Below are positions 1-64,000 of a stretch of 64,000 bases of DNA, piece by piece. The DNA lies in assembly GCF_025685415.1 (NCBI RefSeq), contig NZ_JAGSYB010000001.1:2542001-2606000 (forward strand). The letters run 5' to 3'. The translations under genes were made by a program, and so were the position numbers. This DNA is from Terriglobus aquaticus. Its GTDB lineage: Bacteria; Acidobacteriota; Terriglobia; Terriglobales; Acidobacteriaceae. Numbering within the stretch: the first letter of the stretch is position 1; the number at the start of each line of letters is the position of its first letter. A model generated the notes under the pieces. It ran no database searches and had not been told where the DNA came from. It saw nothing but the letters and a program-made list of their open reading frames with translations.

Positions 1-2725
1 CGAGGATCGCGCCCACGCCGGCCGATGGCAGCGTGGACAAAATCGTGATGGGGTGGATGTAGCTTTCGTACAACACGCCCAGCACGATGTACACGGTGAT
101 GAGTGCGGCCAGGATGAGCAGCGGTTCATTGCTGAGCGACGCTTCAAACGAAGCCGCCGTGCCCTGGAAGCTGGCATTCACACTGAGCGGCAGGTTCAGT
201 TCCTTCACGGCCTTGCCCACCTGCTTCACGGCATCGCCGATGGCGTACCCGGGTGCCAGGTTGAACGACAGGTTCACCGACGGGAACTGCCCCTGGTGCG
301 AGACGGCCAGTGTGGTGTTCGTCTGCTCAAAGTGCGTAAAGGTGCTGAGCGGAACCTGGGTGCCGTTGCTGCTCTTCACGTAGATGTTGTCGAGCGCGGC
401 GGGATTGCGCTGGAACTTGGGCGCGACCTCCAGCACCACGTGGTACTGGTTCTGCTGGGTAAACATGGTGGACACCTGCCGCTGCCCAAAGGCGTCGTAC
501 AGGGTGTCGTCGATGTTCTGCGGCGTGATGCCGAGGCGGGATGCCGTGTCGCGATCGATGACCAGGCTGGCCTGCAGGCCGTCGGTGGTCTGGTCCGTTG
601 CGACGTCGGCCAGGGCGGGCAGCGTCTTGAACTTCTGCAGCAGCAGATCGGAGTAGTGCACCAGCTCGTCCGAGTTGGCGTCCTCCACAGAGAACTGGTA
701 CTGAGTGCGGGCAGTGCGAGTGTCGACGGTCAAATCCTGCAACGGTTGCAGGTACGCCTGGATACCTTCCACCTGGTTCAGCTTGGGCTGCAGTCGGCGG
801 ATCACGGCCACGGCGTCGGACTTGCGGTCTTCTTTGTCCTTCAGGTCGATTTGGATGCGGCCGGAGTTGAGCGTGTTGTTGGTCGCGTCGATGCCGATGT
901 ACGAGCTGATCGATGCAACGTCAGGATCCTGCAGGATCTGGTACGCGAGTGCCTGCTGCTTCTGGCTCATCGCGGCGAAGCTGGTGTCCTGCGAGGTGTC
1001 CGTGATGGCAAGCAGCTCACCGGTGTCCTGCACGGGGAAGAAGCCCTTTTGCACGACGGCGTACATGAAGAAGGTGAGTGCAAAGGTCGCCGCGGTGACG
1101 AGCAGGGTGATCACCTGGTGGCGTAGAACGAAGCGCACGCCCACGGCGTACTTGGCGATAACCCAGTTGAAGAAGTCTTCGCTGCGCTTGTAGAACCGCC
1201 CCTTCTGACTGTCAGGGGTGTGGCGGAGCAGTTTGGCCGCCATCATGGGCGTGAGCGTCAGCGAGACAACAGCCGAAACCAGGATGGTCACGGACAAGGT
1301 GACCGCAAATTCGCGGAACAGCCGGCCCACGATGTCGCCCATGAAGAGCAGCGGAATGAGCACTGCAATGAGCGAAATAGTGAGCGAGAGGATCGTAAAG
1401 CCGATCTGCTCCGATCCCATCAGCGCTGCTTCCAGCGGCGAGTGCCCTTCCTCCAGGTAACGGTCGATGTTCTCGACCATCACGATGGCGTCGTCGACGA
1501 CGAAGCCGGTGGAGATGGTCAGCGCCATCAGCGACAGGTTGTTGAGCGAGTAGCCCAACAGATACATGACGCCGAAGGTGCCGATGATCGAGAGCGGCAC
1601 GGCGATGGATGGAATGATCGTGGCGCGCCAGGAACGCAGGAAGAGGAAGATGACCAGGATAACCAGGCCGATGGTGAGCATCAGCTCGAACTGGACGTCT
1701 TTGACGCTCGCGCGGATCGTGTTGGTTCGGTCGGTGAGCACCTGCAGCTTGACCGAGCCAGGCAACGTGGCCTGCAGGCGTGGCAGCAGCGCCTGAATGC
1801 TATCGACCACGCCGATGATGTTTGCGCCGGGCTGCCGCTGGATGTTGACGATGACCGCAGGGTGGATCTGCGCGCCTTCGCCGTCTTCTGCGGCGCGGCC
1901 CATCCACGCTGCCTGGAACGCATTCTCCGCACCGTCGATCGCGTTGGCGACATCGCGCAGGTAGACCGGCGAGCCGTTGCGGTACGCAACGATGGTGTTG
2001 TTGTAGTCCTTGGCGGTGAGCAGCTGGTCGTTGGCGCCAATGATGTAGCTCTGGTGCGCTCCGTTTAGGTTGCCCTTGGCCTGGTCGACGTTGGCGCTGG
2101 CCAGGGCGGAACGCAGGTCCTCCAGCGACAGACCCTGCCCTGCCAAGGCGGTCGGATTTGCCTGGATGCGCACACCCGGCTTCTGGCCGCCCGCGATGCT
2201 GACCAGCCCGACGCCGGACATCTGCGAGATCTTTTGCGCCAGCACAGTGTCGGCAAGGTCTTCGACCTTGGTCAGCGGCAGCGTGTCCGACGTTAGCGCT
2301 AACGTCAGGATCGGCGCGTCTGCCGGGTTCACCTTGTTGTAGATGGGTGGGTTCGGCAGATCTTTCGGCAGGTAGCTTTGCGCGGCGTTGATCGCGGCCT
2401 GCACGTCCTGCTGGGCGACGTCGATGGACTCCGACAGATTGAACTGCAGCGTGATGATGGAGCCGCCACCGGACGAGGTGGAGGTCATCTGGGTCAGGCC
2501 GGGGATCTCGCCGAACTGCCGTTCCAGCGGTCCGGTCACGGCGGACGCCATCACGTCAGGGCTGGCGCCGGGGTAGAACGTCTGCACCTGGATGGTGGGG
2601 TAATCCACCTCAGGAAGGGCGGAGACCGGCAGCTGGAAGTAGGCGACCGCACCCGCCAGCAGGATCGCCACCATGAGCAGCGCCGTGGCAACCGGCCGAA
2701 GGATAAACGGGCGTGAGGGACTCAT
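1..2725 (-). CDS. RND multidrug efflux permease, MdtB/AcrB type (3' end beyond window)
   Basis: Inner-membrane proton-driven pump subunit that would export drugs or other small molecules through a periplasmic adaptor and outer-membrane channel. Reading the minus strand from the ATG at 2725 gives MSPSRPFILRPVATALLM, the usual start of the family, then the porter domain with LPEVDYPTI and GLTQMTS. The TM4 signature ISTGFVVDDAIVMVENI, with the paired Asp of the proton relay, lies near residue 405. About 908 residues are visible and the family is about 1,040 long, so roughly 130 C-terminal residues lie left of position 1. It is probably co-transcribed with the adaptor upstream (gap 134 bp). Substrate unknown; the sequence resembles MdtB/MdtC more than AcrB. 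Confidence 0.93.
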   Translation of the reverse strand, partial: MSPSRPFILRPVATALLMVAILLAGAVAYFQLPVSALPEVDYPTIQVQTFYPGASPDVMASAVTGPLERQFGEIPGLTQMTSTSSGGGSIITLQFNLSESIDVAQQDVQAAINAAQSYLPKDLPNPPIYNKVNPADAPILTLALTSDTLPLTKVEDLADTVLAQKISQMSGVGLVSIAGGQKPGVRIQANPTALAGQGLSLEDLRSALASANVDQAKGNLNGAHQSYIIGANDQLLTAKDYNNTIVAYRNGSPVYLRDVANAIDGAENAFQAAWMGRAAEDGEGAQIHPAVIVNIQRQPGANIIGVVDSIQALLPRLQATLPGSVKLQVLTDRTNTIRASVKDVQFELMLTIGLVILVIFLFLRSWRATIIPSIAVPLSIIGTFGVMYLLGYSLNNLSLMALTISTGFVVDDAIVMVENIDRYLEEGHSPLEAALMGSEQIGFTILSLTISLIAVLIPLLFMGDIVGRLFREFAVTLSVTILVSAVVSLTLTPMMAAKLLRHTPDSQKGRFYKRSEDFFNWVIAKYAVGVRFVLRHQVITLLVTAATFALTFFMYAVVQKGFFPVQDTGELLAITDTSQDTSFAAMSQKQQALAYQILQDPDVASISSYIGIDATNNTLNSGRIQIDLKDKEDRKSDAVAVIRRLQPKLNQVEGIQAYLQPLQDLTVDTRTARTQYQFSVEDANSDELVHYSDLLLQKFKTLPALADVATDQTTDGLQASLVIDRDTASRLGITPQNIDDTLYDAFGQRQVSTMFTQQNQYHVVLEVAPKFQRNPAALDNIYVKSSNGTQVPLSTFTHFEQTNTTLAVSHQGQFPSVNLSFNLAPGYAIGDAVKQVGKAVKELNLPLSVNASFQGTAASFEASLSNEPLLILAALITVYIVLGVLYESYIHPITILSTLPSAGVGAIL

Positions 2726-2859
2726 GCTGCGTGGACCTCTTGAATTCCTACCGGGGCACAGGCCCCGAGAGTACAACTTGACTCAGCGAACGGACGGCCG
2801 CCGCTCCCTCAGTGTGCTCGTCCTCGTCCCCTGCGCTGCAGAAGACGAGGCTGTGCAGC

Positions 2860-4545
2860 CTAGGGGTGCGACGCCCCGCTGCTGCTTCCCTGCTGGTTGG
2901 ACTGTCCACCCTGCCCGTTGCCGTCGGTCGACCCGCCATTGGCGTTGGGTGTGCCCGTCTGTGATCCCAGGCGGGTTGCGCCACTGCCCTGCGCGGCGCG
3001 CGGGTCAACTCCCGCCATGCCGGGTGAAGAGGTATTTCCGGGTTGCTGATTGTCCACGCGCTGCGCCGGCCGCGGGATAACCTTGCTGGTGCTGGTCAGC
3101 TTTTCCTCGCCGTCCGTGACCACGCGCTCACCGGCACGTAGACCGTTGCGGATCACCACGGTGGTGCCTTGGGTCAAATCAACTTGGACCACCCGCTCCT
3201 GCACGGGATAGCTGGTCTGGCGCATGGCCGAGTTGCCACCGTTCCGACCGCCCTTGCCACTGCCGCCGCTGGTGCTGGCACCACCGCTGGGGGCATTGGT
3301 CTGCGAGCCTGCCGAAGAGTGTGACGACGAAGACCTGCGGCCTGCGGCGTCACTCTGGTTGGCCATGGCCTGGGTCTGGTCGGGCGAGATGGGATGATCC
3401 ATATCCACGACGTAAACAAAGCTGCCCTTGCTGCCGGTCTGGAGAGCAGCGGCCGGGATGGTGAGGGCGTTCTGCCGTGTTTCCAGGATCAGCCGGATAT
3501 TCACAAACTGATTCGGGAAGAGCGCGAAATCATGGTTGTCGAACACTGCCTTCAGCTTCGCCGTACCGGTAGTGGTGTCGATCTGGTTGTCCACCGTCAT
3601 CAGCGACCCGGTCGCCAGCTTCGTCACGTTGTTGCGATCCCACGCCTCGACGGTCAGGTGGCGGCCACCCTTCATCCGCTCGAACACCTGCGGAAGCTGA
3701 TCCTCGGGAAGCGTAAAGATGACCGAAATCGGCTCGACCTGGGTGATGACGACCAGGCCGGTGGAGCTGTTTGCGGCAACCACGTTGCCGATATCCACCT
3801 GGCGCAGGCCGACCAGGCCGGAGATGGGCGAGGTGATGCGGGTAAACGCCAGGTTGACGCGCGCCGCCTGGATCGCTGCGCGGTCCGATTCAAGGGACCC
3901 GACTGCCTGGCCGGAGGTGGACTCCTGCGCCTGGGCCTGCTCCTTGCTGACCACGCCAGCGGCGTAGAGTTGGTTGTAGCGTTGCGCCTCTGCCTGGGCG
4001 TTGGCCGCGTTGGCCTGGTCACGAGTCAGGTTGCCCTGCGCCTGGGCAAGGGCTGCCTGGTAGGGCCGGGGATCGATCTCGATCAGCAACTGGCCCTGCG
4101 AGACGCGCTGGCCTTCGCGGAAGTTGACGCGCGTGATCTGGCCGTTTACCTGGCTTTTCAGGGTCACCGTGTTGTAAGCCGTGACCGTGCCGAGAGCGTT
4201 TAGGTAGATGGGCACCGGCCGCTGCTGCACCAGGTCGTAGGCAACGGGCACGGGCCGATTGGCCATGGCGCGCGCGCCGGAGGCCTGCTGCTGGTCCGCC
4301 GCCTTGTTGGTGCGGATGCGATACACCACAAACGCAACGGCTGCCGCGATGATCAGCAGGAGTATGACAACGCGTAGCCAGGACGAGCGGCGCTGGGGAG
4401 GCGGCGCGACATCGGCGCCCGGTGCTGGATGCTGGGCGGCGTCGTCGGGCAGACCGGTGGAGGCAGGAGAGGCATGCGCCGGTAGGGCCGGATGCTCAGC
4501 GGAGGCAGACCGATCAGTGTGCTCGCTGGGCGAGGACGGTGACAT
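2860..4545 (-). CDS. RND efflux periplasmic adaptor (membrane fusion protein), MdtA-like
   Basis: Links the inner-membrane RND pump to an outer-membrane channel. I place the start at the ATG at 4545 (MSPSSPSEHTD), preceded by AGAAGG; an in-frame ATG at 4623 would add 26 residues that overlap the palindrome upstream. The 561-residue protein has a short cytoplasmic N-terminus, one membrane anchor at about 58-78 (LRVVILLLIIAAAVAFVVY), a biotinyl-lipoyl-like half (LKSQVNGQITRV ... REGQRVSQGQLLIEIDP), a Gln/Ala-rich coiled-coil hairpin, and beta-barrel sequence (VEPISVIFTLPEDQLPQVFE). The last 150 residues or so are Ser/Gly/Asn/Gln-rich, longer than usual for this family and probably disordered. 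First gene of the two-gene operon with the permease. Confidence 0.9.
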   Translation of the reverse strand: MSPSSPSEHTDRSASAEHPALPAHASPASTGLPDDAAQHPAPGADVAPPPQRRSSWLRVVILLLIIAAAVAFVVYRIRTNKAADQQQASGARAMANRPVPVAYDLVQQRPVPIYLNALGTVTAYNTVTLKSQVNGQITRVNFREGQRVSQGQLLIEIDPRPYQAALAQAQGNLTRDQANAANAQAEAQRYNQLYAAGVVSKEQAQAQESTSGQAVGSLESDRAAIQAARVNLAFTRITSPISGLVGLRQVDIGNVVAANSSTGLVVITQVEPISVIFTLPEDQLPQVFERMKGGRHLTVEAWDRNNVTKLATGSLMTVDNQIDTTTGTAKLKAVFDNHDFALFPNQFVNIRLILETRQNALTIPAAALQTGSKGSFVYVVDMDHPISPDQTQAMANQSDAAGRRSSSSHSSAGSQTNAPSGGASTSGGSGKGGRNGGNSAMRQTSYPVQERVVQVDLTQGTTVVIRNGLRAGERVVTDGEEKLTSTSKVIPRPAQRVDNQQPGNTSSPGMAGVDPRAAQGSGATRLGSQTGTPNANGGSTDGNGQGGQSNQQGSSSGASHP

Positions 4546-4620
4546 AAACGAGGCAGACCTTCTGTTTTCCGAAATGGTGTGACACGACCCGGCCATCGCG
4601 TAGACGACGGCACGCTTTTG

Positions 4621-4634
4621 CAACTATATAGTTG
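4621..4634. promoter_or_regulatory. Perfect 14-bp palindrome CAACTATATAGTTG, candidate operator
   Basis: CAACTATATAGTTG reads the same on both strands and lies 75 bp upstream of the adaptor start, in the 273-bp gap between the divergent efflux operon and the HAD-UbiA gene. AT-rich perfect dyads in this position are typical of sites for small dimeric winged-helix repressors such as PadR or TetR proteins. No regulator gene is next to it, so the binding protein is unknown. Confidence 0.5.
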
Positions 4635-4818
4635 TACGTTTCAGCCGCGCCAGAGTTTCGCCCCACCCGCGTTCGGCGAATGTGCGCCGGGTACCGGCCC
4701 CGGTCGGGAGTGGGCGGCGTTGCCCGGGAAAGAGTCCATGGCAGGCAGGGCAGTTCACGGCGGATGCGCCAGGGCTCCTTATAATGCCCGTGAGCACAAA
4801 GAGCGGAGATCGGCCGGC

Positions 4819-6351
4819 ATGTTGGATCAAGTAGACAGGAACGTTGCAGATACGGGCTCCGTTCCGGAAGGTTTGCCGGCAGGGCACGAGGTCCCGCTGT
4901 GCGTGGACCTGGACGGGACTCTGGTAAAGAGCGACACGCTGGTCGACAGCATCCTTCTGCTGGCGCGGCAGCAGCCCCGGTCACCGCTGTCGTGGGCAGC
5001 CTGGGTGCGCCAGGGCAAGGCGGGGTTCAAGCGCGAAATTACCAGCCGCGCCGTGGTTGATGTGGAGCACCTGCCGTATAACCAGCCGCTTCTGCAGTTT
5101 CTACGCGAAGAGCATGCGCGGGGCCGTCGCATATACCTGGCCACCGCGGCGGATATCGGATTTGCCCAGCAGGTAGCGGATTACATCGGCCTGTTTACCG
5201 GAGTACTGGCGTCGGACGGCACGCTGAACCTGGCCGGTAAGAACAAGCTGGCAGCCTTTCAGGCGCAGTTTCCGGAGGGCTTCTCGTACATTGGCAACGC
5301 TATCCCTGACCGAACCCTGCTGCAGGCGAGCCACCAGCCCATGGTGGCGAATCCGCACGGCAAGCTGCGATCGGCCATGCGGCGGGACCGGGTGGTGGCG
5401 CACCGGGAGTTCCTGGATAGGCGCAAGCCCGTTAGTGCATTGCTGAAGGCGATTCGCATCCACCAGTGGGCCAAGAACACGCTGGTCTTCCTGCCGTTGC
5501 TGCTGGCGCACGAGCGCGGCGCCAACGTTGTGGGTGCGGCGGTGCTGGCCTTCTTTGCGCTGTCGTTCTGCGCCAGCGCTACCTATATCCTGAACGATCT
5601 TCTGGATATCGAGGCGGACCGCAGACATCCGCGCAAGCGCAACCGGCCGTTTGCGGCGGGCGACCTGTCCCCGTTTACCGGGGTGGCAGTTCTGGCGGTC
5701 TTCTTCGTCGTGGCGGTGGTGCTGGCGCTGCTGGTGCCGGTGATTTATCACGCCTTGCCCGGCACGCTGGGCGTGCACGAGGTGTTGGCGAAGCCCTACC
5801 GCTTCCTGGGTTGGCTCGCCCTGTACACGGTGACCACGCTGACGTACTCGTTCTACCTGAAGCGGCTGGCGCTGGTGGATGTGATCGTGCTGAGCGGTCT
5901 GTATACCGTCCGCATCCTGGCCGGGTCGGCGGCGACGAACATTGTCGTTTCCGCGTGGCTGGCGGCCTTTTCCATCTTCTTCTTTCTCTCGCTGGCCTTC
6001 GTCAAGCGCTTTGGCGAGCTGGAGTTGATGGTGGCGAGCAATCGCACGAAGGCCACCGGCCGCGGATACGGCACCGCCGACATCGAGCAGTTGCGAAGCT
6101 TTGGGACCAGCAGCGCCTTTGCGAGCGTGGTGGTCCTGACCATGTACATTAGCGGCCTGGCCGATGTGCTGTATGCACATCCTTCGCGGCTATGGCTTTT
6201 GGTACCTGTGCTGATCCTGTGGCTGTGCCGGGTGTGGCTGCTGGCCAGCCGCGGTGAACTGCACGAAGATCCGGTGGTGTACGCGATCACAGACCGAACA
6301 AGCTGGCTGCTGGGCGCAATCTCGGTAGGAATCGTTTGGTCCGCGCTGTAG
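4819..6351 (+). CDS. HAD phosphatase-UbiA prenyltransferase fusion (decaprenyl-phosphate phosphoribosyltransferase-like)
   Basis: Two-domain 510-residue protein. Residues 1-205 are a HAD-type hydrolase with the nucleophile motif DLDGTLVKSD. Residues 215-510 are a polytopic UbiA-family prenyltransferase with the first Asp-rich motif NDLLDIEADR and about eight hydrophobic segments. Such fusions are usually annotated as decaprenyl-phosphate phosphoribosyltransferase-like, acting on a polyprenyl phosphate in the membrane; the exact substrates here are an inference. The start at 4819 is chosen because GGAGAT lies 8 bases upstream; the open frame extends further 5' into non-family sequence. Divergent from the efflux operon. 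pheS follows after 62 bp on the same strand. Confidence 0.8.
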   Translation: MLDQVDRNVADTGSVPEGLPAGHEVPLCVDLDGTLVKSDTLVDSILLLARQQPRSPLSWAAWVRQGKAGFKREITSRAVVDVEHLPYNQPLLQFLREEHARGRRIYLATAADIGFAQQVADYIGLFTGVLASDGTLNLAGKNKLAAFQAQFPEGFSYIGNAIPDRTLLQASHQPMVANPHGKLRSAMRRDRVVAHREFLDRRKPVSALLKAIRIHQWAKNTLVFLPLLLAHERGANVVGAAVLAFFALSFCASATYILNDLLDIEADRRHPRKRNRPFAAGDLSPFTGVAVLAVFFVVAVVLALLVPVIYHALPGTLGVHEVLAKPYRFLGWLALYTVTTLTYSFYLKRLALVDVIVLSGLYTVRILAGSAATNIVVSAWLAAFSIFFFLSLAFVKRFGELELMVASNRTKATGRGYGTADIEQLRSFGTSSAFASVVVLTMYISGLADVLYAHPSRLWLLVPVLILWLCRVWLLASRGELHEDPVVYAITDRTSWLLGAISVGIVWSAL

Positions 6352-6413
6352 CTGAGCAAGCCGCCACGGTTCACCGGCCAGCGGAGCCGGGTCAGGTATC
6401 CTGAATCGCGACG

Positions 6414-7523
6414 ATGATTGACGGATCCACAGCAGAAACTACCGGCAGCGGCGACTCGCTGGACCTGGAGTTTTCGAAGCTCACAGAAGAAGTTCGCGCC
6501 GCTGCTGGCGCGCTGACCACGCCCGAGGCCAAGGAGCAGTTTCGGCTGGATTGGCTTGGCCGCAAGTCGGGCCGGCTGAAGACGCTAAGCGACGCCTGGC
6601 TCAAGTCCGCACCGCCCGACCAGAAGAAGTCGATCGGCATGCGATTCAACCAACTCAAGGCCGAGATCGAGGCCGCGTTGGACGCTGAAGTCGCGCCGGC
6701 CCGAACGAGCGCGTCCTCGCTTGATCTTTCCCTGCCCGGCATTCGCCGCGCCATCGGTGTGGAGCATCCGCTGACGCGCACCATGCGCGAGATGACCGCG
6801 GTATTTGCGGCGCTGGGGTACTCGGTCGGCATCGGGCCAGAGGTCGAGACCGACTTCTACAACTTTGAGGCGCTCAACTTCCCGCCGAACCACCCGGCGC
6901 GCGACACGCAGGACACGCTGGTCGTCGCGGACCAGGAATCCAAGCCGTTGCGCGAGCGCTACCTGATGCGCACGCACACCTCGCCCGTGCAGATTCGCAG
7001 CATGGTGGCAAACAATCCGCCGCTGCGGTTGGTCATCCCGGGCAAGGTGCACCGCAACGACGAGAGCGACGCAACGCACTCGCCCATCTTCCACCAGGTG
7101 GAGGGCTTGTGTGTCGATCGCGGCATCACCTTCAGTGATCTGAAGGGCACGCTGGATTACGCGATGAAGGCGTTCTTCGGATCGAGCGTGAAGACGCGCT
7201 TCTTCCCTTCCTTCTTCCCGTTCACGGAGCCAAGCGCGGACGTGCAGATTTCGTGCCCGTTCTGCGGACAGAAGGGCTGCCGCAAGTGCAAGTTCAGCGG
7301 ATGGATCGAGCTGCTGGGCTGCGGCATGGTCGATCCCGCCGTGTTTGCCGCGGTCGATGCGCGACGCGTGGAGAACGGCCTGGAGCCCGCGTATGACGTG
7401 CCGGGCATCAGTGGCTTTGCCTTTGGCATGGGCGTGGAACGCATCGCGATGATGAAGTACGGCGTGGGCGACATCGGCCAGTTCTACTCGGGCGATGTGC
7501 GGTTCCTCTCCCAGTTTGTGTAA
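6414..7523 (+). CDS. pheS: Phenylalanine-tRNA ligase alpha subunit
   Basis: Catalytic subunit of the (alpha-beta)2 phenylalanyl-tRNA synthetase; charges tRNA-Phe in the cytoplasm. The 369-residue protein has the N-terminal coiled-coil part (LGRKSGRL, Phe_tRNA-synt_N), then the class II core: motif 1 region HPLTRTMREMTAVF, motif 2 around HRNDESDATHSPIFHQVEG, and motif 3 GFAFGMGVERIAMMKYG. The linker CPFCGQKGCRKCKFSGWIE is Cys-rich, as in many bacterial PheS proteins. The length is slightly above the usual 330-350 because of a Ser/Thr/Glu-rich N-terminal stretch. pheT starts 12 bp downstream and its ribosome site overlaps the pheS stop, so the subunits are probably translated together. Confidence 0.96.
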   Translation: MIDGSTAETTGSGDSLDLEFSKLTEEVRAAAGALTTPEAKEQFRLDWLGRKSGRLKTLSDAWLKSAPPDQKKSIGMRFNQLKAEIEAALDAEVAPARTSASSLDLSLPGIRRAIGVEHPLTRTMREMTAVFAALGYSVGIGPEVETDFYNFEALNFPPNHPARDTQDTLVVADQESKPLRERYLMRTHTSPVQIRSMVANNPPLRLVIPGKVHRNDESDATHSPIFHQVEGLCVDRGITFSDLKGTLDYAMKAFFGSSVKTRFFPSFFPFTEPSADVQISCPFCGQKGCRKCKFSGWIELLGCGMVDPAVFAAVDARRVENGLEPAYDVPGISGFAFGMGVERIAMMKYGVGDIGQFYSGDVRFLSQFV

Positions 7524-7535
7524 GGACTCGACACT

Positions 7536-9653
7536 GTGAACGTTTTATCGGCTTGGCTGCGCGAGTACCTGCCCGCGCTGGAAGTGAGCGACCGGCAGCT
7601 TGCCGAAGATCTGACGCTGCGCGGCATCGCCGTGGAAGGCGTGCACGAGCTGCCCAGTGGTGGCCATCTGTTTGAGATGGACATCACCACCAATCGGGTT
7701 GACGCGATGAACCACTACGGCATTGCGCGCGAGGCTGCAGCGATCTATGGCGTGCCGCTGCTGACGCTGGAAGACCGTCGCGTCGCGAGTGCCGAAGGAG
7801 TGACGGCGGCAGTGCCGGACAGCGGTGCCGGATATCCCGTTCGCATTGAGGCACAGGACCTGTGCGGCCGCTTCACGGCGCAGGTCGTGCGCGGCGTTAC
7901 GGTAGGCGCGTCGACCGGCGTGGTAGCCGAGCGGTTCGCTGCGTTGGGGCAGAAGCCGATCAGCAACGCCGTGGACGCGACCAACTACAACTGGCTGGCA
8001 ATGGGGCACCCCACGCACGTGTTCGACCTGGACACGATCGAGGGCAGCATTGTGGTGCGGCGCGCGCACGACGGTGAGCGCATGAAGCTGCTGGACGGCT
8101 CCGAAAAGACGCTGACCAGCGAAGACCTGGTCATTGCGGATGAAACCAAGGCGTTGAGCCTGGCCGGCGTGATGGGCGGCTGGGACTCGCGCGTGACCGA
8201 GGCGACGAAGAACATCCTGGTGGAAGCCGCGTGGTTCTCGCCGGCGGCAATCCGTGCAAGTTCGCGGCGGCATGGCCTGCACACGGACGCATCGCACCGG
8301 TACGAGCGCGGCGCTGACCTGGGCGCGTGTGCTGTGGCAAACCGGCTGGTGACGCGCGCCGTGTTGGCCGCGTGCGGCGGCGCCGCCGAAGGCGCAATGA
8401 CCGACGTGACCGTGCCCGAGTGGGAAGCACGCACGACCAGGCGGCCGCAAGTGCTGCTCAGCGTGGTGCACGCGCAGGAACTGCTGGGCACAACGCTCGC
8501 AGGCGGTCCGACGGGCAATGTAGTTCCCGAGGACAAGATCGAGCAGTATTTGGAAGCGCTGGGCTGCCATCTGCGACCCACGCCGGACGGCGATGCATTC
8601 GAAGTGACGTTGCCAAGCTGGCGGCTGGACCTGGAGCGCGAGATCGACCTGATCGAGGAGATCGCCCGCGTCTACGGCTACAACGGCTTCGCCGACACAT
8701 TGCCCAGCTTCAGCGGCGGCGTGGTTGCGCTGCCGCACGCGTCGCGCGAGGACAAGGTGCGCGGCACGCTGCTTGCCCTCGGCTACACCGAAGCGATCAG
8801 CAGCACGTTTGCCTCCGCCGAAGACAGCGCCCTGTTCACCACCGCGAGCGCGGTGCCCATGGGCAATCCGCTGAGTGCCGAGGCGGGTATGCTGCGGCCA
8901 TCGCTGCTGCCGGGCATGGTTTCGATGCTGGCGCTGAATACTAATCGGGATGTACGCAGCGCACGGCTGTTCGAGTACGGCACTGTCTTCACCGGATCGA
9001 CCGCAAGCGTGAGCGAAGCTCCTGCGCTGGCGCTGGGCGCATACGGTGCCGCGGAAGCGACACGCACGATCAATGCCGCGGACGCCTTGTTCTTCGAAGT
9101 GAAGGGCACGCTGGAAGAACTGCTGTCGCGCTTCGTCACGCCAACGCCACGCTTCAGCAGCGATGAACTGCCGAAGTGGATCGAAGCCGGCCGAGGGGCG
9201 CGCATCGTGCTCGGCGAAGCCACTCTGGGCTTCATCGGTGAACTGAGCCAGGCGGAGCGCGACGCGCGCAAGCTGCGCGAGACCGTGGTGTTGGCCGAGC
9301 TGGACGTGCCGGTGCTCTTCGCGTATCCGTTGCGCAATCCGGCAGCAGTGGAGCCTTCGCGCTTCCAGGCGGTCGAGCGCGACCTGTCGTTTGTCTTCGC
9401 CGACCGCGTGCAGTGGGCCGACGTGGCCGCTGCGCTGCGCAGTCTGGCAATCCCGGAGATGCTGTCGATCGCGCCGGTCGAGATCTTCCGCGATCCAAAG
9501 GGCAAGAGCATCCCCGCGGGGGAATATTCGCTGCTGCTGCGCATGGTCTTCCAGAGCAACGATCGCACGCTGCGCGAAGAGGAACTAACGGCGTGGCAGG
9601 ACCGCGCTATCGCGGCGCTTACCGCGCTGGGCGGTCGTCACCGCGCGGCGTAG
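7536..9653 (+). CDS. pheT: Phenylalanine-tRNA ligase beta subunit, lacking the N-terminal tRNA-binding OB domain
   Basis: Partner of PheS carrying editing and tRNA-recognition domains. GTG start at 7536 with AAGGA overlapping the pheS stop. The 705-residue chain starts normally (MNVLSAWLREYLPALEVSD) but goes directly from GIAVEGVHEL to FEMDITTNRVDAMNHYGIAREAAAIYG. The roughly 110-residue EMAP-type OB insert between these points in E. coli PheT is missing. Then follow the B3/B4 editing module (CGRFTAQVV ... ATNYNWLAMGHPTHVFDLD), the B5 module (LPSWRLDLEREIDLIEEIARVYGY), the catalytic-like core, and the C-terminal FDX-ACB domain (FQAVERDLSFVF). The last 35 bp overlap the DUF72 gene on the other strand. 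Confidence 0.95.
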   Translation: MNVLSAWLREYLPALEVSDRQLAEDLTLRGIAVEGVHELPSGGHLFEMDITTNRVDAMNHYGIAREAAAIYGVPLLTLEDRRVASAEGVTAAVPDSGAGYPVRIEAQDLCGRFTAQVVRGVTVGASTGVVAERFAALGQKPISNAVDATNYNWLAMGHPTHVFDLDTIEGSIVVRRAHDGERMKLLDGSEKTLTSEDLVIADETKALSLAGVMGGWDSRVTEATKNILVEAAWFSPAAIRASSRRHGLHTDASHRYERGADLGACAVANRLVTRAVLAACGGAAEGAMTDVTVPEWEARTTRRPQVLLSVVHAQELLGTTLAGGPTGNVVPEDKIEQYLEALGCHLRPTPDGDAFEVTLPSWRLDLEREIDLIEEIARVYGYNGFADTLPSFSGGVVALPHASREDKVRGTLLALGYTEAISSTFASAEDSALFTTASAVPMGNPLSAEAGMLRPSLLPGMVSMLALNTNRDVRSARLFEYGTVFTGSTASVSEAPALALGAYGAAEATRTINAADALFFEVKGTLEELLSRFVTPTPRFSSDELPKWIEAGRGARIVLGEATLGFIGELSQAERDARKLRETVVLAELDVPVLFAYPLRNPAAVEPSRFQAVERDLSFVFADRVQWADVAAALRSLAIPEMLSIAPVEIFRDPKGKSIPAGEYSLLLRMVFQSNDRTLREEELTAWQDRAIAALTALGGRHRAA

Positions 9654-10563
9654 CGCCCTGAAGTTCGCGGACACGATCGCGCAAAGCGATGGCGTCGAAC
9701 GGTGCGCGAACCTTCGCATCGTTGTCGAAATAGCAATACACGTCGCGCGCCCTTGCCGGGCGCGCAATGTGTTTGGGCGCGCAGTGAATGCCGCGCGGCG
9801 TGCACCCTTCGGCTTCGTCCGCCACCTCCTGGCCGCGTGACCAGGCGACGATGCGTTCGCCCCAGCGGTCGATCGCGTCGGACTCATAGCCGGAGACGTA
9901 GAGCTGTTCCGAGCCGTGCAGACGGCAATAGATGAAGTCTGCGGTCACATCGAACAACAGCGGCCACTCGACCGTGTCCGCCACCACCAGGCCGATGCGG
10001 TGCTTGCGCAGCAAGCGGGCAAACTCCGGCGTGACGAAGCTGCCATGGCGCACTTCGACGCAGTGGCGGATCGTGCCTTTCGCTTCGGCTTCGACCACGG
10101 AGCGGCCCTGGAAGCGCGGAGCGTGATCGTGCGCCAACACCGCGGCATCGGCGTGCGTGCGTGGCAGCAGATCAAAGAAGCCGGCCAGCCGGTCAGCGTC
10201 GAACGCAAGCTGCGGCGGGAGCTGCCACAGCACCGGTCCTAGCTTCTTGCCAAGAGCGAGTACGCCCTGTGCAAAGAAGTTTGCCAACCCCTGCTCTACG
10301 CCGCGCAGCTTCTTCATGTGCGTAATGAAGCGAGCGCCTTTGATCGCGAAGAGGAAGCCTTCTGGGGTTTCAGCATGCCAGCGCCGAAAGCTTTCCGGCC
10401 TCTGCATGGAGTAGAACGTGCCGTTGATCTCGACCGAGTTAAAATGCGTCGCGGCAAACTCCAGCTCACGGCGCTGCGGCAGCCGTGGCGGGTAGAAGAC
10501 GCCGCGCCAGGGCTTATAGCGCCAGCCCGAGATGCCAATACGGATTGCATCGTGGAGGATCAT
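9619..10563 (-). CDS. DUF72 family protein (YecE-like TIM barrel)
   Basis: A 314-residue protein of the DUF72/YecE family, a TIM-barrel fold of unknown biochemical role. Family signatures are [19 protein letters not shown] at the N-terminus, [50 protein letters not shown], and [13 protein letters not shown] followed by [11 protein letters not shown] use the ATG at 10563, with an AGGG a few bases upstream, rather than the in-frame TTG at 10593. Its 3' end overlaps the 3' end of pheT by 35 bp in convergent orientation. It is divergent from the formate dehydrogenase gene with only 71 bp between starts. Confidence 0.87.
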
Positions 10564-10634
10564 ATCGCCCTGCGCTGGTCTCCCTGACGGCAACCCAGCG
10601 ATGCACGAATCGCACTTCCGGCATCTTACCTGCC

Positions 10635-13844
<3,210 letters not shown>

Positions 13845-13927
13845 GCTGCTCGTTGCTGACAGCAGCGACCGATGCGAACCTGACGCCCAGACCTGAAGCC
13901 CAGAAACAGAGAAAGAAACGAGCAGAT

Positions 13928-14422
13928 ATGGCCATTCCAGTTCCGTTCACGCCCAAGCCCCTGGACCCGCGCGAAGGTTTGCGCAAGCGGCTCGATGCCG
14001 CGCCAATGGAACACGCCGAGGCTCTGCTGGTCGGATATGACCTGATCCAGGCGGCGCACGACGAAGGCATTCTGGACCTGCTGCACGGCATGGTGAAGCA
14101 CAAGGATGTGGTGTTCGAGCACCTGTCGGCCGGGGCAGCGAAGCAGGAGAGCATCGACGCGATGCGCAACCTGATCTCCATGGGCAAGATGCTCACGGCG
14201 ATCGAACCGGAGACGATGAGCTGCATCGCGGCGGCGCTGTCCACCGCGTCGAAGCCGCGGCCGGAGGAGCCCGCCAGCCTTTGGCAGTTGTTCAAGCGCG
14301 TGGGCAGCCGCGAGGGGCGTCGCGGCCTGACGCTGATGGTGGAACTGCTGGTCGCGCTGGGAACACGCCGCTTTGCCGACAGCGCCCTGCTGAACCCGGC
14401 GAAGTCGCTGGCCAAGCGGTGA
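13928..14422 (+). CDS. DUF1641 family protein, formate dehydrogenase partner
   Basis: A 164-residue soluble protein. The core EALLVGYDLIQAAHDEGILDLLHGMV followed by LISMGKMLTAIEP fits DUF1641, a family encoded beside FdhF-type formate dehydrogenases (for example yrhD beside yrhE in Bacillus). Its role is not established; a small accessory subunit or maturation partner is the usual suggestion. It lies 83 bp after the dehydrogenase on the same strand and is probably co-transcribed. The ATG at 13928 has a purine-rich AGAAAGAAACGAG upstream. The C-terminal half (GLTLMVELLVALGTRR) is amphipathic helix. Confidence 0.8.
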   Translation: MAIPVPFTPKPLDPREGLRKRLDAAPMEHAEALLVGYDLIQAAHDEGILDLLHGMVKHKDVVFEHLSAGAAKQESIDAMRNLISMGKMLTAIEPETMSCIAAALSTASKPRPEEPASLWQLFKRVGSREGRRGLTLMVELLVALGTRRFADSALLNPAKSLAKR

Positions 14423-14471
14423 CCGCGATCCTCATTGCCTAATTACGGGCCGACCGCGCACAATAGGCGCC

Positions 14472-16385
14472 ATGCGTTTCTCTCCGCTTTGCTGCGCCGC
14501 TCTCTCGCTTGGATCTTTCGTCGCTGCCGCTGCTTTTGCCCAGCAGGCACCCGCCACCATCACGATCCAGGCGGACAAGCCGCTGCACAAGGTCAGCCCG
14601 ATGCTCTACGGCCTAATGACCGAGGAGATCAACTATTCCTACGACGGCGGCCTGTATGCAGAAATGGTGCGCAACCGCACCTTTGAGCATGACTGGTCAG
14701 GCTTTGAGCACTGGACGCTGGTAGAACAGGGCACCGGGCGCGCCAGGTTTGAAGGCAGCCGCACCGACGGACCCACGGTTGACCTGCCGAGCAGCCTGCA
14801 CCTGACGGTAAGCGCAGCCGATGCACAGAATCCCGCGGGTATCCGCAACGATGGCTACTGGGGCATGGCGGTGCGCCCCGACACCACCTATACCGGATCG
14901 ATTTTCGCGCACGTGGTTGACGGAACGCCCGGTGTGCTCACGGTTTCGCTGGTGAACGACAATACCGGAAAAGTGCTGGCGACCACCACGACTCAGCAGT
15001 TGAACGGCGACTGGAAGCAGTACCAATACGTTCTGAAGACGGACAAGCTGCCCGCAGGATCGGTAGGTTCGCAGAACCACCTGCAGTTCACGCTGACGTC
15101 GCCCGGCACGGTCGACCTGCAACTGCCCTCGCTATTTCCGCCCACATATAAGAACCGCGCCAACGGCAATCGCGCGGACTTGATGGACATGCTGGCCGGA
15201 ATGCATCCGCACTTCCTGCGCATGCCCGGCGGCAACTACCTGGAAGGCGACGTACCGGAAGAGCGCTTCAACTGGAAGGCGACGCTCGGTCCGCTGCAGA
15301 ACCGGCCCACGCATCGCAGCCCGTGGAACTACACCTCGACCGACGGCATGGGTTTGCTGGAGTTCCTAGAGTGGACCGAGGACCTGAACATTGAGCCGGT
15401 CCTGGCGGTGTACGCCGGCTACTCGCTCAAGGGTGCGCACATCAATGCCGGTGCCGCGCTGAAGCCTTATGTGGACGACGCGCTGGACGAGATCGAGTTC
15501 GTTACCGGCGACCAGAACACGAAGTGGGGCGCGATCCGCACCCAGCTTGGCCATCCGAAGCCGTTCCCGCTGCACTATGTCGAGATCGGCAATGAAGACG
15601 AGTTCGACCGCTCCGGCAGCTATGACGGTCGATACAAGCAGTTCTACGGAGCGATCAAGCAGGCGTATCCGCAGTTGCAGTTGATTGCGACCACACCGGT
15701 GAAGAGCATGACCCCCGACGTGATCGACGATCACTACTACAAGCAGTCGGGCGAGTTCTACGCGATGCTGAACCATTACGACACCATGGATCGCAACGGT
15801 CCCAAGATCTTCGTGGGCGAGTGGGCGACGCGCGAAGGCAGCCCCACCACCAACGCCGGTGCCATGCTGGGAGACGCGGCGTTTATGACCAGCATGGAAC
15901 GCAACAGCGACCTGATTGTGATGGCGAGCTATGCTCCCCTGTTCGTCAACGTGAACCCGGGCGGCATGCAGTGGTCGGGCGATCTGATCGGCTACGACGC
16001 GATGACGAGCTATGGCGCGCCGTCGTACTACGCGCAGGCGCTGTTCTCGCAATACCTGGGAACCGATGTGCCGGAATCACAGAAGTCGGGCGGCAGCGAC
16101 CGCGTCTTTTACTCGGTGACAACCGACGCCGCCAAGGGCAAGATCTTCCTGAAGCTGGTGAACGGCACCACCACACCGCAGCCGGTGCAGTTGCAGATCA
16201 ACGGCGCGAAGCTGGCCCGCGAGGCGCAGGTAGAAACGCTCTCGGCCGCAACCCAGGCGGAGACGAACTCCATCACCGATCCGCGGCGCATCGTTCCGGT
16301 CCACAGCGTGCTCAAGGGCGTAAACGGCAACCTGCAACACACCCTGCCGCCGCTGACCGTGCAGGTCATCACGTTCAGCATGTAA
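14472..16385 (+). CDS. Secreted alpha-L-arabinofuranosidase, GH51-like
   Basis: Exo-acting glycosidase that would remove arabinofuranose side chains from arabinan, arabinoxylan or pectin outside the cytoplasm. The 637-residue protein begins with a signal peptide (SLGSFVAAAAFAQQ). It then has the family start KVSPMLYGLMTEEINYSYDGGLYAEMVRNRTFE, a beta-sandwich carbohydrate-binding-like insert at about 60-230, and the barrel with FLRMPGGNYLEGD. The acid/base Glu is in VEIGNEDEF and the probable nucleophile Glu in IFVGEWATREG. A C-terminal beta domain ends in LPPLTVQVITFSM. The GH105 gene follows after a strong hairpin. Specificity within arabinofuranosidases cannot be read from sequence. Confidence 0.88.
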   Translation: MRFSPLCCAALSLGSFVAAAAFAQQAPATITIQADKPLHKVSPMLYGLMTEEINYSYDGGLYAEMVRNRTFEHDWSGFEHWTLVEQGTGRARFEGSRTDGPTVDLPSSLHLTVSAADAQNPAGIRNDGYWGMAVRPDTTYTGSIFAHVVDGTPGVLTVSLVNDNTGKVLATTTTQQLNGDWKQYQYVLKTDKLPAGSVGSQNHLQFTLTSPGTVDLQLPSLFPPTYKNRANGNRADLMDMLAGMHPHFLRMPGGNYLEGDVPEERFNWKATLGPLQNRPTHRSPWNYTSTDGMGLLEFLEWTEDLNIEPVLAVYAGYSLKGAHINAGAALKPYVDDALDEIEFVTGDQNTKWGAIRTQLGHPKPFPLHYVEIGNEDEFDRSGSYDGRYKQFYGAIKQAYPQLQLIATTPVKSMTPDVIDDHYYKQSGEFYAMLNHYDTMDRNGPKIFVGEWATREGSPTTNAGAMLGDAAFMTSMERNSDLIVMASYAPLFVNVNPGGMQWSGDLIGYDAMTSYGAPSYYAQALFSQYLGTDVPESQKSGGSDRVFYSVTTDAAKGKIFLKLVNGTTTPQPVQLQINGAKLAREAQVETLSAATQAETNSITDPRRIVPVHSVLKGVNGNLQHTLPPLTVQVITFSM

Positions 16386-16404
16386 GACACGAGCCTTAGC
16401 CGTT

Positions 16405-16441
16405 GCAGACGGGTGTCATCTTCCGGATGACACCCGTCTGC
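16405..16441 (+). terminator. 16-bp perfect hairpin between the GH51 and GH105 genes
   Basis: Bases 16405-16420 are exactly complementary to 16426-16441, with a TTCCG loop. There is no T-run after the stem, so it may act as an mRNA end-stabiliser or a weak or bidirectional terminator rather than a classic intrinsic terminator. Its right edge touches the AGCGCT palindrome upstream of the next gene. Confidence 0.6.
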
Positions 16442-16453
16442 GTTAGCGCTTAC
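16442..16453. promoter_or_regulatory. GTTAGCGCTTAC near-palindrome, candidate LacI-type operator
   Basis: This near-perfect dyad with a central AGCGCT sits directly before the ATG of the GH105 gene. Dyads with a central CG are typical of LacI-family sugar regulators, including xylose-responsive ones, so a role in control of the pectin genes is plausible but inferred. Similar dyads occur at 2289-2306 and 28304-28315. Confidence 0.3.
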
Positions 16454-16454
16454 G

Positions 16455-17546
16455 ATGGCACGCATGCGTTTTCATCGAATCGTTTTTGCCGCCCTGAGCG
16501 TGGTCGCTGCGCCCCTGTTGGCGCAGCAGCAAGCGTCGCAATACTTCACCAACTGGCCGCAGGGCTATGACCCCGCTGCCGTCGGCAAGCGCGTTGCGGA
16601 GCACTTCGTCACGTCGCCGCACCAGTACGGTCCGACGATCCACTACTCGGAAGCGGTGACCTGGTATGGTGCCCTGACATACGCGACGCTGACGCACGAC
16701 GATGCCCTGCGCACCGCGCTGATCCACAAGTACGAGCCGCTGGAGCCCGGCGGTGCCGAGGCTGCGCGCATTCCGCAGCGGCACCATGTGGACGACAGCA
16801 TCTTCGGCATCGTTCCGCTGGAGATTGCGATTGAGACGCACGATCCCAAGTTCCAGAAAGAAGGCCTGTTCTGGGCCGACCGGCAATGGGAGAACCCGCA
16901 GCCCGACGGCTTCTCCGCCGAGACGCGCTACTGGATCGACGACATGTACATGCTGACCATGCTGCAGCTGGAGGCATACCGCGCCACGCACGAGCAGAAG
17001 TACCTGGACCGTGACGCAAAGGAAATGGTCGCCTACCTGGACAAGCTGCAGAAGCCGAACGGGCTGTTCTGGCACGCGGATGATGTGCCGTTCTTCTGGG
17101 GACGCGGCGATGGCTGGGTCGCGGCCGGCATGGCCGAGATGCTGCGCGAGCTGCCGGAGGGCCATCCGCAGCGGGCGCGCATCCTGCAGGGCTATCGCAC
17201 CATGATGGCGGCATTGGTGAAGTACCAGGGGCAGGACGGCATGTGGCGGCAGTTGATCGACAAGCCGGAGTCATGGCCGGAGAGCTCGTCCAGCGCCATG
17301 TTCACGTTTGCCATGATCACGGGCGTGAAGAACGGCTGGCTGGATGCCGCGACCTACGGCCCGCCCGCGCGACGCGGCTGGATTGCCCTGGCCGGATACA
17401 TCGACCAGAACAGCAACATCACCAGCGTGTGCGAGGGCACGGGCAAGAAGAACGATCTGGAATACTACCTGTTGCGCAAGCGCATCACTGGCGACTTCCA
17501 CGGGCAGGCACCGGTGCTGTGGGCGGTTTCGGCGCTGCTGCGGTAA
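16455..17546 (+). CDS. Secreted glycoside hydrolase family 88/105, unsaturated rhamnogalacturonyl hydrolase-like
   Basis: Would cleave the unsaturated uronic acid left at oligosaccharide ends by pectate or rhamnogalacturonan lyases. The 363-residue protein has a signal peptide (IVFAALSVVAAPLLAQ) and an (alpha/alpha)6-barrel pattern. Motifs are HHVDDSIFGIVPLEIA, YWIDDMYMLTMLQLEAYRAT, GLFWHADDVPFFWGRGDGWVAAGMAEML and GMWRQLIDKP ... ESSSSAMFTFAM, matching YteR/YesR-type enzymes. The Asp in the DDVPFFWGRGDGW region and the early Asp in VDDS are the expected catalytic pair. An alternative ATG lies at 16464. With the preceding GH51 gene it forms a small arabinan/pectin utilisation pair. Confidence 0.86.
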   Translation: MARMRFHRIVFAALSVVAAPLLAQQQASQYFTNWPQGYDPAAVGKRVAEHFVTSPHQYGPTIHYSEAVTWYGALTYATLTHDDALRTALIHKYEPLEPGGAEAARIPQRHHVDDSIFGIVPLEIAIETHDPKFQKEGLFWADRQWENPQPDGFSAETRYWIDDMYMLTMLQLEAYRATHEQKYLDRDAKEMVAYLDKLQKPNGLFWHADDVPFFWGRGDGWVAAGMAEMLRELPEGHPQRARILQGYRTMMAALVKYQGQDGMWRQLIDKPESWPESSSSAMFTFAMITGVKNGWLDAATYGPPARRGWIALAGYIDQNSNITSVCEGTGKKNDLEYYLLRKRITGDFHGQAPVLWAVSALLR

Positions 17547-17561
17547 GCAGCGCCTGAAGCC

Positions 17562-18098
17562 TTAGCGGTTGCCGACGGGCCGGTTTTCCGACCACTCGTC
17601 GGCGACCACGCCGATGCTGGTCAGCGTATCCAGGGCCGACTCGATGTTGCGACGAAGCTGTGGGCGGGCGCTGGCCGGGGCGTCACGAGCTTCTTCAATG
17701 GCGACGACACGGCCGTAGGGCCACGCCTCTTTCGGGATGGCATTCAGCGCCTGGGGCAGGTCCTTGGCGTCGACGTTCAGCACCTGCTGGCGGGCTGCCT
17801 CAGGCCGCAGCATGGTGCCCTTGCCCAGGTCCGACGGGTTCGCGTCTGGCTCCGTCACATGGATGGAGATCATCTTCTCCTGCACGGTGAGCGACGGGTT
17901 GTGCCAATCCTCGAGGCGCTGCACGTTCAGATAGAGCGCCTTGCTGGGCGGCGGGATCTGCTGCAGATCCTGACGGGCGCGGTCCACCTGGTGCGAGCGC
18001 TCCAGGTTAGCGGCGGCGACATCGGCGGGTGTGCTCTTGCAGCCGGCGAGCGTGACACACAGCGGGAGGGAGAGAAGGGAAAAAGCGAGCAGACGCAC
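17562..18098 (-). CDS. Hypothetical lipoprotein, 178 aa
   Basis: Not assigned to a known family. From the GTG at 18098 the protein starts VRLLAFSLLSLPLCVTLAGCKST, a lipoprotein signal with lipobox LAGC and mature Cys near residue 20. The mature part is helical and charged (NLERSHQVDRARQDLQQIPPPSK), with a conserved-looking middle (MISIHVTEPDANPSDLGKGTMLRPEAARQQVLNV) and an apparent C-terminal helix (LRRNIESALDTLTSIG). Some frame extends 17 codons further upstream to an ATG at 18149, but that would bury the signal peptide. It converges with the GH105 gene with a 15-bp gap and is divergent from ribH. Confidence 0.65.
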   Translation of the reverse strand: MRLLAFSLLSLPLCVTLAGCKSTPADVAAANLERSHQVDRARQDLQQIPPPSKALYLNVQRLEDWHNPSLTVQEKMISIHVTEPDANPSDLGKGTMLRPEAARQQVLNVDAKDLPQALNAIPKEAWPYGRVVAIEEARDAPASARPQLRRNIESALDTLTSIGVVADEWSENRPVGNR

Positions 18099-18199
18099 CG
18101 TATCAGGATAGCGCGGCGCGGCAGCGGGATACTGGCCGCAAAGCGGCAAAGGACGGCGGAAATCGCGGGTGGCGCAGGCCGGCCAAGTAGAATCAGGAC

Positions 18200-19219
18200 A
18201 TGATCAAGGGTGTGACCACGGTGCGGGCCGCCAGCTCTGCCGCCGCGTGGCAGCGGGCAGCGTCCCTGTTTGCCGAATTGGGGTTTGAACCGGGCAAAGG
18301 CTGGGATGATGGCACGGGCAAGGGTGCCGCGTTCCTGGCACCGCTGGCGAATGTGGAGTTTGTGACCGGGCGCCTGCCCGCCGTGCCGGAACTGCTGGTG
18401 GAAGTTACTCAGTTGGACCTGGTGCACGGCATCGTGAAGCGCTGGGCGGCTGCGGAGGTCCGGTCAGAGGACCTGCCGCAAGTCGTCGGCGAGATTGCGG
18501 ACACACACTGGAAGTCGCGCCTGTTTACGGCAGAGATTGCCGGCACTACCTTCGGCTTCTGGGAGCGGAACGACGTTCTGGCCGGTCGCCCAATCGCCCT
18601 GGAGGGCGACCTGAGCGCGGCGGGCATGCGGTTCGGCATCGTTGTGGCGCGCTGGAACGCGGTGATCACGGATCGCCTGCTGCAGGGTTCGCTCGATGCG
18701 ATTCTGCGCTCCGGCGGCAAGCTGGCGGATGTGCAGATCGTGCGCGTGCCAGGAGCGTGGGAGATTCCGAACGCTGCGCGCATGCTGGCCGATGCGCGCC
18801 GCGCGGATGGAACGCGTTCCTTCGACGCGGTCATTACGCTGGGCTGCCTTCTGCGTGGAGAGACCGCGCACTACGAGGCGATCTACAACGAAGCGGCGCG
18901 TGGCATTGGGCAGTCGCAGCAGGACACGGGCGTGCCGCACGCATTTGGCGTGCTGACCTGCGAAACGCTGGAGCAGGCGCTGAACCGCGCCGGTGTGAAG
19001 GCCGGCAACAAGGGATTTGAGGCAGCCGTCGCAGCGATTGAGATGGTAAGCATCGCGAAGAAGCTGGGCGATGCCGGCCACCACCTGGGCAGCGGTGTCA
19101 GCGCGGCCCGCGAGGTGAATGAGCAGTTGCAGGTGGCCGGCGATCTGCCCGTAGTGGCACAGGCGACGACAGGGGCCGCGGCTGAGGCGGATGCGATTGT
19201 GGAAGAGGCAGGAAGCTAA
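18200..19219 (+). CDS. ribH: 6,7-dimethyl-8-ribityllumazine synthase with N-terminal glyoxalase/VOC-like domain
   Basis: Penultimate enzyme of riboflavin synthesis. The 339-residue chain is more than twice the usual RibH length of about 155. Residues 1-130 look like one VOC (glyoxalase/bleomycin-resistance) module: AASLFAELGFEP, FLAPLANVEFVTG, VTQLDLVHGIV, DTHWKSRLFTAEIAGTTFGFW. Residues 133-295 are RibH: GDLSAAGMRFGIVVARWN, VPGAWEIPNAARML, the active-site segment TLGCLLRGETAHYEAI with its His, and KAGNKGFEAAVAAIEM. A 45-residue Ala/Glu-rich tail follows. RibH homology begins before the internal Met, so the fusion is real in this reading. nusB overlaps its stop by one base. Confidence 0.88.
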   Translation: MIKGVTTVRAASSAAAWQRAASLFAELGFEPGKGWDDGTGKGAAFLAPLANVEFVTGRLPAVPELLVEVTQLDLVHGIVKRWAAAEVRSEDLPQVVGEIADTHWKSRLFTAEIAGTTFGFWERNDVLAGRPIALEGDLSAAGMRFGIVVARWNAVITDRLLQGSLDAILRSGGKLADVQIVRVPGAWEIPNAARMLADARRADGTRSFDAVITLGCLLRGETAHYEAIYNEAARGIGQSQQDTGVPHAFGVLTCETLEQALNRAGVKAGNKGFEAAVAAIEMVSIAKKLGDAGHHLGSGVSAAREVNEQLQVAGDLPVVAQATTGAAAEADAIVEEAGS

Positions 19220-19662
19220 TGGCCGGGGAACGCCGAAAAGCGCGAGAGATCGCGATGCAGATGCTGTACCAGGCGGACATGGGCAAGCAGCAGCCGCTGG
19301 AAGTGCGCCGAGTGTTCTGGAAGAGCCGCGAAGACGAGAACGGAAAGCAGACCGTGGAGCCGGACACGCGCGAGTTCGCGGAAGACCTGTTCCGCGTGGC
19401 CACCGAGCGTTCCGATGAGGTGGATGAGCTGATCGAGAAGCACGCGCAGAACTGGCGCCTCGCCCGCATGGCAGCGGTGGACCGCAACGTATTGCGCATG
19501 GCGGTGGCGGAGATGCTCGGCTTTCGAGCGACGCCACACCCGATCGTGATCAACGAAGCGCTCGAGATCGCGCGCCGCTACGCCGCACCCGAGAGCATTA
19601 CGTTCCTGAACGGCGTGCTGGACGCGGTGGGCCGGGACGTGCTGAAGATGCGTCTGGGATAG
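19219..19662 (+). CDS. nusB: Transcription antitermination factor NusB
   Basis: RNA-binding factor that with NusE(S10), NusA and NusG forms rRNA antitermination complexes. The 147-residue protein has the standard N-terminus RRKAREIAMQMLYQADMGK and the C-terminal signature MAAVDRNVLRMAVAEMLG ... HPIVINEALEIARRYAAPESITFLNGVLD. Residues 30-50 (RVFWKSREDENGKQTVEP) form a slightly longer charged loop than in E. coli. Its ATG overlaps the ribH TAA, so translational coupling is likely; the ribH-nusB pairing is common in bacteria. A strong terminator follows. Confidence 0.95.
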   Translation: MAGERRKAREIAMQMLYQADMGKQQPLEVRRVFWKSREDENGKQTVEPDTREFAEDLFRVATERSDEVDELIEKHAQNWRLARMAAVDRNVLRMAVAEMLGFRATPHPIVINEALEIARRYAAPESITFLNGVLDAVGRDVLKMRLG

Positions 19663-19691
19663 CTTCCTTCTTTTTCAAGAAGAGCAATGCA

Positions 19692-19716
19692 AAAGGCCCG
19701 CCGAAGCGGGCCTTTG
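19692..19716. terminator. Intrinsic terminator after nusB (bidirectional)
   Basis: AAAGGCCCGC at 19692-19701 pairs with GCGGGCCTTT at 19706-19715 around a CGAA tetraloop. It lies between nusB and the convergent lipoprotein gene, and the A- and T-runs on the two sides let it serve both strands. Confidence 0.85.
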
Positions 19717-19733
19717 CTGTTGCTGCCGACTTC

Positions 19734-22157
19734 CTACTGCCCGTTGAGCGACGTACGCGGGCGGGAGACGATCAGGTTGGGTGTTGCGGTCAGGTTGGGG
19801 TTGGCGGCCAGCGGCAGGTTGGGGGTGATCTGCCGGGTGTCCGTCAGCGACGAGACTGTGATGAAGTGAATCAGGTTGTCGCCGGACGTGCCCGCGAAGA
19901 AGAAACGGTTGTCGCTGGAGAACGCTCCCGCAACCGCCGCGGTAGCTCCCTTTGCAAGGGTGACGCTGCTGGTCGTGCCTGCACCGTTGAGTGCCGGGCG
20001 ATATGCCCCGAGGGTGGCTCCGGTGCTGGTTGCGCCGGTCGCCGCCGTGTTGGTCACAAAGGCGATGGACGAGTCCGAAGCCGGATAGACGCCGGTGACC
20101 GTGCCAGCCTGTACGCCGCTGAATGCCGCGGTGTTCACCGTGGTGGTAAAGGTGGGCTGGGTGCCGTTGGCGGGGCAGGCGCCCGTTGGCAGGCCGGCAC
20201 CGTTGCCGAGCACGACGTCGTTCATCACGGGGTTGCCGTTGGCGGTTGCCAAGCGAACGTCGAGCACGTGCTTGCCGTCGTTGGTCGCGGCCAGGCGGTC
20301 AGCTACGGCTGCGGAGACGGTGGTATTCGACGCCTCCGGGTAGAAGTCCGTGGTGGCGGTAGTGGTGTTCGGGCAATAGGAGCGGCCGTCGATAGCGGTC
20401 TGTGCTCCCACGAATGCACCAACAACCGGAACCGCGGTGATCACGTCATTCAGCGATCCCAGGCGGGACAGGTCGTAGCTGTGCCAGCTCGTGTTGGTGT
20501 TGTAGACCAAGAGGCGGCCGTCCGTCGTAACGACGTACGCCGTGGTTCCGTCCTGCGTCCATGCTGCGCGGCTGGCAACGCCGCCAAATGAAGTGGCGAT
20601 GCTGGAGTTGGCCGGCGTGTAAACGTAGATGAGCTGACGCACCGGATCGCTGACGATCAGTTCCGTGCCGGTGGGCGACACCGCGAGCGCAGTGCCTTGA
20701 ATCGCCAGGTTGGTGGCGGTCACGCTGTTGGTACCCGTGCTGTACGTCATCAGGCCGGTGTTGGAACCCAGGTAGATGGTCCCGCCGTCCTGCGTAAGCA
20801 CCATGCTGTTGGGCTGGTAAGGCAGCTTCGTGGGCGCCGGTACCGAGCCGGCCGTTAGATCGATGGGCAGGAGATAGAGCGAGTCGGTGCTGGCCGCCCA
20901 GATGAGGGAGCTGGTCACACCAGGGGTGCTGACCACGATCTGGTTGGAACTGACCGGCTTACCGTTGCCCGATTGCGCGCCATTCGGATAGCGCCCGATC
21001 TGGGCCAGCGGCGCCGGATTGCAGGTGGGCGGCAGACACAGGGCGGTGATGTTGGATCCGCCGGCGAACAGGGGCACGATGCCGCTGGACGACACCGGCG
21101 TGGAGATGGGCGAGGTCGAAATATAAGTCAGCGTCAGGCCCGTGATCTGGACGTTCTTGGTGTCGAGCACCGTCGCCGTGATCGGTTCGTTGTTGCTGAC
21201 GTTGACGTTGACCGTGCCGTTGACCGCGTTGGGAGTGTTGATCGTGATGGACTGCGGCGCACACACCGAGACGAACCCGGCGTTGGAGGTGATGCTGCCG
21301 GCGCCGCTTCCCAGGGAGGCGGTTACGACGGACGATCCGGGCGCGCTGGCAAGGAAGATGCCGCGGTTGTTCGCGTCAAACGTGCCGATCTGGGCGGTCT
21401 GCAAGGTGAAGACCGGCAGGCCGGCGTCGTAGGTCACGTTGTTCGGGTCCGGGATGGTTCCGGATTTTGGTCCCTTGTAGAAGCGAGTCACAAGCTGCGC
21501 ACTTCCGCCAAAGGAAAGGCAGTCGTTTGGGTTGTACGCGCTGGTCGTGGCCACGGCAGGCAGTCCAGCGGCGTACTGTGCACAGTTGCTGGCCGGGTCG
21601 TTGACACAATCCGTGGAGGCGGCGCCGATCTCGATGTTGGTGATGACGGGGTGAACGTACACCTGCACGGCGTTGCTGCCGGCGCCGCCCGCGGTAGCGG
21701 TCACCTTGCCCACGCCGGAAACGCCAGTCGGCATGCAGGTGCTGTAGTCGGGCACGCCGCCAGGGCTGTTGCGGTTCCAGGTGCCAGCGCAGATGTTGCC
21801 GGTGCTCGGATTGATGTCGATCAGGTGAGCGTTGGCCGAGGTGGAGTCGACGCTGTAGACGATCTTGCTCAACGAAACGGTCGCGCCGGTGCAATCGGTG
21901 GCGGTCGGCGTGGAGAGGTTGGTGTTCTGGCCGGTGTTCAGGCTGAGGCCCGTGGTGTAGGGCTGCAGAAGAACCGTTGTGGGCTGGCCGACCACCGTGC
22001 CGCCAGGGTTGTAGCCGGGGCACAGGTTACCGGCACTGCCGCCGGACGAACTGCCGCATCCGGCGACGCCGAAGCTGAGCGGCATGACCAACACGAGTGC
22101 ACATACAAGGAGCCAAACGCGACGCAAGAAACCCTCCCCGCAGCGGGACGCGGACAC
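19734..22157 (-). CDS. Large cell-surface lipoprotein with Ig-like and beta-propeller-like regions
   Basis: An 807-residue protein of unknown function. The N-terminus is a lipoprotein signal (WLLVCALVLVMPLSFGVAGCGSSSGG) with lipobox VAGC. Residues 60-350 are Thr/Ser/Asn-rich beta sequence resembling bacterial Ig-like repeats (VGKVTATAGGAGSNAVQVYV; SSVVTASLGSGAGSITSN). Residues 400-800 resemble repeating propeller blades (SMVLTQDGGTIYLGSNTGLMTYS; AWTQDGTTAYVVTTDGRLLVYN; AFSSDNRFFFAGTSGDNLIHFI). Such proteins are common in Acidobacteriota. The frame opens with GTG at 22157; the TTG at 22127 has a better GGGAGG upstream and is an equally possible start. Convergent with nusB. Confidence 0.75.
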   Translation of the reverse strand: MSASRCGEGFLRRVWLLVCALVLVMPLSFGVAGCGSSSGGSAGNLCPGYNPGGTVVGQPTTVLLQPYTTGLSLNTGQNTNLSTPTATDCTGATVSLSKIVYSVDSTSANAHLIDINPSTGNICAGTWNRNSPGGVPDYSTCMPTGVSGVGKVTATAGGAGSNAVQVYVHPVITNIEIGAASTDCVNDPASNCAQYAAGLPAVATTSAYNPNDCLSFGGSAQLVTRFYKGPKSGTIPDPNNVTYDAGLPVFTLQTAQIGTFDANNRGIFLASAPGSSVVTASLGSGAGSITSNAGFVSVCAPQSITINTPNAVNGTVNVNVSNNEPITATVLDTKNVQITGLTLTYISTSPISTPVSSSGIVPLFAGGSNITALCLPPTCNPAPLAQIGRYPNGAQSGNGKPVSSNQIVVSTPGVTSSLIWAASTDSLYLLPIDLTAGSVPAPTKLPYQPNSMVLTQDGGTIYLGSNTGLMTYSTGTNSVTATNLAIQGTALAVSPTGTELIVSDPVRQLIYVYTPANSSIATSFGGVASRAAWTQDGTTAYVVTTDGRLLVYNTNTSWHSYDLSRLGSLNDVITAVPVVGAFVGAQTAIDGRSYCPNTTTATTDFYPEASNTTVSAAVADRLAATNDGKHVLDVRLATANGNPVMNDVVLGNGAGLPTGACPANGTQPTFTTTVNTAAFSGVQAGTVTGVYPASDSSIAFVTNTAATGATSTGATLGAYRPALNGAGTTSSVTLAKGATAAVAGAFSSDNRFFFAGTSGDNLIHFITVSSLTDTRQITPNLPLAANPNLTATPNLIVSRPRTSLNGQ

Positions 22158-22364
22158 ACCACTGCGGTCTCTATCTATGGTCTTGTGTGTGGGACGAGAC
22201 CGGGCCGGAAAAGTCTGTTCCGGCTGCCCGTCTAGTGTAGTGGCGCGGGAACAGAGTCACAAGTCGCCGCGGCGATCTCTTGCAGTGCCGGGCGTTGTGG
22301 CTTAGGATAGGAAGGTTAGCAAAGTTCTCCGTCGCGGCCAGACCAATGCCGGGCGAAGCAACTG

Positions 22365-22390
22365 GGTGGGCGAGAGCCCGCCTTTTCTTT
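22365..22390 (+). terminator. Intrinsic terminator inside the rimP leader, attenuator candidate
   Basis: GGTGGGC at 22365-22371 pairs with GCCCGCC at 22376-22382 (one G-U pair) around a GAGA loop and is followed by TTTTCTTT. The only plus-strand gene downstream is rimP, and the gene upstream is on the other strand. Transcription reaching it must therefore start in the 22160-22360 gap and be stopped, or read through, before the rimP-nusA-infB operon. Confidence 0.65.
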
Positions 22391-22431
22391 GCTCCAAAAG
22401 CAGGGGCGAACGCACACAGGGAGGCACGGAG

Positions 22432-23016
22432 TTGGCAGTTTCGATCGAAGCGGTTCGTTCGCTGGCAGAGCGAATTGCGAGCCGGCACGGCCTGGAAATT
22501 GTGGATGTGGAGTTCACCGGTGCCGGCAAACAGCGCGCGCTGCGCGTGTACGTGGAGAAAGACGCAGCCGGCCGCGAGGAACTGAAGCGCAAAGCCGCCG
22601 AGGATGCGTCGGGTCTGCCCAGCGGTGTCCCCGTGGAGGCGCTGAGCGGCGTGACCCACGAGGATTGCGCCACGTTTGCCCAGGACTTCGGCACGGTACT
22701 GGACGTGGAGGACCTGATTCCCGGAACCGCGGAATACACGCTGGAGGTGAGTTCGCCCGGCGTGGAGCGCAAGCTGTACCGGACGGCTGATTACGAGCGC
22801 TTCTCCGGCTTTCTGGCGGAGGTCCGCACCTTTCAGCCGGTACACGGGTCCAAGAAGCTGACCGGTCGCATGAGTTTTGCCAACGACACGGTCACGCTGG
22901 ACCTCTCTGCCGTGAAAGCCAAGGGCAAAAGGAAGAAAGGTGCCGAACCGGCACCCGAAATCGTAGAAATCCCGCTGCGCGACATTGAACGCGCGCAGCT
23001 CGTTGCGGAGTTCTAA
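22432..23016 (+). CDS. rimP: Ribosome maturation factor RimP
   Basis: Needed for maturation of the 30S subunit. I choose the TTG at 22432 because GGGAGG lies 7 bases upstream and the protein then starts at the family N-terminus (LAVSIEAVRSLAERIASRHGLEIVDVEF); an ATG at 22366 lies inside the terminator hairpin. The 194-residue protein has RimP_N with LRVYVEKD, the motif VTHEDCATFAQDFGTVLDVED, YTLEVSSPGVERKLYRTADYERF at the domain border, and a C-terminal SH3-like domain ending IPLRDIERAQLVAEF. A Lys-rich insert (KAKGKRKKGAEP) lies in the C-terminal domain. First gene of rimP-nusA-infB. Confidence 0.92.
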   Translation: MAVSIEAVRSLAERIASRHGLEIVDVEFTGAGKQRALRVYVEKDAAGREELKRKAAEDASGLPSGVPVEALSGVTHEDCATFAQDFGTVLDVEDLIPGTAEYTLEVSSPGVERKLYRTADYERFSGFLAEVRTFQPVHGSKKLTGRMSFANDTVTLDLSAVKAKGKRKKGAEPAPEIVEIPLRDIERAQLVAEF

Positions 23017-23055
23017 ACCGCACGCCGAAACAACCAAGCAGGAGTTACCCAGCAA

Positions 23056-24807
23056 ATGGCAAGTGCACTGTACCAGGCAATTGAGACTATGAGCCGCGAC
23101 AAGGGCATCGACCCGGAGATCGTCGTGGGCGCCGTGGAAGACGCGATCGCGCTGGCGACGCGCAAGTATTACAAGACCGCGACCAACATGCGCGGTGAGT
23201 TTGACAAGGAAACCGGCGAGATTCGCGCGTACGAGTACAAAACCGTCGTGGAGCCGACCGAAGAAGAGCCGCTGGACGAGGACAATCAGCTGACGCTGGA
23301 AGAGGCTCGCGAAATGGCCGGCGAAGTCGAGATCGGCTCAGAGCTGCGCTTCTACCGCGACACCTCCCCGCTGGGCCGCATCGCGGCGCAGATGGCCAAG
23401 CAGGTCATCTTCCAGAAGGTGCGCGAGGCCGAGCGCGACACCGTGTTCAACGAGTACGCGCATCGCGTGGGCGAAGTTCTGAACGCGACGGTGAAGCGCG
23501 TGGAACCGATGGACCTGATCTTTGACATCGGCAAGGCCGAGGCTCGCATGCCAAAGCGCGAGCAGAGCCGCCTGGAGCAGTTCAGCGTGGGCGAGCGCGT
23601 TCGGGTCGTCCTGCTGCGCGTGGACCGCGCCGCAAAGGGACCGCAGGTAATCGTTAGCCGCGCTGCGCCGGCGCTGGTGCAGACGCTGTTCCAGAGCGAA
23701 GTTCCAGAGATTTACGACGGCACCGTCGCCATCCGCGCGATTGCGCGTGAGGCGGGCGAGCGCACCAAGATCGCCGTGGTCTCGCGCGACAAGGACGTCG
23801 ATCCGGTCGGCGCCTGCGTCGGTATGAAGGGCATGCGCGTGCAGTCGATCATCCGCGAACTGCGCGGCGAAAAGATCGACATCATCGAGTATTCGGAAGA
23901 GATCACCACCTTTGCCGAGAAGGCGTTGCAGCCGGCCAAGGTGGCTCGTGTGTCGATCACCGATCTGAACGAGAAGCAGCTCGAGGTGATCGTTGACGAC
24001 ACCCAGCTTTCGCTCGCCATCGGCAAGAAGGGTCAGAACGTCCGCCTGGCGGCCAAGCTGCTGGGATGGAAGATCGACATCAAGTCTGAGGAAGAAAAGC
24101 GGCAGGAAGTGGAGCAGGCGATGCGCGCGCTGGAAGGCACGCCGCAGACGCCGATCGAACAGGTGACGGAACTGGGCGACCAGGTGCTGGAGAAGCTGAT
24201 CGCTGCCGGCATCACCACCGTGGAGCACCTGGCGGACATGACCGAGGAAGAGCTGGGCGAGGTTCCGGGCATCGGTGACAAGTCGGTGGAGCGGATCGCC
24301 GTTGCCGTGCGGCACTACTTCGGCCAGTACGAAGAGGGCGAAGCGCGGCCGGAAAAGCCCGTCAGCGAGCTTGCAGCGTCTTTGGAGAACAATACGGCAT
24401 CTGATTCTTCAGTCGCCCACACTGCTCCCACCGAAGAAGATGGCAAGCCGTACGATCCCGCGTCAGAAGGGGACGGTACGGAGGCAGGCGAAGTTCTGCG
24501 ATTGGCCGATGACGCAAACGAGCCGGGAGCGGAAGAAGGCGACCTGACGAAGGAGAGTTCCATGAGCAAGACACCCGAACAGGTGCTGGCCGAGCAGGCC
24601 ATCTACGCGGACGAGCCGGTGGAAGTCGGATCGATCGACGATGCCGTGCTGCGCGAAGACCGCCTGAGCCAACTGGATGCCTTCGGCAACGACGCCGACA
24701 TCCGCGAGGCGCAGATCGAGATGAATAACGACATGACGGACGACCTGGCCGTGCAGGCTGGCGAGACCGGAAGCGAAACGATCGACCGGGATGAGCCCCT
24801 TGGTTAG
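23056..24807 (+). CDS. nusA: Transcription termination/antitermination factor NusA with acidic C-terminal extension
   Basis: Binds RNA polymerase and nascent RNA, controlling pausing, termination and antitermination. The 583-residue protein has the N-terminal polymerase-binding domain (LYQAIETMSRDKGIDPEIVVGAVEDAIALATRKYY), an S1 domain at about 135-200, KH1/KH2 at about 230-370 (VDPVGACVGMKGMRVQSIIREL; LSLAIGKKGQNVRLAAKL), and a helix-hairpin-helix region at about 375-440 (LGEVPGIGDKSVERIAVAV). The last 140 residues are acidic and low in complexity, longer than in the simple NusA of Firmicutes. AAGGAG at 24550-24555 lies 6 bases before an in-frame ATG at 24562, which could give a separate 81-residue product. 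Confidence 0.95.
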   Translation: MASALYQAIETMSRDKGIDPEIVVGAVEDAIALATRKYYKTATNMRGEFDKETGEIRAYEYKTVVEPTEEEPLDEDNQLTLEEAREMAGEVEIGSELRFYRDTSPLGRIAAQMAKQVIFQKVREAERDTVFNEYAHRVGEVLNATVKRVEPMDLIFDIGKAEARMPKREQSRLEQFSVGERVRVVLLRVDRAAKGPQVIVSRAAPALVQTLFQSEVPEIYDGTVAIRAIAREAGERTKIAVVSRDKDVDPVGACVGMKGMRVQSIIRELRGEKIDIIEYSEEITTFAEKALQPAKVARVSITDLNEKQLEVIVDDTQLSLAIGKKGQNVRLAAKLLGWKIDIKSEEEKRQEVEQAMRALEGTPQTPIEQVTELGDQVLEKLIAAGITTVEHLADMTEEELGEVPGIGDKSVERIAVAVRHYFGQYEEGEARPEKPVSELAASLENNTASDSSVAHTAPTEEDGKPYDPASEGDGTEAGEVLRLADDANEPGAEEGDLTKESSMSKTPEQVLAEQAIYADEPVEVGSIDDAVLREDRLSQLDAFGNDADIREAQIEMNNDMTDDLAVQAGETGSETIDRDEPLG

Positions 24808-24836
24808 CCAAGGACGCCTCCTGAACGCAATTCACT

Positions 24837-24867
24837 GCGTGAAAGCCCGGAAAACGGGCTTTCACGC
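24837..24867 (+). terminator. 13-bp hairpin between nusA and infB
   Basis: GCGTGAAAGCCCG at 24837-24849 pairs perfectly with 24855-24867 around GAAAA. No T-run follows, so it could be a processing or stabilising element or a partial terminator that tunes infB expression relative to nusA. Confidence 0.6.
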
Positions 24868-24962
24868 CATAATGGAAGAGCAGAACAAACGCGCTCTGCA
24901 CAACAACTCCTTTCCCGAGGCTTGTATGAGCAGATAGCGCAACTGAGGAACACGAGGGCCGA

Positions 24963-27900
24963 TTGAGCAAAGTTAGAGTCAACGATCTGGCGCGCGAGCT
25001 TGAGGTCAAGAGCAAGGAAATTCTTGACGCGCTTGCAGCAGTCGGAGTCACAGAGAAAAAGACGCACAGTTCGTCCATCGAGGACGACGAAGCCGCAAAG
25101 GTCCGGTCATTGCTGACCGGTGGCCGCGGTGCCGCCCGCAGTGGCGGAGCCTCCACTGCCGACGCCCGGCCGCGGGTAGATCTGAAGAACGCGACCAAGC
25201 CCGGTGATATTGCCCGCGCCATCCTGGAGCGCAGGCAGGCCGAACAGGCAGCCGCAACAGCGGCCCGTACCGCCGCGCCGCCACGCCCGGTGGTCACGCC
25301 TCCGCCGGCAGCATCGGCGCCTGTTGCACCGGAACGCCCGGCGCCAGCGGCGGCCCAGCCTGCCGCGCCGGCTGCCCGTGCCGTGGTTACGCCGCCGCCC
25401 GCACCTCGTGTCATCACGCCTGCTTCGGTGGCTGCAGCACGTCCGGTCGTCACGCCCCCGGCACAGCCCGTAGTGGCTCGCCCCGCAGCTCCGGCCACAC
25501 CGGCGGCGGTTGCGGCGCCCGCAGCTCCCCGCCCGGTTCCGCCACCCGCATCGACTCCCCTGCCCCCGCGCAATCCTCGTGCGACGCCGGTCATGCCGAC
25601 CTTGCGCATTGCTCAGCCGCGCACACCGGATGCTCCCAGCGACCCCGCCCGGCGCATTGTTCCGCAGGCACGTCAGGCGCCTGCGGTGGTGGTCCGACCG
25701 GCAGTGCGTCCTGGCCAGCCCGCCGGCGATCGCCCGGCCATTGCCAGCAGCACACCGCCCCCGCAGGGTGTGGTCGTGGCGCGTCCGCCGGCAACCCCGG
25801 CTGGAACCGCCGCGCAGCCCCCAGCGGCAGCACAGTCTGCGGCTGCTCCCGCGGCGCCCGTAGCTCCAGCAGCACCACCCGTGGTGGAAGCCGCTGCACC
25901 GGCTGAACCCGCTCCTCCGGTCCGCCGCGTGATCATGCCGCAGACCGGTCCGCGGCCTACGTATTCCGCTCCACCGCCGACTCCCGGCCAGCCGCCACGC
26001 CGTCCCATCTTCCAGCGGCCGGGTGGCCCTGGTGCGCCGGGCGGACCTGGCGGACGTCCTGGTTTTGGACCCCGCCCCGGATTCGGCGCTGGACCTGGTG
26101 GTCCTGGCGGACCCGGTGGACCTGGCGCTCGCCGTCCCATGCACCCGACCCGCTCCTACCCGGGCGGACCGCCTGCTGGCGGACCCGGTGGACGTCCCGG
26201 CTTCGGTGCGCGTCCTGGCTTTGGCGGTCCTGGTGGACGCCCTGGCTTTGGTGCGCGTCCCGGTGGTCCTGGCGGTCTGGCTCCTGAGGGCGCGCCTGGT
26301 GCAGCCAAGCCCGGCATGCGTCCGGCGGCTCGCAAGGGCGCGGCCAACAAGAAGCGTTACGAAAAGAGCAAAGAAGGCCCAATGAAGGGCTTCGCGCCGC
26401 CGTCGCGTTTCGGCGGAGCGCAGGTCCCCATGGGCGAGGTGCCGATCACCCGCGTCATCACCGTGACCGAGGGCATTACCGTGAAGGACCTGGCCGAGAA
26501 GCTGGACCTGCGCGGCAAGGACCTGATCGCGATGCTGCTGATGCGCGGTGTGTTCGTGACCGTCAACCAGTCGCTCGACAATGAGCTGGTGAAGCAGGTT
26601 GCCGCCGCCTACGGCGCCGACGCGCAAATCCAGACCGTCGAAGAGACGATCGAAAACGAAGCGATCGAAGGTCTGCTGGAAGACACCAGCGGCATGGTCG
26701 AGATTGTGCGTCCGCCGGTTGTTACCGTCATGGGCCACGTCGACCACGGCAAGACCTCCCTGCTGGACGCGATCCGCTCGACGGATGTGGCTGGCGGCGA
26801 AGCCGGTGGCATCACGCAGCACATCGGTGCCTACAAGGTGCACGTCCAGAAGCCGGATTCACCTGCCTTTGGCCGCGAGATCGTCTTCCTGGATACCCCG
26901 GGTCACGAGGCGTTTACCCGTATGCGTGCGCGCGGCGCCAAGGTCACCGACATTGTCGTGATCGTGGTTGCGGCGGACGACGGCGTGATGCCGCAGACGA
27001 TCGAAGCCATCGACCACGCTCGCGCGGCCAAGGTGCCGATCATTGTGGCGGTGAACAAGATCGACAAGCCGGGCGCCAACCCCGACAAGATCATGCAGCA
27101 GATGGCCGAGCGTGGTCTGCAGCCTGACTCCTGGGGCGGCGACACACCGTTTGTGCAGGTTTCGGCGAAGCAGCGGACCAACCTGGACGGCCTGGAAGAG
27201 ATGATCTGCCTGGTCGCCGATACGAACCAGCAGAAGGCAATTCCGGAGCGTCCGGCAGTCGGTACCGTGATTGAAGCCAAGCTGGATCGCGGCCGCGGTG
27301 CGGTGGCATCCATCCTGGTGCAGAACGGAACCCTGAAGACGGGTGACAGCTACCTGGTGGGCAACACCTTTGGCAAGATCCGCGCCATGTTCGATGACCG
27401 TGGCCGCGCGATCGATGTCGCGGGTCCGTCCACACCGGTCGAGATCCTGGGTCTGGAATCGATCCCCGACGCAGGCGACACGTTCATCGTGATGGCCGAC
27501 CGCGACCGCGCTAAGGAAGTGGCTCGCTACCGCACGCTGAAGGAGCGTGAGGCACAGCTTGCTAAGTCCAGCCGCGCATCGCTGGAAGGCTTGGCCGAGC
27601 AGATCCGTACGGCTGGCGTGAAGGACCTCAACATCATCCTGAAGGGCGATGTGCAGGGTTCGGTGCAGGTGCTGGAGGACTCGCTGCAGCGCATGTCGAC
27701 TGACAAGGTACGCGTTCGCGTGCTGCACTCGGGCGTCGGCGCCATTACGGAATCCGACATCCTGCTGGCCGCAGCGTCGAACGCCGTGGTCATCGGCTTC
27801 AACGTCCGTCCGGAACGGAAGGCGCAGGAACTGGCCGACCAGGACAACGTGGAGATTCGTCTGCACTCGATTATTTACGAGCTGCAGGACGAGATCACCA

Positions 27901-28307
27901 AGGCCATGTTCGGGTTGCTGGAACCAGTTTTCCGCGAGAACTACCTGGGCCGCGCCGAAGTGCTGAACGTCTTCAAGATCACCAAGGTCGGCCAGATTGC
28001 CGGCTCGGTGGTTCGCGACGGCGTGATCCCGCGCAACGCACAGGTCCGCGTGACCCGCGACGGTCAGGAACTGTGGAAGGGCAAGCTGCAGAACCTGAAG
28101 CGCTTCAAGGACGACGTCCGCGAAGTGACCAGCGGCATGGAGTGCGGTATCGATCTGGGCTTCCGCGACATTCGCGTGGGCGACATGATCGAGGCGTACT
28201 CCACGGAGAAGGTGGCAGCCGAGCTGGGCGAGAACGTGGCGGACCGTAAGGCCGCTGCAGCCAAGCAGGCCGCCAGCGCCGAACAGCCGGAAACCGCCAA
28301 CGCGTAA
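24963..28307 (+). CDS. infB: Translation initiation factor IF-2, long form
   Basis: GTPase that brings initiator tRNA to the 30S subunit and promotes subunit joining. TTG start at 24963 with GAGGG upstream. The 1,114-residue protein has an IF2_N module at 1-52 ([26 protein letters not shown]), an unusually long Pro/Ala-rich linker at about 60-340, and a Gly/Pro/Arg repeat region at about 350-460. A second IF2_N module lies near 490-545, then the G domain: GHVDHGKTS near 590, DTPGHEAF near 643, NKID near 698 and SAK. Domains II-IV follow ([13 protein letters not shown]). E. coli IF2 has 890 residues, so the extra length is nearly all in the linker. Third gene of the operon. Confidence 0.96.
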
Positions 28308-28328
28308 GCGCTAACATAGTGCATCAAC

Positions 28329-28364
28329 AGAAAGGGCCGGGAGAAATCCCGGCCCTTTCTTTCG
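28329..28364 (+). terminator. Intrinsic terminator after infB
   Basis: AGAAAGGGCCGGGA at 28329-28342 pairs perfectly with 28347-28360 around a GAAA loop and is followed by TTCG. It ends the rimP-nusA-infB operon and may also serve the opposite strand through its A/T flanks. Confidence 0.85.
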
Positions 28365-28463
28365 TTCAGTCCTGTGGTCCATTTCGACCCTGTCGACTGG
28401 TCCATTCAGAGCCTAGACTTAACGCACTGTCGCCCATCAAAGGGCAAGACAAAGCCCGCGTGC

Positions 28464-29129
28464 TTAGGCCTTCAGGAAACGGCGGCGCGCCATGCCTGCA
28501 AAGGCGACCACTGCGGTGCCGAGTTCCACGAAGGTCGAGGGTTCCGGGGTGGCTGCCACATAGGGCGTGACAGGGACATTGTCATACTCAGAGTCGCTGT
28601 AGTCGTTGACGGCGATGTCGTACTTGTACCCCGTGCCGCTCGTGCCACCCCCGGTCGTGTTCACAACCAACACGAGATCCTGCCCGTTGGGTACGATGAC
28701 TTCGAAGTCACGAGCTTCTCCTGGATCGTTCGAGAAGAACTGGATGTTGCCGCTCGCTCCTTCATCGCCCAACCAGTTCTGGCCCTTTGCCGCTGGGTTA
28801 TAGGAACCGGCATAGGCGCTCACAAAGAACAGGCCACTGTTCGACTCGTCGAAGACGCTAATGTCGATGTAGTTGTTCGGATTGAAGAGCGAATTGCTGA
28901 AGGTGTAGGTCTTGTAGTAGAAGGTCACTCCAGTATTGTTGGTGCCTGGGAACGAACCCTCGGCGCCCGCCCACGTCTGGGCTTGGCCACTGCGCACCAG
29001 GCGGCCCTGCTGGGTCGCATCGGAGGTAGAAACGGAATCCGTGAAAAAGGTAAGAGGATCCGCGAAGGCAGATGAAGCAGACATGCCGGCTACGAGCAGC
29101 GCGCCAGCAACCATAAAGCGAAGTTTCAT
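28464..29129 (-). CDS. PEP-CTERM sorting domain protein, exported
   Basis: A 221-residue exported protein. It has a Sec signal peptide (LRFMVAGALLVAGMSASSAFA) and a C-terminal PEP-CTERM sorting signal: TPEPSTFVELGTAVVAFAG then ARRRF, i.e. the PEP motif, a hydrophobic segment and a basic end. PEP-CTERM tails are processed by exosortase/EpsH enzymes, and such proteins are linked to exopolysaccharide in biofilm formers. The middle is beta-rich, Asn/Ser/Tyr-rich, with no enzyme motif. AGGAG lies 8 bases before the ATG. The peptidase gene ends 67 bp upstream on the same strand, so they may share a transcript. No exosortase gene is in the window. Confidence 0.85.
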   Translation of the reverse strand: MKLRFMVAGALLVAGMSASSAFADPLTFFTDSVSTSDATQQGRLVRSGQAQTWAGAEGSFPGTNNTGVTFYYKTYTFSNSLFNPNNYIDISVFDESNSGLFFVSAYAGSYNPAAKGQNWLGDEGASGNIQFFSNDPGEARDFEVIVPNGQDLVLVVNTTGGGTSGTGYKYDIAVNDYSDSEYDNVPVTPYVAATPEPSTFVELGTAVVAFAGMARRRFLKA

Positions 29130-29195
29130 AACAATCTCCTGAGAAGACGAGGTCGGGCAATGGGCGGTGGCCCTTAGCGGACCACCGCAGTTTGC

Positions 29196-31043
29196 TTACT
29201 GCTGTGCTGGCGAGGCGGCGACTGCCTTGGCTGCGTTGACAGCGTTGATGGCCGAGACGATACCGTAGCCGCTATCGCGGTCCACGCCGGCCGCCATGTT
29301 GTCGAGCGTGGTGCTCGTCATAATGTTCCGGATCTGCGTATTGGTGAGAGCCGGATTCGCAGACTTGATCAGGGCGGCGATGCCGGCCAGGTGTGGAGCA
29401 GCGGCCGAAGTTCCGAAGAACGGAGCGAAACCAGGCGTTGCGGTAGTCACACCGTCCGCTCCGGCGGCGTCCGGCTTTTGCAGCGTCCGTCCACCGCCGT
29501 TCGAGAACAGATAATTTCCGGGCGTGATCGGGGTTCCATCGGGGTTGTAGAAGATCTTGCGCGGCCCGTCTGAGCTGAACGTCTCATCGGGGTTGGTGCT
29601 GCCACCGGTGAACGGAGCGGGTCCGCGACGTGCTGCGTTCCAGTACACGGCTGCGGTGGAGAACGTATTCAAGCCAGCATTGTGCCCGAATGTTGCTCCG
29701 GACGTAGCGATGGTCAGGGTTGCGCGTTCCGTATCGACGTGCAACGCGCGAGCCACACCCGAATACAGCAGGACATACACGCGGCTACCGGCGGGGAAGC
29801 CATTGGTCGCGGAGGCGAACTCGTATGGATTCTGCGTTCCGGTTTGCGAATTGCCGCCAATGCCCAGGACTGAGGTGCCGGTGCTGTTCGTAATAATGAG
29901 GTCGTAGTCGTTTCCGGAACCGCCGTTGGGATCGGACCAATGCAGGCCGATGCCGCTGGCCGCCGTCGAAGTCAGCACGTCGTACGGCTGGTTGCTACTG
30001 AAGTTGTGCAGGGTACCAGTTTCGCCATACGGCCCGAAAGCGGCCGGGAGCGTTGCCGTCGAGGGAGAGAAGTCGCCTTCCCATGTGCCCGAGGTCCCGG
30101 AGGTGAGGTTGCCAGAGTTCGCGGCCGCAGAGAAGTACAGAGCACCGTTCGCCGTTACGTCGTTCACGGCCTGAGCGATGGGACCGTCCTGGAATGCGGA
30201 CTCGTTGAAGTAACTGATGTCGTCGACGATGATGTCGCAGCCGTAGGTGTTGCGGAGAGTGCGAATGTTATCGGCGAAGCTGGCTGCGCCGTTGAAGGCT
30301 GAGGCGAAGAAAAGCTTCGCGTTCGGCGCGATGTCGTGCACGATTTCCATCATCGCCGCACCTTCATCTTCGCCGCTGTTATCGGACGGTCCAGCCTGAC
30401 CGGGCAGCACAACCGTGTCGGAAGGCAAATCGCCCGAGGCGATAAGAGCCGCCACGCGTGCCGGGTAGGCGCTATCCGAGAGCACGCCCACCTTGATGCC
30501 GGCCCCCGTGACGCCGCTGGAGATCACGCTGTTCGCGCGGTGCGCGACGTAGCCCTGCGAGGTGACGGAACCGACGTTGGTGTGGGCCAGCGCAGCTTCT
30601 TCAACGGTCTGCACATCGCTCTCCGACGCGAGCTTGAGCAGGTTCGCCAGACCAACGTGCGCACGGGCGTGATGCCCTGCGATCGAGGTAGACGAGGCAT
30701 CGACATCGCCGAACTTTGCGAGGCTGCTGGCAAGGCGTACGCCGGGACGTGCGTTGACGTCGACAGCGATCTTGCCCTGCGCATCGGTTTGCGGAACGCG
30801 TACCAGAGAGGCGAGTTCCTTCGGAAGCTTGCCTTGTGCCTGGCGGGAGAGGAGCACGAGATTGAAAGACATCTTCTGCTCAACAGGTGAGAGCGACGCC
30901 TTGATCGCGTAGACGGCTTGGATTTGTTTCAAGGCAGAGGGTGCAAGTCCTGCGGTGGCTTCCGTGCTCTGCGCATGGGTCGCGGAGAAAGCAAGGCTTG
31001 CGGCAAGCATCGCTGCGATATGGAGCAACTTCTTCTGGTTCAT
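29196..31043 (-). CDS. Secreted subtilase-fold peptidase with Glu at the catalytic His position
   Basis: A 615-residue exported protein with signal peptide (LLHIAAMLAASLAFSATHAQ) and a long propeptide-like region (30-160). The catalytic-type domain runs from about 175 to the end. The Asp block is IKVGVLSDS (Asp190) and the Ser block FFGTSAAAPHLAG near residue 556. Where subtilisins have HGT plus a helix ending before a GVAP-like motif, this protein has EDEGAAMMEIVHDIAP, with Glu227 at the His position. That makes a Ser-Glu-Asp centre conceivable, as in sedolisins, but activity is not proven. A jelly-roll insert resembling a P/A-type domain lies between (LHNFSSNQPYDVLTSTAASG). The ATG at 31043 has AGGAGA just upstream; the longer frame to 31100 is rejected. 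Confidence 0.85.
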   Translation of the reverse strand: MNQKKLLHIAAMLAASLAFSATHAQSTEATAGLAPSALKQIQAVYAIKASLSPVEQKMSFNLVLLSRQAQGKLPKELASLVRVPQTDAQGKIAVDVNARPGVRLASSLAKFGDVDASSTSIAGHHARAHVGLANLLKLASESDVQTVEEAALAHTNVGSVTSQGYVAHRANSVISSGVTGAGIKVGVLSDSAYPARVAALIASGDLPSDTVVLPGQAGPSDNSGEDEGAAMMEIVHDIAPNAKLFFASAFNGAASFADNIRTLRNTYGCDIIVDDISYFNESAFQDGPIAQAVNDVTANGALYFSAAANSGNLTSGTSGTWEGDFSPSTATLPAAFGPYGETGTLHNFSSNQPYDVLTSTAASGIGLHWSDPNGGSGNDYDLIITNSTGTSVLGIGGNSQTGTQNPYEFASATNGFPAGSRVYVLLYSGVARALHVDTERATLTIATSGATFGHNAGLNTFSTAAVYWNAARRGPAPFTGGSTNPDETFSSDGPRKIFYNPDGTPITPGNYLFSNGGGRTLQKPDAAGADGVTTATPGFAPFFGTSAAAPHLAGIAALIKSANPALTNTQIRNIMTSTTLDNMAAGVDRDSGYGIVSAINAVNAAKAVAASPAQQ

Positions 31044-31412
31044 ACGTCTCCTGGACGGCGAACGGCTGTTTCCGAGCCACGGGGGGACCGGCTGCGGCAA
31101 GAGGAGCTTGCTACAGAGCGGCGGTTCTGCCTGCCTGATTGGTTTCCGAGTTCTCCAAGAATGCAGGCCCCTCTAGACGCTGTCAACGGCCCACAGAGAA
31201 CTGTCGGCTTTTACCAGCAGGGTTAGCTTCTGACAGTGACGGCGCTTATACTTTGGCGCTCAACTACGCGCTAAACCTGATGAAGTGCCACGAGGAACGA
31301 AGTGCCGGCTGTTAGCTGCTGCCTTCTGCGCGTCCTTCCCGGAGTCTCGCGTTTGCCATGTTTTTGGATCGGGGCTCGCGCTCTCCGCATCTGGTGCTGG
31401 TGAGGGACAAGC
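31044..31412. other. Intergenic gap between the divergent peptidase and SDR genes
   Basis: 369 bp with no supported gene. A TATACT hexamer at about 31249-31254 is a possible -10 element for the SDR gene, without a convincing -35 element at the right distance. No repeat or structured RNA was seen. Confidence 0.4.
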
Positions 31413-32171
31413 ATGGAAGTGACGGGCAATACGATTCTGGTTACGGGTGGTACCAGCGGCATCGGGCGGGCGCTTGCAGTGGCGCTGCACCAGGCGGGGA
31501 ATACGGTCATCGTGGCAGGCCGCCGGCAGAACCTGCTGGATGAGATCGAGGCGAAGTACCCCGGCATTGTCGGCATGCAGTTGGACGTGGAGGATAGCAG
31601 CGCCCTGCAAGGGTTTGCGAACGAAGTACAGGAGCGTTTCCCTAACCTGAATGTCCTGTTCAACAATGCAGGCATTGCGGGGATGGAAGACTACACGGCC
31701 GACACCGTCGACGTGACCCGTGCGAAGCAGACGATCGCCACGAACATCACCAGCGTGGTGGAGTTGTCGGCCGCGCTGCTGCCGCACTTGCGCAAGCAGC
31801 CTAAGTCGACCTTGATGGTGACGACGTCGGGCCTGGCGTTTGTACCGTTCCCAAAGGGACCGGTGTACAGCGCGACCAAGGCGTTTCTGCACAACTGGCT
31901 GGATGCGCTGCGCATGCAGTTGCGCGGCACGAGTGTGGAGGTGCTGGAGCTGGCGCCGCCCTATGTGCAGACCGAGCTGGGCGGACCACAGCAGGCACAG
32001 GACCCGCGCGCCATGCCGCTGGATGCGTATACGAATGAAGTGATGTCGATCCTGGCGGACCCCGGCAAGATCGAAAAGGGCGAGGTGCTGGTGGAGAACG
32101 TAAAACACCTGCGCTGGGCCGAACGCGACGGGCACTACGAGAAGACGCTGGAGATGTTCGCGAACTTCTAA
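31413..32171 (+). CDS. Short-chain dehydrogenase/reductase, DltE-like
   Basis: NAD(P)-dependent oxidoreductase of the classical SDR superfamily, predicted cytoplasmic; substrate unknown. The 252-residue protein has the cofactor motif TGGTSGIG at 12-19, DVE near 66 for the adenine ring, NNAG near 90, a Ser in VTTSGLAF and the catalytic YSATK near 154-158. The order and the conservative GRR after the second strand fit NADP-preferring enzymes. The C-terminal LEMFANF is similar to the DltE/YdfG-type oxidoreductases often annotated in this group. It stands alone, between a divergent peptidase gene and a terminator. Confidence 0.88.
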   Translation: MEVTGNTILVTGGTSGIGRALAVALHQAGNTVIVAGRRQNLLDEIEAKYPGIVGMQLDVEDSSALQGFANEVQERFPNLNVLFNNAGIAGMEDYTADTVDVTRAKQTIATNITSVVELSAALLPHLRKQPKSTLMVTTSGLAFVPFPKGPVYSATKAFLHNWLDALRMQLRGTSVEVLELAPPYVQTELGGPQQAQDPRAMPLDAYTNEVMSILADPGKIEKGEVLVENVKHLRWAERDGHYEKTLEMFANF

Positions 32172-32187
32172 GCGCGAGCCAGATACA

Positions 32188-32218
32188 GCAAAAGGACCGG
32201 GCGATCCGGTCCTTTTGC
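32188..32218. terminator. Terminator between the SDR and EAL genes
   Basis: GCAAAAGGACCGG at 32188-32200 pairs perfectly with 32206-32218 around GCGAT. The A-run and T-run within the stem ends make it usable by both convergent genes. Confidence 0.8.
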
Positions 32219-32260
32219 GTTTACGGCAGCGCAGCGCGCAGGTATGAGCGACCTAGCGAG

Positions 32261-33082
32261 CTAGGCGGCGCGCCCTGATGGAAGGATCGTGAGCACGGAC
32301 GGGACATTGAGCATGGGCACGGCTTCACGGCGCGGGCGCGGGATCTCAAAGTCAGGAAGCTGCTCGAAGGCTGGTTTGGCGAGCAGATAGCCCTGCATCA
32401 AGCGGATACCACAGCTGCGCATGGCACGATACTCCTCGTAGGTCTCCACGCCCTCACCGACGATCTGTGTTCCAAAGCCGCGGCAAAGCCGCACCAACGA
32501 TCGCACAATGGCCTGGGCACGCGGCCGTTGATGCAGATCGCGGGTCAGATCCATGTCGAGTTTCACGATCCCGGTGTGCAGGCGCGCGAGCAGATTCACG
32601 TTGGAGAAACCGGCGCCGAAGTCATCGATGGCGAGGGTGAAGCCATGCCGACTGTACTCGTCGGCAATCTGCTGGAGATGCGTCGGCGAGTCGATCTGCT
32701 CGGCTTCCGTGAATTCAAAGATGAGCCGGTCGAGCGGCAGGCTGTGAGCCCGCGCGGTAGCCAAGGTGAGTCGAACGCAGGCGGCTGGACTATAGACGGC
32801 GCCCGGCATGAAGTTGATGGAGAGCTTAGGATTCCGCTCGACAATCCCAAGTTGGCTGGCGAGGGTGATGGCCTTGACACGGCAGTTCTGGTCAAAGGCA
32901 TACCTGTTCTCAGGGGTGACCGCACTCAGAACGCTTGCGGCGCCTTCGCCCTTGGGGCCACGCACCAGCGCCTCGTATGCAAAGACGCGATTTCTCTCGG
33001 TATCTACGATGGGCTGGACCGCCATGCTGAAAGGGATGGGCGGTTCCACTCCGTTACGGCAAGCCTGGCACGACTGTTGCAT
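32261..33082 (-). CDS. EAL-domain cyclic-di-GMP phosphodiesterase, stand-alone
   Basis: Would hydrolyse cyclic di-GMP to pGpG and so favour motility over biofilm. The 273-residue protein is one EAL domain with short ends and no sensor or membrane part. Catalytic elements are present: YEALVRG (EAL at 37-39), the Asn in LSINFMPG, the Glu in FEFTEAE, DDFGAGFSN for loop 6, the Lys in IVKLDMD, EGVETYEEY, and the Gln/Gly of MQGYLLAKP. An N-terminal CQAC pair could bind metal or be redox-active, but this is speculation. The start ATG at 33082 follows GGGGGAGAAG. The protein looks enzymatically competent. Confidence 0.88.
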   Translation of the reverse strand: MQQSCQACRNGVEPPIPFSMAVQPIVDTERNRVFAYEALVRGPKGEGAASVLSAVTPENRYAFDQNCRVKAITLASQLGIVERNPKLSINFMPGAVYSPAACVRLTLATARAHSLPLDRLIFEFTEAEQIDSPTHLQQIADEYSRHGFTLAIDDFGAGFSNVNLLARLHTGIVKLDMDLTRDLHQRPRAQAIVRSLVRLCRGFGTQIVGEGVETYEEYRAMRSCGIRLMQGYLLAKPAFEQLPDFEIPRPRREAVPMLNVPSVLTILPSGRAA

Positions 33083-33374
33083 TTCGATCTTCTCCCCCTG
33101 TGAGCACCTATCGGCAACACGATAGCGCTCTCGTATGTCCCATTTCTGGTCACCTCTGCCGTGTCCCTTCGTGGAGAGGAACCTACGCGCCGGGGGAGCG
33201 CGACGGCACTACAAAGAACAAGGAGATGTTGCCATCCGGCAGCGAGTTGCCCAACTCTGCACTATTGGATAGGCGGAAAGCCAGGCATTCGATCTTTTCC
33301 GGCGCTATCGAAAGCGCGGCACGGCGCAGGGGTGCTTTCCAACGGAGTTGCATCAGACCGTACGGGAGCACACC

Positions 33375-33848
33375 ATGAAACGCGTTTTCCTCTTCTTCGC
33401 CGCAGCTGCCGCGCTGTGCTGTACCGCGCACGGGCAGTACGCTCCGGCGGCGCCGGCGCAAACCGGTGTGCTGGGCTACTGGTCCACCGATGCCGGATCG
33501 GTGCTGCACATCGATCGTTGTGATGGGCACGTGTGCATCACGATTGTCACGATCTCAAAGAAAGCGCCGGGTGTGACAGACGAGAGGAATCCGGATGCCT
33601 CGCTGCGTAGCCGGCCGATCTGCAAGATGGCGATAGGCACGGACTTCGCCCTGCAGGACCCCGATCATGCGGTGGACGGCAAGATCTATGACCCGGAGAG
33701 CGGCAAAACGTACAAGGCCGCGATGACAAGCGAGGGCAACGCGCTGCACCTGCGTGGGTACATCGGAATCAAGATGTTCGGCCGCACGGAGACATGGCAG
33801 CGAACCACCGGCCAATACGCCACGTGCGAAGGAACGACGCGGCGCTAG
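33375..33848 (+). CDS. DUF2147 family exported protein
   Basis: A 157-residue exported protein. The start at 33375 gives a clear signal peptide (KRVFLFFAAAAALCCTAHGQ), with GGGAG upstream. The mature part has the DUF2147 pattern: GVLGYWSTDAGSVLHIDRCDGHVCITIV, then a strand-loop region with NPDASLRSRPICKM and DGKIYDPESGKTYKAAMT, and the end LRGYIGIKMFGRTETWQR. DUF2147 proteins are small beta-barrel periplasmic proteins with no proven function. Several Cys (two in CDGHVC, one in PICKM) may form disulfides. Its neighbour is the EAL gene on the other strand. Confidence 0.82.
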   Translation: MKRVFLFFAAAAALCCTAHGQYAPAAPAQTGVLGYWSTDAGSVLHIDRCDGHVCITIVTISKKAPGVTDERNPDASLRSRPICKMAIGTDFALQDPDHAVDGKIYDPESGKTYKAAMTSEGNALHLRGYIGIKMFGRTETWQRTTGQYATCEGTTRR

Positions 33849-33908
33849 CCAGGTACGCATTGCCATTCGCACGCGAGAGACGATTCCCTCGCGTGCGCAT
33901 CTATCGAC

Positions 33909-35273
33909 CTAGTTTCCGAGAATTGCCTTCAGCGGAATGGCCCCGTTCTGTGCCTGATACCCAAGGCCGGTGGGGTGGAAGTTATCACCGCTGACGAAGT
34001 TGGGCAGAAGGAAGTCCGGGTGTGCCGGATAGGCCAGCGCGGCGTCAAAGTCAGCCACAGCCACGACTCCGGGCAGAGTTGCCGCCACGTTGCGGATCCA
34101 GGTATTGACCAGTCGGCGCTGGGTGGAACCTGGATTCTCAGGACCGGGGTTCAGATCGCCCTGCCATGGATTGGAAGTGCTGGGCAGCAGCGACGGATCG
34201 GACGTGGTGCAGTACTCCGAGGGCGGGATTGTGGCAATGATCACGCGGAGGTTTGCAGCAGCACCTTGAGCGATGATGTTTGTCAGCGACGCTTCGACGT
34301 CGGTGGCTGACTTGCAATCCAGCCGCAGATCGACGCCGCCGATGTAGACGATCACAGCTTTGACACCGGGTTGCTGAACGACATCGCGATTGAATCGGTC
34401 GATACCGGCCTGCGACGTACCGCTTGCGGTAGTGGCATCGGGAGCTGCGGGATCGGCGATCTGACCGCCGTTTGCAACTCCCAGACGGTAACCAGCGGCC
34501 AAAAGGCTGCGACCGAGCCAATCTGCGGGTGTGTCGTTGTCCTGAGTGGGTTCGACGGTATTCTTGGCCGGGTAGGCATTGGTGCTGAGATAGTTGGAGT
34601 TAGTTCCGTCAATGGAGGAACTGCCCAGAAGGACCACCGTTCCTTGGTATGGGCCGTACACATCTACACCGGTGACAAGCAGCCATCGCTGCACTGAGTT
34701 GGTGAAGCTTGCTCCACTCGTGTCCTTTGTCATGTCTCCCGCATTCGTCGCGGTTGCATAACTCATCATGACGGGAGACTGGTGCTGTGTGAGCGGTGCG
34801 AATGTGCCTTTGACGTAGGTGGTGACGGCGAGCTTCTGCCCAGCGGTGTAGAACACCTTCACCGAATCGGACGTAACCGTCTGCCCGGCGGGGATGGTGA
34901 CGCTGGTTGCCCCATTGAACGTAAGTGGCTGGTCGGTCGAGCTGTCTACTGCTGGAGCCGTGGTCACAACAGCAAGATGCGCACTGCCGATGGTGATGGG
35001 AGCGCTTCCATATAGGTTGGAGAGCCGCACACGCTCCTGCGATCCATCGATGGTCGGCAGGATGATGGACCGAAAGGTCTGTTCCTCTCCGCCTGGGTTT
35101 GTCGCGGAGGCGAGCGCGTTTTCAGGCGGCGCGCCCCATGCTACAACCCATTGGCTGTCCGGCAGCGGGACCGTGGTGTAGGTCGATCCACCGGAACAGC
35201 TGCTCAGCAGCAACGCCGCTGCGGAGAGCACAACACAAAAGGCCGAGCGCACGCGCTGTCCGAGAGTTCCCAT
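33909..35273 (-). CDS. SGNH/GDSL-like lipoprotein with altered active-site blocks (paralog 1)
   Basis: A 454-residue lipoprotein (signal SAFCVVLSAAALLLSSCSGG) with an N-terminal beta-sandwich domain (about 40-205; RSIILPTIDGSQERVRLSNLYG) and a C-terminal SGNH fold. The nucleophile block reads LLGSSSIDGT instead of GDSIT, so the Asp before the catalytic Ser is lost. Block III reads YIGGVDLR instead of GxND, so the usual Asn is lost. The C-terminal DNFHP block with the Asp-His pair is kept. It resembles the conventional gene at 51796-53100 in domain order, so I read it as a diverged paralog whose activity is doubtful or changed. Same strand as the next SGNH gene. Confidence 0.75.
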   Translation of the reverse strand: MGTLGQRVRSAFCVVLSAAALLLSSCSGGSTYTTVPLPDSQWVVAWGAPPENALASATNPGGEEQTFRSIILPTIDGSQERVRLSNLYGSAPITIGSAHLAVVTTAPAVDSSTDQPLTFNGATSVTIPAGQTVTSDSVKVFYTAGQKLAVTTYVKGTFAPLTQHQSPVMMSYATATNAGDMTKDTSGASFTNSVQRWLLVTGVDVYGPYQGTVVLLGSSSIDGTNSNYLSTNAYPAKNTVEPTQDNDTPADWLGRSLLAAGYRLGVANGGQIADPAAPDATTASGTSQAGIDRFNRDVVQQPGVKAVIVYIGGVDLRLDCKSATDVEASLTNIIAQGAAANLRVIIATIPPSEYCTTSDPSLLPSTSNPWQGDLNPGPENPGSTQRRLVNTWIRNVAATLPGVVAVADFDAALAYPAHPDFLLPNFVSGDNFHPTGLGYQAQNGAIPLKAILGN

Positions 35274-35338
35274 ACACCCCTAGACAGATACGACGCCGGA
35301 AAGTTTACACAGGCTTGATTTTTCCTGGTACCAGATGA

Positions 35339-36748
35339 CTACCGGGGAGCGGGCAGTACCGAAAGGGGAATGGCGTCAGCCTCCGCATGGTAGCCGTTCC
35401 CGTTCGGGTGGAAGTTGTCGCCGGAGTTGTACTGCGATTGCAAGAAGCTGGGACGCGCCGGATCTTCCAGAGCAGCAGAGAAATCAGCAATGGCGACCAC
35501 ACCCGCCAGGGTTGCACCCGTCGACCGGATCCACTGATTCAGAGCAATGCGTTGCACTTCGCCGCCGTTCGGCGTGCTGCCGGGCGCGACGCCACCGGCG
35601 TACGGGTCGGCAGCCGTAGGAATTGGTCCGAAGTTGGCCTGCGCCGGGTTGGTGCAGAACGCGGACGGAGGAATCGTCGCCAGGATGACAGGAAGACTGG
35701 CGGCGTGCGCGGCAGATACGAGACGGGTAGTCGCTTCCTCGATTGCGGGCGCGGACTTGCAGTCTGGCGACCGGATATCAATGGACCCGAAATAGGTGAC
35801 CATGGCCAGCGGGTTGGGAATGGTCAGGGCGTCGTGACCCACGCGCTGGTTCGCATTCTGGACACTGTTCTGGGTGTTGGTGATGTCATCTGTAACGGTG
35901 TCACCAGGAACCCCAAGGTTCACCACGCCGATGTGATACCCCGCCGCGTTCAGTCGCCGCGCCAGCCAGTCGGAGAGGCGGTCCGTGAACTGGCCGTCGA
36001 CCGGTGCGTTGGGCGTGGGGTATACCGCCGTGCTGCTGTAATTCGATCGCCAGCCGTCCGTGGTCGAGCTGCCGAAAAGGATGAATGTCCCCTGATAGGG
36101 TCCGTAGACGTCGACACCGTTCAGAAGCAGCCACTCGGCATGGGTGGACGTGAGCCCATTGCCGGACGAATCTGCCGTCAGATCGCCTGCGCCATCGGCA
36201 GACATATAGTTCTGCGGAAAGATGCCGTCGTGGCGGGAGACAAGGCCGTAAGTGCCTTTCAGGTACATGGAGACGGCGAGGGTCTGACCGTAGCTGAAGG
36301 TGATCTTGACCGGGTCGGAGACCACGACCTGTCCCGCAGGGACGACCACGGAAGTTGCACCGCTGAAGGTAAGCGGCTGGTCCTGCGTGGTGTCGATCTG
36401 GCGACTGCCCTGCGCACCCAGCGAGAGCCGGGCTGCGCCGATGGTCACCGGCGTGGTGCCGTAGAAATTGGAAAAGCGTACGCGTTCCTGCGTGCCGCCG
36501 ATGGTTGGGTAGACCAGAAAGCGGAAGGTCCTGTCACTGCCGCCGGTGTTTACCGCATTGCCGACTGCATTGGTCATGGCGTTTGCCCAGGCACCGACCC
36601 AGATGGAGGGTACCGCTGCCGGCATCGCGACGGGCTGAGTCGTCGTAGTGCTTTGCATGCCGCTGCCGCAACCGACCAAGACACCACAGAGAAGAACGAA
36701 AGCGCTAACGATAGGGATTTTTCTTAGACTTGGGCCAGACGACCGCAT
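35339..36748 (-). CDS. SGNH/GDSL-like lipoprotein with altered active-site blocks (paralog 2)
   Basis: A 469-residue protein, tandem to the previous gene (65-bp gap) and clearly its paralog: both share QERVRxSNxYG, a DQPLTFxGATSV segment and the VDVYGPYQGT lead-in. The signal SAFVLLCGVLVGCGSG indicates a lipoprotein. The nucleophile block is LFGSSTTDGW, and block III is YFGSIDIR, again lacking GDS Asp and GxND Asn, while SGDNFHP is intact. Conserved paired Cys occur in SPDCKSA and SAFCTNP. The start at 36748 is chosen at the signal peptide; the open frame runs 98 codons further upstream into the end of the next gene. Function unknown; esterase-like carbohydrate deacetylation is only a family-level guess. 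Confidence 0.74.
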   Translation of the reverse strand: MRSSGPSLRKIPIVSAFVLLCGVLVGCGSGMQSTTTTQPVAMPAAVPSIWVGAWANAMTNAVGNAVNTGGSDRTFRFLVYPTIGGTQERVRFSNFYGTTPVTIGAARLSLGAQGSRQIDTTQDQPLTFSGATSVVVPAGQVVVSDPVKITFSYGQTLAVSMYLKGTYGLVSRHDGIFPQNYMSADGAGDLTADSSGNGLTSTHAEWLLLNGVDVYGPYQGTFILFGSSTTDGWRSNYSSTAVYPTPNAPVDGQFTDRLSDWLARRLNAAGYHIGVVNLGVPGDTVTDDITNTQNSVQNANQRVGHDALTIPNPLAMVTYFGSIDIRSPDCKSAPAIEEATTRLVSAAHAASLPVILATIPPSAFCTNPAQANFGPIPTAADPYAGGVAPGSTPNGGEVQRIALNQWIRSTGATLAGVVAIADFSAALEDPARPSFLQSQYNSGDNFHPNGNGYHAEADAIPLSVLPAPR

Positions 36749-36906
36749 AGGCCTGACGGTAGCAGGAAAGTGCTGCGCCTGAATGAAGAGGCTGACGGCA
36801 AACGACGACGCCTGCACGTGTGTGCAACGAACTTCGATGCCGTCAAGATTTTCAACCCGGATGCACGGCCAGCCGTTGTCTCGGATCACTCGCTGTCTCT
36901 TGCAGG

Positions 36907-38976
36907 TCAGCGGATCAAGGGGAAGAGGCTGGAGTAATCGTCGGTCCAGAGGCGCAGGCCGGCACGCGGTTGGGTGGGCTGGGAGCGCTGCACTACTTCG
37001 GGCTGAGCCAAGAACTGCTGGTTGGCGGTGAGCAGCACCCAAGTGGAGCGGAACTCGCCGCGGCTGTTGTCGGCGGCGTTGTGCACCGTGCTCGCCTGCA
37101 GGCCATTGTGTTCTCCCAATTGCTGTACCGCCGGCTCAAGATCCACGTGCTGATTGGAGACGTGGAAGGCGAGGATGCCGCCGGGAGCAAGGTGGCGCAG
37201 GTAGACCTGCATGGCTTCTGCGGTGAGCAGGTGCAGCGGGATGGCGTCGCCGGAGAAGGCGTCTACGACGAGGACGTTGAAGTTCTGCGGCGGCTCGAAG
37301 GTGAGTGACGCGCGGGCGTCGCCTTCGACGATGGTTGTCGTGGCGGGTGTCTGGCGCAGGTAGGCAAAGAGGTTGCGTGCGACCGGTGGCACGGCGGGAT
37401 TGATGTCGTAGAAGCGGAGTGTGTCGCCGGGTTTGCCGTAGGCGGCAACCGTGCCGGTGCCGAGACCGATGACGCCGATGCGGCGCGGACTATCGCCGCA
37501 GCAGAGACGCAGGGCGAGGCCGACGCCGGAGTCGTACGCGTAATAGGTTGTGGGCGTGCGGACGAGTTCCGGCGTGAAGATTTGCGTGCCGTGGCGAATG
37601 CTGCCGTTAGCGAGGGTGCGGACGGTCTGGCCGCTGCTGTCGGTGTTCTGCTGCACGCGCAGGGTGCCGTAGAAGTTGCGTTCGGAGAAGAGCGTGTCCT
37701 GCCGGTAGGCGATGCGCTGGAGGCCGAGCAGGAAGAGGAGCAGCGCCGTGCCAGTGAGCCACAGTAGACGCTGCGACCAGCCTTGCTGCCACAGCGCGAA
37801 TGCAGCGACTGCGGCAGTGACCGTGAACGAGATGGCGAGGTCGTAATTGGCCGAGAAGATGAGCGGGAAGACGACACCGATGAGTATGGCGCCGAGCGCT
37901 CCGCCAGTCGCAAAGATTAGGTAGAAGCGGGTCGTCTCTTCGGCTCGGCGCGGACGAAGCTCGTAAGCGGCAGCGTGGCAGAACTGCGCGGCGAAAAAGA
38001 GCTCGGCCAGGTAGACGGCGATGGCGAGTGCGATGGGAACGGAGACGTCGACCTTGCTGAGCAGGTAGCCGAGGCTGGCCAGCATGACTGCGAGCAGGCG
38101 CAGGATGATGCCCTGCGGCAGGAGGCGCGGGAACTGGAAGCTGAAGACCAGCGAGAGCAGGTATACCGCGAGCGGCAGGATCCAGAGCAGAGGGATTGCG
38201 GCGACGTTGGCCGTGAGGTGCGCGGTGATTGCGGCGAGCTGCATGGAGGCAGCCATGGGCAGCAGTAGCCAGAGCAGGCGCGCTGTGTTCAGAGAAGGCG
38301 CGGGGGTTTCGGTGGGTTCTTCGCTGCTTGTGACCGCTGTTGCTGGCGCCGCTTGTGGGAGGGCGCGCTGCAGCCGGATCGCGAGCACCGCGAAGAAGGT
38401 GAAGCCAATCACCCATGCGACGCGCTGCGTATGCATGGGCAGATACGGTTCCATGAGCGTGGGATAAAGGCCCAGCGCCAGCAGCGACGCCAGGTTGGAG
38501 ATGCCGTAGAGGCTGTAGCGTGTTTGCCCGGCGTTGGCGCGTGCGAACCACGCCTGCAGCAGGGGGCTGGTGGCGGCGAGCGAAAGGAACGGCAGGCCGA
38601 CGGTGAGCAAGAGGTCTCGGCTGATGGCGAAGAAAGGATGCGCGGTGAGCGCAGGCGACGTGCTTTGGTGCAGAGCCCAGGCCGCTGCGGAGAGCACAGA
38701 GATGCCAAGCACAAGCGGGTATGCTCCACCCTCGCGTTGCAGAGCGTTGCGGCCGCGAGCGAGCCAGTCTGCGAAACCATAGCCCGCCAGCAGAGCGCAT
38801 TGAAAGAAGACGAGGCAACTGATCCACACGCCGGCGGAGCCGCCGAAGCGCGGCAGGAGCTGCTTGGCCGCGATGGGCTCGACCAGGAAGAGCAGGAACG
38901 CGGACAGGAACGTCGCAGCGGTGAAGAGCGCGGAGGAGACACTGCGCGGCTCGCCGGCTTCAGTGCGGAAAGGCAT
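36907..38976 (-). CDS. Membrane protein with C-terminal spermidine synthase-like domain
   Basis: A 689-residue fusion. Residues 1-430 hold about 12 hydrophobic segments (LFTAATFLSAFLLFLVEPI; VWISCLVFFQCALLAGYGFA). Residues 460-689 hold a class I SAM-binding fold of the polyamine aminopropyltransferase type: RIGVIGLGTGTVAAYG for the cofactor glycine motif, LRFYDINPAV with the acidic end of strand 2, and FNVLVVDAFSGDAIPLHLLTAEAM. Such fused spermidine synthase-like membrane proteins are widespread, but their reaction is not established. It is minus strand between the SGNH pair and the MOSC gene, with which it is only loosely linked. Confidence 0.78.
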   Translation of the reverse strand: MPFRTEAGEPRSVSSALFTAATFLSAFLLFLVEPIAAKQLLPRFGGSAGVWISCLVFFQCALLAGYGFADWLARGRNALQREGGAYPLVLGISVLSAAAWALHQSTSPALTAHPFFAISRDLLLTVGLPFLSLAATSPLLQAWFARANAGQTRYSLYGISNLASLLALGLYPTLMEPYLPMHTQRVAWVIGFTFFAVLAIRLQRALPQAAPATAVTSSEEPTETPAPSLNTARLLWLLLPMAASMQLAAITAHLTANVAAIPLLWILPLAVYLLSLVFSFQFPRLLPQGIILRLLAVMLASLGYLLSKVDVSVPIALAIAVYLAELFFAAQFCHAAAYELRPRRAEETTRFYLIFATGGALGAILIGVVFPLIFSANYDLAISFTVTAAVAAFALWQQGWSQRLLWLTGTALLLFLLGLQRIAYRQDTLFSERNFYGTLRVQQNTDSSGQTVRTLANGSIRHGTQIFTPELVRTPTTYYAYDSGVGLALRLCCGDSPRRIGVIGLGTGTVAAYGKPGDTLRFYDINPAVPPVARNLFAYLRQTPATTTIVEGDARASLTFEPPQNFNVLVVDAFSGDAIPLHLLTAEAMQVYLRHLAPGGILAFHVSNQHVDLEPAVQQLGEHNGLQASTVHNAADNSRGEFRSTWVLLTANQQFLAQPEVVQRSQPTQPRAGLRLWTDDYSSLFPLIR

Positions 38977-38999
38977 GGGAAGAGATTACGGCGGGACGG

Positions 39000-39539
39000 C
39001 TAGGTGGTAAGTGCGCGGTGCGGCTCTGGCGGCAGATCGACGCGGATGCGGTCTTGCGCGCGGACTATGCCGCCCTGCGTGACGATGCCCATGACGCCGA
39101 CGCGCGGGCGGCGCTTACCGTCTTCGTGCGAGAACATGCGCTGCTGCAGGCCGGGTTGGTAGCGGTCGATTTGCGCGCAGGGCTGGCGCAGGCAGGTGAG
39201 TTCGACGATGGCTTCCTCGCCGAGACGCAGGAGCGTGCCTGCGGGCAGGTGCAGCAGATCGACGTCGCGGGTGAGGATGTTTTCGCCGAGTCCGCCGGGA
39301 TCCACCTGAAAGCCATCGGCGTTCACCTCATCGAGCAGCTCCGCGGGCAGCAGGTGCACCTGCATGCGGTTGGGCGCGGAGGCGTCCTTGCGCATGAGGT
39401 ACAGGTGCTGCACGGTCTTGCCGCAGTGCGAGTCGCCCTCCACGCCGAGACCGGCGAGCAGATGAATCGCGGGCTGCGGCTGCTTGGAGAAGCCGTGGTT
39501 CGGACTGCTGCTTACGGCAATGATGCGCGGCTCTGCCAT
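39000..39539 (-). CDS. MOSC domain protein
   Basis: A 179-residue protein of the MOSC family, which includes the C-terminal sulfur-carrier part of molybdenum cofactor sulfurases and YiiM/YuaD-like reductase components. Matching features are IIAVSSSPNHGFSKQP, GLGVEGDSHCG, NRMQVHLLPAELLDEV, PGGLGENILTRDVDLLHLPAGTLLRLGEEAIVELT and the Cys-bearing LRQPCAQID. The Cys in PCAQI is the usual candidate sulfur acceptor. I use the ATG at 39539; an in-frame GTG is 3 bases earlier. It starts 13 bp after ychF ends and is probably its operon partner. The substrate is unknown. Confidence 0.83.
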   Translation of the reverse strand: MAEPRIIAVSSSPNHGFSKQPQPAIHLLAGLGVEGDSHCGKTVQHLYLMRKDASAPNRMQVHLLPAELLDEVNADGFQVDPGGLGENILTRDVDLLHLPAGTLLRLGEEAIVELTCLRQPCAQIDRYQPGLQQRMFSHEDGKRRPRVGVMGIVTQGGIVRAQDRIRVDLPPEPHRALTT

Positions 39540-39552
39540 CACTGCAACGCGC

Positions 39553-40650
39553 CTAGTTGTTGAACTTGAAGAAGAGAATGTCGCCGTCCTTGACGACGTA
39601 TTCCTTGCCTTCGCTGCGGAGGAGACCTTTCTCTTTCACGGCCTGTTCAGAGCCGAGCCGGAAGAGGTCTTCGCAGTTGTAGGCGTCGGCGCGGATGAAG
39701 CCTTTTTCGAAGTCGGAGTGGATGACGCCTGCGGCGCCCGGAGCCTTGGTGCCCTGGCGGATGGTCCACGCGCGCACTTCCTGCACACCCGCGGTGAAGT
39801 AAGTGATGAGGCCGAGCAGGCGGTAGGCAGCGTGGATGAGGCGGTTCAGGCCGGGCTCGCTCAGGCCCATGTCCTTCAGGAACTCGTCGCGTTCGGCGGG
39901 ATCGAGCTGCGCGATTTCGGATTCGAGAGCGCCGCAGATGCGGACGACCTGGCTGCCCTCTTCGGCAGCGCGCTGTTCGACGGCGGCGGTGTGCGCGTTG
40001 CCGTCCTTCAGGCCGGCCTCGTCCACGTTGGCGACGTAGAGTGTCGGCTTCATGGTGATCAGGTGCAGGTCGCGGGTGTAGGGACGTTCTTCGTCAGAGA
40101 GGTCGGCGGTGCGGGCGGGCTTGCCGGCTTCGAGTGTTTCGAGCAGCTTGCTCATCGCGCTGAACTCGAGCTTGATTTTGCTGTCCTGCGTATTGCGTGC
40201 CAGCTTCTGCACCTTTTCGTGGCGGCGCGTGACGGTGTCCAGGTCGGCTAGCAGGAGCTCGGTGTTGATCACGTCGATGTCGGAGAGCGGATCGACCTTG
40301 CCCGCGACGTGGATGACTTCTGCGTCTTCGAAGCAGCGCACGATGTGCAGCGTGGCATCGGTGGAGCGGATGTTGGCGAGGAACTGGTTGCCGAGGCCTT
40401 CACCCTTGCTGGCGCCGGCGACCAAGCCGGCGATGTCGACGAACTCCATGGTGGTCGGCACGATGCTGTTGGGTTTGACCAGCGCGACAATCTTGTCGAG
40501 GCGCTCATCTGGCACGGGAACGATGCCGATGTTGGGCTCGATGGTGCAGAACGGGTAGTTCGCAGCGACGGCTTCCACACTGGTGAGCGCGCTGAAGATA
40601 GTGCTCTTGCCCACGTTGGGCAGGCCGACGATTCCGCAGTTCAAAGGCAT
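39553..40650 (-). CDS. ychF: Redox-regulated ATPase YchF (Obg-like)
   Basis: Conserved translation-associated P-loop ATPase of the Obg family, interacting with the ribosome. The 365-residue protein starts LNCGIVGLPNVGKSTIFSALTS, with the P-loop at 9-16. It has the switch II DIAGLVAGASKGEGLGNQFL, an Asn/Met-type base-recognition segment (TLYVANVDE) as expected for YchF rather than the GTP-type NKxD, the coiled-coil hairpin at about 130-200, and a C-terminal TGS domain ending DGDILFFKFNN. Length and order match the family. It leads the MOSC gene; the permuted oxidase gene is divergent from it. Confidence 0.95.
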   Translation of the reverse strand: MPLNCGIVGLPNVGKSTIFSALTSVEAVAANYPFCTIEPNIGIVPVPDERLDKIVALVKPNSIVPTTMEFVDIAGLVAGASKGEGLGNQFLANIRSTDATLHIVRCFEDAEVIHVAGKVDPLSDIDVINTELLLADLDTVTRRHEKVQKLARNTQDSKIKLEFSAMSKLLETLEAGKPARTADLSDEERPYTRDLHLITMKPTLYVANVDEAGLKDGNAHTAAVEQRAAEEGSQVVRICGALESEIAQLDPAERDEFLKDMGLSEPGLNRLIHAAYRLLGLITYFTAGVQEVRAWTIRQGTKAPGAAGVIHSDFEKGFIRADAYNCEDLFRLGSEQAVKEKGLLRSEGKEYVVKDGDILFFKFNN

Positions 40651-40723
40651 ACCTGTCTATTGTCGCCGATGCGCTATAAACGAGACATACACGCCAAGTG
40701 AATCGGAACAAAGGAGCAGACAC

Positions 40724-41980
40724 ATGCCTCGTGATCTGAACCGTCGCGCGTTCTTGCAGGGATCGGCTGCGCTGACTGGAATGGGACTAGTGAGTGGGTG
40801 CGCGAAACGCGCCGGTGTGCCCCTTGCCGCGCAGGCGACCGCGCCGGGAGCGGTGGCTGCGCTTCCCTTCTACGACATGCCGGGGCCGATCGTGCCGATC
40901 CGGGCGGACATGGATCGCATCTTCCGCATCACGGTGTGCCTGCGGCCTTTCCGCGCGGCAGGACCGCGGCTGGAAGTGGAACGAATTGCGGATGCCACAG
41001 TGGTGCACAACTACGGTCACGGCGGCAGCGGATGGTCGCTGTCGTGGGGTGCGGCGGACCAAGCCGTGCGCACGGCGATGCAGGCCGCGCCGGGAACGCG
41101 GGACGTGGCGGTGATCGGGTGCGGTGCTATAGGCCTGACGGCCGCACTGACGGCGCAGCGAATGGGTCTGAACGTGACCATCTATGCGAAGGAGAGGCCG
41201 CCGTATGTGCGGTCGAGCCGCGCCACCGGGCAGTGGACGCCCGATTCGCGCATTGCGCTGGCGAATGTGGCTGCGCCGGACTTTGCGCAGCGTTGGGAGC
41301 AGATGGCTCGCTTCTCGTTTGGCATGTACCAGAGCTATCTTGGTTCGCCCGGTTCGCCGATCGAGTGGACCGACCGCTATTTCCTCGAGGATCCACCTGC
41401 GGCGACGGCAGGGCGGGCGGCGGAGCAAGCCGAGGAGCACCAGTTTGCGCGATATCGGAATCGGATCGCGGATCTGACGCCGCAATGGAAGAACTTGCCG
41501 GCGGGGGTGACGCCGTTTCCAACGAAGTCGGTGCGGCAGTCGAGCACACTGACGTTTAACGTGGCCAGTTACTCGCGGCAGTTGATGCAGGAGTTCCAGA
41601 TTGCCGGTGGACGCGTGGAGACGCGCGAGTTCCACTCGCCGGGCGAGCTGGCGCAGTTGACACAAAAGCTGGTGATCCACTGCACCGGCTACGGCGCGCG
41701 CGCGTTATTTGCGGATGAGAGCGTGGTGCCCGTGCGCGGTCAGATTGCATGGCTCATTCCGCAGGAAGGCGTGAACTACGCATTCTTCTACAACGGTTTG
41801 AATGTGGTGGGACGGCGCGATGGCATCGTGATCCAGCCGGACAATGGCCGCGGTGATGAGGACGGGTGGAACCGTACCGATGAAGAGCCGGACCGTGCAG
41901 AAGCAGAGGGCGGCGTTCGCATTTTGCAGGAGCTGTACGGGCGCATGAAGCCCGCGGCAGCGAGGCGCGGCAACGCATGA
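40724..41980 (+). CDS. Tat-exported D-amino-acid-oxidase-like FAD enzyme, circularly permuted
   Basis: A 418-residue FAD-dependent oxidoreductase of the DAO family, probably a Tat lipoprotein: NRRAFLQGSAALTGMGLVSGC has the twin-Arg motif and a lipobox. AAAGGAG lies 8 bases before the ATG. The unusual point is domain order. In normal D-amino-acid oxidases the FAD-binding GxGxxG strand is at residue 5-10 and VIHNYGHGGxG is near the C-terminus. Here LRPFRAAGPRLEVERIADATVVHNYGHGGSGWSLSWG is at about 72-109, before VAVIGCGAIGLTAALTAQRMG at about 128. The C-terminus ends after the substrate domain and a helix (GVRILQELYGRM). Predicted to oxidise a D-amino acid or related amine in the periplasm; substrate unknown. 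Confidence 0.83.
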   Translation: MPRDLNRRAFLQGSAALTGMGLVSGCAKRAGVPLAAQATAPGAVAALPFYDMPGPIVPIRADMDRIFRITVCLRPFRAAGPRLEVERIADATVVHNYGHGGSGWSLSWGAADQAVRTAMQAAPGTRDVAVIGCGAIGLTAALTAQRMGLNVTIYAKERPPYVRSSRATGQWTPDSRIALANVAAPDFAQRWEQMARFSFGMYQSYLGSPGSPIEWTDRYFLEDPPAATAGRAAEQAEEHQFARYRNRIADLTPQWKNLPAGVTPFPTKSVRQSSTLTFNVASYSRQLMQEFQIAGGRVETREFHSPGELAQLTQKLVIHCTGYGARALFADESVVPVRGQIAWLIPQEGVNYAFFYNGLNVVGRRDGIVIQPDNGRGDEDGWNRTDEEPDRAEAEGGVRILQELYGRMKPAAARRGNA

Positions 41981-42076
41981 CGGCGTAGCCCAGCAACGCG
42001 GCACGCGAGAACGCACTCCTATGCATTGGCCGCGACGCAGCAAGCGCAACGGCGAGAGTTCCTCCGGAGAAGCAAC

Positions 42077-42679
42077 ATGGCACTGATGGACGTACTGCTG
42101 GACGAGATGCGCGACCTGTACAGCGCAGAGAATCAACTGGTCAAGGCTCTGCCGAAGCTGGCGAGGGGCGCGAACGATCCGAGCCTGAAGTCCGGCATCA
42201 AGAACCACCTGGAAGAGACTAAGAACCAGGTGCAGCGCCTGCGTGAGGCGTTCGGCCACCTGGGCAAGAAGCCGACGGGTCAGCACTGCAACGGCATGGA
42301 AGGCCTGATCGAAGAGGGTCAGGACGCGCTGGAGAAGGATGAAGAAGGCGCGAACAAGGACCTGTGCATCGTGGGTGCATCGGCGCGCGTGGAGCACTAC
42401 GAGATTGCCGGGTACACCGTGGCGATTGCGCTGGCTAAGGGCCTGGGCTTGAAGGAAGTGGCATCGCTGCTGAATGAGAACCTGCAGGAAGAAGTCGCCG
42501 CCGCGAAGACGCTCTTCGCCAACGCCAAGCCGCTGCTGAAGCAGGCTGCCAGCGAAGACGACGCGCACGAGAACGAAGAAGAATCGAAGCCGAAGTCCGC
42601 GAAGGAAAAGAAGAGCGAGAAGGAAAGCGAGCAGGACGAGAAGGAAGCCTCGGCGGAAGTGAAGAAGCGCGGCCGCTAA
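42077..42679 (+). CDS. Ferritin-like DUF892 (YciE/YciF) protein with Lys/Glu tail
   Basis: A 200-residue cytoplasmic protein. Residues 1-165 are the four-helix ferritin-like fold of the YciE/YciF family (MDVLLDEMRDLYSAENQLVKALPKLA; VEHYEIAGYTVAIALAKGLG), with the Glu and His positions expected for a di-iron site (E in YSAENQ, HLEE, VEHYE). The family is stress-linked in enterobacteria; the exact reaction is unproven. The last 35-40 residues are a repetitive Lys/Glu tail absent from the family member at 63443. The ATG at 42077 has GGAGAAG upstream. A clear terminator follows. It lies after the permuted oxidase gene on the same strand with a 96-bp gap. Confidence 0.85.
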   Translation: MALMDVLLDEMRDLYSAENQLVKALPKLARGANDPSLKSGIKNHLEETKNQVQRLREAFGHLGKKPTGQHCNGMEGLIEEGQDALEKDEEGANKDLCIVGASARVEHYEIAGYTVAIALAKGLGLKEVASLLNENLQEEVAAAKTLFANAKPLLKQAASEDDAHENEEESKPKSAKEKKSEKESEQDEKEASAEVKKRGR

Positions 42680-42699
42680 GTTGCACGGTTGTTGTAGGG

Positions 42700-42731
42700 A
42701 AAGATCCCGGCCGAGGTGCCGGGATCTTTTT
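42700..42731 (+). terminator. Intrinsic terminator after the ferritin-like gene
   Basis: AAAGATCCCGGC at 42700-42711 pairs perfectly with GCCGGGATCTTT at 42718-42729, loop CGAGGT, followed by TT. A strong classical intrinsic terminator. Confidence 0.9.
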
Positions 42732-42801
42732 GCGTTCGTCCTACCGTTGACTGCCCTCCAGCACTGCTAGGCTGGTGAGCGCAGCTTGCAAGGAGATCAC
42801 A

Positions 42802-43374
42802 GTGAAGATGAAGAACGTAGTTCTGGCCGTGGCGCTGGCCACCGGTGCCTGTTGCCTGATCGGCGCGCAGGACATGCAGATGGCTCACGGGTCCATGAAG
42901 ATGGACAAGGACGGAAAGCCGATACCGAGTCCGCGCAAGATGGCGATGGCCGACTTGGGCGGCACATCGATTCACATCAGCTACGGTGCACCTTCGCTGC
43001 GCGGACGCAAGATGGTCGGCGGGCAGGACCCCTACGGTAAGGAATGGCGACTGGGCGCGAACGAGGCCACCAGCTTTGAGACTTCGGGCGACCTGATGGT
43101 CGGCGGAACGCACGTGCCCGCGGGCAAGTACACGCTGTTTGCGCTGCCCGAAGCGAATAAGTGGACGCTGATCATCAGCAAGAAGACGGGCGAGTGGGGT
43201 ATTCCTTACCCCGGCGCGGGCGACGACCTGGCGCGCGTGCCGATGCAAAAGGCGCCGGCAAGCGGATCGCTGGAGCAGATGCTGATCGACTTCGAAAAGA
43301 GCACCGCGAAGAGCACGCAGATGCACGTAAAGTGGGCGACCGACAACTACTACGTGACCATCACGAAGATGTAA
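42802..43374 (+). CDS. DUF2911 exported protein
   Basis: A 190-residue exported protein of the DUF2911 family, common in Bacteroidota and Acidobacteriota and without known function. The GTG at 42802 has AAGGAG 6 bases upstream; an ATG two codons later is possible. Signal peptide NVVLAVALATGACCLIGAQ. Family blocks are IHISYGAPSLRGRKMVGGQDPYGKEWRLGANEATSFETSGDLMVGGTHVPAGKYTLFALPEANKWTLIISKKTGEWG near the middle, a beta-sandwich pattern. The N-terminal mature part is Met/His-rich (QDMQMAHGSMKMDKD), which might bind metal. Ends just before a strong hairpin facing tRNA-Gly. Confidence 0.82.
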   Translation: MKMKNVVLAVALATGACCLIGAQDMQMAHGSMKMDKDGKPIPSPRKMAMADLGGTSIHISYGAPSLRGRKMVGGQDPYGKEWRLGANEATSFETSGDLMVGGTHVPAGKYTLFALPEANKWTLIISKKTGEWGIPYPGAGDDLARVPMQKAPASGSLEQMLIDFEKSTAKSTQMHVKWATDNYYVTITKM

Positions 43375-43398
43375 GCGGGCGGGCTCGCACAGAGAGCG

Positions 43399-43436
43399 CA
43401 CGAGAAAGCCCTCGCGATGGCGAGGGCTTTCTCGTG
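43399..43436. terminator. Bidirectional terminator between DUF2911 gene and tRNA-Gly
   Basis: CACGAGAAAGCCCTCGC at 43399-43415 pairs perfectly over 17 bp with 43420-43436 around GATG. It separates the plus-strand DUF2911 gene from the minus-strand tRNA, and can end transcripts from both. Confidence 0.85.
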
Positions 43437-43443
43437 AATTTTC

Positions 43444-43518
43444 TGGAGCGGGAGACCGGGATCGAACCGGCGACATTCAGCTTGGGAAGCTGACGTTCTG
43501 CCACTGAACTACTCCCGC
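43444..43518 (-). tRNA. tRNA-Gly (anticodon CCC)
   Basis: Read on the minus strand, the molecule begins GCGGGAGTAGTTCAG and ends CTCCCGC-T-CCA, with the CCA encoded. The 7-bp acceptor stem, the D-loop with AGTTCAGTGG, the anticodon stem CAGC/GCTG around TTCCCAA, and the T-loop GGTTCGATCC are all present. The anticodon CCC reads GGG codons. Stated coordinates include CCA. Confidence 0.97.
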
Positions 43519-43532
43519 GCGTTCCCTAGCAT

Positions 43533-43571
43533 AGCACCGGCCGGCGGGCGTACCACGGGATGGCCGGTGCT
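43533..43571. repeat. 10-bp perfect inverted repeat upstream of tRNA-Gly
   Basis: AGCACCGGCC at 43533-43542 is the exact reverse complement of GGCCGGTGCT at 43562-43571, with 19 bases between. It lies just upstream of the tRNA-Gly gene on its own strand. It could be a leftover terminator, a stem in a divergent leader, or a binding dyad. Confidence 0.5.
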
Positions 43572-43698
43572 GGGCGCGTCAAGGCAGGGGTGTATCCCAG
43601 TCTGATTCCACCGCTTCAAATCGGCACTGCCGAATGGCATTTGCGCCCCTATACTTCGCTCTAGCAAGATGTCTTGCGACGCGAGGAGAAGCGCACCG

Positions 43699-43956
43699 AT
43701 GACCACTAACCCCATCAGCGTGGACGAGTTTCAGGCACTGGAACAGCGCGTTTTGCGCACGGTGGAGCTGATCCGCAAGGAGCGCGAACTGCGTGTTTCC
43801 GCGGAGCAGGAAGTGGCAGCGCTGAAAGAGCTGCTGGACCACGCCTCCAACGAGAACAGCGAACTGAACAACCAGGTGCTCGCGCTGCGCGAGGAGCGTA
43901 CCCAGGTGAAGAACCGCGTGGACGCGATGCTGCAACAGATGGATGAGATTCTGTAA
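43699..43956 (+). CDS. Small coiled-coil protein upstream of zapA (ZapB-like by position)
   Basis: An 85-residue protein that is almost entirely coiled coil with heptad-like spacing of Leu/Val (FQALEQRVLRTVELIRKERELRVSAEQEVAALKELLDHAS then NNQVLALREERTQVKNRVDAMLQQMDEIL). No enzymatic motif. The size, coiled coil and place directly before a zapA gene suggest a divisome-associated partner similar in role to ZapB, but the family is not certain. The ATG at 43699 follows GAGGAGAAG. The zapA gene begins 42 bp after the stop. Confidence 0.65.
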   Translation: MTTNPISVDEFQALEQRVLRTVELIRKERELRVSAEQEVAALKELLDHASNENSELNNQVLALREERTQVKNRVDAMLQQMDEIL

Positions 43957-43998
43957 GGGACGGCGCCGGCCGGCAACCAAGAGATCGGAGTGCGTGAA

Positions 43999-44331
43999 GT
44001 GACGGATACGACAACCGCTTCGGTGGAAATTTACGACCAGGTGTACCGTCTGCGCGGCGTGGATCCGGAGCACATTGCACGGCTGGGCGCGCTGGTGGAC
44101 GGCAAGATGCGAGCGGTCAGCGCTCACGGCGCGACGGTGGATTCCCTGCGCGTGGCTGTGCTGGCGGCGCTGAATATCGCGGACGAGCTGATGGAGCTGC
44201 GCGCGCGGCATCGCGAGTTGGTGGCATCGCTGGACCGAAGCGAAACGCACACCCGCAGCCGGGCATCGTCACTGACCAACATGCTGGACGAAGCGCTGGG
44301 CGACGAATACCTGGACCGCATCGCAGTCTAA
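43999..44331 (+). CDS. zapA: Cell division protein ZapA-like
   Basis: A 110-residue protein that would bind FtsZ and stabilise the Z-ring. The N-terminal strand-rich head (SVEIYDQVYRLRGVDPEHIARLGALVDGKMR) and the following helix (VDSLRVAVLAALNIADELMELRARHREL) fit the ZapA domain. GTG start at 43999, with GGAG 8 bases upstream; a GTG at 43990 is in frame but closer to the site. It lies in line with the coiled-coil gene, and the candidate 6S RNA is 1.2 kb downstream. Confidence 0.82.
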   Translation: MTDTTTASVEIYDQVYRLRGVDPEHIARLGALVDGKMRAVSAHGATVDSLRVAVLAALNIADELMELRARHRELVASLDRSETHTRSRASSLTNMLDEALGDEYLDRIAV

Positions 44332-44394
44332 GCTGCGGCAGGCCCGCGCAAATTGTGATTGCGGCACGTGCAGAAGTGGCGCTACAGTGCCGCC

Positions 44395-45456
44395 ATGCGA
44401 TTCCCTGCCCTTCTGCTTCTGTCTGCCTCTGTTGCCCTCGCCGCCGCTGCCCCAGAAAAACCGGCTTTTGAAAGCGATCCCGCCTTTCAGAAACAAAAAG
44501 CACAAGCCCAGGCGCTGGAACGCCAGCGTGGAAATGTGCTGTTTGCGGCAGACGCCTGGCGCAAGGCGAACAAAATTGCAGGCAATCAGTGCATGGAATG
44601 TTACGAGCACGCGATCCGAGCCTATGCCGACCTGGGCGACACGAAGGACGCGGTGAAAGAGGCAGCGGCGATGGAGGCGGCGGCAGTCACGCCGGCCGAC
44701 AAGTCCGACGCAGAGATGCAGCAGGGGCGAGCCCTGCTCTTTGGCGCGGGCGACGAGAAGTTCAAGCCCGCCATGCTGGAGCAGGCGCACGCCGCGCTGA
44801 GCAAGGCCTACTCTACCGATCCGACCAATCGCCCGGCCGCGTTTCTGGACGGCATGGCGCTGGCCAGGCTGGACCGCAACGCCGAAGCAAGTACCGCATT
44901 CCGCGCTTTTGCGGAGCATGCGCCGGAGAGTTCCGCGATGCGGCTACGCGCGAAACACTTTGCCGAGAACCCGGAGCTGGCGCGTCACAAATCTGCACCG
45001 CCCGTCGTGGTGACGACGTTGGCAGGCAAGAAGTTCAACCTGGATGACATGCACGGCCGCGTGGTGCTGGTGGACTTCTGGGCAACGTGGTGTGGGCCTT
45101 GCAACCAGGAACTGCCGCACATGCAGAAGCTGGCCAAGAAGTATGAGAACGATCCGTTCGAAGTCATCAGCATCTCGTGGGACAGTGACGAGACGAAGTG
45201 GAAGGACTTCATCGCGGCGCATAACATGACGTGGAATCAGTATCGCGACACTGCGCACACGCTCTCGACTGCGTTTCACGTGGACGCCATTCCGCACTAC
45301 TTCACGATCGACTCGGATGGCGTGCTGACGGCGGAAACGGTGGGCTCGGGATCGATGGCGGATAGTCGCATCGACAAGCTGGTGCAGCGGGCGCGTGAGG
45401 CGCAGCGGGAGCGCGGAACCGCGATGGCCGTGGCGCAACCGGCGGCCACACAGTAG
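44395..45456 (+). CDS. Exported TlpA-like thioredoxin-fold protein with helical N-terminal domain
   Basis: A 353-residue exported protein with signal peptide (FPALLLLSASVALAAAAPE). Residues 30-210 are Ala/Glu-rich helices in TPR-like order (CMECYEHAIRAYADLG; ALSKAYSTDPTNRPAAFLDGMALARL). The C-terminal domain is a TlpA/ResA-type thioredoxin fold with LVDFWATWCGPCNQELPHM, the redox CxxC motif, then a cis-Pro after a beta strand (FHVDAIPHYFTID). Role: periplasmic disulfide exchange or cytochrome-maturation-like reduction, a family-level inference. Begins 63 bp after zapA. Confidence 0.85.
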   Translation: MRFPALLLLSASVALAAAAPEKPAFESDPAFQKQKAQAQALERQRGNVLFAADAWRKANKIAGNQCMECYEHAIRAYADLGDTKDAVKEAAAMEAAAVTPADKSDAEMQQGRALLFGAGDEKFKPAMLEQAHAALSKAYSTDPTNRPAAFLDGMALARLDRNAEASTAFRAFAEHAPESSAMRLRAKHFAENPELARHKSAPPVVVTTLAGKKFNLDDMHGRVVLVDFWATWCGPCNQELPHMQKLAKKYENDPFEVISISWDSDETKWKDFIAAHNMTWNQYRDTAHTLSTAFHVDAIPHYFTIDSDGVLTAETVGSGSMADSRIDKLVQRAREAQRERGTAMAVAQPAATQ

Positions 45457-45536
45457 CACATGCACGTGCAAACAGGCGGCGCATTTCGGGAGTCGGCGTT
45501 GACTGTCGTGGAAAGAAGTTGTCACCGCCACTTGAC

Positions 45537-45565
45537 TTGCATTCGCAAGCAGGCCGGTCTAGCAT
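45537..45565 (+). promoter_or_regulatory. Candidate promoter for the 6S-like RNA
   Basis: TTGCAT at 45537-45542 and TAGCAT at 45560-45565 are spaced by 17 bases, in line with a sigma70-type promoter of moderate quality. Transcription would start near 45572, where the structured RNA fold begins. Confidence 0.3.
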
Positions 45566-45571
45566 CCAACC

Positions 45572-45770
45572 CTAGAAGACCGGCCTGCAAAGCAGGTGTG
45601 GGAACAACGCTGGTTGAACCAACATTCAGTGAACCGGGGTCTGGCTCGTATATATGGCTCGGTGTGCAGTGTCCGCCAGTTCGGAATGCCTAAAGAGCCA
45701 CGGCTGGATCCCACCGTCTTAGGGCGGGTTCACCGGCGCTTCCTGCACGGCCCCGCGGGTCGGTCTTTTG
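45572..45770 (+). ncRNA. ssrS: Candidate 6S RNA (long rod with central bubble)
   Basis: In the 407-bp gap before the M20 gene the sequence folds as one long rod. Pairs by hand: 45577-45581 with 45762-45766; 45582-45585 with 45749-45752; 45592-45596 with 45742-45746; 45608-45620 with 45727-45738 (12 bp, one bulged T). An open bubble follows, 45621-45635 against 45713-45726 (15 and 14 nt), then 45636-45641 with 45707-45712 and 45643-45647 with 45695-45699. A closing stem, symmetrical central bubble and apical stem are the hallmark of 6S RNA, which binds RNA polymerase. Length about 200 nt also fits. zapA lies nearby, as in gammaproteobacteria. An alternative local hairpin (45549-45560/45577-45588) competes with the outermost stem. 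Confidence 0.5.
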
Positions 45771-45863
45771 CTTTCTCTGGCAGTGAATGCCTGCTGTAAG
45801 CGTTGTGGCACGCGCATTTGATTCTGCTGTCACCTGCTTCCTTCCCGTTTTAGACTCGGACCC

Positions 45864-47195
45864 ATGCTTCGTTCCTTTGCTGCCTTAGTGGCCCTGGTTG
45901 CCACTGCACCGCTGTCTGCACAACTGCCCACGCCAGAACTGAAGAAGCAGGTGGAGGCGATGCGTCCCGCGCTGGATGCGACATACCTGCAATTGCATCG
46001 TGCGCCTGAGTTGTCACGGCAAGAGGTGAAGACCTCCGCGTTTGTCGCGGACGAGTTGAAGAAGCTGGGCTACACCGTGACCGCTCACATTGGCCGTTAC
46101 GAGGATGGCAGCCCCGCTCTGGGCCTGGTCGGCGTGCTGAAGAACGGAGCTGGGCCGACCATCCTGATTCGCACCGACATGGACGCGCTGCCGGTGACGG
46201 AGAGCACAGGACTGCCCTATGCGAGCAAGGTGCACGCCACCAACCCGCAGGGGCAGGACGTGGGCGTGATGCATGCCTGTGGACACGACACGCACATGTC
46301 GGTGTTTCTGGGCGTGGCAAAGATCCTGGCGGGCAATCGCGGCGCGTGGCACGGGACGGTGGAGATGCTGGCGCAGCCTGCGGAAGAGGTGATCGCTGGC
46401 GCCAAGGCGATGATGGCGGACCGCCTGTACGACCGCGTTCCGCGGCCGGCAGTCGTGCTGGACATGCACGACACGAACAACTATGCGACAGGGACCATAG
46501 CTACGGCTCCTGGGCCATTGCTGGCGTCGTCGACGAGCGTGTACGTGACGTTTCACGGCATTGGCGCGCATGGTTCCACGCCGGCCAACGGCAAGGATCC
46601 GATTGTGATGGGAGCGGAATTTGTGGTGCTGGCGCAGGCGATCGTGTCACGGCAGATTCCAGCGCAGAACCCGGCGGTGCTGACGGTAGGCACCTTTCAT
46701 GCGGGCACGAAGAACAACATTATTCCCGACGATGCGACGCTCGGCTTGACGCTGCGTGCGTATGACGAGCCCACGCGCAAAACTCTGGTGGACGGCGTGA
46801 CGCGTACCGCAAACGCCGTGGCTGCGGCGTACAACGTTGCTGCAGACAAGATGCCGACGATCACGATCCCGGAGCAAACGGTGCCGACCGTGAATGACGC
46901 CTCGCTGGCGGCGAAGCTGCGTGAGACCGCAGTCGCAACGCTGGGCGCGGACAAGGTGGAAACCGCCACACCGATCATGGGCAGCGAGGATGTCCCGTTT
47001 CTGACGGACAACGGGTCGATACCGCTAGGCATGTTCTGGCTGGGAGTCGCGGATCCAGCGGCGCTGGCCGAGTCACACCGGACCGGCAAACCTCTGCCCA
47101 ACATCCACTCGCCGCTGTTTGCGCCTGTATACGAACCGGCGCTGACCACCGGCGTTGAAACCATGTCGGCCTTTGCCATGCGCCTGCTGCAGTAG
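45864..47195 (+). CDS. Exported M20-family amidohydrolase/peptidase
   Basis: Zinc-dependent hydrolase of the M20D type, which includes N-acyl amino-acid deacylases and IAA-amino-acid hydrolases. The 443-residue protein has a signal peptide (SFAALVALVATAPLSAQ), so it acts outside the cytoplasm. Metal and catalytic elements: RTDMDALPV, HACGHDTHMSVFLG, QPAEEVIAGAK, and in the lid domain GIGAHGSTPANGKDPI; GSEDVPFLTDN gives the last metal-site acid. Length matches the family. It follows the candidate 6S RNA and precedes a small SGNH gene by 34 bp. Substrate not known. Confidence 0.9.
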   Translation: MLRSFAALVALVATAPLSAQLPTPELKKQVEAMRPALDATYLQLHRAPELSRQEVKTSAFVADELKKLGYTVTAHIGRYEDGSPALGLVGVLKNGAGPTILIRTDMDALPVTESTGLPYASKVHATNPQGQDVGVMHACGHDTHMSVFLGVAKILAGNRGAWHGTVEMLAQPAEEVIAGAKAMMADRLYDRVPRPAVVLDMHDTNNYATGTIATAPGPLLASSTSVYVTFHGIGAHGSTPANGKDPIVMGAEFVVLAQAIVSRQIPAQNPAVLTVGTFHAGTKNNIIPDDATLGLTLRAYDEPTRKTLVDGVTRTANAVAAAYNVAADKMPTITIPEQTVPTVNDASLAAKLRETAVATLGADKVETATPIMGSEDVPFLTDNGSIPLGMFWLGVADPAALAESHRTGKPLPNIHSPLFAPVYEPALTTGVETMSAFAMRLLQ

Positions 47196-47229
47196 CCGGG
47201 CCGACTGCACATACGTACACTGGTTGCCC

Positions 47230-48087
47230 ATGGAACCAAGAGTGCGCGTGAAGATGTGTTCTGCCCTGTTTGCCACTGCCTTGCTCAGCTTCGGAGGCCT
47301 CGCATCTGGGCAGGCGGCAGCCGCGTCCGGGGGCACGGGAACCAGACCGGAGCAGGGGCAGATCGCGTCGGCAGTGCCGCAGGCGGTCGATCCCCTGCTG
47401 GTGAAGCCGGTGAGCGAACTGACGCCCGAGCAGATCGAGGGCATGCAGAAGAAGCTGGCGGACTGGCCAAACCTGCACCAGTTCCGCGAAGACAATGACC
47501 GTCTGCCGCCTGCTGAGCCGGGCCGCGTTGTGTTCTTTGGGGACAGCATCACGATCGCCTGGAAAGAGCGCGACGGCAACAGCTTTTTCCCCGGTAAGCC
47601 GTACATCAACCGCGGCATCAGCGGGCAGACCACGCCGCAGATGGTGGTCCGGTTCCAGCAGGACGTAGTGGCCCTGAAGCCTGCGGCCGTGGTGATCCTG
47701 GCCGGCATCAACGACCTGGCCGGCAACACGGGGCCGATGACGTTGCCCATGACGGAGGACAACTTCCGGTCGATGGTCGCGATTGCGCAAGCGAATGGGA
47801 TTCGCGTGATTCTGTCGAGCGTGCTGCCGGCGAATCACATGGCCTGGCGCAACAACCTGAACCCGGCGCAGCAGGTGCGCGACCTGAACGCATGGCTGCA
47901 GAAGTACGCCGCCGCGCACGGCTGCACCTGGCTGGACTACTACAGCGCGCTGGTGGACGGTGAGGGCGGAATGAAGCCGGGCCTGTCGAAGGACGGCGTG
48001 CATCCGACCCCCGCGGGTTACGCGATCATGGCTCCGTTGGCGGAGGCTGCGATCGAACGCACGCTTCGGACTTCTCCGGCACGGTAG
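47230..48087 (+). CDS. Exported SGNH hydrolase, GDSL type
   Basis: A 285-residue esterase/deacetylase of the SGNH superfamily, exported by an N-terminal signal (FATALLSFGGLASGQAA). Catalytic blocks are intact: VVFFGDSITIAWKERDG (block I, nucleophile Ser), INRGISGQTTPQM (block II Gly), ILAGINDLAG (block III, Asn) and SKDGVHPTPAGYAIM (Asp-x-x-His). This is a single-domain enzyme, unlike the two-domain SGNH proteins elsewhere in the window. The ATG at 47230 is used because signal peptide and positively charged N-terminus follow; later in-frame starts are possible. Substrate unknown; carbohydrate esterase activity is common in the family. Confidence 0.84.
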   Translation: MEPRVRVKMCSALFATALLSFGGLASGQAAAASGGTGTRPEQGQIASAVPQAVDPLLVKPVSELTPEQIEGMQKKLADWPNLHQFREDNDRLPPAEPGRVVFFGDSITIAWKERDGNSFFPGKPYINRGISGQTTPQMVVRFQQDVVALKPAAVVILAGINDLAGNTGPMTLPMTEDNFRSMVAIAQANGIRVILSSVLPANHMAWRNNLNPAQQVRDLNAWLQKYAAAHGCTWLDYYSALVDGEGGMKPGLSKDGVHPTPAGYAIMAPLAEAAIERTLRTSPAR

Positions 48088-48175
48088 TCCGGAAGCTGCG
48101 GAAGTGCGCCGGGGAACCACAAAGGGTTCCCCACGTACGGACGGGTGAGGACCGCCCTGTTATGGTCAGAGGCGC

Positions 48176-49009
48176 ATGCTCCGCGCCATCAGTACCCATG
48201 TTTTTCTGCCGCAGCGGCTCCATGCCGGTCTGCTGGATGCCTTGGTCGCCGGTGGTGCCCAGTCGATCGAGCTGTTCGCGGCACGGCACCACTTTGACTA
48301 CACGGATCGCGCCGAGATCAAAGAGCTGGCAAGCTGGTTCCGCTCCAACGACTGCCGCGCGACGCTGCACCAGCCGATCTTCGAACCCGGACTGGGGCAA
48401 TGGAGCCGTCACCAGCCTGCCACGCTGAACCTGATCGACCCCGACAAAGGCCGGCGCATCACCGCCATGGACGAGGTGAAGCGGGCGCTCGAGACGGCGG
48501 AACAGATCGACATAGATTCCGTGGTGCTGCACCTGGGTGGGCGCGACGACAAGTGGAACGAGCGATCGCTCGACCTGTCGATCACCGCGATCGAGCACAT
48601 CAAGGCGTTTGCCCATCCGCTGGGCGTGAAGACGCTGCTGGAAACGCTGCATAACGACGTGACCACGCCAGAGCATCTCCTGGAGATTCTTCGTTCCGGT
48701 CACTTCGACACGGTCGGCGTCTGCCTGGACGTGGGCCACATGAACCTGCCGGGTATGCCGAGGCTGGATGAGGCGTTTGGCGTGCTGGCGGGCCGCATCG
48801 CCGAGTTGCACCTGCACGACAACAGAGGGCAGCGCGATGAGCACTGCTGGCCAGGCGACGGAACCGTCGACTGGGGTGTCGTCCGGGAAGGCATTGCCGG
48901 TGCGCGGCCAGAGGCGAAGGCGGTCCTGGAAATTGGCTACGAGCCGGAGCTGCTAGTGAAGACTGTCAGCGAGAACGCGGCGAAGGCTTTCCGACTGATC
49001 GAAGCGTAA
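48176..49009 (+). CDS. Sugar phosphate isomerase/epimerase-like TIM barrel (xylose isomerase-like, AP endonuclease 2 family)
   Basis: A 277-residue cytoplasmic TIM barrel. Metal-type residues are visible in order: Glu in SIELFAARHHFDY, His/Gln in ATLHQPIF, HLGG, Glu in LLETLHND, Asp/His in VCLDVGHMN, His in ELHLHDN, and a Glu near the end (VLEIGYEPEL). This is the pattern of the AP_endonuc_2 superfamily, which includes sugar isomerases, epimerases and endonuclease IV; substrate cannot be read. It begins 88 bp after the SGNH gene and ends facing the DUF4440 gene. Confidence 0.8.
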   Translation: MLRAISTHVFLPQRLHAGLLDALVAGGAQSIELFAARHHFDYTDRAEIKELASWFRSNDCRATLHQPIFEPGLGQWSRHQPATLNLIDPDKGRRITAMDEVKRALETAEQIDIDSVVLHLGGRDDKWNERSLDLSITAIEHIKAFAHPLGVKTLLETLHNDVTTPEHLLEILRSGHFDTVGVCLDVGHMNLPGMPRLDEAFGVLAGRIAELHLHDNRGQRDEHCWPGDGTVDWGVVREGIAGARPEAKAVLEIGYEPELLVKTVSENAAKAFRLIEA

Positions 49010-49029
49010 GGAGCTGCAGTCTAGCTGCG

Positions 49030-49590
49030 TTAGCGGACGCGGGCCACCGGCTCGCCGTGCCGCATTTCATCGGCGCCGGCACCGAAAACGCGCGTCGCCT
49101 CGAAATTGCGCAGCTTCCAGGAGCCGTCCGGCTCGCGGCTGTACACGCGTGTGTAGCGGAAGGTGCCAGTCAGCGGATTGCTGTCGAGCTTGCCGGTTAC
49201 GTCTGCCGTGGTCACCACGACGGCCGACGACGCCTGAATGCGCACCTTGCGATCCGTGATGTCGATGCGGGTGAACTGGTGTTCGTGCCTGCCGATGCGG
49301 CGCAGGTACTGCTGCTTGTCAGACAGCGTGCCGTTCGCCGAGATGCCGAGGAAGTCGTCGGCCAGGATCTTGTCCAGGGCCCCGGTGTCCGCACCGAGCA
49401 GAGCGGTCCGCATCTGGTCGTCAATGCGCAGGATCTGCTGCTGATCGGCGTGCCCGGGCCGATGGGGACGCATGCTCATGCCGTGTGCAGCAACCCCGCA
49501 CAGCACCAGCAGCGCCGGGCACAGGAGCACCAGGCGGAGCAGCGGTGTGAAAGCGGGTTGGGAGCGAAGCTTCCCCATGGCGTAACGCAT
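49030..49590 (-). CDS. DUF4440/SnoaL-like exported protein
   Basis: A 186-residue protein with an N-terminal signal-like region (LLRLVLLCPALLVLCGVAAHG) and a nuclear-transport-factor-2 fold typical of DUF4440: QQILRIDDQMRTALLGADTGALDKILADDFLGISANGTLSDKQQYLRRI, then VRIQASSAVVVTTADVTGK, FRYTRVYSREPDGSWKLRNFEATRV. Such domains are small ligand-binding or enzyme folds with no fixed reaction. A second in-frame ATG lies at 49578. It is convergent with the TIM-barrel gene and 81 bp downstream of the monooxygenase-like gene. Confidence 0.78.
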   Translation of the reverse strand: MRYAMGKLRSQPAFTPLLRLVLLCPALLVLCGVAAHGMSMRPHRPGHADQQQILRIDDQMRTALLGADTGALDKILADDFLGISANGTLSDKQQYLRRIGRHEHQFTRIDITDRKVRIQASSAVVVTTADVTGKLDSNPLTGTFRYTRVYSREPDGSWKLRNFEATRVFGAGADEMRHGEPVARVR

Positions 49591-49660
49591 CGTACGTCGG
49601 TTCCACGCGGCGCGTCAAAGACCAATTCGTGGGATGTCGAATTCCTAACCTGAGCGGTGC

Positions 49661-49948
49661 TTATTTCACTTCGACGAGTGTTTCTGCCGTGCGCTCGCGA
49701 ACCTTGCGGTAAAGCCCGTTGGTGGCGTAATCGTCGAAATGCTGCGAGGTGCGGTGGGCTTCCAGGGCGTCGGCGTCGCGGTACTGCTCATAGATCACGA
49801 CCGTGTTTGGATCGCTTTCCACGTAGTGCGTCACGTAATTCACGCAGCCGGGCTCCTGCCGCGATGCCGCGCCCAGATTGCGCAGCAATTCGCGGATGGT
49901 GCTCTGGTCCTCTGGCGCAAACTTCATTCGAACCGTAAACGAGATCAT
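49661..49948 (-). CDS. Antibiotic biosynthesis monooxygenase-like (ABM/YgiN) protein
   Basis: A 95-residue ferredoxin-like alpha+beta protein of the ABM family (MISFTVRMKFAPEDQSTIRELLRNLGAASRQEPGCVNYVTHYVESD, then IYEQYRDADALEAHRTSQHFDDY). Members include quinol monooxygenases and small stress proteins acting as dimers. GAGG lies 6 bases before the ATG at 49948. Positioned between DUF4440 and purA on the same strand; the purA stop is 51 bp upstream. Confidence 0.87.
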   Translation of the reverse strand: MISFTVRMKFAPEDQSTIRELLRNLGAASRQEPGCVNYVTHYVESDPNTVVIYEQYRDADALEAHRTSQHFDDYATNGLYRKVRERTAETLVEVK

Positions 49949-49999
49949 TCAAACCTCAGAGAAAAGTGGTGCAGTTGTTCCAAACAGGCGGGGAGCGAA

Positions 50000-51310
50000 C
50001 TAGCCGCCTGTTGCCTCCGTAAATGCGGGGACACTGTAGGTCTCGTCCCGGTCGGGGCCGGTGCTGACCATGCCGATGCGTGCTCCCGAATGCTTTTGGA
50101 TGAAGTCCAGGTAGTTCTGCGCCGCCTTGGGTAGGTCATCGACGGACTTTGCGCCGACAGTGCTCGACTTCCAGCCCGGCAGCTCCTCGTAGATTGGCTC
50201 GATCTTGTTGAATCCAGGCATGTCGGCCGGGATCAGATCGGTCTCTTCGCCGTCGATGCGGTAATGCGTGCAGACCTTGATGGTGTCGAGCGTGTCCAGC
50301 ACGTCCAGCTTGGTGATGACCAGCCACTCCGTGCCGTTGATCATGTTGCTGTAGCGGAGCAGCGGAAGGTCGAGCCAGCCGCAGCGGCGCGGACGACCGG
50401 TGGTGGCGCCAAACTCCTGCCCGCGCTCGCGCAGCTCTTCGCCGGCACTGGTGCGGTCCTCGGTTGGGAACGGGCCCTCGCCGACGCGGGTCACGTAGGC
50501 CTTGGTCACACCGATAACCATGCCCACGCTGGTGGGTCCAATGCCGGTGCCGATGACCGCTCCGCCCGCCGTGGCGCTGGACGAGGTGACGAACGGATAG
50601 GTGCCGTGATCGATGTCGAGCAGCGCGCCCTGTGAGCCTTCAAACATAACGGACTGGCCGTTGCGGATGGCGTCGTTCAGCAACACCGCCGTGTCGGTGA
50701 CGTAGGGCGCAATCTGGTCGGCGTAGCGGGCGTACTCCTCGTAGATCTTGACCGGGTTCAGCGGCTCGGTGCCGAAGAGCGCGTGCGCGATCTGGTTCTT
50801 CTCGTGGCAGGCGTTCGTGATGTGTGTGCGCAGCAGAGCCGAGTTCAGCAGGTCGACGACGCGAAGGCCGTTGCGGTGGACCTTGTCCTCGTAGGCCGGG
50901 CCGATGCCGCGACGGGTGGTGCCGATCTTGGTGCGGCCCGGCGCGGTCTCTGCTGCCAGCTCGATCATGCGGTGGTAAGGCAGAATGACCTGGGCGCGAT
51001 TGGAGACGAACAATTGGCCGTCGACCGGCAGGCCGTTCTGCTTCAGCATCGCGATTTCCTGCAGCAGGGCCGCAGGATCGACCACAACGCCGTTGCCGAT
51101 GACGCCCTGGCCGCCGGGCCGCAGCAGGCCGCAGGGGATCAGATGCAGAACAAACTTCTTGCCTTCGATGATGACGGTGTGGCCGGCGTTATGTCCGCCC
51201 GCGTAGCGCGCCACCACCTGGTAGCGCTCGCTGAGCACGTCCACGATTTTGCCTTTGCCCTCATCGCCCCACTGGGCTCCAAGGACGACGGCGGTCTGCT
51301 TTCTGTTCAC
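50000..51310 (-). CDS. purA: Adenylosuccinate synthetase
   Basis: First committed step from IMP to AMP, using GTP and aspartate. The 436-residue protein starts at the GTG at 51310 (VNRKQTAVVLGAQWGDEGKGKIVDVLSERY), 8 bases after GGGAG. It has the P-loop GDEGKGK, YAGGHNAGHTVI, GTTRRGIGPAYEDK, FEGSQGALLDIDHGTYPFVTSS and ITKLDVLDTLDTIKVCTHYR. The C-terminal part ends YSVPAFTEATGG. Length and blocks match the family. It is divergent from the small plus-strand gene at 51452. Confidence 0.97.
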   Translation of the reverse strand: MNRKQTAVVLGAQWGDEGKGKIVDVLSERYQVVARYAGGHNAGHTVIIEGKKFVLHLIPCGLLRPGGQGVIGNGVVVDPAALLQEIAMLKQNGLPVDGQLFVSNRAQVILPYHRMIELAAETAPGRTKIGTTRRGIGPAYEDKVHRNGLRVVDLLNSALLRTHITNACHEKNQIAHALFGTEPLNPVKIYEEYARYADQIAPYVTDTAVLLNDAIRNGQSVMFEGSQGALLDIDHGTYPFVTSSSATAGGAVIGTGIGPTSVGMVIGVTKAYVTRVGEGPFPTEDRTSAGEELRERGQEFGATTGRPRRCGWLDLPLLRYSNMINGTEWLVITKLDVLDTLDTIKVCTHYRIDGEETDLIPADMPGFNKIEPIYEELPGWKSSTVGAKSVDDLPKAAQNYLDFIQKHSGARIGMVSTGPDRDETYSVPAFTEATGG

Positions 51311-51451
51311 GAACGGTTCTCCCGAAACTTGCGTAAGAGGCGGTCCACAGGCTACCGACCGGCCTGGCAAAGGCGAAGGCCCGGCGAACTCCTACCTGCC
51401 CATTCTATACTTCGCCACGCGTGTCTCTTGCGACGCGCCGGTGGCCAGCGC

Positions 51452-51796
51452 ATGACACGGGAAGAACTGAGCTTTGAGCTGTACGTGGTGCTGGGCAATG
51501 CGCTGCACCTGCTGGTGAATGGCGTAAAGCCGGAGGATCAGCAGCGACTGGCGCTGCCGATGGCCGAGCTGCAGCGGTTGCACGCGTGGCTGGAACCGGT
51601 GCGCGCGACCGAGATGCTGGGCGCGGTGGAGCGCCTGCCGGATTCAGATTTCAGCCTGCTATTGGAGGCGGTTGCGATGTGCGAACGGCTGGCCGATACG
51701 CAGGCGGAGCACCTGCTGGGAGCTCCAGCCGAGGTGCGGAGTGAGGTGCTTGCGGCGCTGCGAGCAACGCGGGAACACAATGGGGAGGTCGCTTGA
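51452..51796 (+). CDS. Small hypothetical helical protein, 114 aa
   Basis: Not recognised. The 114-residue sequence is Leu/Glu/Ala-rich and predicted helical (LSFELYVVLGNALHLLVNGVKPEDQQRLALPMAELQRLHAWLEPVRATEMLGAVERLPDSDF then LLLEAVAMCERLADTQAEHLLG). No signal peptide or enzyme motif. A TATACT-type hexamer at about 51407 could be the -10 of its promoter. The following SGNH gene starts one base within its stop codon, so the two are translationally coupled. Confidence 0.62.
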   Translation: MTREELSFELYVVLGNALHLLVNGVKPEDQQRLALPMAELQRLHAWLEPVRATEMLGAVERLPDSDFSLLLEAVAMCERLADTQAEHLLGAPAEVRSEVLAALRATREHNGEVA

Positions 51797-53100
51797 TGAC
51801 CGGGGCACGCATGATGATTGCGTTGGGTGCTGCGCTCTTGTTGCTGCCGACCGCATCGATGATGCACGCACAACGCGAAGTTTCGTTGCAGCCCGCTGCT
51901 CCTGCCGGGTGGCCGCGCTGGGTGGCGTCGTGGACGGCGGCGCTTGAAGCTCCGTACGGAAGCGAGACGCTGCCCGCGGGTGCTCTGAAGGGCATGACGC
52001 TGCGCGAGACTGTTCACCTGAGCTTGGGAGGAAACCGGCTGCAGGTGCGACTGTCGAACCTGTTTGGGGAAGCTTCGCTGGTGTTGCGCAATGTGACCGT
52101 GGCGGTGCCCACGAGTGCCAGGCCCGACGGCAGCATTGTGCCGGCGAGTTGGAAGCCGGTGCTGTTTGGCGGGCAGCCCGGTGTGACGATAGCGCCGGGG
52201 CAGGAGGTTGCCGGCGATCCACTGAACTACAACGTGCGCCCGGGCGCTGACCTGGTGATTTCGCTGGACGTGACCAGCGCCCCGGACAAGCAGACGCTGC
52301 ACGCCGGTGCGCGGGCGACGGAGTTTCTGCTGGCCGGCGATCATGCCGACGAGGCGTCGCTGCCTGGCGCGACGACCAACACGCGCTGGTACTTCCTGAG
52401 TGGCGTGGACGTGGAGGAGCGTACCGCCGCGCCGGTTGTGGTCGCGTTCGGCGACAGCATTACTGACGGCCACGGTGCGACGACGGACGGCAACGACCGC
52501 TGGACCGATGACCTGTTCCGGCGCTTGCAGGCGGCTTCGCCCACGAACAGTGTCGCGGTAGTGAATGAAGGCATTGGCGGCAATTGCGTGCTGCAGGTGT
52601 GCGTTGGGCCGCCGGCGACCGAGCGCTTTCAGCGCGACGTGCTGGACGTGCCGGGAGCGAAGACGGTGATCGTGCTGGAAGGCATCAACGACCTGGGCGC
52701 GCTGAGCCGCAAGGAGCCTCAGGCCGCAGCTGTGCACGCGGCTCTAGTGCAGCAGATGGAGGCGGCGTTCACAAAATTTGTGGCCGATGCGCATGCCCAC
52801 GGCATTCGCGCGCTGGGCGGCACGCTGACGCCGTGGATGGGCAGCGAGTACTACCATCCCGATGCGCAGGCCGAGGCCGATCGTATGGCGCTCAACACGT
52901 GGATTCGGACAAGCGGGACGTTCGATGGAGTGATCGATTTCGACGCAGCGGTTCGCGATCCGCAACGACCCGACCACATGCTGCCGGCGTATGACTCGGG
53001 CGATCATTTGCACCCCGGGCCGGCGGGGTATCAGAAGATGGCTGATGCGTTGAATCTGAATCTGCTGACTGGAACGGAGCCGGGGGACATTCGGCGATGA
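51796..53100 (+). CDS. Exported two-domain SGNH hydrolase with intact active site
   Basis: A 434-residue exported protein. Signal peptide ALGAALLLLPTASMMHAQ; N-terminal beta-sandwich (about 35-200; NRLQVRLSNLFGEAS) and a C-terminal SGNH domain. Catalytic blocks are complete: VVAFGDSITDGHGAT (nucleophile), NEGIGGNCV, VLEGINDLG, and SGDHLHPGPAGY (Asp-His). It shares domain order with the tandem proteins at 33909-36748 but has a normal GDS and GxND. The ATG at 51796 overlaps the previous stop codon (TGATG), with GGGGAGG upstream. Likely a carbohydrate esterase; substrate unknown. Confidence 0.86.
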   Translation: MTGARMMIALGAALLLLPTASMMHAQREVSLQPAAPAGWPRWVASWTAALEAPYGSETLPAGALKGMTLRETVHLSLGGNRLQVRLSNLFGEASLVLRNVTVAVPTSARPDGSIVPASWKPVLFGGQPGVTIAPGQEVAGDPLNYNVRPGADLVISLDVTSAPDKQTLHAGARATEFLLAGDHADEASLPGATTNTRWYFLSGVDVEERTAAPVVVAFGDSITDGHGATTDGNDRWTDDLFRRLQAASPTNSVAVVNEGIGGNCVLQVCVGPPATERFQRDVLDVPGAKTVIVLEGINDLGALSRKEPQAAAVHAALVQQMEAAFTKFVADAHAHGIRALGGTLTPWMGSEYYHPDAQAEADRMALNTWIRTSGTFDGVIDFDAAVRDPQRPDHMLPAYDSGDHLHPGPAGYQKMADALNLNLLTGTEPGDIRR

Positions 53101-53540
53101 ATCAGCCGACATCAACCTGGATCGAGTTCCACGATAGTCAGATCCGCTACCTTGCGGTGTCGGAGGCGGGGCTTGTGCTCTCCTTGTATGCTGTCGTGCA
53201 CAGCGACCCAAACGGCAACGGTCCCTATACCGGCTGGCAGGAGCATCGCCTTTTATTCAAGGGTTTCACTTTCACCTGCTCGAAGTTAGAACACGGCGAA
53301 AAGGTTGATGTGTACCTCTCCGATGGCGCCGTGAAGGTTGATGGGAGAGATATGAATCAGTTGCTCGCCTCAAACGCAGCATTTACAGGCGCGATAGAGG
53401 TTTCGCTTTGGCCTTCGCCGAACTTTGCGCGACTTCTCATCACGGCCGGATCTCTGCGTGTTGAACCGGTCGGCCCATTAAAGTGGGAGCGTAAACCACC
53501 TCAAGATGCGCTTGCTCCTTCAGCCTCAGCTTCGAAGTGA
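53097..53540 (+). CDS. Hypothetical protein, 147 aa, overlapping the SGNH gene
   Basis: Not recognised. The 147-residue protein starts within the last codons of the SGNH gene (ATGA overlap, ATG at 53097), so expression is linked. It is beta-rich (WIEFHDSQIRYLAVSEAGLVLSLYAVVHSD; FTFTCSKLEHGEKVDVYLSDGAVKVDG) and ends in a Pro/Ser-rich tail. No signal peptide. Codon use looks less GC-rich than in its neighbours (for example frequent TT-ending codons), which could mean recent acquisition, though this is an eye estimate. Convergent with the P450 gene with a 2-bp gap. Confidence 0.6.
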   Translation: MNQPTSTWIEFHDSQIRYLAVSEAGLVLSLYAVVHSDPNGNGPYTGWQEHRLLFKGFTFTCSKLEHGEKVDVYLSDGAVKVDGRDMNQLLASNAAFTGAIEVSLWPSPNFARLLITAGSLRVEPVGPLKWERKPPQDALAPSASASK

Positions 53541-53542
53541 GG

Positions 53543-54967
53543 CTAAGTACGATCAACGCTTAGCCGCACGCCGTGTGTGGGCCGGAGCGTGATGCTGGGG
53601 CTGATGGGGATGTTTTCGGGTGCGCCCGGTTCAGGGGTGAAGCGGAACTGGCGCGCGAGCATGGCGAGGAGGAGTGTGCCTTCCATCCAGGCGAGGCCCT
53701 CGGCGATGCACTGGCGCGAGCCGCCACCGAATGGGAAGTAAGCGTAGCGCGGGCGGCCCTGCTTGGCTCCGTCGGTGAAGCGGTCGGGGTCGAAGCGATC
53801 GGGGTCGGTCCACCAGCGCGGGTCGCGGTGCAGGGCGTATTGCGGAGCGTTGAGCGCGGCACCCTTGGGGATGGTGAAGCCGGCGATCTGGTACGGCTCG
53901 GCACACATGCGTGCGGTGACCCACACGGGTGGGTAGAGGCGCATGGTCTCCGCGAAGACCTGCGTCGCGTACTTGAGCTTGGGGTAGTCGTCAGCAGTGA
54001 CGGGGCGGTCGGGGCCTAGCACGGCGAGGGCTTCGTCGCGCAGGCGCTGCTGCACGTCGGCGTGTTGCGCGAGCAGGTGCAGGGCAAAGCTGAGGGCGTT
54101 GGCGGTGGTCTCGTGCCCGGCGAGGATGATGGTGACGCACTCATCGCGAAGCTGCGTGTCGTTCATGCTGATCGCTGCGTTGGTGGCCGCGCCCTCTTCG
54201 GCGTCGGTGGCCTGCAGCAGCATGCTGAGCAGGTCTCCGCGGTCACGCGGGTCGCGGCGGCGCTCGGCGATGACGCCGTAGATGAGTTCATCCAGGTACC
54301 GCTGCCCTGCCCGCAGCCTGCGCATGGCGGGCAGCGGCGACGCCTGCACCAGCCGTGAGAATGGCACAAAGCTGAGCGGCATGAAGTACATGAAGCTGGA
54401 AACGGCCGACTCCATAGCGTGCAGGTCGTTAATCTCGTCCAGGTCGAATAGGCATTTGCCGACGATGCGCAGGGCGAGCTCGAGCATCTCGCGATGCAGG
54501 TCGAGCGTGCTGCCGTTGGACCAGCGGCGCATCTGCGCGTTGGTGTAGCTGGCGATCACGTCGGCGTAGCTTGCAATGCGGCTGCGTAGGAACGCGGGCT
54601 GCGCAAGGCGGCGCTGGCGCATGTGCAATGGCTCTTCGCTGGTCAGCAGACCGTGGCCCAGCACGTCGCGGCTGCGCTGCATGACCAGGTTGCGGTGGTG
54701 GTGCGGAGCGTCGGTGGTGAAGAAGTCCGCGATCAGGTCGGGGTGGTTCACCTGGTAGAAGTGGCGACCGGCGATGTTGTAATGCGTCAGGTCGCCAAAG
54801 TCGCGCGCGACGGACTGCATGAACTCGGCCGGGTTCTGGCGGCGCGAGGTGCCGAAGAGTTGCCGTGTGAGCAGACGCGAGAAGAGCCGCGGCCCTGCCG
54901 GGTAACGCGGATCGCGCGGGTCGGTTCGTATGTCAAGCTCGGTGCGAATGTCGGGCGCGGTGCTCAC
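53543..54967 (-). CDS. Cytochrome P450
   Basis: Heme-thiolate monooxygenase, 474 residues. All canonical elements are present: I-helix AGHETTANALSFAL, the ETMRLYP (ExxR) motif, the PERF-like RFDPDRFTDG segment, and the heme-binding FPFGGGSRQCIAEGLAW with Cys near residue 420. Overall arrangement resembles bacterial class I enzymes of the CYP102/110-like group. GTG start at 54967; no strong ribosome site. A short N-terminal segment is polar, with no membrane anchor, so the protein is probably soluble and needs a separate ferredoxin/reductase, none of which is in the window. Divergent from mutM (43-bp gap). Confidence 0.92.
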   Translation of the reverse strand: MSTAPDIRTELDIRTDPRDPRYPAGPRLFSRLLTRQLFGTSRRQNPAEFMQSVARDFGDLTHYNIAGRHFYQVNHPDLIADFFTTDAPHHHRNLVMQRSRDVLGHGLLTSEEPLHMRQRRLAQPAFLRSRIASYADVIASYTNAQMRRWSNGSTLDLHREMLELALRIVGKCLFDLDEINDLHAMESAVSSFMYFMPLSFVPFSRLVQASPLPAMRRLRAGQRYLDELIYGVIAERRRDPRDRGDLLSMLLQATDAEEGAATNAAISMNDTQLRDECVTIILAGHETTANALSFALHLLAQHADVQQRLRDEALAVLGPDRPVTADDYPKLKYATQVFAETMRLYPPVWVTARMCAEPYQIAGFTIPKGAALNAPQYALHRDPRWWTDPDRFDPDRFTDGAKQGRPRYAYFPFGGGSRQCIAEGLAWMEGTLLLAMLARQFRFTPEPGAPENIPISPSITLRPTHGVRLSVDRT

Positions 54968-55010
54968 TTGGCTAGTGTGTCACTTGCGCTTTCAACACAT
55001 CCAATAGCCG

Positions 55011-55826
55011 ATGCCTGAACTTCCTGAGGTGGAAACCGTAGCGAATGGCGTGGACGCGCGAGTGCGCGGCCAGCGCATTGAGCGGGTGACGCTGGGATCG
55101 AAGCCCGAGCCGCTGAAGTCGCCTGCGCACGTGATCGAAGAGACGCTGACCGGAGCGCGGATTACGCGGGTGCATCGCGTGGGCAAGACGGTTGTGATCG
55201 ATGTGCAACGGCGTGACGGAGCGGCCGCGCAGGCGACGGTACACCTGGGGATGACCGGGCGGCTGCTGGTGTCGCAGGCCGAGGTGCCGATGCCGCCGCA
55301 CACGCATGCGGTGCTGCACCTGCACGACGGGCGTGAGGTGCGCTTTGTGGACCCGCGACGCTTCGGTCGCGTTGGCGTGGTGGAGTCAAGCGAGCAGTAT
55401 GCCGGTCCGGGCAAAGAGCCGACGACGATTGCGCCGGAAGAGTTTGCAAAGCTGTTTCGCGGCCGCAAGACGCCGATTAAGTCGGCCCTGCTGAACCAGT
55501 CGCTGCTGCACGGGGTGGGCAACATTTATGCCGATGAGAGCCTCTTCCGCGCGGGCATTCGACCGAAGCGGCATGCAGGGCGGCTGACGCGTGCCGAACT
55601 GCACAAGCTGCACGGCGCGCTGCAGACGGTTCTGCAACACGCGATCGAACTGGGTGGGTCGTCCGTTTCGGACTACGTGGATGCCGACGGCGTGCGCGGC
55701 TTCTTCCAACTGGAGCACCGCGTGTACAGCCGAACGGGGCAGCCCTGCCGCGAGTGTGGCGAGCCCATTCAGCGCATTGTCATCGGCGGTCGATCGACGC
55801 ACTTTTGCAAGAAGTGCCAGAAGTAG
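55011..55826 (+). CDS. mutM: Formamidopyrimidine-DNA glycosylase (Fpg/Nei family)
   Basis: Base-excision repair enzyme removing 8-oxoG and formamidopyrimidines, with AP-lyase activity. The 271-residue protein starts MPELPEVETVANGV, with the catalytic N-terminal Pro2 and Glu3. The H2TH region contains SALLNQSLLHGVGNIYADESLFRAG with the Lys/Asn positions typical of Fpg, and the zinc finger is CRECGEPIQRIVIGGRSTHFCKKC at the end. Residues around ARGRITRVHRVGK-like sequence give the beta-sandwich. Divergent from the P450 gene; an RBS is not obvious. Convergent with the exported protein gene downstream (12-bp gap). Confidence 0.95.
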   Translation: MPELPEVETVANGVDARVRGQRIERVTLGSKPEPLKSPAHVIEETLTGARITRVHRVGKTVVIDVQRRDGAAAQATVHLGMTGRLLVSQAEVPMPPHTHAVLHLHDGREVRFVDPRRFGRVGVVESSEQYAGPGKEPTTIAPEEFAKLFRGRKTPIKSALLNQSLLHGVGNIYADESLFRAGIRPKRHAGRLTRAELHKLHGALQTVLQHAIELGGSSVSDYVDADGVRGFFQLEHRVYSRTGQPCRECGEPIQRIVIGGRSTHFCKKCQK

Positions 55827-55838
55827 CGCAGCACCGAC

Positions 55839-56642
55839 CTATCGGACGTTGACGGTCTGAGTGGGTGCGTTGGTCTGCGGCGGAGATGCAAACGGGTCGA
55901 TGTTGGAACGGACCTGAACCGTCGAGGTCTCGTCCACCACATGGTAGTTCGACGGAGGCGTAAAAAGCTGCGCCGGCGGCTCGGCTGTCTTCACGTCGAT
56001 GATGCTGACGATCTGCTCCCCGGTGCGTGGGTCGTCGTGCTTTTCCAGCATGATCAGGTGCAGGTCTTCGGAGTACCAGTATTCGTCCGTGATGTGGATA
56101 GGCTTTGCCGCGGGCCCGGTTCCCTGCATGGAAAGTTCGCGCGTGCGCCGCAGACCGCGAACCGACACGCCGCTCATGGTGGACGTGCCCAGGTCCTGAT
56201 CGGTGGTGCCGGGAACGCTGACCAGGAATGGCTTGCGCTCGGTAACTTGGCGCGCAGAGAGCGTGACGGTGTGAACGACGTCGGTGAACGGTGTCCAGTT
56301 CTGGCTTACGCGGGTCTGCGGGTCGTAGGTGTGGATGCCGAGCAGAGGCGGCTGCTTCTGAAACGCGGCCGGGACCAGCATGCGGCGCTCGTTGTAGATC
56401 TTGCCGCTGGAGGAACGCGCGATGTGGTTGGCAGTGCGCCGCAGTTCGGTGGTGCCGTCCGGGAGGGTCCGCATGGTGCTGATGTCGACAACGGCGGTCA
56501 ACGGGATGTTTGCGATGGGTGTGACAAACACGCCCGGCACGTGGGTTTGCGGGCCCGCGTATTGCGGCGGCGCAACTTCTGTGGTCATCTGTGCGGCAAG
56601 CGGCGAAGCGGCAACGGCCAGAAGAACAGCGAACCGGAACAT
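55839..56642 (-). CDS. Exported hypothetical protein, 267 aa
   Basis: Not recognised. Signal peptide FAVLLAVAASPLAAQ. The mature protein is beta-rich with many Thr/Pro (VFVTPIANIPLTAVVDISTMRTLPDG; LTLSARQVTERKPFLVSVPG) and resembles the small outer-surface beta proteins common in Acidobacteriota. A segment SRRTANHIARSSSGKIYNERRML-like with charge pattern and a stretch EYWYSEDLHLIMLEKHDDPRTGEQ are the most distinctive. Strands run to QLFTPPSNYHVVDE and a disordered Pro/Thr-rich end. Minus strand, preceding the TPR-containing gene by 112 bp. Confidence 0.62.
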   Translation of the reverse strand: MFRFAVLLAVAASPLAAQMTTEVAPPQYAGPQTHVPGVFVTPIANIPLTAVVDISTMRTLPDGTTELRRTANHIARSSSGKIYNERRMLVPAAFQKQPPLLGIHTYDPQTRVSQNWTPFTDVVHTVTLSARQVTERKPFLVSVPGTTDQDLGTSTMSGVSVRGLRRTRELSMQGTGPAAKPIHITDEYWYSEDLHLIMLEKHDDPRTGEQIVSIIDVKTAEPPAQLFTPPSNYHVVDETSTVQVRSNIDPFASPPQTNAPTQTVNVR

Positions 56643-56754
56643 GCGGGCACCTTTGTGCCACCGAGTGTACTTCCGCCGCTACCGGAGCACCAGAAAAAAT
56701 TGGTGATTGCATGGCAAGACTCCGCACCGCGAAAAGGCTTATGGTGCCGCGGCG

Positions 56755-58587
56755 TTACTGCTGCGGCTTTTTCTCCTGATTCGGCTGGTAGCTTTCTTTC
56801 TGCTTGCGGGTGATGGCGTCGATGTCGTCGTCATCGTTGGGCTGCGCGGGTGCGGGATGGGCTGCGCGCTGCGGGACTGCGAAGGCCTGCTTCAATCCCT
56901 GCTCCGCCGCGGCCTGCACATCGGGCTGGATGCCGGGCATGGCAAGCGCGGCCTTGTACTCCGCGGTGGCCTTGGTGCGGTCGGGCTGGGCGAGCGCCGT
57001 GTCGTACATGCGGCCCAGGTAGACGTGGGACCAGGCGACGGTGCGCGTGTCCTTGCCGGTTGCGATGATCTTCTCGAACGTGTCGAAGGCTTCCTGCGGC
57101 TCGCGCTGCATCAGGTGGATGCGCGCCATCACGTACATGGCGGAGGTCGAGTCCGGATGCGCGGCGAGTTCTTTTTCGGCGAGATCCGCGGCGCCGACAC
57201 GATCGCCCTGCTGCAGCTTCAGCTCGGCCTGGTCCATCGCGGTCAGCGGCTGTGGCTTTACCGCTTTGCCGCGCCTTGTGGTGCTGGCGCCGCTACCGCT
57301 CACGCCGACCAGTTCGGGGCTGTTCTCGTCGAAGAACGGAATCTTTTTGTCGCGCGAAGCTTCGGCGGGCACGTCCATGCCGTAGACCAACTCACCCATG
57401 CTTTCTTTCAGGCTGATGCCTTCGCGGTCCTGGGTGCTGAGCTTGTCATAGAAGTACTGCGTGAGCACCCAGCCGGAACGCATGTCGCGGATAACCTGCT
57501 GGCGGCGCACCACTTCCGCGCGGCGCTCGTAATCCTGCAGCGCGATGTTGTAGCCGGTGGGGTCGAAGCGCTCTTTGCCGTTCGCCTTGCGCGACGGCTT
57601 CTCGATGCCGGTGTCCATGGTGCGCGCTTCAATCGCCTTGATGAGGCACTCGGTCAGGAACGCGTTGACGTCGTTCTTGTAGAGGAAGTCGATGGGCGCG
57701 TCCTGCACCGTTTTCAGGATCGGCAGCAGACGCGCGGTGGAGGAGGCGCGCGCGTAGATGATCGGGTCGATCTCGTAAAGCAGGTAGATGTGGCGGAGCT
57801 CTTCCAAGTGGAGGCCGGCCTTGCGCATGGCTTCGGTCTTGGCGTCGGCCTGCGGACGCGTGGCGCTGAGAACGACGAAGTAGTCGGTGCCGTAGATGCG
57901 CGCGTTAGCGGCCTCGGGGCTCAGCATGGGCTCCAGCAGAACGAGGAACCGGCGGCCGTCGTAGACCGTTGCGGGCTGGTGCAGGTAGGCGTTGGTCTCC
58001 AGCAGCATGCGCGTGACGGTATCGTGCACCTGGAGCACGGCCTGTTCGTAGTCCGCACGGTGCTGCACAAAGATGGCGTGCAGGTGAATGGTGCTGGCCC
58101 AGGTGCGCAACAGCGGCAGAACGTTGACTACGTTCAGCGCGTCGGGCGGCATCTCGTTTTCCGGGAAGCTCAACTGCAGGTCGGGCGAGAGGAACAGTGC
58201 CAGCGAGACGAACTGCGCCAGGTTCTGCGAGCCCGGAAGCTGGTGCGACTGGATGTAGCCGCAGAGTGCGCGCTGCGCGGGCAGGCCTCCGTCCACGTTT
58301 GCGGTCTGATCCGCAATCTCGCGGCGAACCGCAGACCGCACGGGCAGGCTCTCGGCGAGGCCCGCATCGTAGCCGCAGGTGTTCAGAGCGGCGGCTACGG
58401 TAAACATCTGCTCGCTCGTCTCCAGCGTCACGGCGGAGCCGGCGGCTTCTACGCCGCGGCGCTGTACGGGGGCCGTCTGGGCCGCGGCCTCGGCGTTTGA
58501 AGAGCTCGAGTTTTGCGCAACCAGGGGCGCCGCCGCAAACAGGACCAGCGAGACAGCGGAGAGGATTCGGTGCGGGGAAAGCTTCAC
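56755..58587 (-). CDS. Exported protein with conserved EExxHxYL motif and C-terminal TPR region
   Basis: A 610-residue protein of unknown function. I use the GTG at 58587 (VKLSPHRILSAVSLVLFAAAPLVAQ), which gives a signal peptide, instead of the longer frame to 58698. Residues 60-400 are helical and unassigned, with LEELRHIYLLYEIDPI near 280-295, a motif reminiscent of helical metal-binding segments, though no HExxH is present. Residues 480-580 form TPR-like helix pairs (AELKLQQGDRVGAADLAEKELAAHPDSTSAMYVMARIHLMQREPQEAFDTFEKIIA). The end is acidic (PNDDDDIDAITRK). Precedes the exported protein gene on the same strand and probably shares its transcript. Confidence 0.66.
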   Translation of the reverse strand: MKLSPHRILSAVSLVLFAAAPLVAQNSSSSNAEAAAQTAPVQRRGVEAAGSAVTLETSEQMFTVAAALNTCGYDAGLAESLPVRSAVRREIADQTANVDGGLPAQRALCGYIQSHQLPGSQNLAQFVSLALFLSPDLQLSFPENEMPPDALNVVNVLPLLRTWASTIHLHAIFVQHRADYEQAVLQVHDTVTRMLLETNAYLHQPATVYDGRRFLVLLEPMLSPEAANARIYGTDYFVVLSATRPQADAKTEAMRKAGLHLEELRHIYLLYEIDPIIYARASSTARLLPILKTVQDAPIDFLYKNDVNAFLTECLIKAIEARTMDTGIEKPSRKANGKERFDPTGYNIALQDYERRAEVVRRQQVIRDMRSGWVLTQYFYDKLSTQDREGISLKESMGELVYGMDVPAEASRDKKIPFFDENSPELVGVSGSGASTTRRGKAVKPQPLTAMDQAELKLQQGDRVGAADLAEKELAAHPDSTSAMYVMARIHLMQREPQEAFDTFEKIIATGKDTRTVAWSHVYLGRMYDTALAQPDRTKATAEYKAALAMPGIQPDVQAAAEQGLKQAFAVPQRAAHPAPAQPNDDDDIDAITRKQKESYQPNQEKKPQQ

Positions 58588-58767
58588 GAGAGTTGGACGC
58601 CTCAGCAACAGATTCGAACCGAAGCTGAGTCTATGCACCCGGTCCCGGGTCCGCAAGCTTGCCGTCCGTAGGCTGACGCGTACATCCGCGGTTGGCACGC
58701 GATCCCGTCCGTCGTGCTTTTCGCGTCAGGCTGTGAACGAAAAGCCGTTAGCTGCGGGTGTTGAAGG

Positions 58768-59412
58768 TTACCCGTGCACTTCCACGTCGGCGAACGTGAG
58801 GACCACCGTGCCACGAACAGGCTCGCCGAAGAAGCTGGCGGGCTTGAAGACACTGTTCAGCATCCGTTCCTGCAAGGAGGCCGAAGTCGCCGGCGTGAGC
58901 GTGCCGCTGAGAACGCGGTACTGGTACACGCGGCCTTCGCTGTCCACACGGGCTTCCACCGTCAGGGGAGCCTGGTCGGCGGAAGTGACGTCGCGGGTCA
59001 CGGGAGCCGCTGAGTACAGGTAGTGCGGTGCGGAGAAACCGACCAGCGGAACATCGTTGGCCTGGACCGCCTGCTGCGGCGTAACCGCACCCAACATTAC
59101 CCCGAGGCCGAGCACAGTGAAAAGAGCGCCGGCCACTACGGCACTAGGCATGGCAAAGGGACGCAGAGTGTTTTCGCGGAACAGGTGTGCCTGGTGCTGG
59201 ATGCGCCCCCACCAGCGGCGGTCTGCGCGCACCCGCTCATGCGAGATGGCTAAACGGAGCCGCAGTTGCAGGTCATCCGGCACGGCAACGGGCTGCTGCA
59301 CCGCGCGCAATGCGTCATCGGTCATCACGCGCTCGCGGTGCGTCTCGTCGAGCCAGATGGACACGACCGGTTCGGCAGGGCGCTTTCCAAAGAGGTGGGC
59401 AAACAGTTTCAT
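58768..59412 (-). CDS. Membrane protein with TonB-C-like domain, partner of the ECF sigma factor (possible anti-sigma)
   Basis: A 214-residue protein. The cytoplasmic N-terminus (1-105) is charged and helical (IWLDETHRERVMTDDALRAVQQPVAVPDDLQLRLRLAISHERVR), one transmembrane helix follows at about 113-131 (AVVAGALFTVLGLGVMLGAV), and the outer part (150-214) matches the TonB C-terminal pattern (VEARVDSEGRVYQYRVLSG ... FKPASFFGEPVRGTVVLTFADVEVHG). Topology and ATGA overlap with the sigma gene suggest a membrane anti-sigma factor. The N-terminus does not show the classical zinc-binding HxxxCxxC anti-sigma motif, so the role is inferred from context. ATG at 59412 preceded by GAGGACGAG. Confidence 0.75.
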   Translation of the reverse strand: MKLFAHLFGKRPAEPVVSIWLDETHRERVMTDDALRAVQQPVAVPDDLQLRLRLAISHERVRADRRWWGRIQHQAHLFRENTLRPFAMPSAVVAGALFTVLGLGVMLGAVTPQQAVQANDVPLVGFSAPHYLYSAAPVTRDVTSADQAPLTVEARVDSEGRVYQYRVLSGTLTPATSASLQERMLNSVFKPASFFGEPVRGTVVLTFADVEVHG

Positions 59413-60194
59413 CGACTCGTCCTCTTCGATGTTGCAGCGGGAACTGCGGATTCGGAACGAGGAACCTTGCGCGGAACCGTTCCAGTTCCGGAACGGTGAC
59501 CGGCGACGGCACCCCACTCCGGCAGGCGCTGGCTGAGCAGGGTGCGGAGAGACGCGCGGCCACGCAAAAGGCGGCTCTTCACCGTACCCATGTTGATCTG
59601 AAGGATGGCTGCGATTTCGTCGTAGGCCATGCCTTCGATCTCGCGAAGGATGACTACTGTGCGAAAGCTTTCCGGCACTTCGCGCAGGGCGCCCTCGACC
59701 ACGGCGCGGAGTTCGGAACGGCGTGCCGCATCGAAGGGGCTTTCGCGGGTGTCGGCGAGGCTTTCGCGCAGCGGGAACCAGCCGTCCTCCGACGCGTCGG
59801 TGGTGTCGCTGTCGATCGTCACTTCCTGCCGCTTGTGGCGGGACCACCAGCGCTTGCTGTTGCTGCTCTCGTGCAACGCGATGCGGTACATCCAGGTGCG
59901 CAGGCTGCAATCGCCATGGAAATTGCGGATGGAGCGGAAGACCTTGATGAAGACGTCCTGGGTGATGTCGGGAGCGTCGGCCGGGTTTGGAAGAGAACGC
60001 GCGATCAGCGAATAGAGCGGAGCACTGTACTGTGCGATCAGTTGCGCAAAGGCTTCCTCGGAACCAGCCTGCAGAGCGGCGACAAGGGCCGCTTCCTCCG
60101 GGTGGCGCGACTCCGCCGCACCTGCGTAGGTGTCGAGCGGATCGGCGGAATGTACCAGGGCGCTCTGCAGCGGGTTCACGATTACAGCTCCCAC
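59409..60194 (-). CDS. ECF RNA polymerase sigma factor (RpoE-like)
   Basis: Alternative sigma factor, 261 residues. Region 2 is FAQLIAQYSAPLYSLIARSLPNPADAPDITQDVFIKVFRSIRNFHGDCSLRTWMYRIALHES, the classical DxxQDxF and RTWxYRIA blocks; region 4 is EGALREVPESFRTVVILREIEGMAYDEIAAILQINMGTVKSRLLRGRASLRTLL. The region 2-4 linker is about 50 residues, longer than usual, and the C-terminus has 45 further polar residues. AAAGGAG lies 7 bases before the GTG at 60194. The following gene overlaps its stop by four bases, so sigma and membrane partner are expressed together, the normal ECF-anti-sigma arrangement. Confidence 0.92.
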   Translation of the reverse strand: MGAVIVNPLQSALVHSADPLDTYAGAAESRHPEEAALVAALQAGSEEAFAQLIAQYSAPLYSLIARSLPNPADAPDITQDVFIKVFRSIRNFHGDCSLRTWMYRIALHESSNSKRWWSRHKRQEVTIDSDTTDASEDGWFPLRESLADTRESPFDAARRSELRAVVEGALREVPESFRTVVILREIEGMAYDEIAAILQINMGTVKSRLLRGRASLRTLLSQRLPEWGAVAGHRSGTGTVPRKVPRSESAVPAATSKRTSR

Positions 60195-60536
60195 AGTGCT
60201 GCTCCTTTCACACTACGGCTCTCAACGCACAACCGGCAAACTGGCGCGGACGGCTGACGCCGATTCGCTCCTGGATTTGTGTCCACCGCCGGCGGTGCAG
60301 AGTGCTCTCGCTCACTCTGACTGCATAGACACCGGGTAGTGCCCGGTTTGTTCCCGGAACTCACACGTCACCAACGGTGCACAAAAGTGGGATGCCGCTG
60401 GCGCCAAAGTCGCTCCTTTTGAGCGCAACCCGGAGCCCTGTTCCGGGTTCAGAGAGGTGTGCGGTGAGGCCTCTGGCAGGCACGCACCGACGGGCTGCGA
60501 TGGACAGCCACTGACATCAAGAGTAGGAGTGAACAC
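60195..60536. other. Intergenic gap between sigma-factor and YXWGXW genes, with two small hairpins
   Basis: 342 bp without a supported gene. Two stem-loops are visible: ACCGGG at 60331-60336 with CCCGGT at 60342-60347 (followed by TTGTT), and AACCCGG at 60427-60433 with CCGGGTT at 60443-60449. A GGAACT at about 60355-60360 resembles an ECF -35 element, but no convincing -10 was found. Confidence 0.45.
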
Positions 60537-60839
60537 ATGATGCGGAAGACACTTGCACTGACAGCGCTCGCAGGGACGCTGGCGGCCTTTGCCCCGAATC
60601 TCGCCTCGGCCCAGGTTTACGTCCGGGTGGGCCCGCCGGCGCCGGTGTATGAGCGCCGTGGACCGGTTCCGGGACCGGGATACGTGTGGCACGGCGGCTA
60701 TCACCGCTGGGATGGGGGTCGTTACGTGTGGGTTCCGGGCAGCTATGTGGTTGCGCCCAGGCCACGCGCCTATTGGGTTCCCGGCGCCTGGGTTCGGACG
60801 CCGCGCGGATGGTACTGGCGCGAAGGCTACTGGCGCTAG
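60537..60839 (+). CDS. YXWGXW-repeat-like exported protein
   Basis: A 100-residue exported protein. Signal peptide LALTALAGTLAAFAPNLASAQ, then a Trp/Tyr/Gly/Pro/Arg-rich mature part with repeats of the form Y-x-W-x-x-G-x-Y/W (GYVWHGGYHRWDGGRYVWVPGSYV; AYWVPGAWVRTPRGWYWREGYWR), as in the YXWGXW family of proteins in proteobacteria and acidobacteria. No function is established; surface or periplasmic placement is inferred. AGGAG lies 7 bases before the first of two tandem ATGs. Divergent from the sigma factor gene over the 342-bp gap. Confidence 0.8.
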   Translation: MMRKTLALTALAGTLAAFAPNLASAQVYVRVGPPAPVYERRGPVPGPGYVWHGGYHRWDGGRYVWVPGSYVVAPRPRAYWVPGAWVRTPRGWYWREGYWR

Positions 60840-60914
60840 AGCGGCCTGAGCTGGACGAAACTGGATCGCCGGTTTGACGAGATACGCCAAACCGGCGAGA
60901 ATCAGACGAGACGT

Positions 60915-60990
60915 GGGCCTGTGGCGCAGCTGGGAGCGCGCTTCCATGGCATGGAAGAGGTCATCGGTTCGATCCCGATCAGGTCCACCA
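60915..60990 (+). tRNA. tRNA-Ala (anticodon GGC)
   Basis: GGGCCTG/CAGGTCC acceptor stem (one G-U pair), D-arm GCGCAGCTGGGAGCGC, anticodon arm CTTCC-ATGGCAT-GGAAG, variable loop AGGTC and T-arm ATCGG-TTCGATC-CCGAT, then A and encoded CCA. Anticodon GGC reads GCC/GCU. Coordinates include the CCA. Confidence 0.97.
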
Positions 60991-61077
60991 ACTCCCTCCC
61001 TTGTACAAGTTCATTCGGACTGGCCTCGGCACTTTACCGGGCTGGTTTTGCTGTTTGCCGTCGAACATCAGGCACTC

Positions 61078-61506
61078 ATGAAGCAGCGATCGACGCGAAC
61101 TCGTGCCGGCGGACCTGACCTGCACATACCCGACCAGATCGTGCGTGAGCGCGGCAAGCGGTTGCTGCAGCGCGACGCCCTGCGACCCAACGAGCAGCGC
61201 GACCACGCCTTCCGGCTCATGATCCTGTCCATCCCCTCGGGCCGCGTGAGCACCTATGGCGCGGTTGCGGCAGCCGCCGGGTACCCGCGCTATCACCGTG
61301 CGGTCGCAAAGCTTCTGCGCTCGGAACCGGCCGATCACCTGCCGTGGCACCGTGTACTGGGAGCCGGCGGAGAGATCAAGCTGCACGATGCGGCAGCCGA
61401 AGAACAGCGGGCCCGCCTGGAACTGGAAGGCGTGGTCTTTCGCGGCAAACGAGTGGACATGGAACGCTACGAACACCGTCTGCAACCGTGGCAGGTCTAC
61501 GATTAG
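61078..61506 (+). CDS. Alkyltransferase-like protein (ATL), MGMT family without the active-site Cys
   Basis: A 142-residue DNA-binding protein. The MGMT winged-helix core is clear (HAFRLMILSIPSGRVSTYGAVAAAAGYPRYHRAVAKLLRSEP), but the position of the alkyl-accepting Cys in PCHR is PWHRVLGAG, i.e. Trp. ATL proteins with this change bind O6-alkylguanine and recruit nucleotide-excision repair rather than transferring the alkyl group. An N-terminal basic extension of about 40 residues (KQRSTRTRAGG) is present. The start at 61078 is used because a longer frame would read through the tRNA-Ala gene. Directly follows tRNA-Ala. Confidence 0.86.
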   Translation: MKQRSTRTRAGGPDLHIPDQIVRERGKRLLQRDALRPNEQRDHAFRLMILSIPSGRVSTYGAVAAAAGYPRYHRAVAKLLRSEPADHLPWHRVLGAGGEIKLHDAAAEEQRARLELEGVVFRGKRVDMERYEHRLQPWQVYD

Positions 61507-61531
61507 CAGCCGCTCTGCATCTGTTGCCAGA

Positions 61532-62668
61532 GTGGGTGACGTTTCACGGCAGCTTCGAGCGTTCAACTGGGGTTCTTCTGAGCCGATGCATTCCCTGCTC
61601 TGCCTGCCGGCGGTGGCGCTGCCGCTGCTGATCGGAGTTCCGCTGGGCTATCCCGGCACGGCGGTGCTGATGGCAGGCGGAGCCCAGACCGTGGGCTTCG
61701 GGTCGTTCCAGCAGCCGCTCTACACCCGCTCTGGTCCCATGGCGATTGCTACGGTGGGCATTGCCATCTCCGCCATGGTTGGAGCGCTTTGCCGGGACAG
61801 CACGCCGGCGCTGCTGGCTGCGGTGCTGGTGTGGAGCGTGGTCTATGGCCTGAGCAACGGCATTAGTAGCGCCATGGCGTGGGTCGGCCAGCAGTGCTGC
61901 GTATTCCTGATCGTGTCATCCGCAGCGGCCAGCACACCGGGAACGACACACGACCTGGTAAAAAGCGCGATGCTGCGCGGACTGGGTGTGCTGGCCGGTG
62001 GCGCTCTGCAGACCGTCTGCATCTTTGTGGGCCAGCGGGTGTGGCCACAGGCGCGGACGCACTTTACCAAGCTCGACTTCGATCCGAAACGACTGCAGGT
62101 GCCGTTCCTGCGCGAGCAGCTCAACCCACATTCCGGCACATTCGTGTTTACGTTGCGGGTCACGCTGACCTCGCTGCTGGCTACCGTGGTGTACCGCCAC
62201 CTAAACTTTCCCAACGCCTACTGGATCGGCATGACAGCCGTGCTGGTTCCAAAGCCGGAGTGGACGCTGACCGCGGCGCGCTCGGTGCTGCGGACCGCCG
62301 GTACCCTGCTGGGCGCGCTGATCAGCACGCTGCTGGTCGTCAGCGCGCACCCGCATGGCTTGGCACTCACCGCGCTGGTGATCGTGTTCCTGTTCCTTAG
62401 CTACTTGTGGACCAACGTGAACTACGGCGCGTTCTCTGTGGTGCTCACGGGGTATATCTGCTTTCTGCTGGCGATCGTCCGGCAGCCAGCGCACAGCGTG
62501 CTGGAACACCGCATGGGAGCGACGGCCGCGGGTTGCGGCATCGCCGTGGGCGTTCACCTGGTCGTGCTGGGGCTGCGGAAGGCCGGGCACTTCACCGTGG
62601 ATCGGGTCCACACCTTGGAGGAGCGCTTCGGCTGGCGCTCCGTTCCGGCCGAAGAAAGCATGCACTAG
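61532..62668 (+). CDS. FUSC-like membrane protein (aromatic acid exporter family)
   Basis: A roughly 378-residue inner-membrane protein. Hydrophobic blocks LLCLPAVALPLLIGVPLGYPGTAVLMAGG, MAIATVGIAISAMVGALCRD, ALLAAVLVWSVVYGLSNG and, after a cytoplasmic stretch (TKLDFDPKRLQVPFLREQLNPHS), TLTSLLATVVYRHL, YWIGMTAVLVPKPEWTLTAARSVLRTAGTLLGALISTLLVV, LALTALVIVFLFLSYLWTNVNYGAFSVVLTGYICFLLAI match the duplicated FUSC-type fold. The MTAVLVPKPEW motif is typical. GTG at 61532 or ATG at 61586 could be the start; neither has a strong ribosome site. The family exports hydroxybenzoates and related acids; the substrate here is unknown. Confidence 0.76.
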   Translation: MGDVSRQLRAFNWGSSEPMHSLLCLPAVALPLLIGVPLGYPGTAVLMAGGAQTVGFGSFQQPLYTRSGPMAIATVGIAISAMVGALCRDSTPALLAAVLVWSVVYGLSNGISSAMAWVGQQCCVFLIVSSAAASTPGTTHDLVKSAMLRGLGVLAGGALQTVCIFVGQRVWPQARTHFTKLDFDPKRLQVPFLREQLNPHSGTFVFTLRVTLTSLLATVVYRHLNFPNAYWIGMTAVLVPKPEWTLTAARSVLRTAGTLLGALISTLLVVSAHPHGLALTALVIVFLFLSYLWTNVNYGAFSVVLTGYICFLLAIVRQPAHSVLEHRMGATAAGCGIAVGVHLVVLGLRKAGHFTVDRVHTLEERFGWRSVPAEESMH

Positions 62669-62679
62669 CCCGAGCGGGA

Positions 62680-63285
62680 CTACATGCCGCCGGAGCCAAT
62701 GTCCGGGCTCTTGTTTTCCTTGCTGAGGTAAAAGCCGATGGCTTCGTCGAGCCGGCCCTGTGACTCCAGGATGAAGTCGATCACGTCGCGACCGGCGCCA
62801 AGACCGCCGGCATGCGGCGTGACCCAGTGCGCCTCGCGCTTCACCTGCTCGCGTGCGTTCCACGTTGCCACGGCAAAGCCGACCTGGCGCATGGGCGGGA
62901 GGTCGATGATGTCGTCACCGACGTACGCCATCTCCTCGAGCCCGACGGCTTCGCTCGTCGCGATCTTTGCCAGCGCTTCGGTCTTGAAGTGCGCCCCCTG
63001 GTAGAGGTGGTCGACCTTCAGGTCGCGCATGCGTACTGCGACCGTGTCCGACTGCCGCTTGGTGATGATGCCAACCTTCAAACCGGCCGCGCGCGCAATG
63101 GCGATACCGAGGCCGTCGTGTGCGGTGAAGCCCTTCACCTCAACCGCAGTCGGTTCCCCGTTGCTGTCCTTACCGGTGGGTACGAAGAAGAGGCGACCGT
63201 CCGTCAGCACTCCGTCCACATCGAACACGATCACCTTCACGCGCCGGGCGCGCTCTGCCGCTGACATCTCGTTTGCATCGCTCAT
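62680..63285 (-). CDS. kdsC: 3-deoxy-D-manno-octulosonate 8-phosphate phosphatase-like HAD protein
   Basis: Would release KDO from KDO 8-phosphate in lipopolysaccharide synthesis. The 201-residue HAD protein has VIVFDVDGVLTDGRLFF (nucleophile Asp), KGFTAHDGLGIAIARAAGLKVGIITKRQSDTV, LYQGAHFKTEAL and the Mg-binding YVGDDIIDLPPM. These are the standard KdsC/NeuA-phosphatase-type blocks; the small C2-less form and tetramer-type loop fit KdsC. A sialate-type phosphatase cannot be excluded without neighbours from the pathway, and none is in the window. Start at the ATG at 63285. Divergent from the ferritin-like gene. Confidence 0.82.
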   Translation of the reverse strand: MSDANEMSAAERARRVKVIVFDVDGVLTDGRLFFVPTGKDSNGEPTAVEVKGFTAHDGLGIAIARAAGLKVGIITKRQSDTVAVRMRDLKVDHLYQGAHFKTEALAKIATSEAVGLEEMAYVGDDIIDLPPMRQVGFAVATWNAREQVKREAHWVTPHAGGLGAGRDVIDFILESQGRLDEAIGFYLSKENKSPDIGSGGM

Positions 63286-63442
63286 AGTGCCTATTTTCGC
63301 AGGGCGGTCACCCGGCGCAATTTGGCGAATTGCCGGGGAGAAAACCGGTAGGAAGTGGTGGCATCGCACTAGATGTCGATCTGCTGCACGCCCCGCCCCG
63401 GAGTGGCTGGAGCGCAGGAGACGCGCTTGAAAGGAATCCCCG

Positions 63443-63952
63443 ATGAAGATCTTTTCCGCAAACCTCCAAACGCTGCAGGAGCTGTACAACAACGAGCTTC
63501 GCAAGGCTCTCGACCTGGAAGAGCAGATTGTGAAGGCTTTGCCGACCATGATCGAGAAGTCCAGCGATACGCAGTTGAAGCAGGCCTTTCAGTCGCACCT
63601 GCAGGAGAGCGAACTGCACGTGGACAAGGTGAAACAGTTGCTGAGCCAGCAGGAAGACTCGGACAGCCAGACCTGCAAGGTGATTCACGCGCTAGTCACC
63701 GAAGCGCAGGACACCATCAAGGATGTGAACGATCCTGACGTGCTGGATGTGGCGTTGATTGGTGCCGGCCAGCAGGTGGAGCATCATGAGATCGCTGTGT
63801 ACGGCACCCTGAAGAACTGGGCAGCCCTGCTGGGCCGCACGCAGGACGCGCAGGTGCTGGAGAGCATTCTGAACGACGAAAAGCACGCGGATAAGCTGCT
63901 GTCGCAGGTGGCGGACCGTGTGAACAGCGACGCCGCGGCTGTGGCAGCGTAA
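63443..63952 (+). CDS. Ferritin-like DUF892 (YciE/YciF) protein
   Basis: A 169-residue protein of the same family as the gene at 42077. The helices NLQTLQELYNNELRKALDLEEQIVKALPTMIEKS, FQSHLQESELHVDKVKQLL, VEHHEIAVYGTLKNWAALLG and ILNDEKHADKLLSQVADRVN carry the expected Glu/His metal positions (E in NNEL, HLQE, VEHHE, EKHAD). Unlike the first copy it lacks a charged tail. GAAAGGAATC lies 10 bases before the ATG. An intrinsic terminator follows at the window end. Confidence 0.87.
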   Translation: MKIFSANLQTLQELYNNELRKALDLEEQIVKALPTMIEKSSDTQLKQAFQSHLQESELHVDKVKQLLSQQEDSDSQTCKVIHALVTEAQDTIKDVNDPDVLDVALIGAGQQVEHHEIAVYGTLKNWAALLGRTQDAQVLESILNDEKHADKLLSQVADRVNSDAAAVAA

Positions 63953-63975
63953 CCTTTCGATTTCGATGTAGCAGC

Positions 63976-63999
63976 AAGGCCCGGCTTTGCCGGGCCTTT
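63976..63999 (+). terminator. Intrinsic terminator after the second ferritin-like gene
   Basis: AAGGCCCGGC at 63976-63985 pairs perfectly with GCCGGGCCTT at 63989-63998 around TTT; a T follows at the window edge. Confidence 0.85.
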
Positions 64000-64000
64000 G

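What the first reader, a model, noticed from the sequence alone, without database searches (positions are those of the whole stretch)
40724..41980. Circularly permuted D-amino-acid-oxidase-like enzyme exported as a Tat lipoprotein
The conserved C-terminal block of DAO enzymes, with LRPFRAAGPRLEVE and VVHNYGHGGSGWSLSWG, is at residues 72-109, before the FAD-binding VIGCGAIGLTAAL at about 128. In known D-amino-acid oxidases the order is the reverse, and the C-terminus after the substrate domain here ends without that block. The chain also has a twin-Arg signal and a lipobox Cys, whereas classical DAO enzymes are soluble and intracellular. The result is a possible periplasmic, membrane-anchored oxidase with joined ends relocated.
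Basis: partly seen in the sequence, partly recalled or inferred. Interest (0 to 1): 0.72.

Follow-up and report, generated by a model that had tools for sequence, protein, structure and literature searches.

The report
Circularly permuted, exported D-amino-acid-oxidase relative
A bacterium related to soil Terriglobus, and many of its relatives, carry a D-amino-acid-oxidase-like enzyme whose protein chain has been cut open and rejoined at a new point, and which is probably sent out of the cytoplasm; the rearrangement is well supported and seems to have happened once, but what the enzyme does has not been tested.

Summary
The 418-aa protein at 40724-41980 carries the DAO C-terminal block (LRPFR...NYGHGGSGWSLSWG, residues 64-121) before its FAD-binding GxGxxG, with no second copy behind. 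A profile of 16 normal-order relatives finds its two parts in swapped order. Cutting the chain at residues 117-123 and rejoining it raises the mean alignment score from 132 to 227; 81 of 81 permuted homologs gain, 0 of 16 normal-order controls do. An AlphaFold2 model (pLDDT 75.5) matches D-aspartate and D-amino acid oxidases from residue 1 to 264-269, stopping where the moved piece should follow. The permuted order occurs in Acidobacteriota, Alphaproteobacteria and one Xanthomonas; the tree fits one rearrangement (100/98). By motif, 75 of 81 look Tat-exported, 63 with a Cys. Function is inferred: a periplasmic FAD-dependent oxidoreductase of D-amino acids or similar compounds. Next to cytochrome c and D-aminoacylase-like genes in one alphaproteobacterial clade, and next to Rieske/cytochrome b genes in one acidobacterium, it may be a dehydrogenase. 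The Arg283 and Gly313 sites of DAAO are kept (81 of 81); the Tyr228 site is Asn in the window protein. Ten literature searches showed no description of it.

The parts
40724..41980 (+). whole gene: circularly permuted DAO-family flavoprotein, 418 aa
   Evidence: homologs
40710..40716 (+). likely ribosome-binding site AAAGGAG, 7 nt before the ATG
   Evidence: read from the sequence
40742..40747 (+). twin arginine R7 R8 of the N-R-R-A-F-L-Q motif
   Evidence: invariant in the 11 rows
40790..40801 (+). lipobox V23 S24 G25 C26
   Evidence: a Cys after the RR stretch in 63 of 81 permuted rows by the loose rule
40913..41086 (+). relocated DAO C-terminal block, residues 64-121 (four strands and a helix in the model); holds R74 (Arg283 site of DAAO) and G101 (Gly313 site)
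41087..41098 (+). new junction (residues 122-125) between the old C-terminus and the old N-terminus
41099..41944 (+). FAD-binding Rossmann motif (G132, G134, G137) and substrate domain, residues 126-407; aligned to DAAO residues 1..268/269 in the model
41777..41803 (+). residues 352-360: Y352 (Tyr in 80 of 81 permuted rows), Y356, and N360 at the site of the substrate-binding Tyr of DAAO

Best explanation
The gene encodes a naturally circularly permuted relative of D-amino-acid oxidase and D-aspartate oxidase within the PF01266 (DAO) flavoproteins. The piece from the strand carrying the substrate-binding Arg to the C-terminal helix has moved to the front and is joined straight to the first Rossmann strand; the new ends lie between the helix after the substrate domain and that strand. 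The chain should still fold into the usual DAO shape and bind FAD. It is probably exported folded by the Tat pathway and, in most Acidobacteriota members, tethered by a lipobox Cys. It most likely oxidises D-amino acids or closely related amines outside the cytoplasm, passing electrons to O2 or, in some lineages, to cytochromes encoded next door. Shown by computation: permutation, homology, a tree fitting one event, conservation of the Arg283 and Gly313 sites. Inferred: the fold in detail, export, FAD binding, substrate and acceptor.
For: Swapped profile halves, 85.8 + 61.3 bits. Rotation scan 132 to 227; 81 of 81 homologs gain, 0 of 16 controls. Block ahead of the Rossmann motif in 76 of 76 rows where both patterns were found, by 31-67 aa, and ahead by position in the other five; 279-299 aa behind it in the 15 normal-order rows where both were found. 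Tree: 50 permuted and 14 normal rows split by one branch, 100/98. Model pLDDT 75.5, pTM 0.77; best PDB rows are DASPO 6rkf (Z 20.0, 254 aligned, rmsd 3.1) and mammalian DAAO entries (Z 18.5-18.9), model 78/81..361/362 to chain 1..264-269. R74 and G101 in 81 of 81; roles of Arg283 and Gly313 from passages of PMC6279847. Context: cytochrome c directly downstream in 3 of 44 flanked loci, with D-aminoacylase-like (PDB 3gip 1.2e-56, 1m7j 5.7e-55), amidase, or peptidase and serine-hydrolase genes; Rieske and cytochrome b/c genes 67 nt downstream in one acidobacterial genome, G093.
Against: No activity data. The Tyr228 site is Asn here and Tyr in only 24 of 81 permuted rows against 15 of 16 normal ones, so the substrate may have shifted. 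No functional partner next to the window gene (YchF, MOSC, DUF892, DUF2911), and no neighbour is general in the family. No coordinates or PAE were given, so the place of the block in the fold was not superposed. Cytochrome neighbours were seen in 4 of 44 loci only. The first structure job, with 4 rows, failed (pLDDT 44.8).
Confidence: 0.78

Rival explanations
1. The permuted fold is right, but the substrate is not an ordinary D-amino acid: an opine, N-substituted or otherwise modified amino acid, or another small amine.
For: Change of the Tyr228 site in many members and a new near-invariant Y352; residue 104 is W in 54 of 81 permuted rows and V, F or Y in 15 of 16 normal ones; the flavin-containing opine dehydrogenase 7fgp also matches the model (Z 16.0).
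Against: Arg283 and Gly313 sites invariant; the closest solved relatives are DAAO and DASPO; D-aminoacylase-like neighbours at two loci of one genome and a serine hydrolase with a sub-cut-off D-aminopeptidase match at one.
Confidence: 0.3
2. A fusion or relic: a stray DAO C-terminal fragment became fused in front of a truncated DAO, and the product is not a working permuted enzyme.
For: Broken copies exist: G005 (L030) and a Mesorhizobium plasmid copy annotated as two ORFs.
Against: Block and main part are both conserved over Acidobacteriota and Proteobacteria; one-branch split in a tree of the joined pieces; helix running into the Rossmann strand in the model.
Confidence: 0.04
3. A cytoplasmic enzyme; the N-terminal stretch is not a working Tat signal.
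For: Pfam TAT score under cut-off for P0001, and only 1 of the 11 rows of A1 reaches E 0.001 with that model; two permuted rows (L111, L145) show no signal.
Against: Twin-Arg with a hydrophobic stretch in 75 of 81 rows, 63 with a Cys (loose rule); some proteobacterial ones instead end in AxA-like sites (read by eye).
Confidence: 0.1

Closest known systems
D-aspartate oxidase / D-amino acid oxidase (human DASPO 6rkf, pig and human DAAO, 1c0i DAAO, Rasamsonia 7ct4)
   Same: Same PF01266 family, same FAD motif, same GHGG block, Arg283 and Gly313 sites, best sequence and structure matches in the PDB
   Different: Order of the chain; predicted export; Tyr228 site is Asn in the window protein; activity untested
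Normal-order bacterial DAOs of Actinomycetota (L008, L149-L159) and of one Acidobacteriota genome (L075/L123)
   Same: Homologous over both pieces
   Different: Block 279-299 aa after the Rossmann motif instead of 31-67 before it; on the other side of one branch of the tree
DadA-type D-amino acid dehydrogenase
   Same: Would work alike if the acceptor is the respiratory chain; a DadA-like gene (361 bits, cut-off 383) lies in the Kozakia cluster
   Different: Usual order: Pfam DAO profile 1-352 in one stretch; another subfamily of PF01266

Membership tests
PF01266 DAO superfamily | Profile match above the curated cut-off | tested here: met
   85.6 bits against 27.9; 11 of 11 rows of A1 match at E 0.001 or better
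DAAO/DASPO enzymes | GxGxxG FAD-binding motif | tested here: met
   G132, G134, G137 in 81 of 81 permuted and 16 of 16 normal rows
DAAO/DASPO enzymes | GHGG block with the substrate Arg and Gly (Arg283, Gly313) | tested here: met
   R74 and G101 in 81 of 81; pairing with Arg283 from the 8hy5 alignment and with Gly313 from the pig alignment, numbered by hand; roles
DAAO/DASPO enzymes | Block at the C-terminus (usual order) | tested here: not met
DAAO/DASPO enzymes | Tyr228 equivalent | tested here: not met
   N360 in the window protein; Tyr in 24 of 81 permuted and 15 of 16 normal rows. Paired through the 1c0i and 7ct4 alignments; that this site equals mammalian Tyr228 is recalled, and the loop is hard to align
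DAAO/DASPO enzymes | DAO fold | tested here: met
   for residues 123-407: Z 20.0 to 6rkf; the moved block was not superposed
DAAO/DASPO enzymes | FAD bound, D-amino acids oxidised with O2 | not testable with these tools
   needs purified protein
Tat lipoprotein | Twin-Arg signal | tested here: inconclusive
   NRRAFLQ present, but Pfam TAT 17.0 bits, under its 22.7 cut-off; loose rule met in 75 of 81 rows
Tat lipoprotein | Lipobox Cys | tested here: met
   VSGC at 23-26; RR plus Cys in 63 of 81 rows
Tat lipoprotein | Export and lipid attachment | not testable with these tools
   needs fractionation and labelling

The most novel reading that the evidence does not exclude
A whole clade of exported, circularly permuted DAO-type flavoproteins works as periplasmic D-amino-acid dehydrogenases that feed electrons to the cytochromes of the respiratory chain, supplied by D-aminoacylases and D-peptidases; opening the chain at a new place freed the N-terminus from the Rossmann core, so that a Tat signal and lipid tether could be added.
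Probability: 0.3. Interest if true: 0.78.

Novelty: new variant of a known kind. Interest (0 to 1): 0.62.

Why it matters
DAO is a much-studied flavoenzyme fold, and all 17 DAAO/DASPO sequences of the PDB that matched have the usual order. A natural permutant, conserved in at least two phyla, would show that this fold tolerates new ends, give protein engineers a template, and point to an unstudied extracytoplasmic route for D-amino acids. The one plasmid annotation of an intact copy that I saw calls it simply 'FAD-dependent oxidoreductase', so the feature is easily missed.

Tried and rejected
The first AlphaFold2 job, with 4 rows, failed (pLDDT 44.8); the second, with 8 rows of which two were normal-order homologs, worked. 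A best-domain HMM comparison of native and rotated chains did not separate them (rotated better in 40 of 81, median -0.1); I put this down to HMMER splitting both into two domains, and then used semi-global alignment over the whole chain. VIA-align keeps chain order, so only model 78-362 is tested there. I first took Y352/Y356 by eye for the two DAAO tyrosines (note); the alignments place N360 at the substrate-Tyr site instead. Neighbour clustering and a scan of the window's neighbours gave no general partner; the Rieske and cytochrome b genes of G093 were found in no other locus held, though many loci have only short flanks. The gene picker missed the DAO gene in some loci (L115, L116, L120, L126, L143, L006), which one search mended by using all open frames. 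A normal-order query found nothing in viral contigs. Papers: ten searches of an open-licence library; three of them listed nothing, and no listed title or start of abstract describes a permuted DAO; subscription papers are not covered. I read passages of PMC6279847 only; all other papers were seen as search listings. Labels S12, GTA, and the equality of the substrate Tyr sites are recalled.

Full report
WHAT IS THERE. The gene runs from 40724 to 41980 on the + strand, with AAAGGAG 7 nt before the ATG. The 418-aa product has, in order: a twin-Arg stretch (R7 R8), a lipobox (V23-C26), a spacer, the DAO C-terminal block (64-121), a short junction (122-125), the FAD-binding motif (VIGCGAIG, 130-137) and the substrate domain to about 407. 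Pfam DAO matches 127-394 to profile positions 1-288; the block given alone has DAO positions 308-350 as its best match (E 6.7e-4, 19.7 bits, under the whole-protein cut-off). DAAO and DASPO chains of the PDB match both parts in swapped order (alignments).

IS IT A TRUE PERMUTATION. I collected 97 distinct homologs: 81 with the block ahead and 16 with it behind; two broken copies (L030, L102) were dropped before the count. Both motifs were found by pattern in 76 of the 81, always with the block first, 31-67 aa ahead; in the five others (L064, L067, L076, L078, L100) one pattern failed and the order follows from the block's position. No row shows the GHGG pattern twice. In 15 of 16 normal rows both patterns were found, the block 279-299 aa behind. 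A profile built from the 16 normal-order rows finds two domains in the window protein, 85.8 and 61.3 bits, in swapped order. Sliding the cut point along the chain, the mean semi-global score against the 16 rises from 132 (native) to 227 at residues 117-123, next to the junction; shuffled chains give 11.5 (maximum 17.2). All 81 permuted rows gain on rotation at the expected place (median +84, least +48), none of the 16 normal-order controls does (median -181). An earlier best-domain comparison was uninformative (40 of 81).

STRUCTURE. With 4 rows AlphaFold2 failed (pLDDT 44.8). With 8 rows it gave pLDDT 75.5 and pTM 0.77. In protein numbering (model plus 45) the block forms strands at 66-71, 74-77, 83-88, 91-96 and a helix 104-121 that leads into the first Rossmann strand (127-131). 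Foldseek ranks DAAO and DASPO first. VIA-align pairs model 78/81..361/362 with residues 1..264-269 of DASPO and mammalian DAAO (Z 20.0 for 6rkf, 254 aligned, rmsd 3.1; 18.5-18.9 for DAAO entries), leaving the last part of DAAO and the first part of the model unpaired, as a permutation predicts for an aligner that keeps chain order.

HOW WIDESPREAD. Matches of the permuted profile: 57 of 399 genomes sampled from the window's class, one of them (G005) a broken copy; 21 of 247 sampled from the phylum, one of them (G578) normal-order, the two samples overlapping; 15 of 289 from the class of the alphaproteobacterial genome G444, one (G1176) normal-order; 2 of 274 from the class of the Xanthomonas genome G443, one (G841) normal-order. 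Of 149 genomes from the phylum of the actinobacterial genome G445, 12 matched a normal-order query, all 12 in normal order. Three of 72,556 plasmid records hold a relative, one of them the split copy. Other phyla were not sampled. In a tree of 64 rows (50 permuted, 14 normal; rows over 70% identical left out), one branch separates the two orders with support 100/98; this fits a single event, though the tree is unrooted and some rows are very long (L096, L159, L081, L145). The single Xanthomonas case among 274 suggests transfer.

ACTIVE SITE. In human DAAO, Arg283 and Tyr228 hold the substrate carboxylate and Gly313 (with the flavin) its amino group (PMC6279847, passages). The sites of Arg283 (R74) and Gly313 (G101) are kept in 81 of 81 permuted rows. 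The substrate-Tyr site is Tyr in 15 of 16 normal rows, but in permuted rows Y 24, N 23, H 10, S 7, F 5, L 3 and others; it is N360 here. Y352 is Tyr in 80 of 81 permuted rows and in none of the 14 normal rows whose residues were printed. So chemistry of the DAO type is likely, with an altered substrate pocket. The loop is hard to align, and the equality with Tyr228 is recalled.

EXPORT. By an automatic, loose rule 75 of 81 permuted rows have a twin-Arg and hydrophobic stretch, 63 of them with a following Cys. Of the six others two are cut by contig ends (L013, L087), L144 visibly has both features but escaped the rule, L096 looks Sec-like, and L111 and L145 show no signal. The rule picked a spurious upstream RR in a few rows (L019, L070). 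The Xanthomonas protein, several alphaproteobacterial ones (L007, L084, L099, L100, L101) and two from the wider phylum (L073, L074) lack the Cys. Permutation is therefore not strictly bound to export.

CONTEXT AND MECHANISM. The window gene stands between YchF (divergent) and DUF892 and DUF2911 genes, with no obvious partner. In Kozakia baliensis the gene is followed at once by cytochrome c and preceded by an S9 peptidase, PF00144 serine hydrolases and a DadA-like dehydrogenase. Genome G444 has four paralogs: one followed by cytochrome c and a D-aminoacylase-like gene, one by cytochrome c and an acetamidase/formamidase, one beside another D-aminoacylase-like gene on the opposite strand. Cytochrome c lies directly downstream in 3 of 44 flanked loci (L103 and L136 among the 44 are probably the same gene). 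In acidobacterial genome G093 a Rieske gene and a cytochrome b/c fusion gene follow 67 nt downstream on the same strand. I read this as: hydrolases release D-amino acids, the permuted enzyme oxidises them outside the cytoplasm, and in these lineages cytochromes take the electrons. For the window protein the acceptor is open. All of this paragraph's mechanism is inference.

VERDICT. The permutation is as well shown as sequence can show it; one origin is well supported; enzyme activity, substrate, acceptor and lipidation are inferred. It is a relative of DAAO/DASPO with a new chain order, not a demonstrated DAAO.

Noticed in passing
L144 1-5412; L146 913-4014: In contigs of the viral collection the permuted DAO gene follows a phage-type terminase gene (33 nt in L144, which also has a portal gene further on; about 510 nt in L146). 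Possible cargo of phages or gene transfer agents, or an insertion.
   Followed up: partly
L102 2953-4016 (Mesorhizobium onobrychidis pOM4): The permuted gene is annotated as two overlapping ORFs, split in the FAD motif region; the front ORF shows no signal peptide.
   Followed up: partly
L030 (genome G005): A decayed copy of the gene in a same-genus genome, in two frames.
   Followed up: no
L074/L122 (genome G623): A longer linker: the block-to-Rossmann distance is 67 aa instead of mostly 31-37.
   Followed up: no
L140 7114-8295 (genome G1073): A very divergent permuted row with a Sec-like signal in a 1.9-Mb genome.
   Followed up: partly
genomes G444 and G484: Four permuted paralogs each in one genome.
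   Followed up: partly
L106 9323-11365 (genome G093): Rieske and cytochrome b/c genes directly downstream of the permuted DAO gene; not seen in the other loci held.
   Followed up: partly
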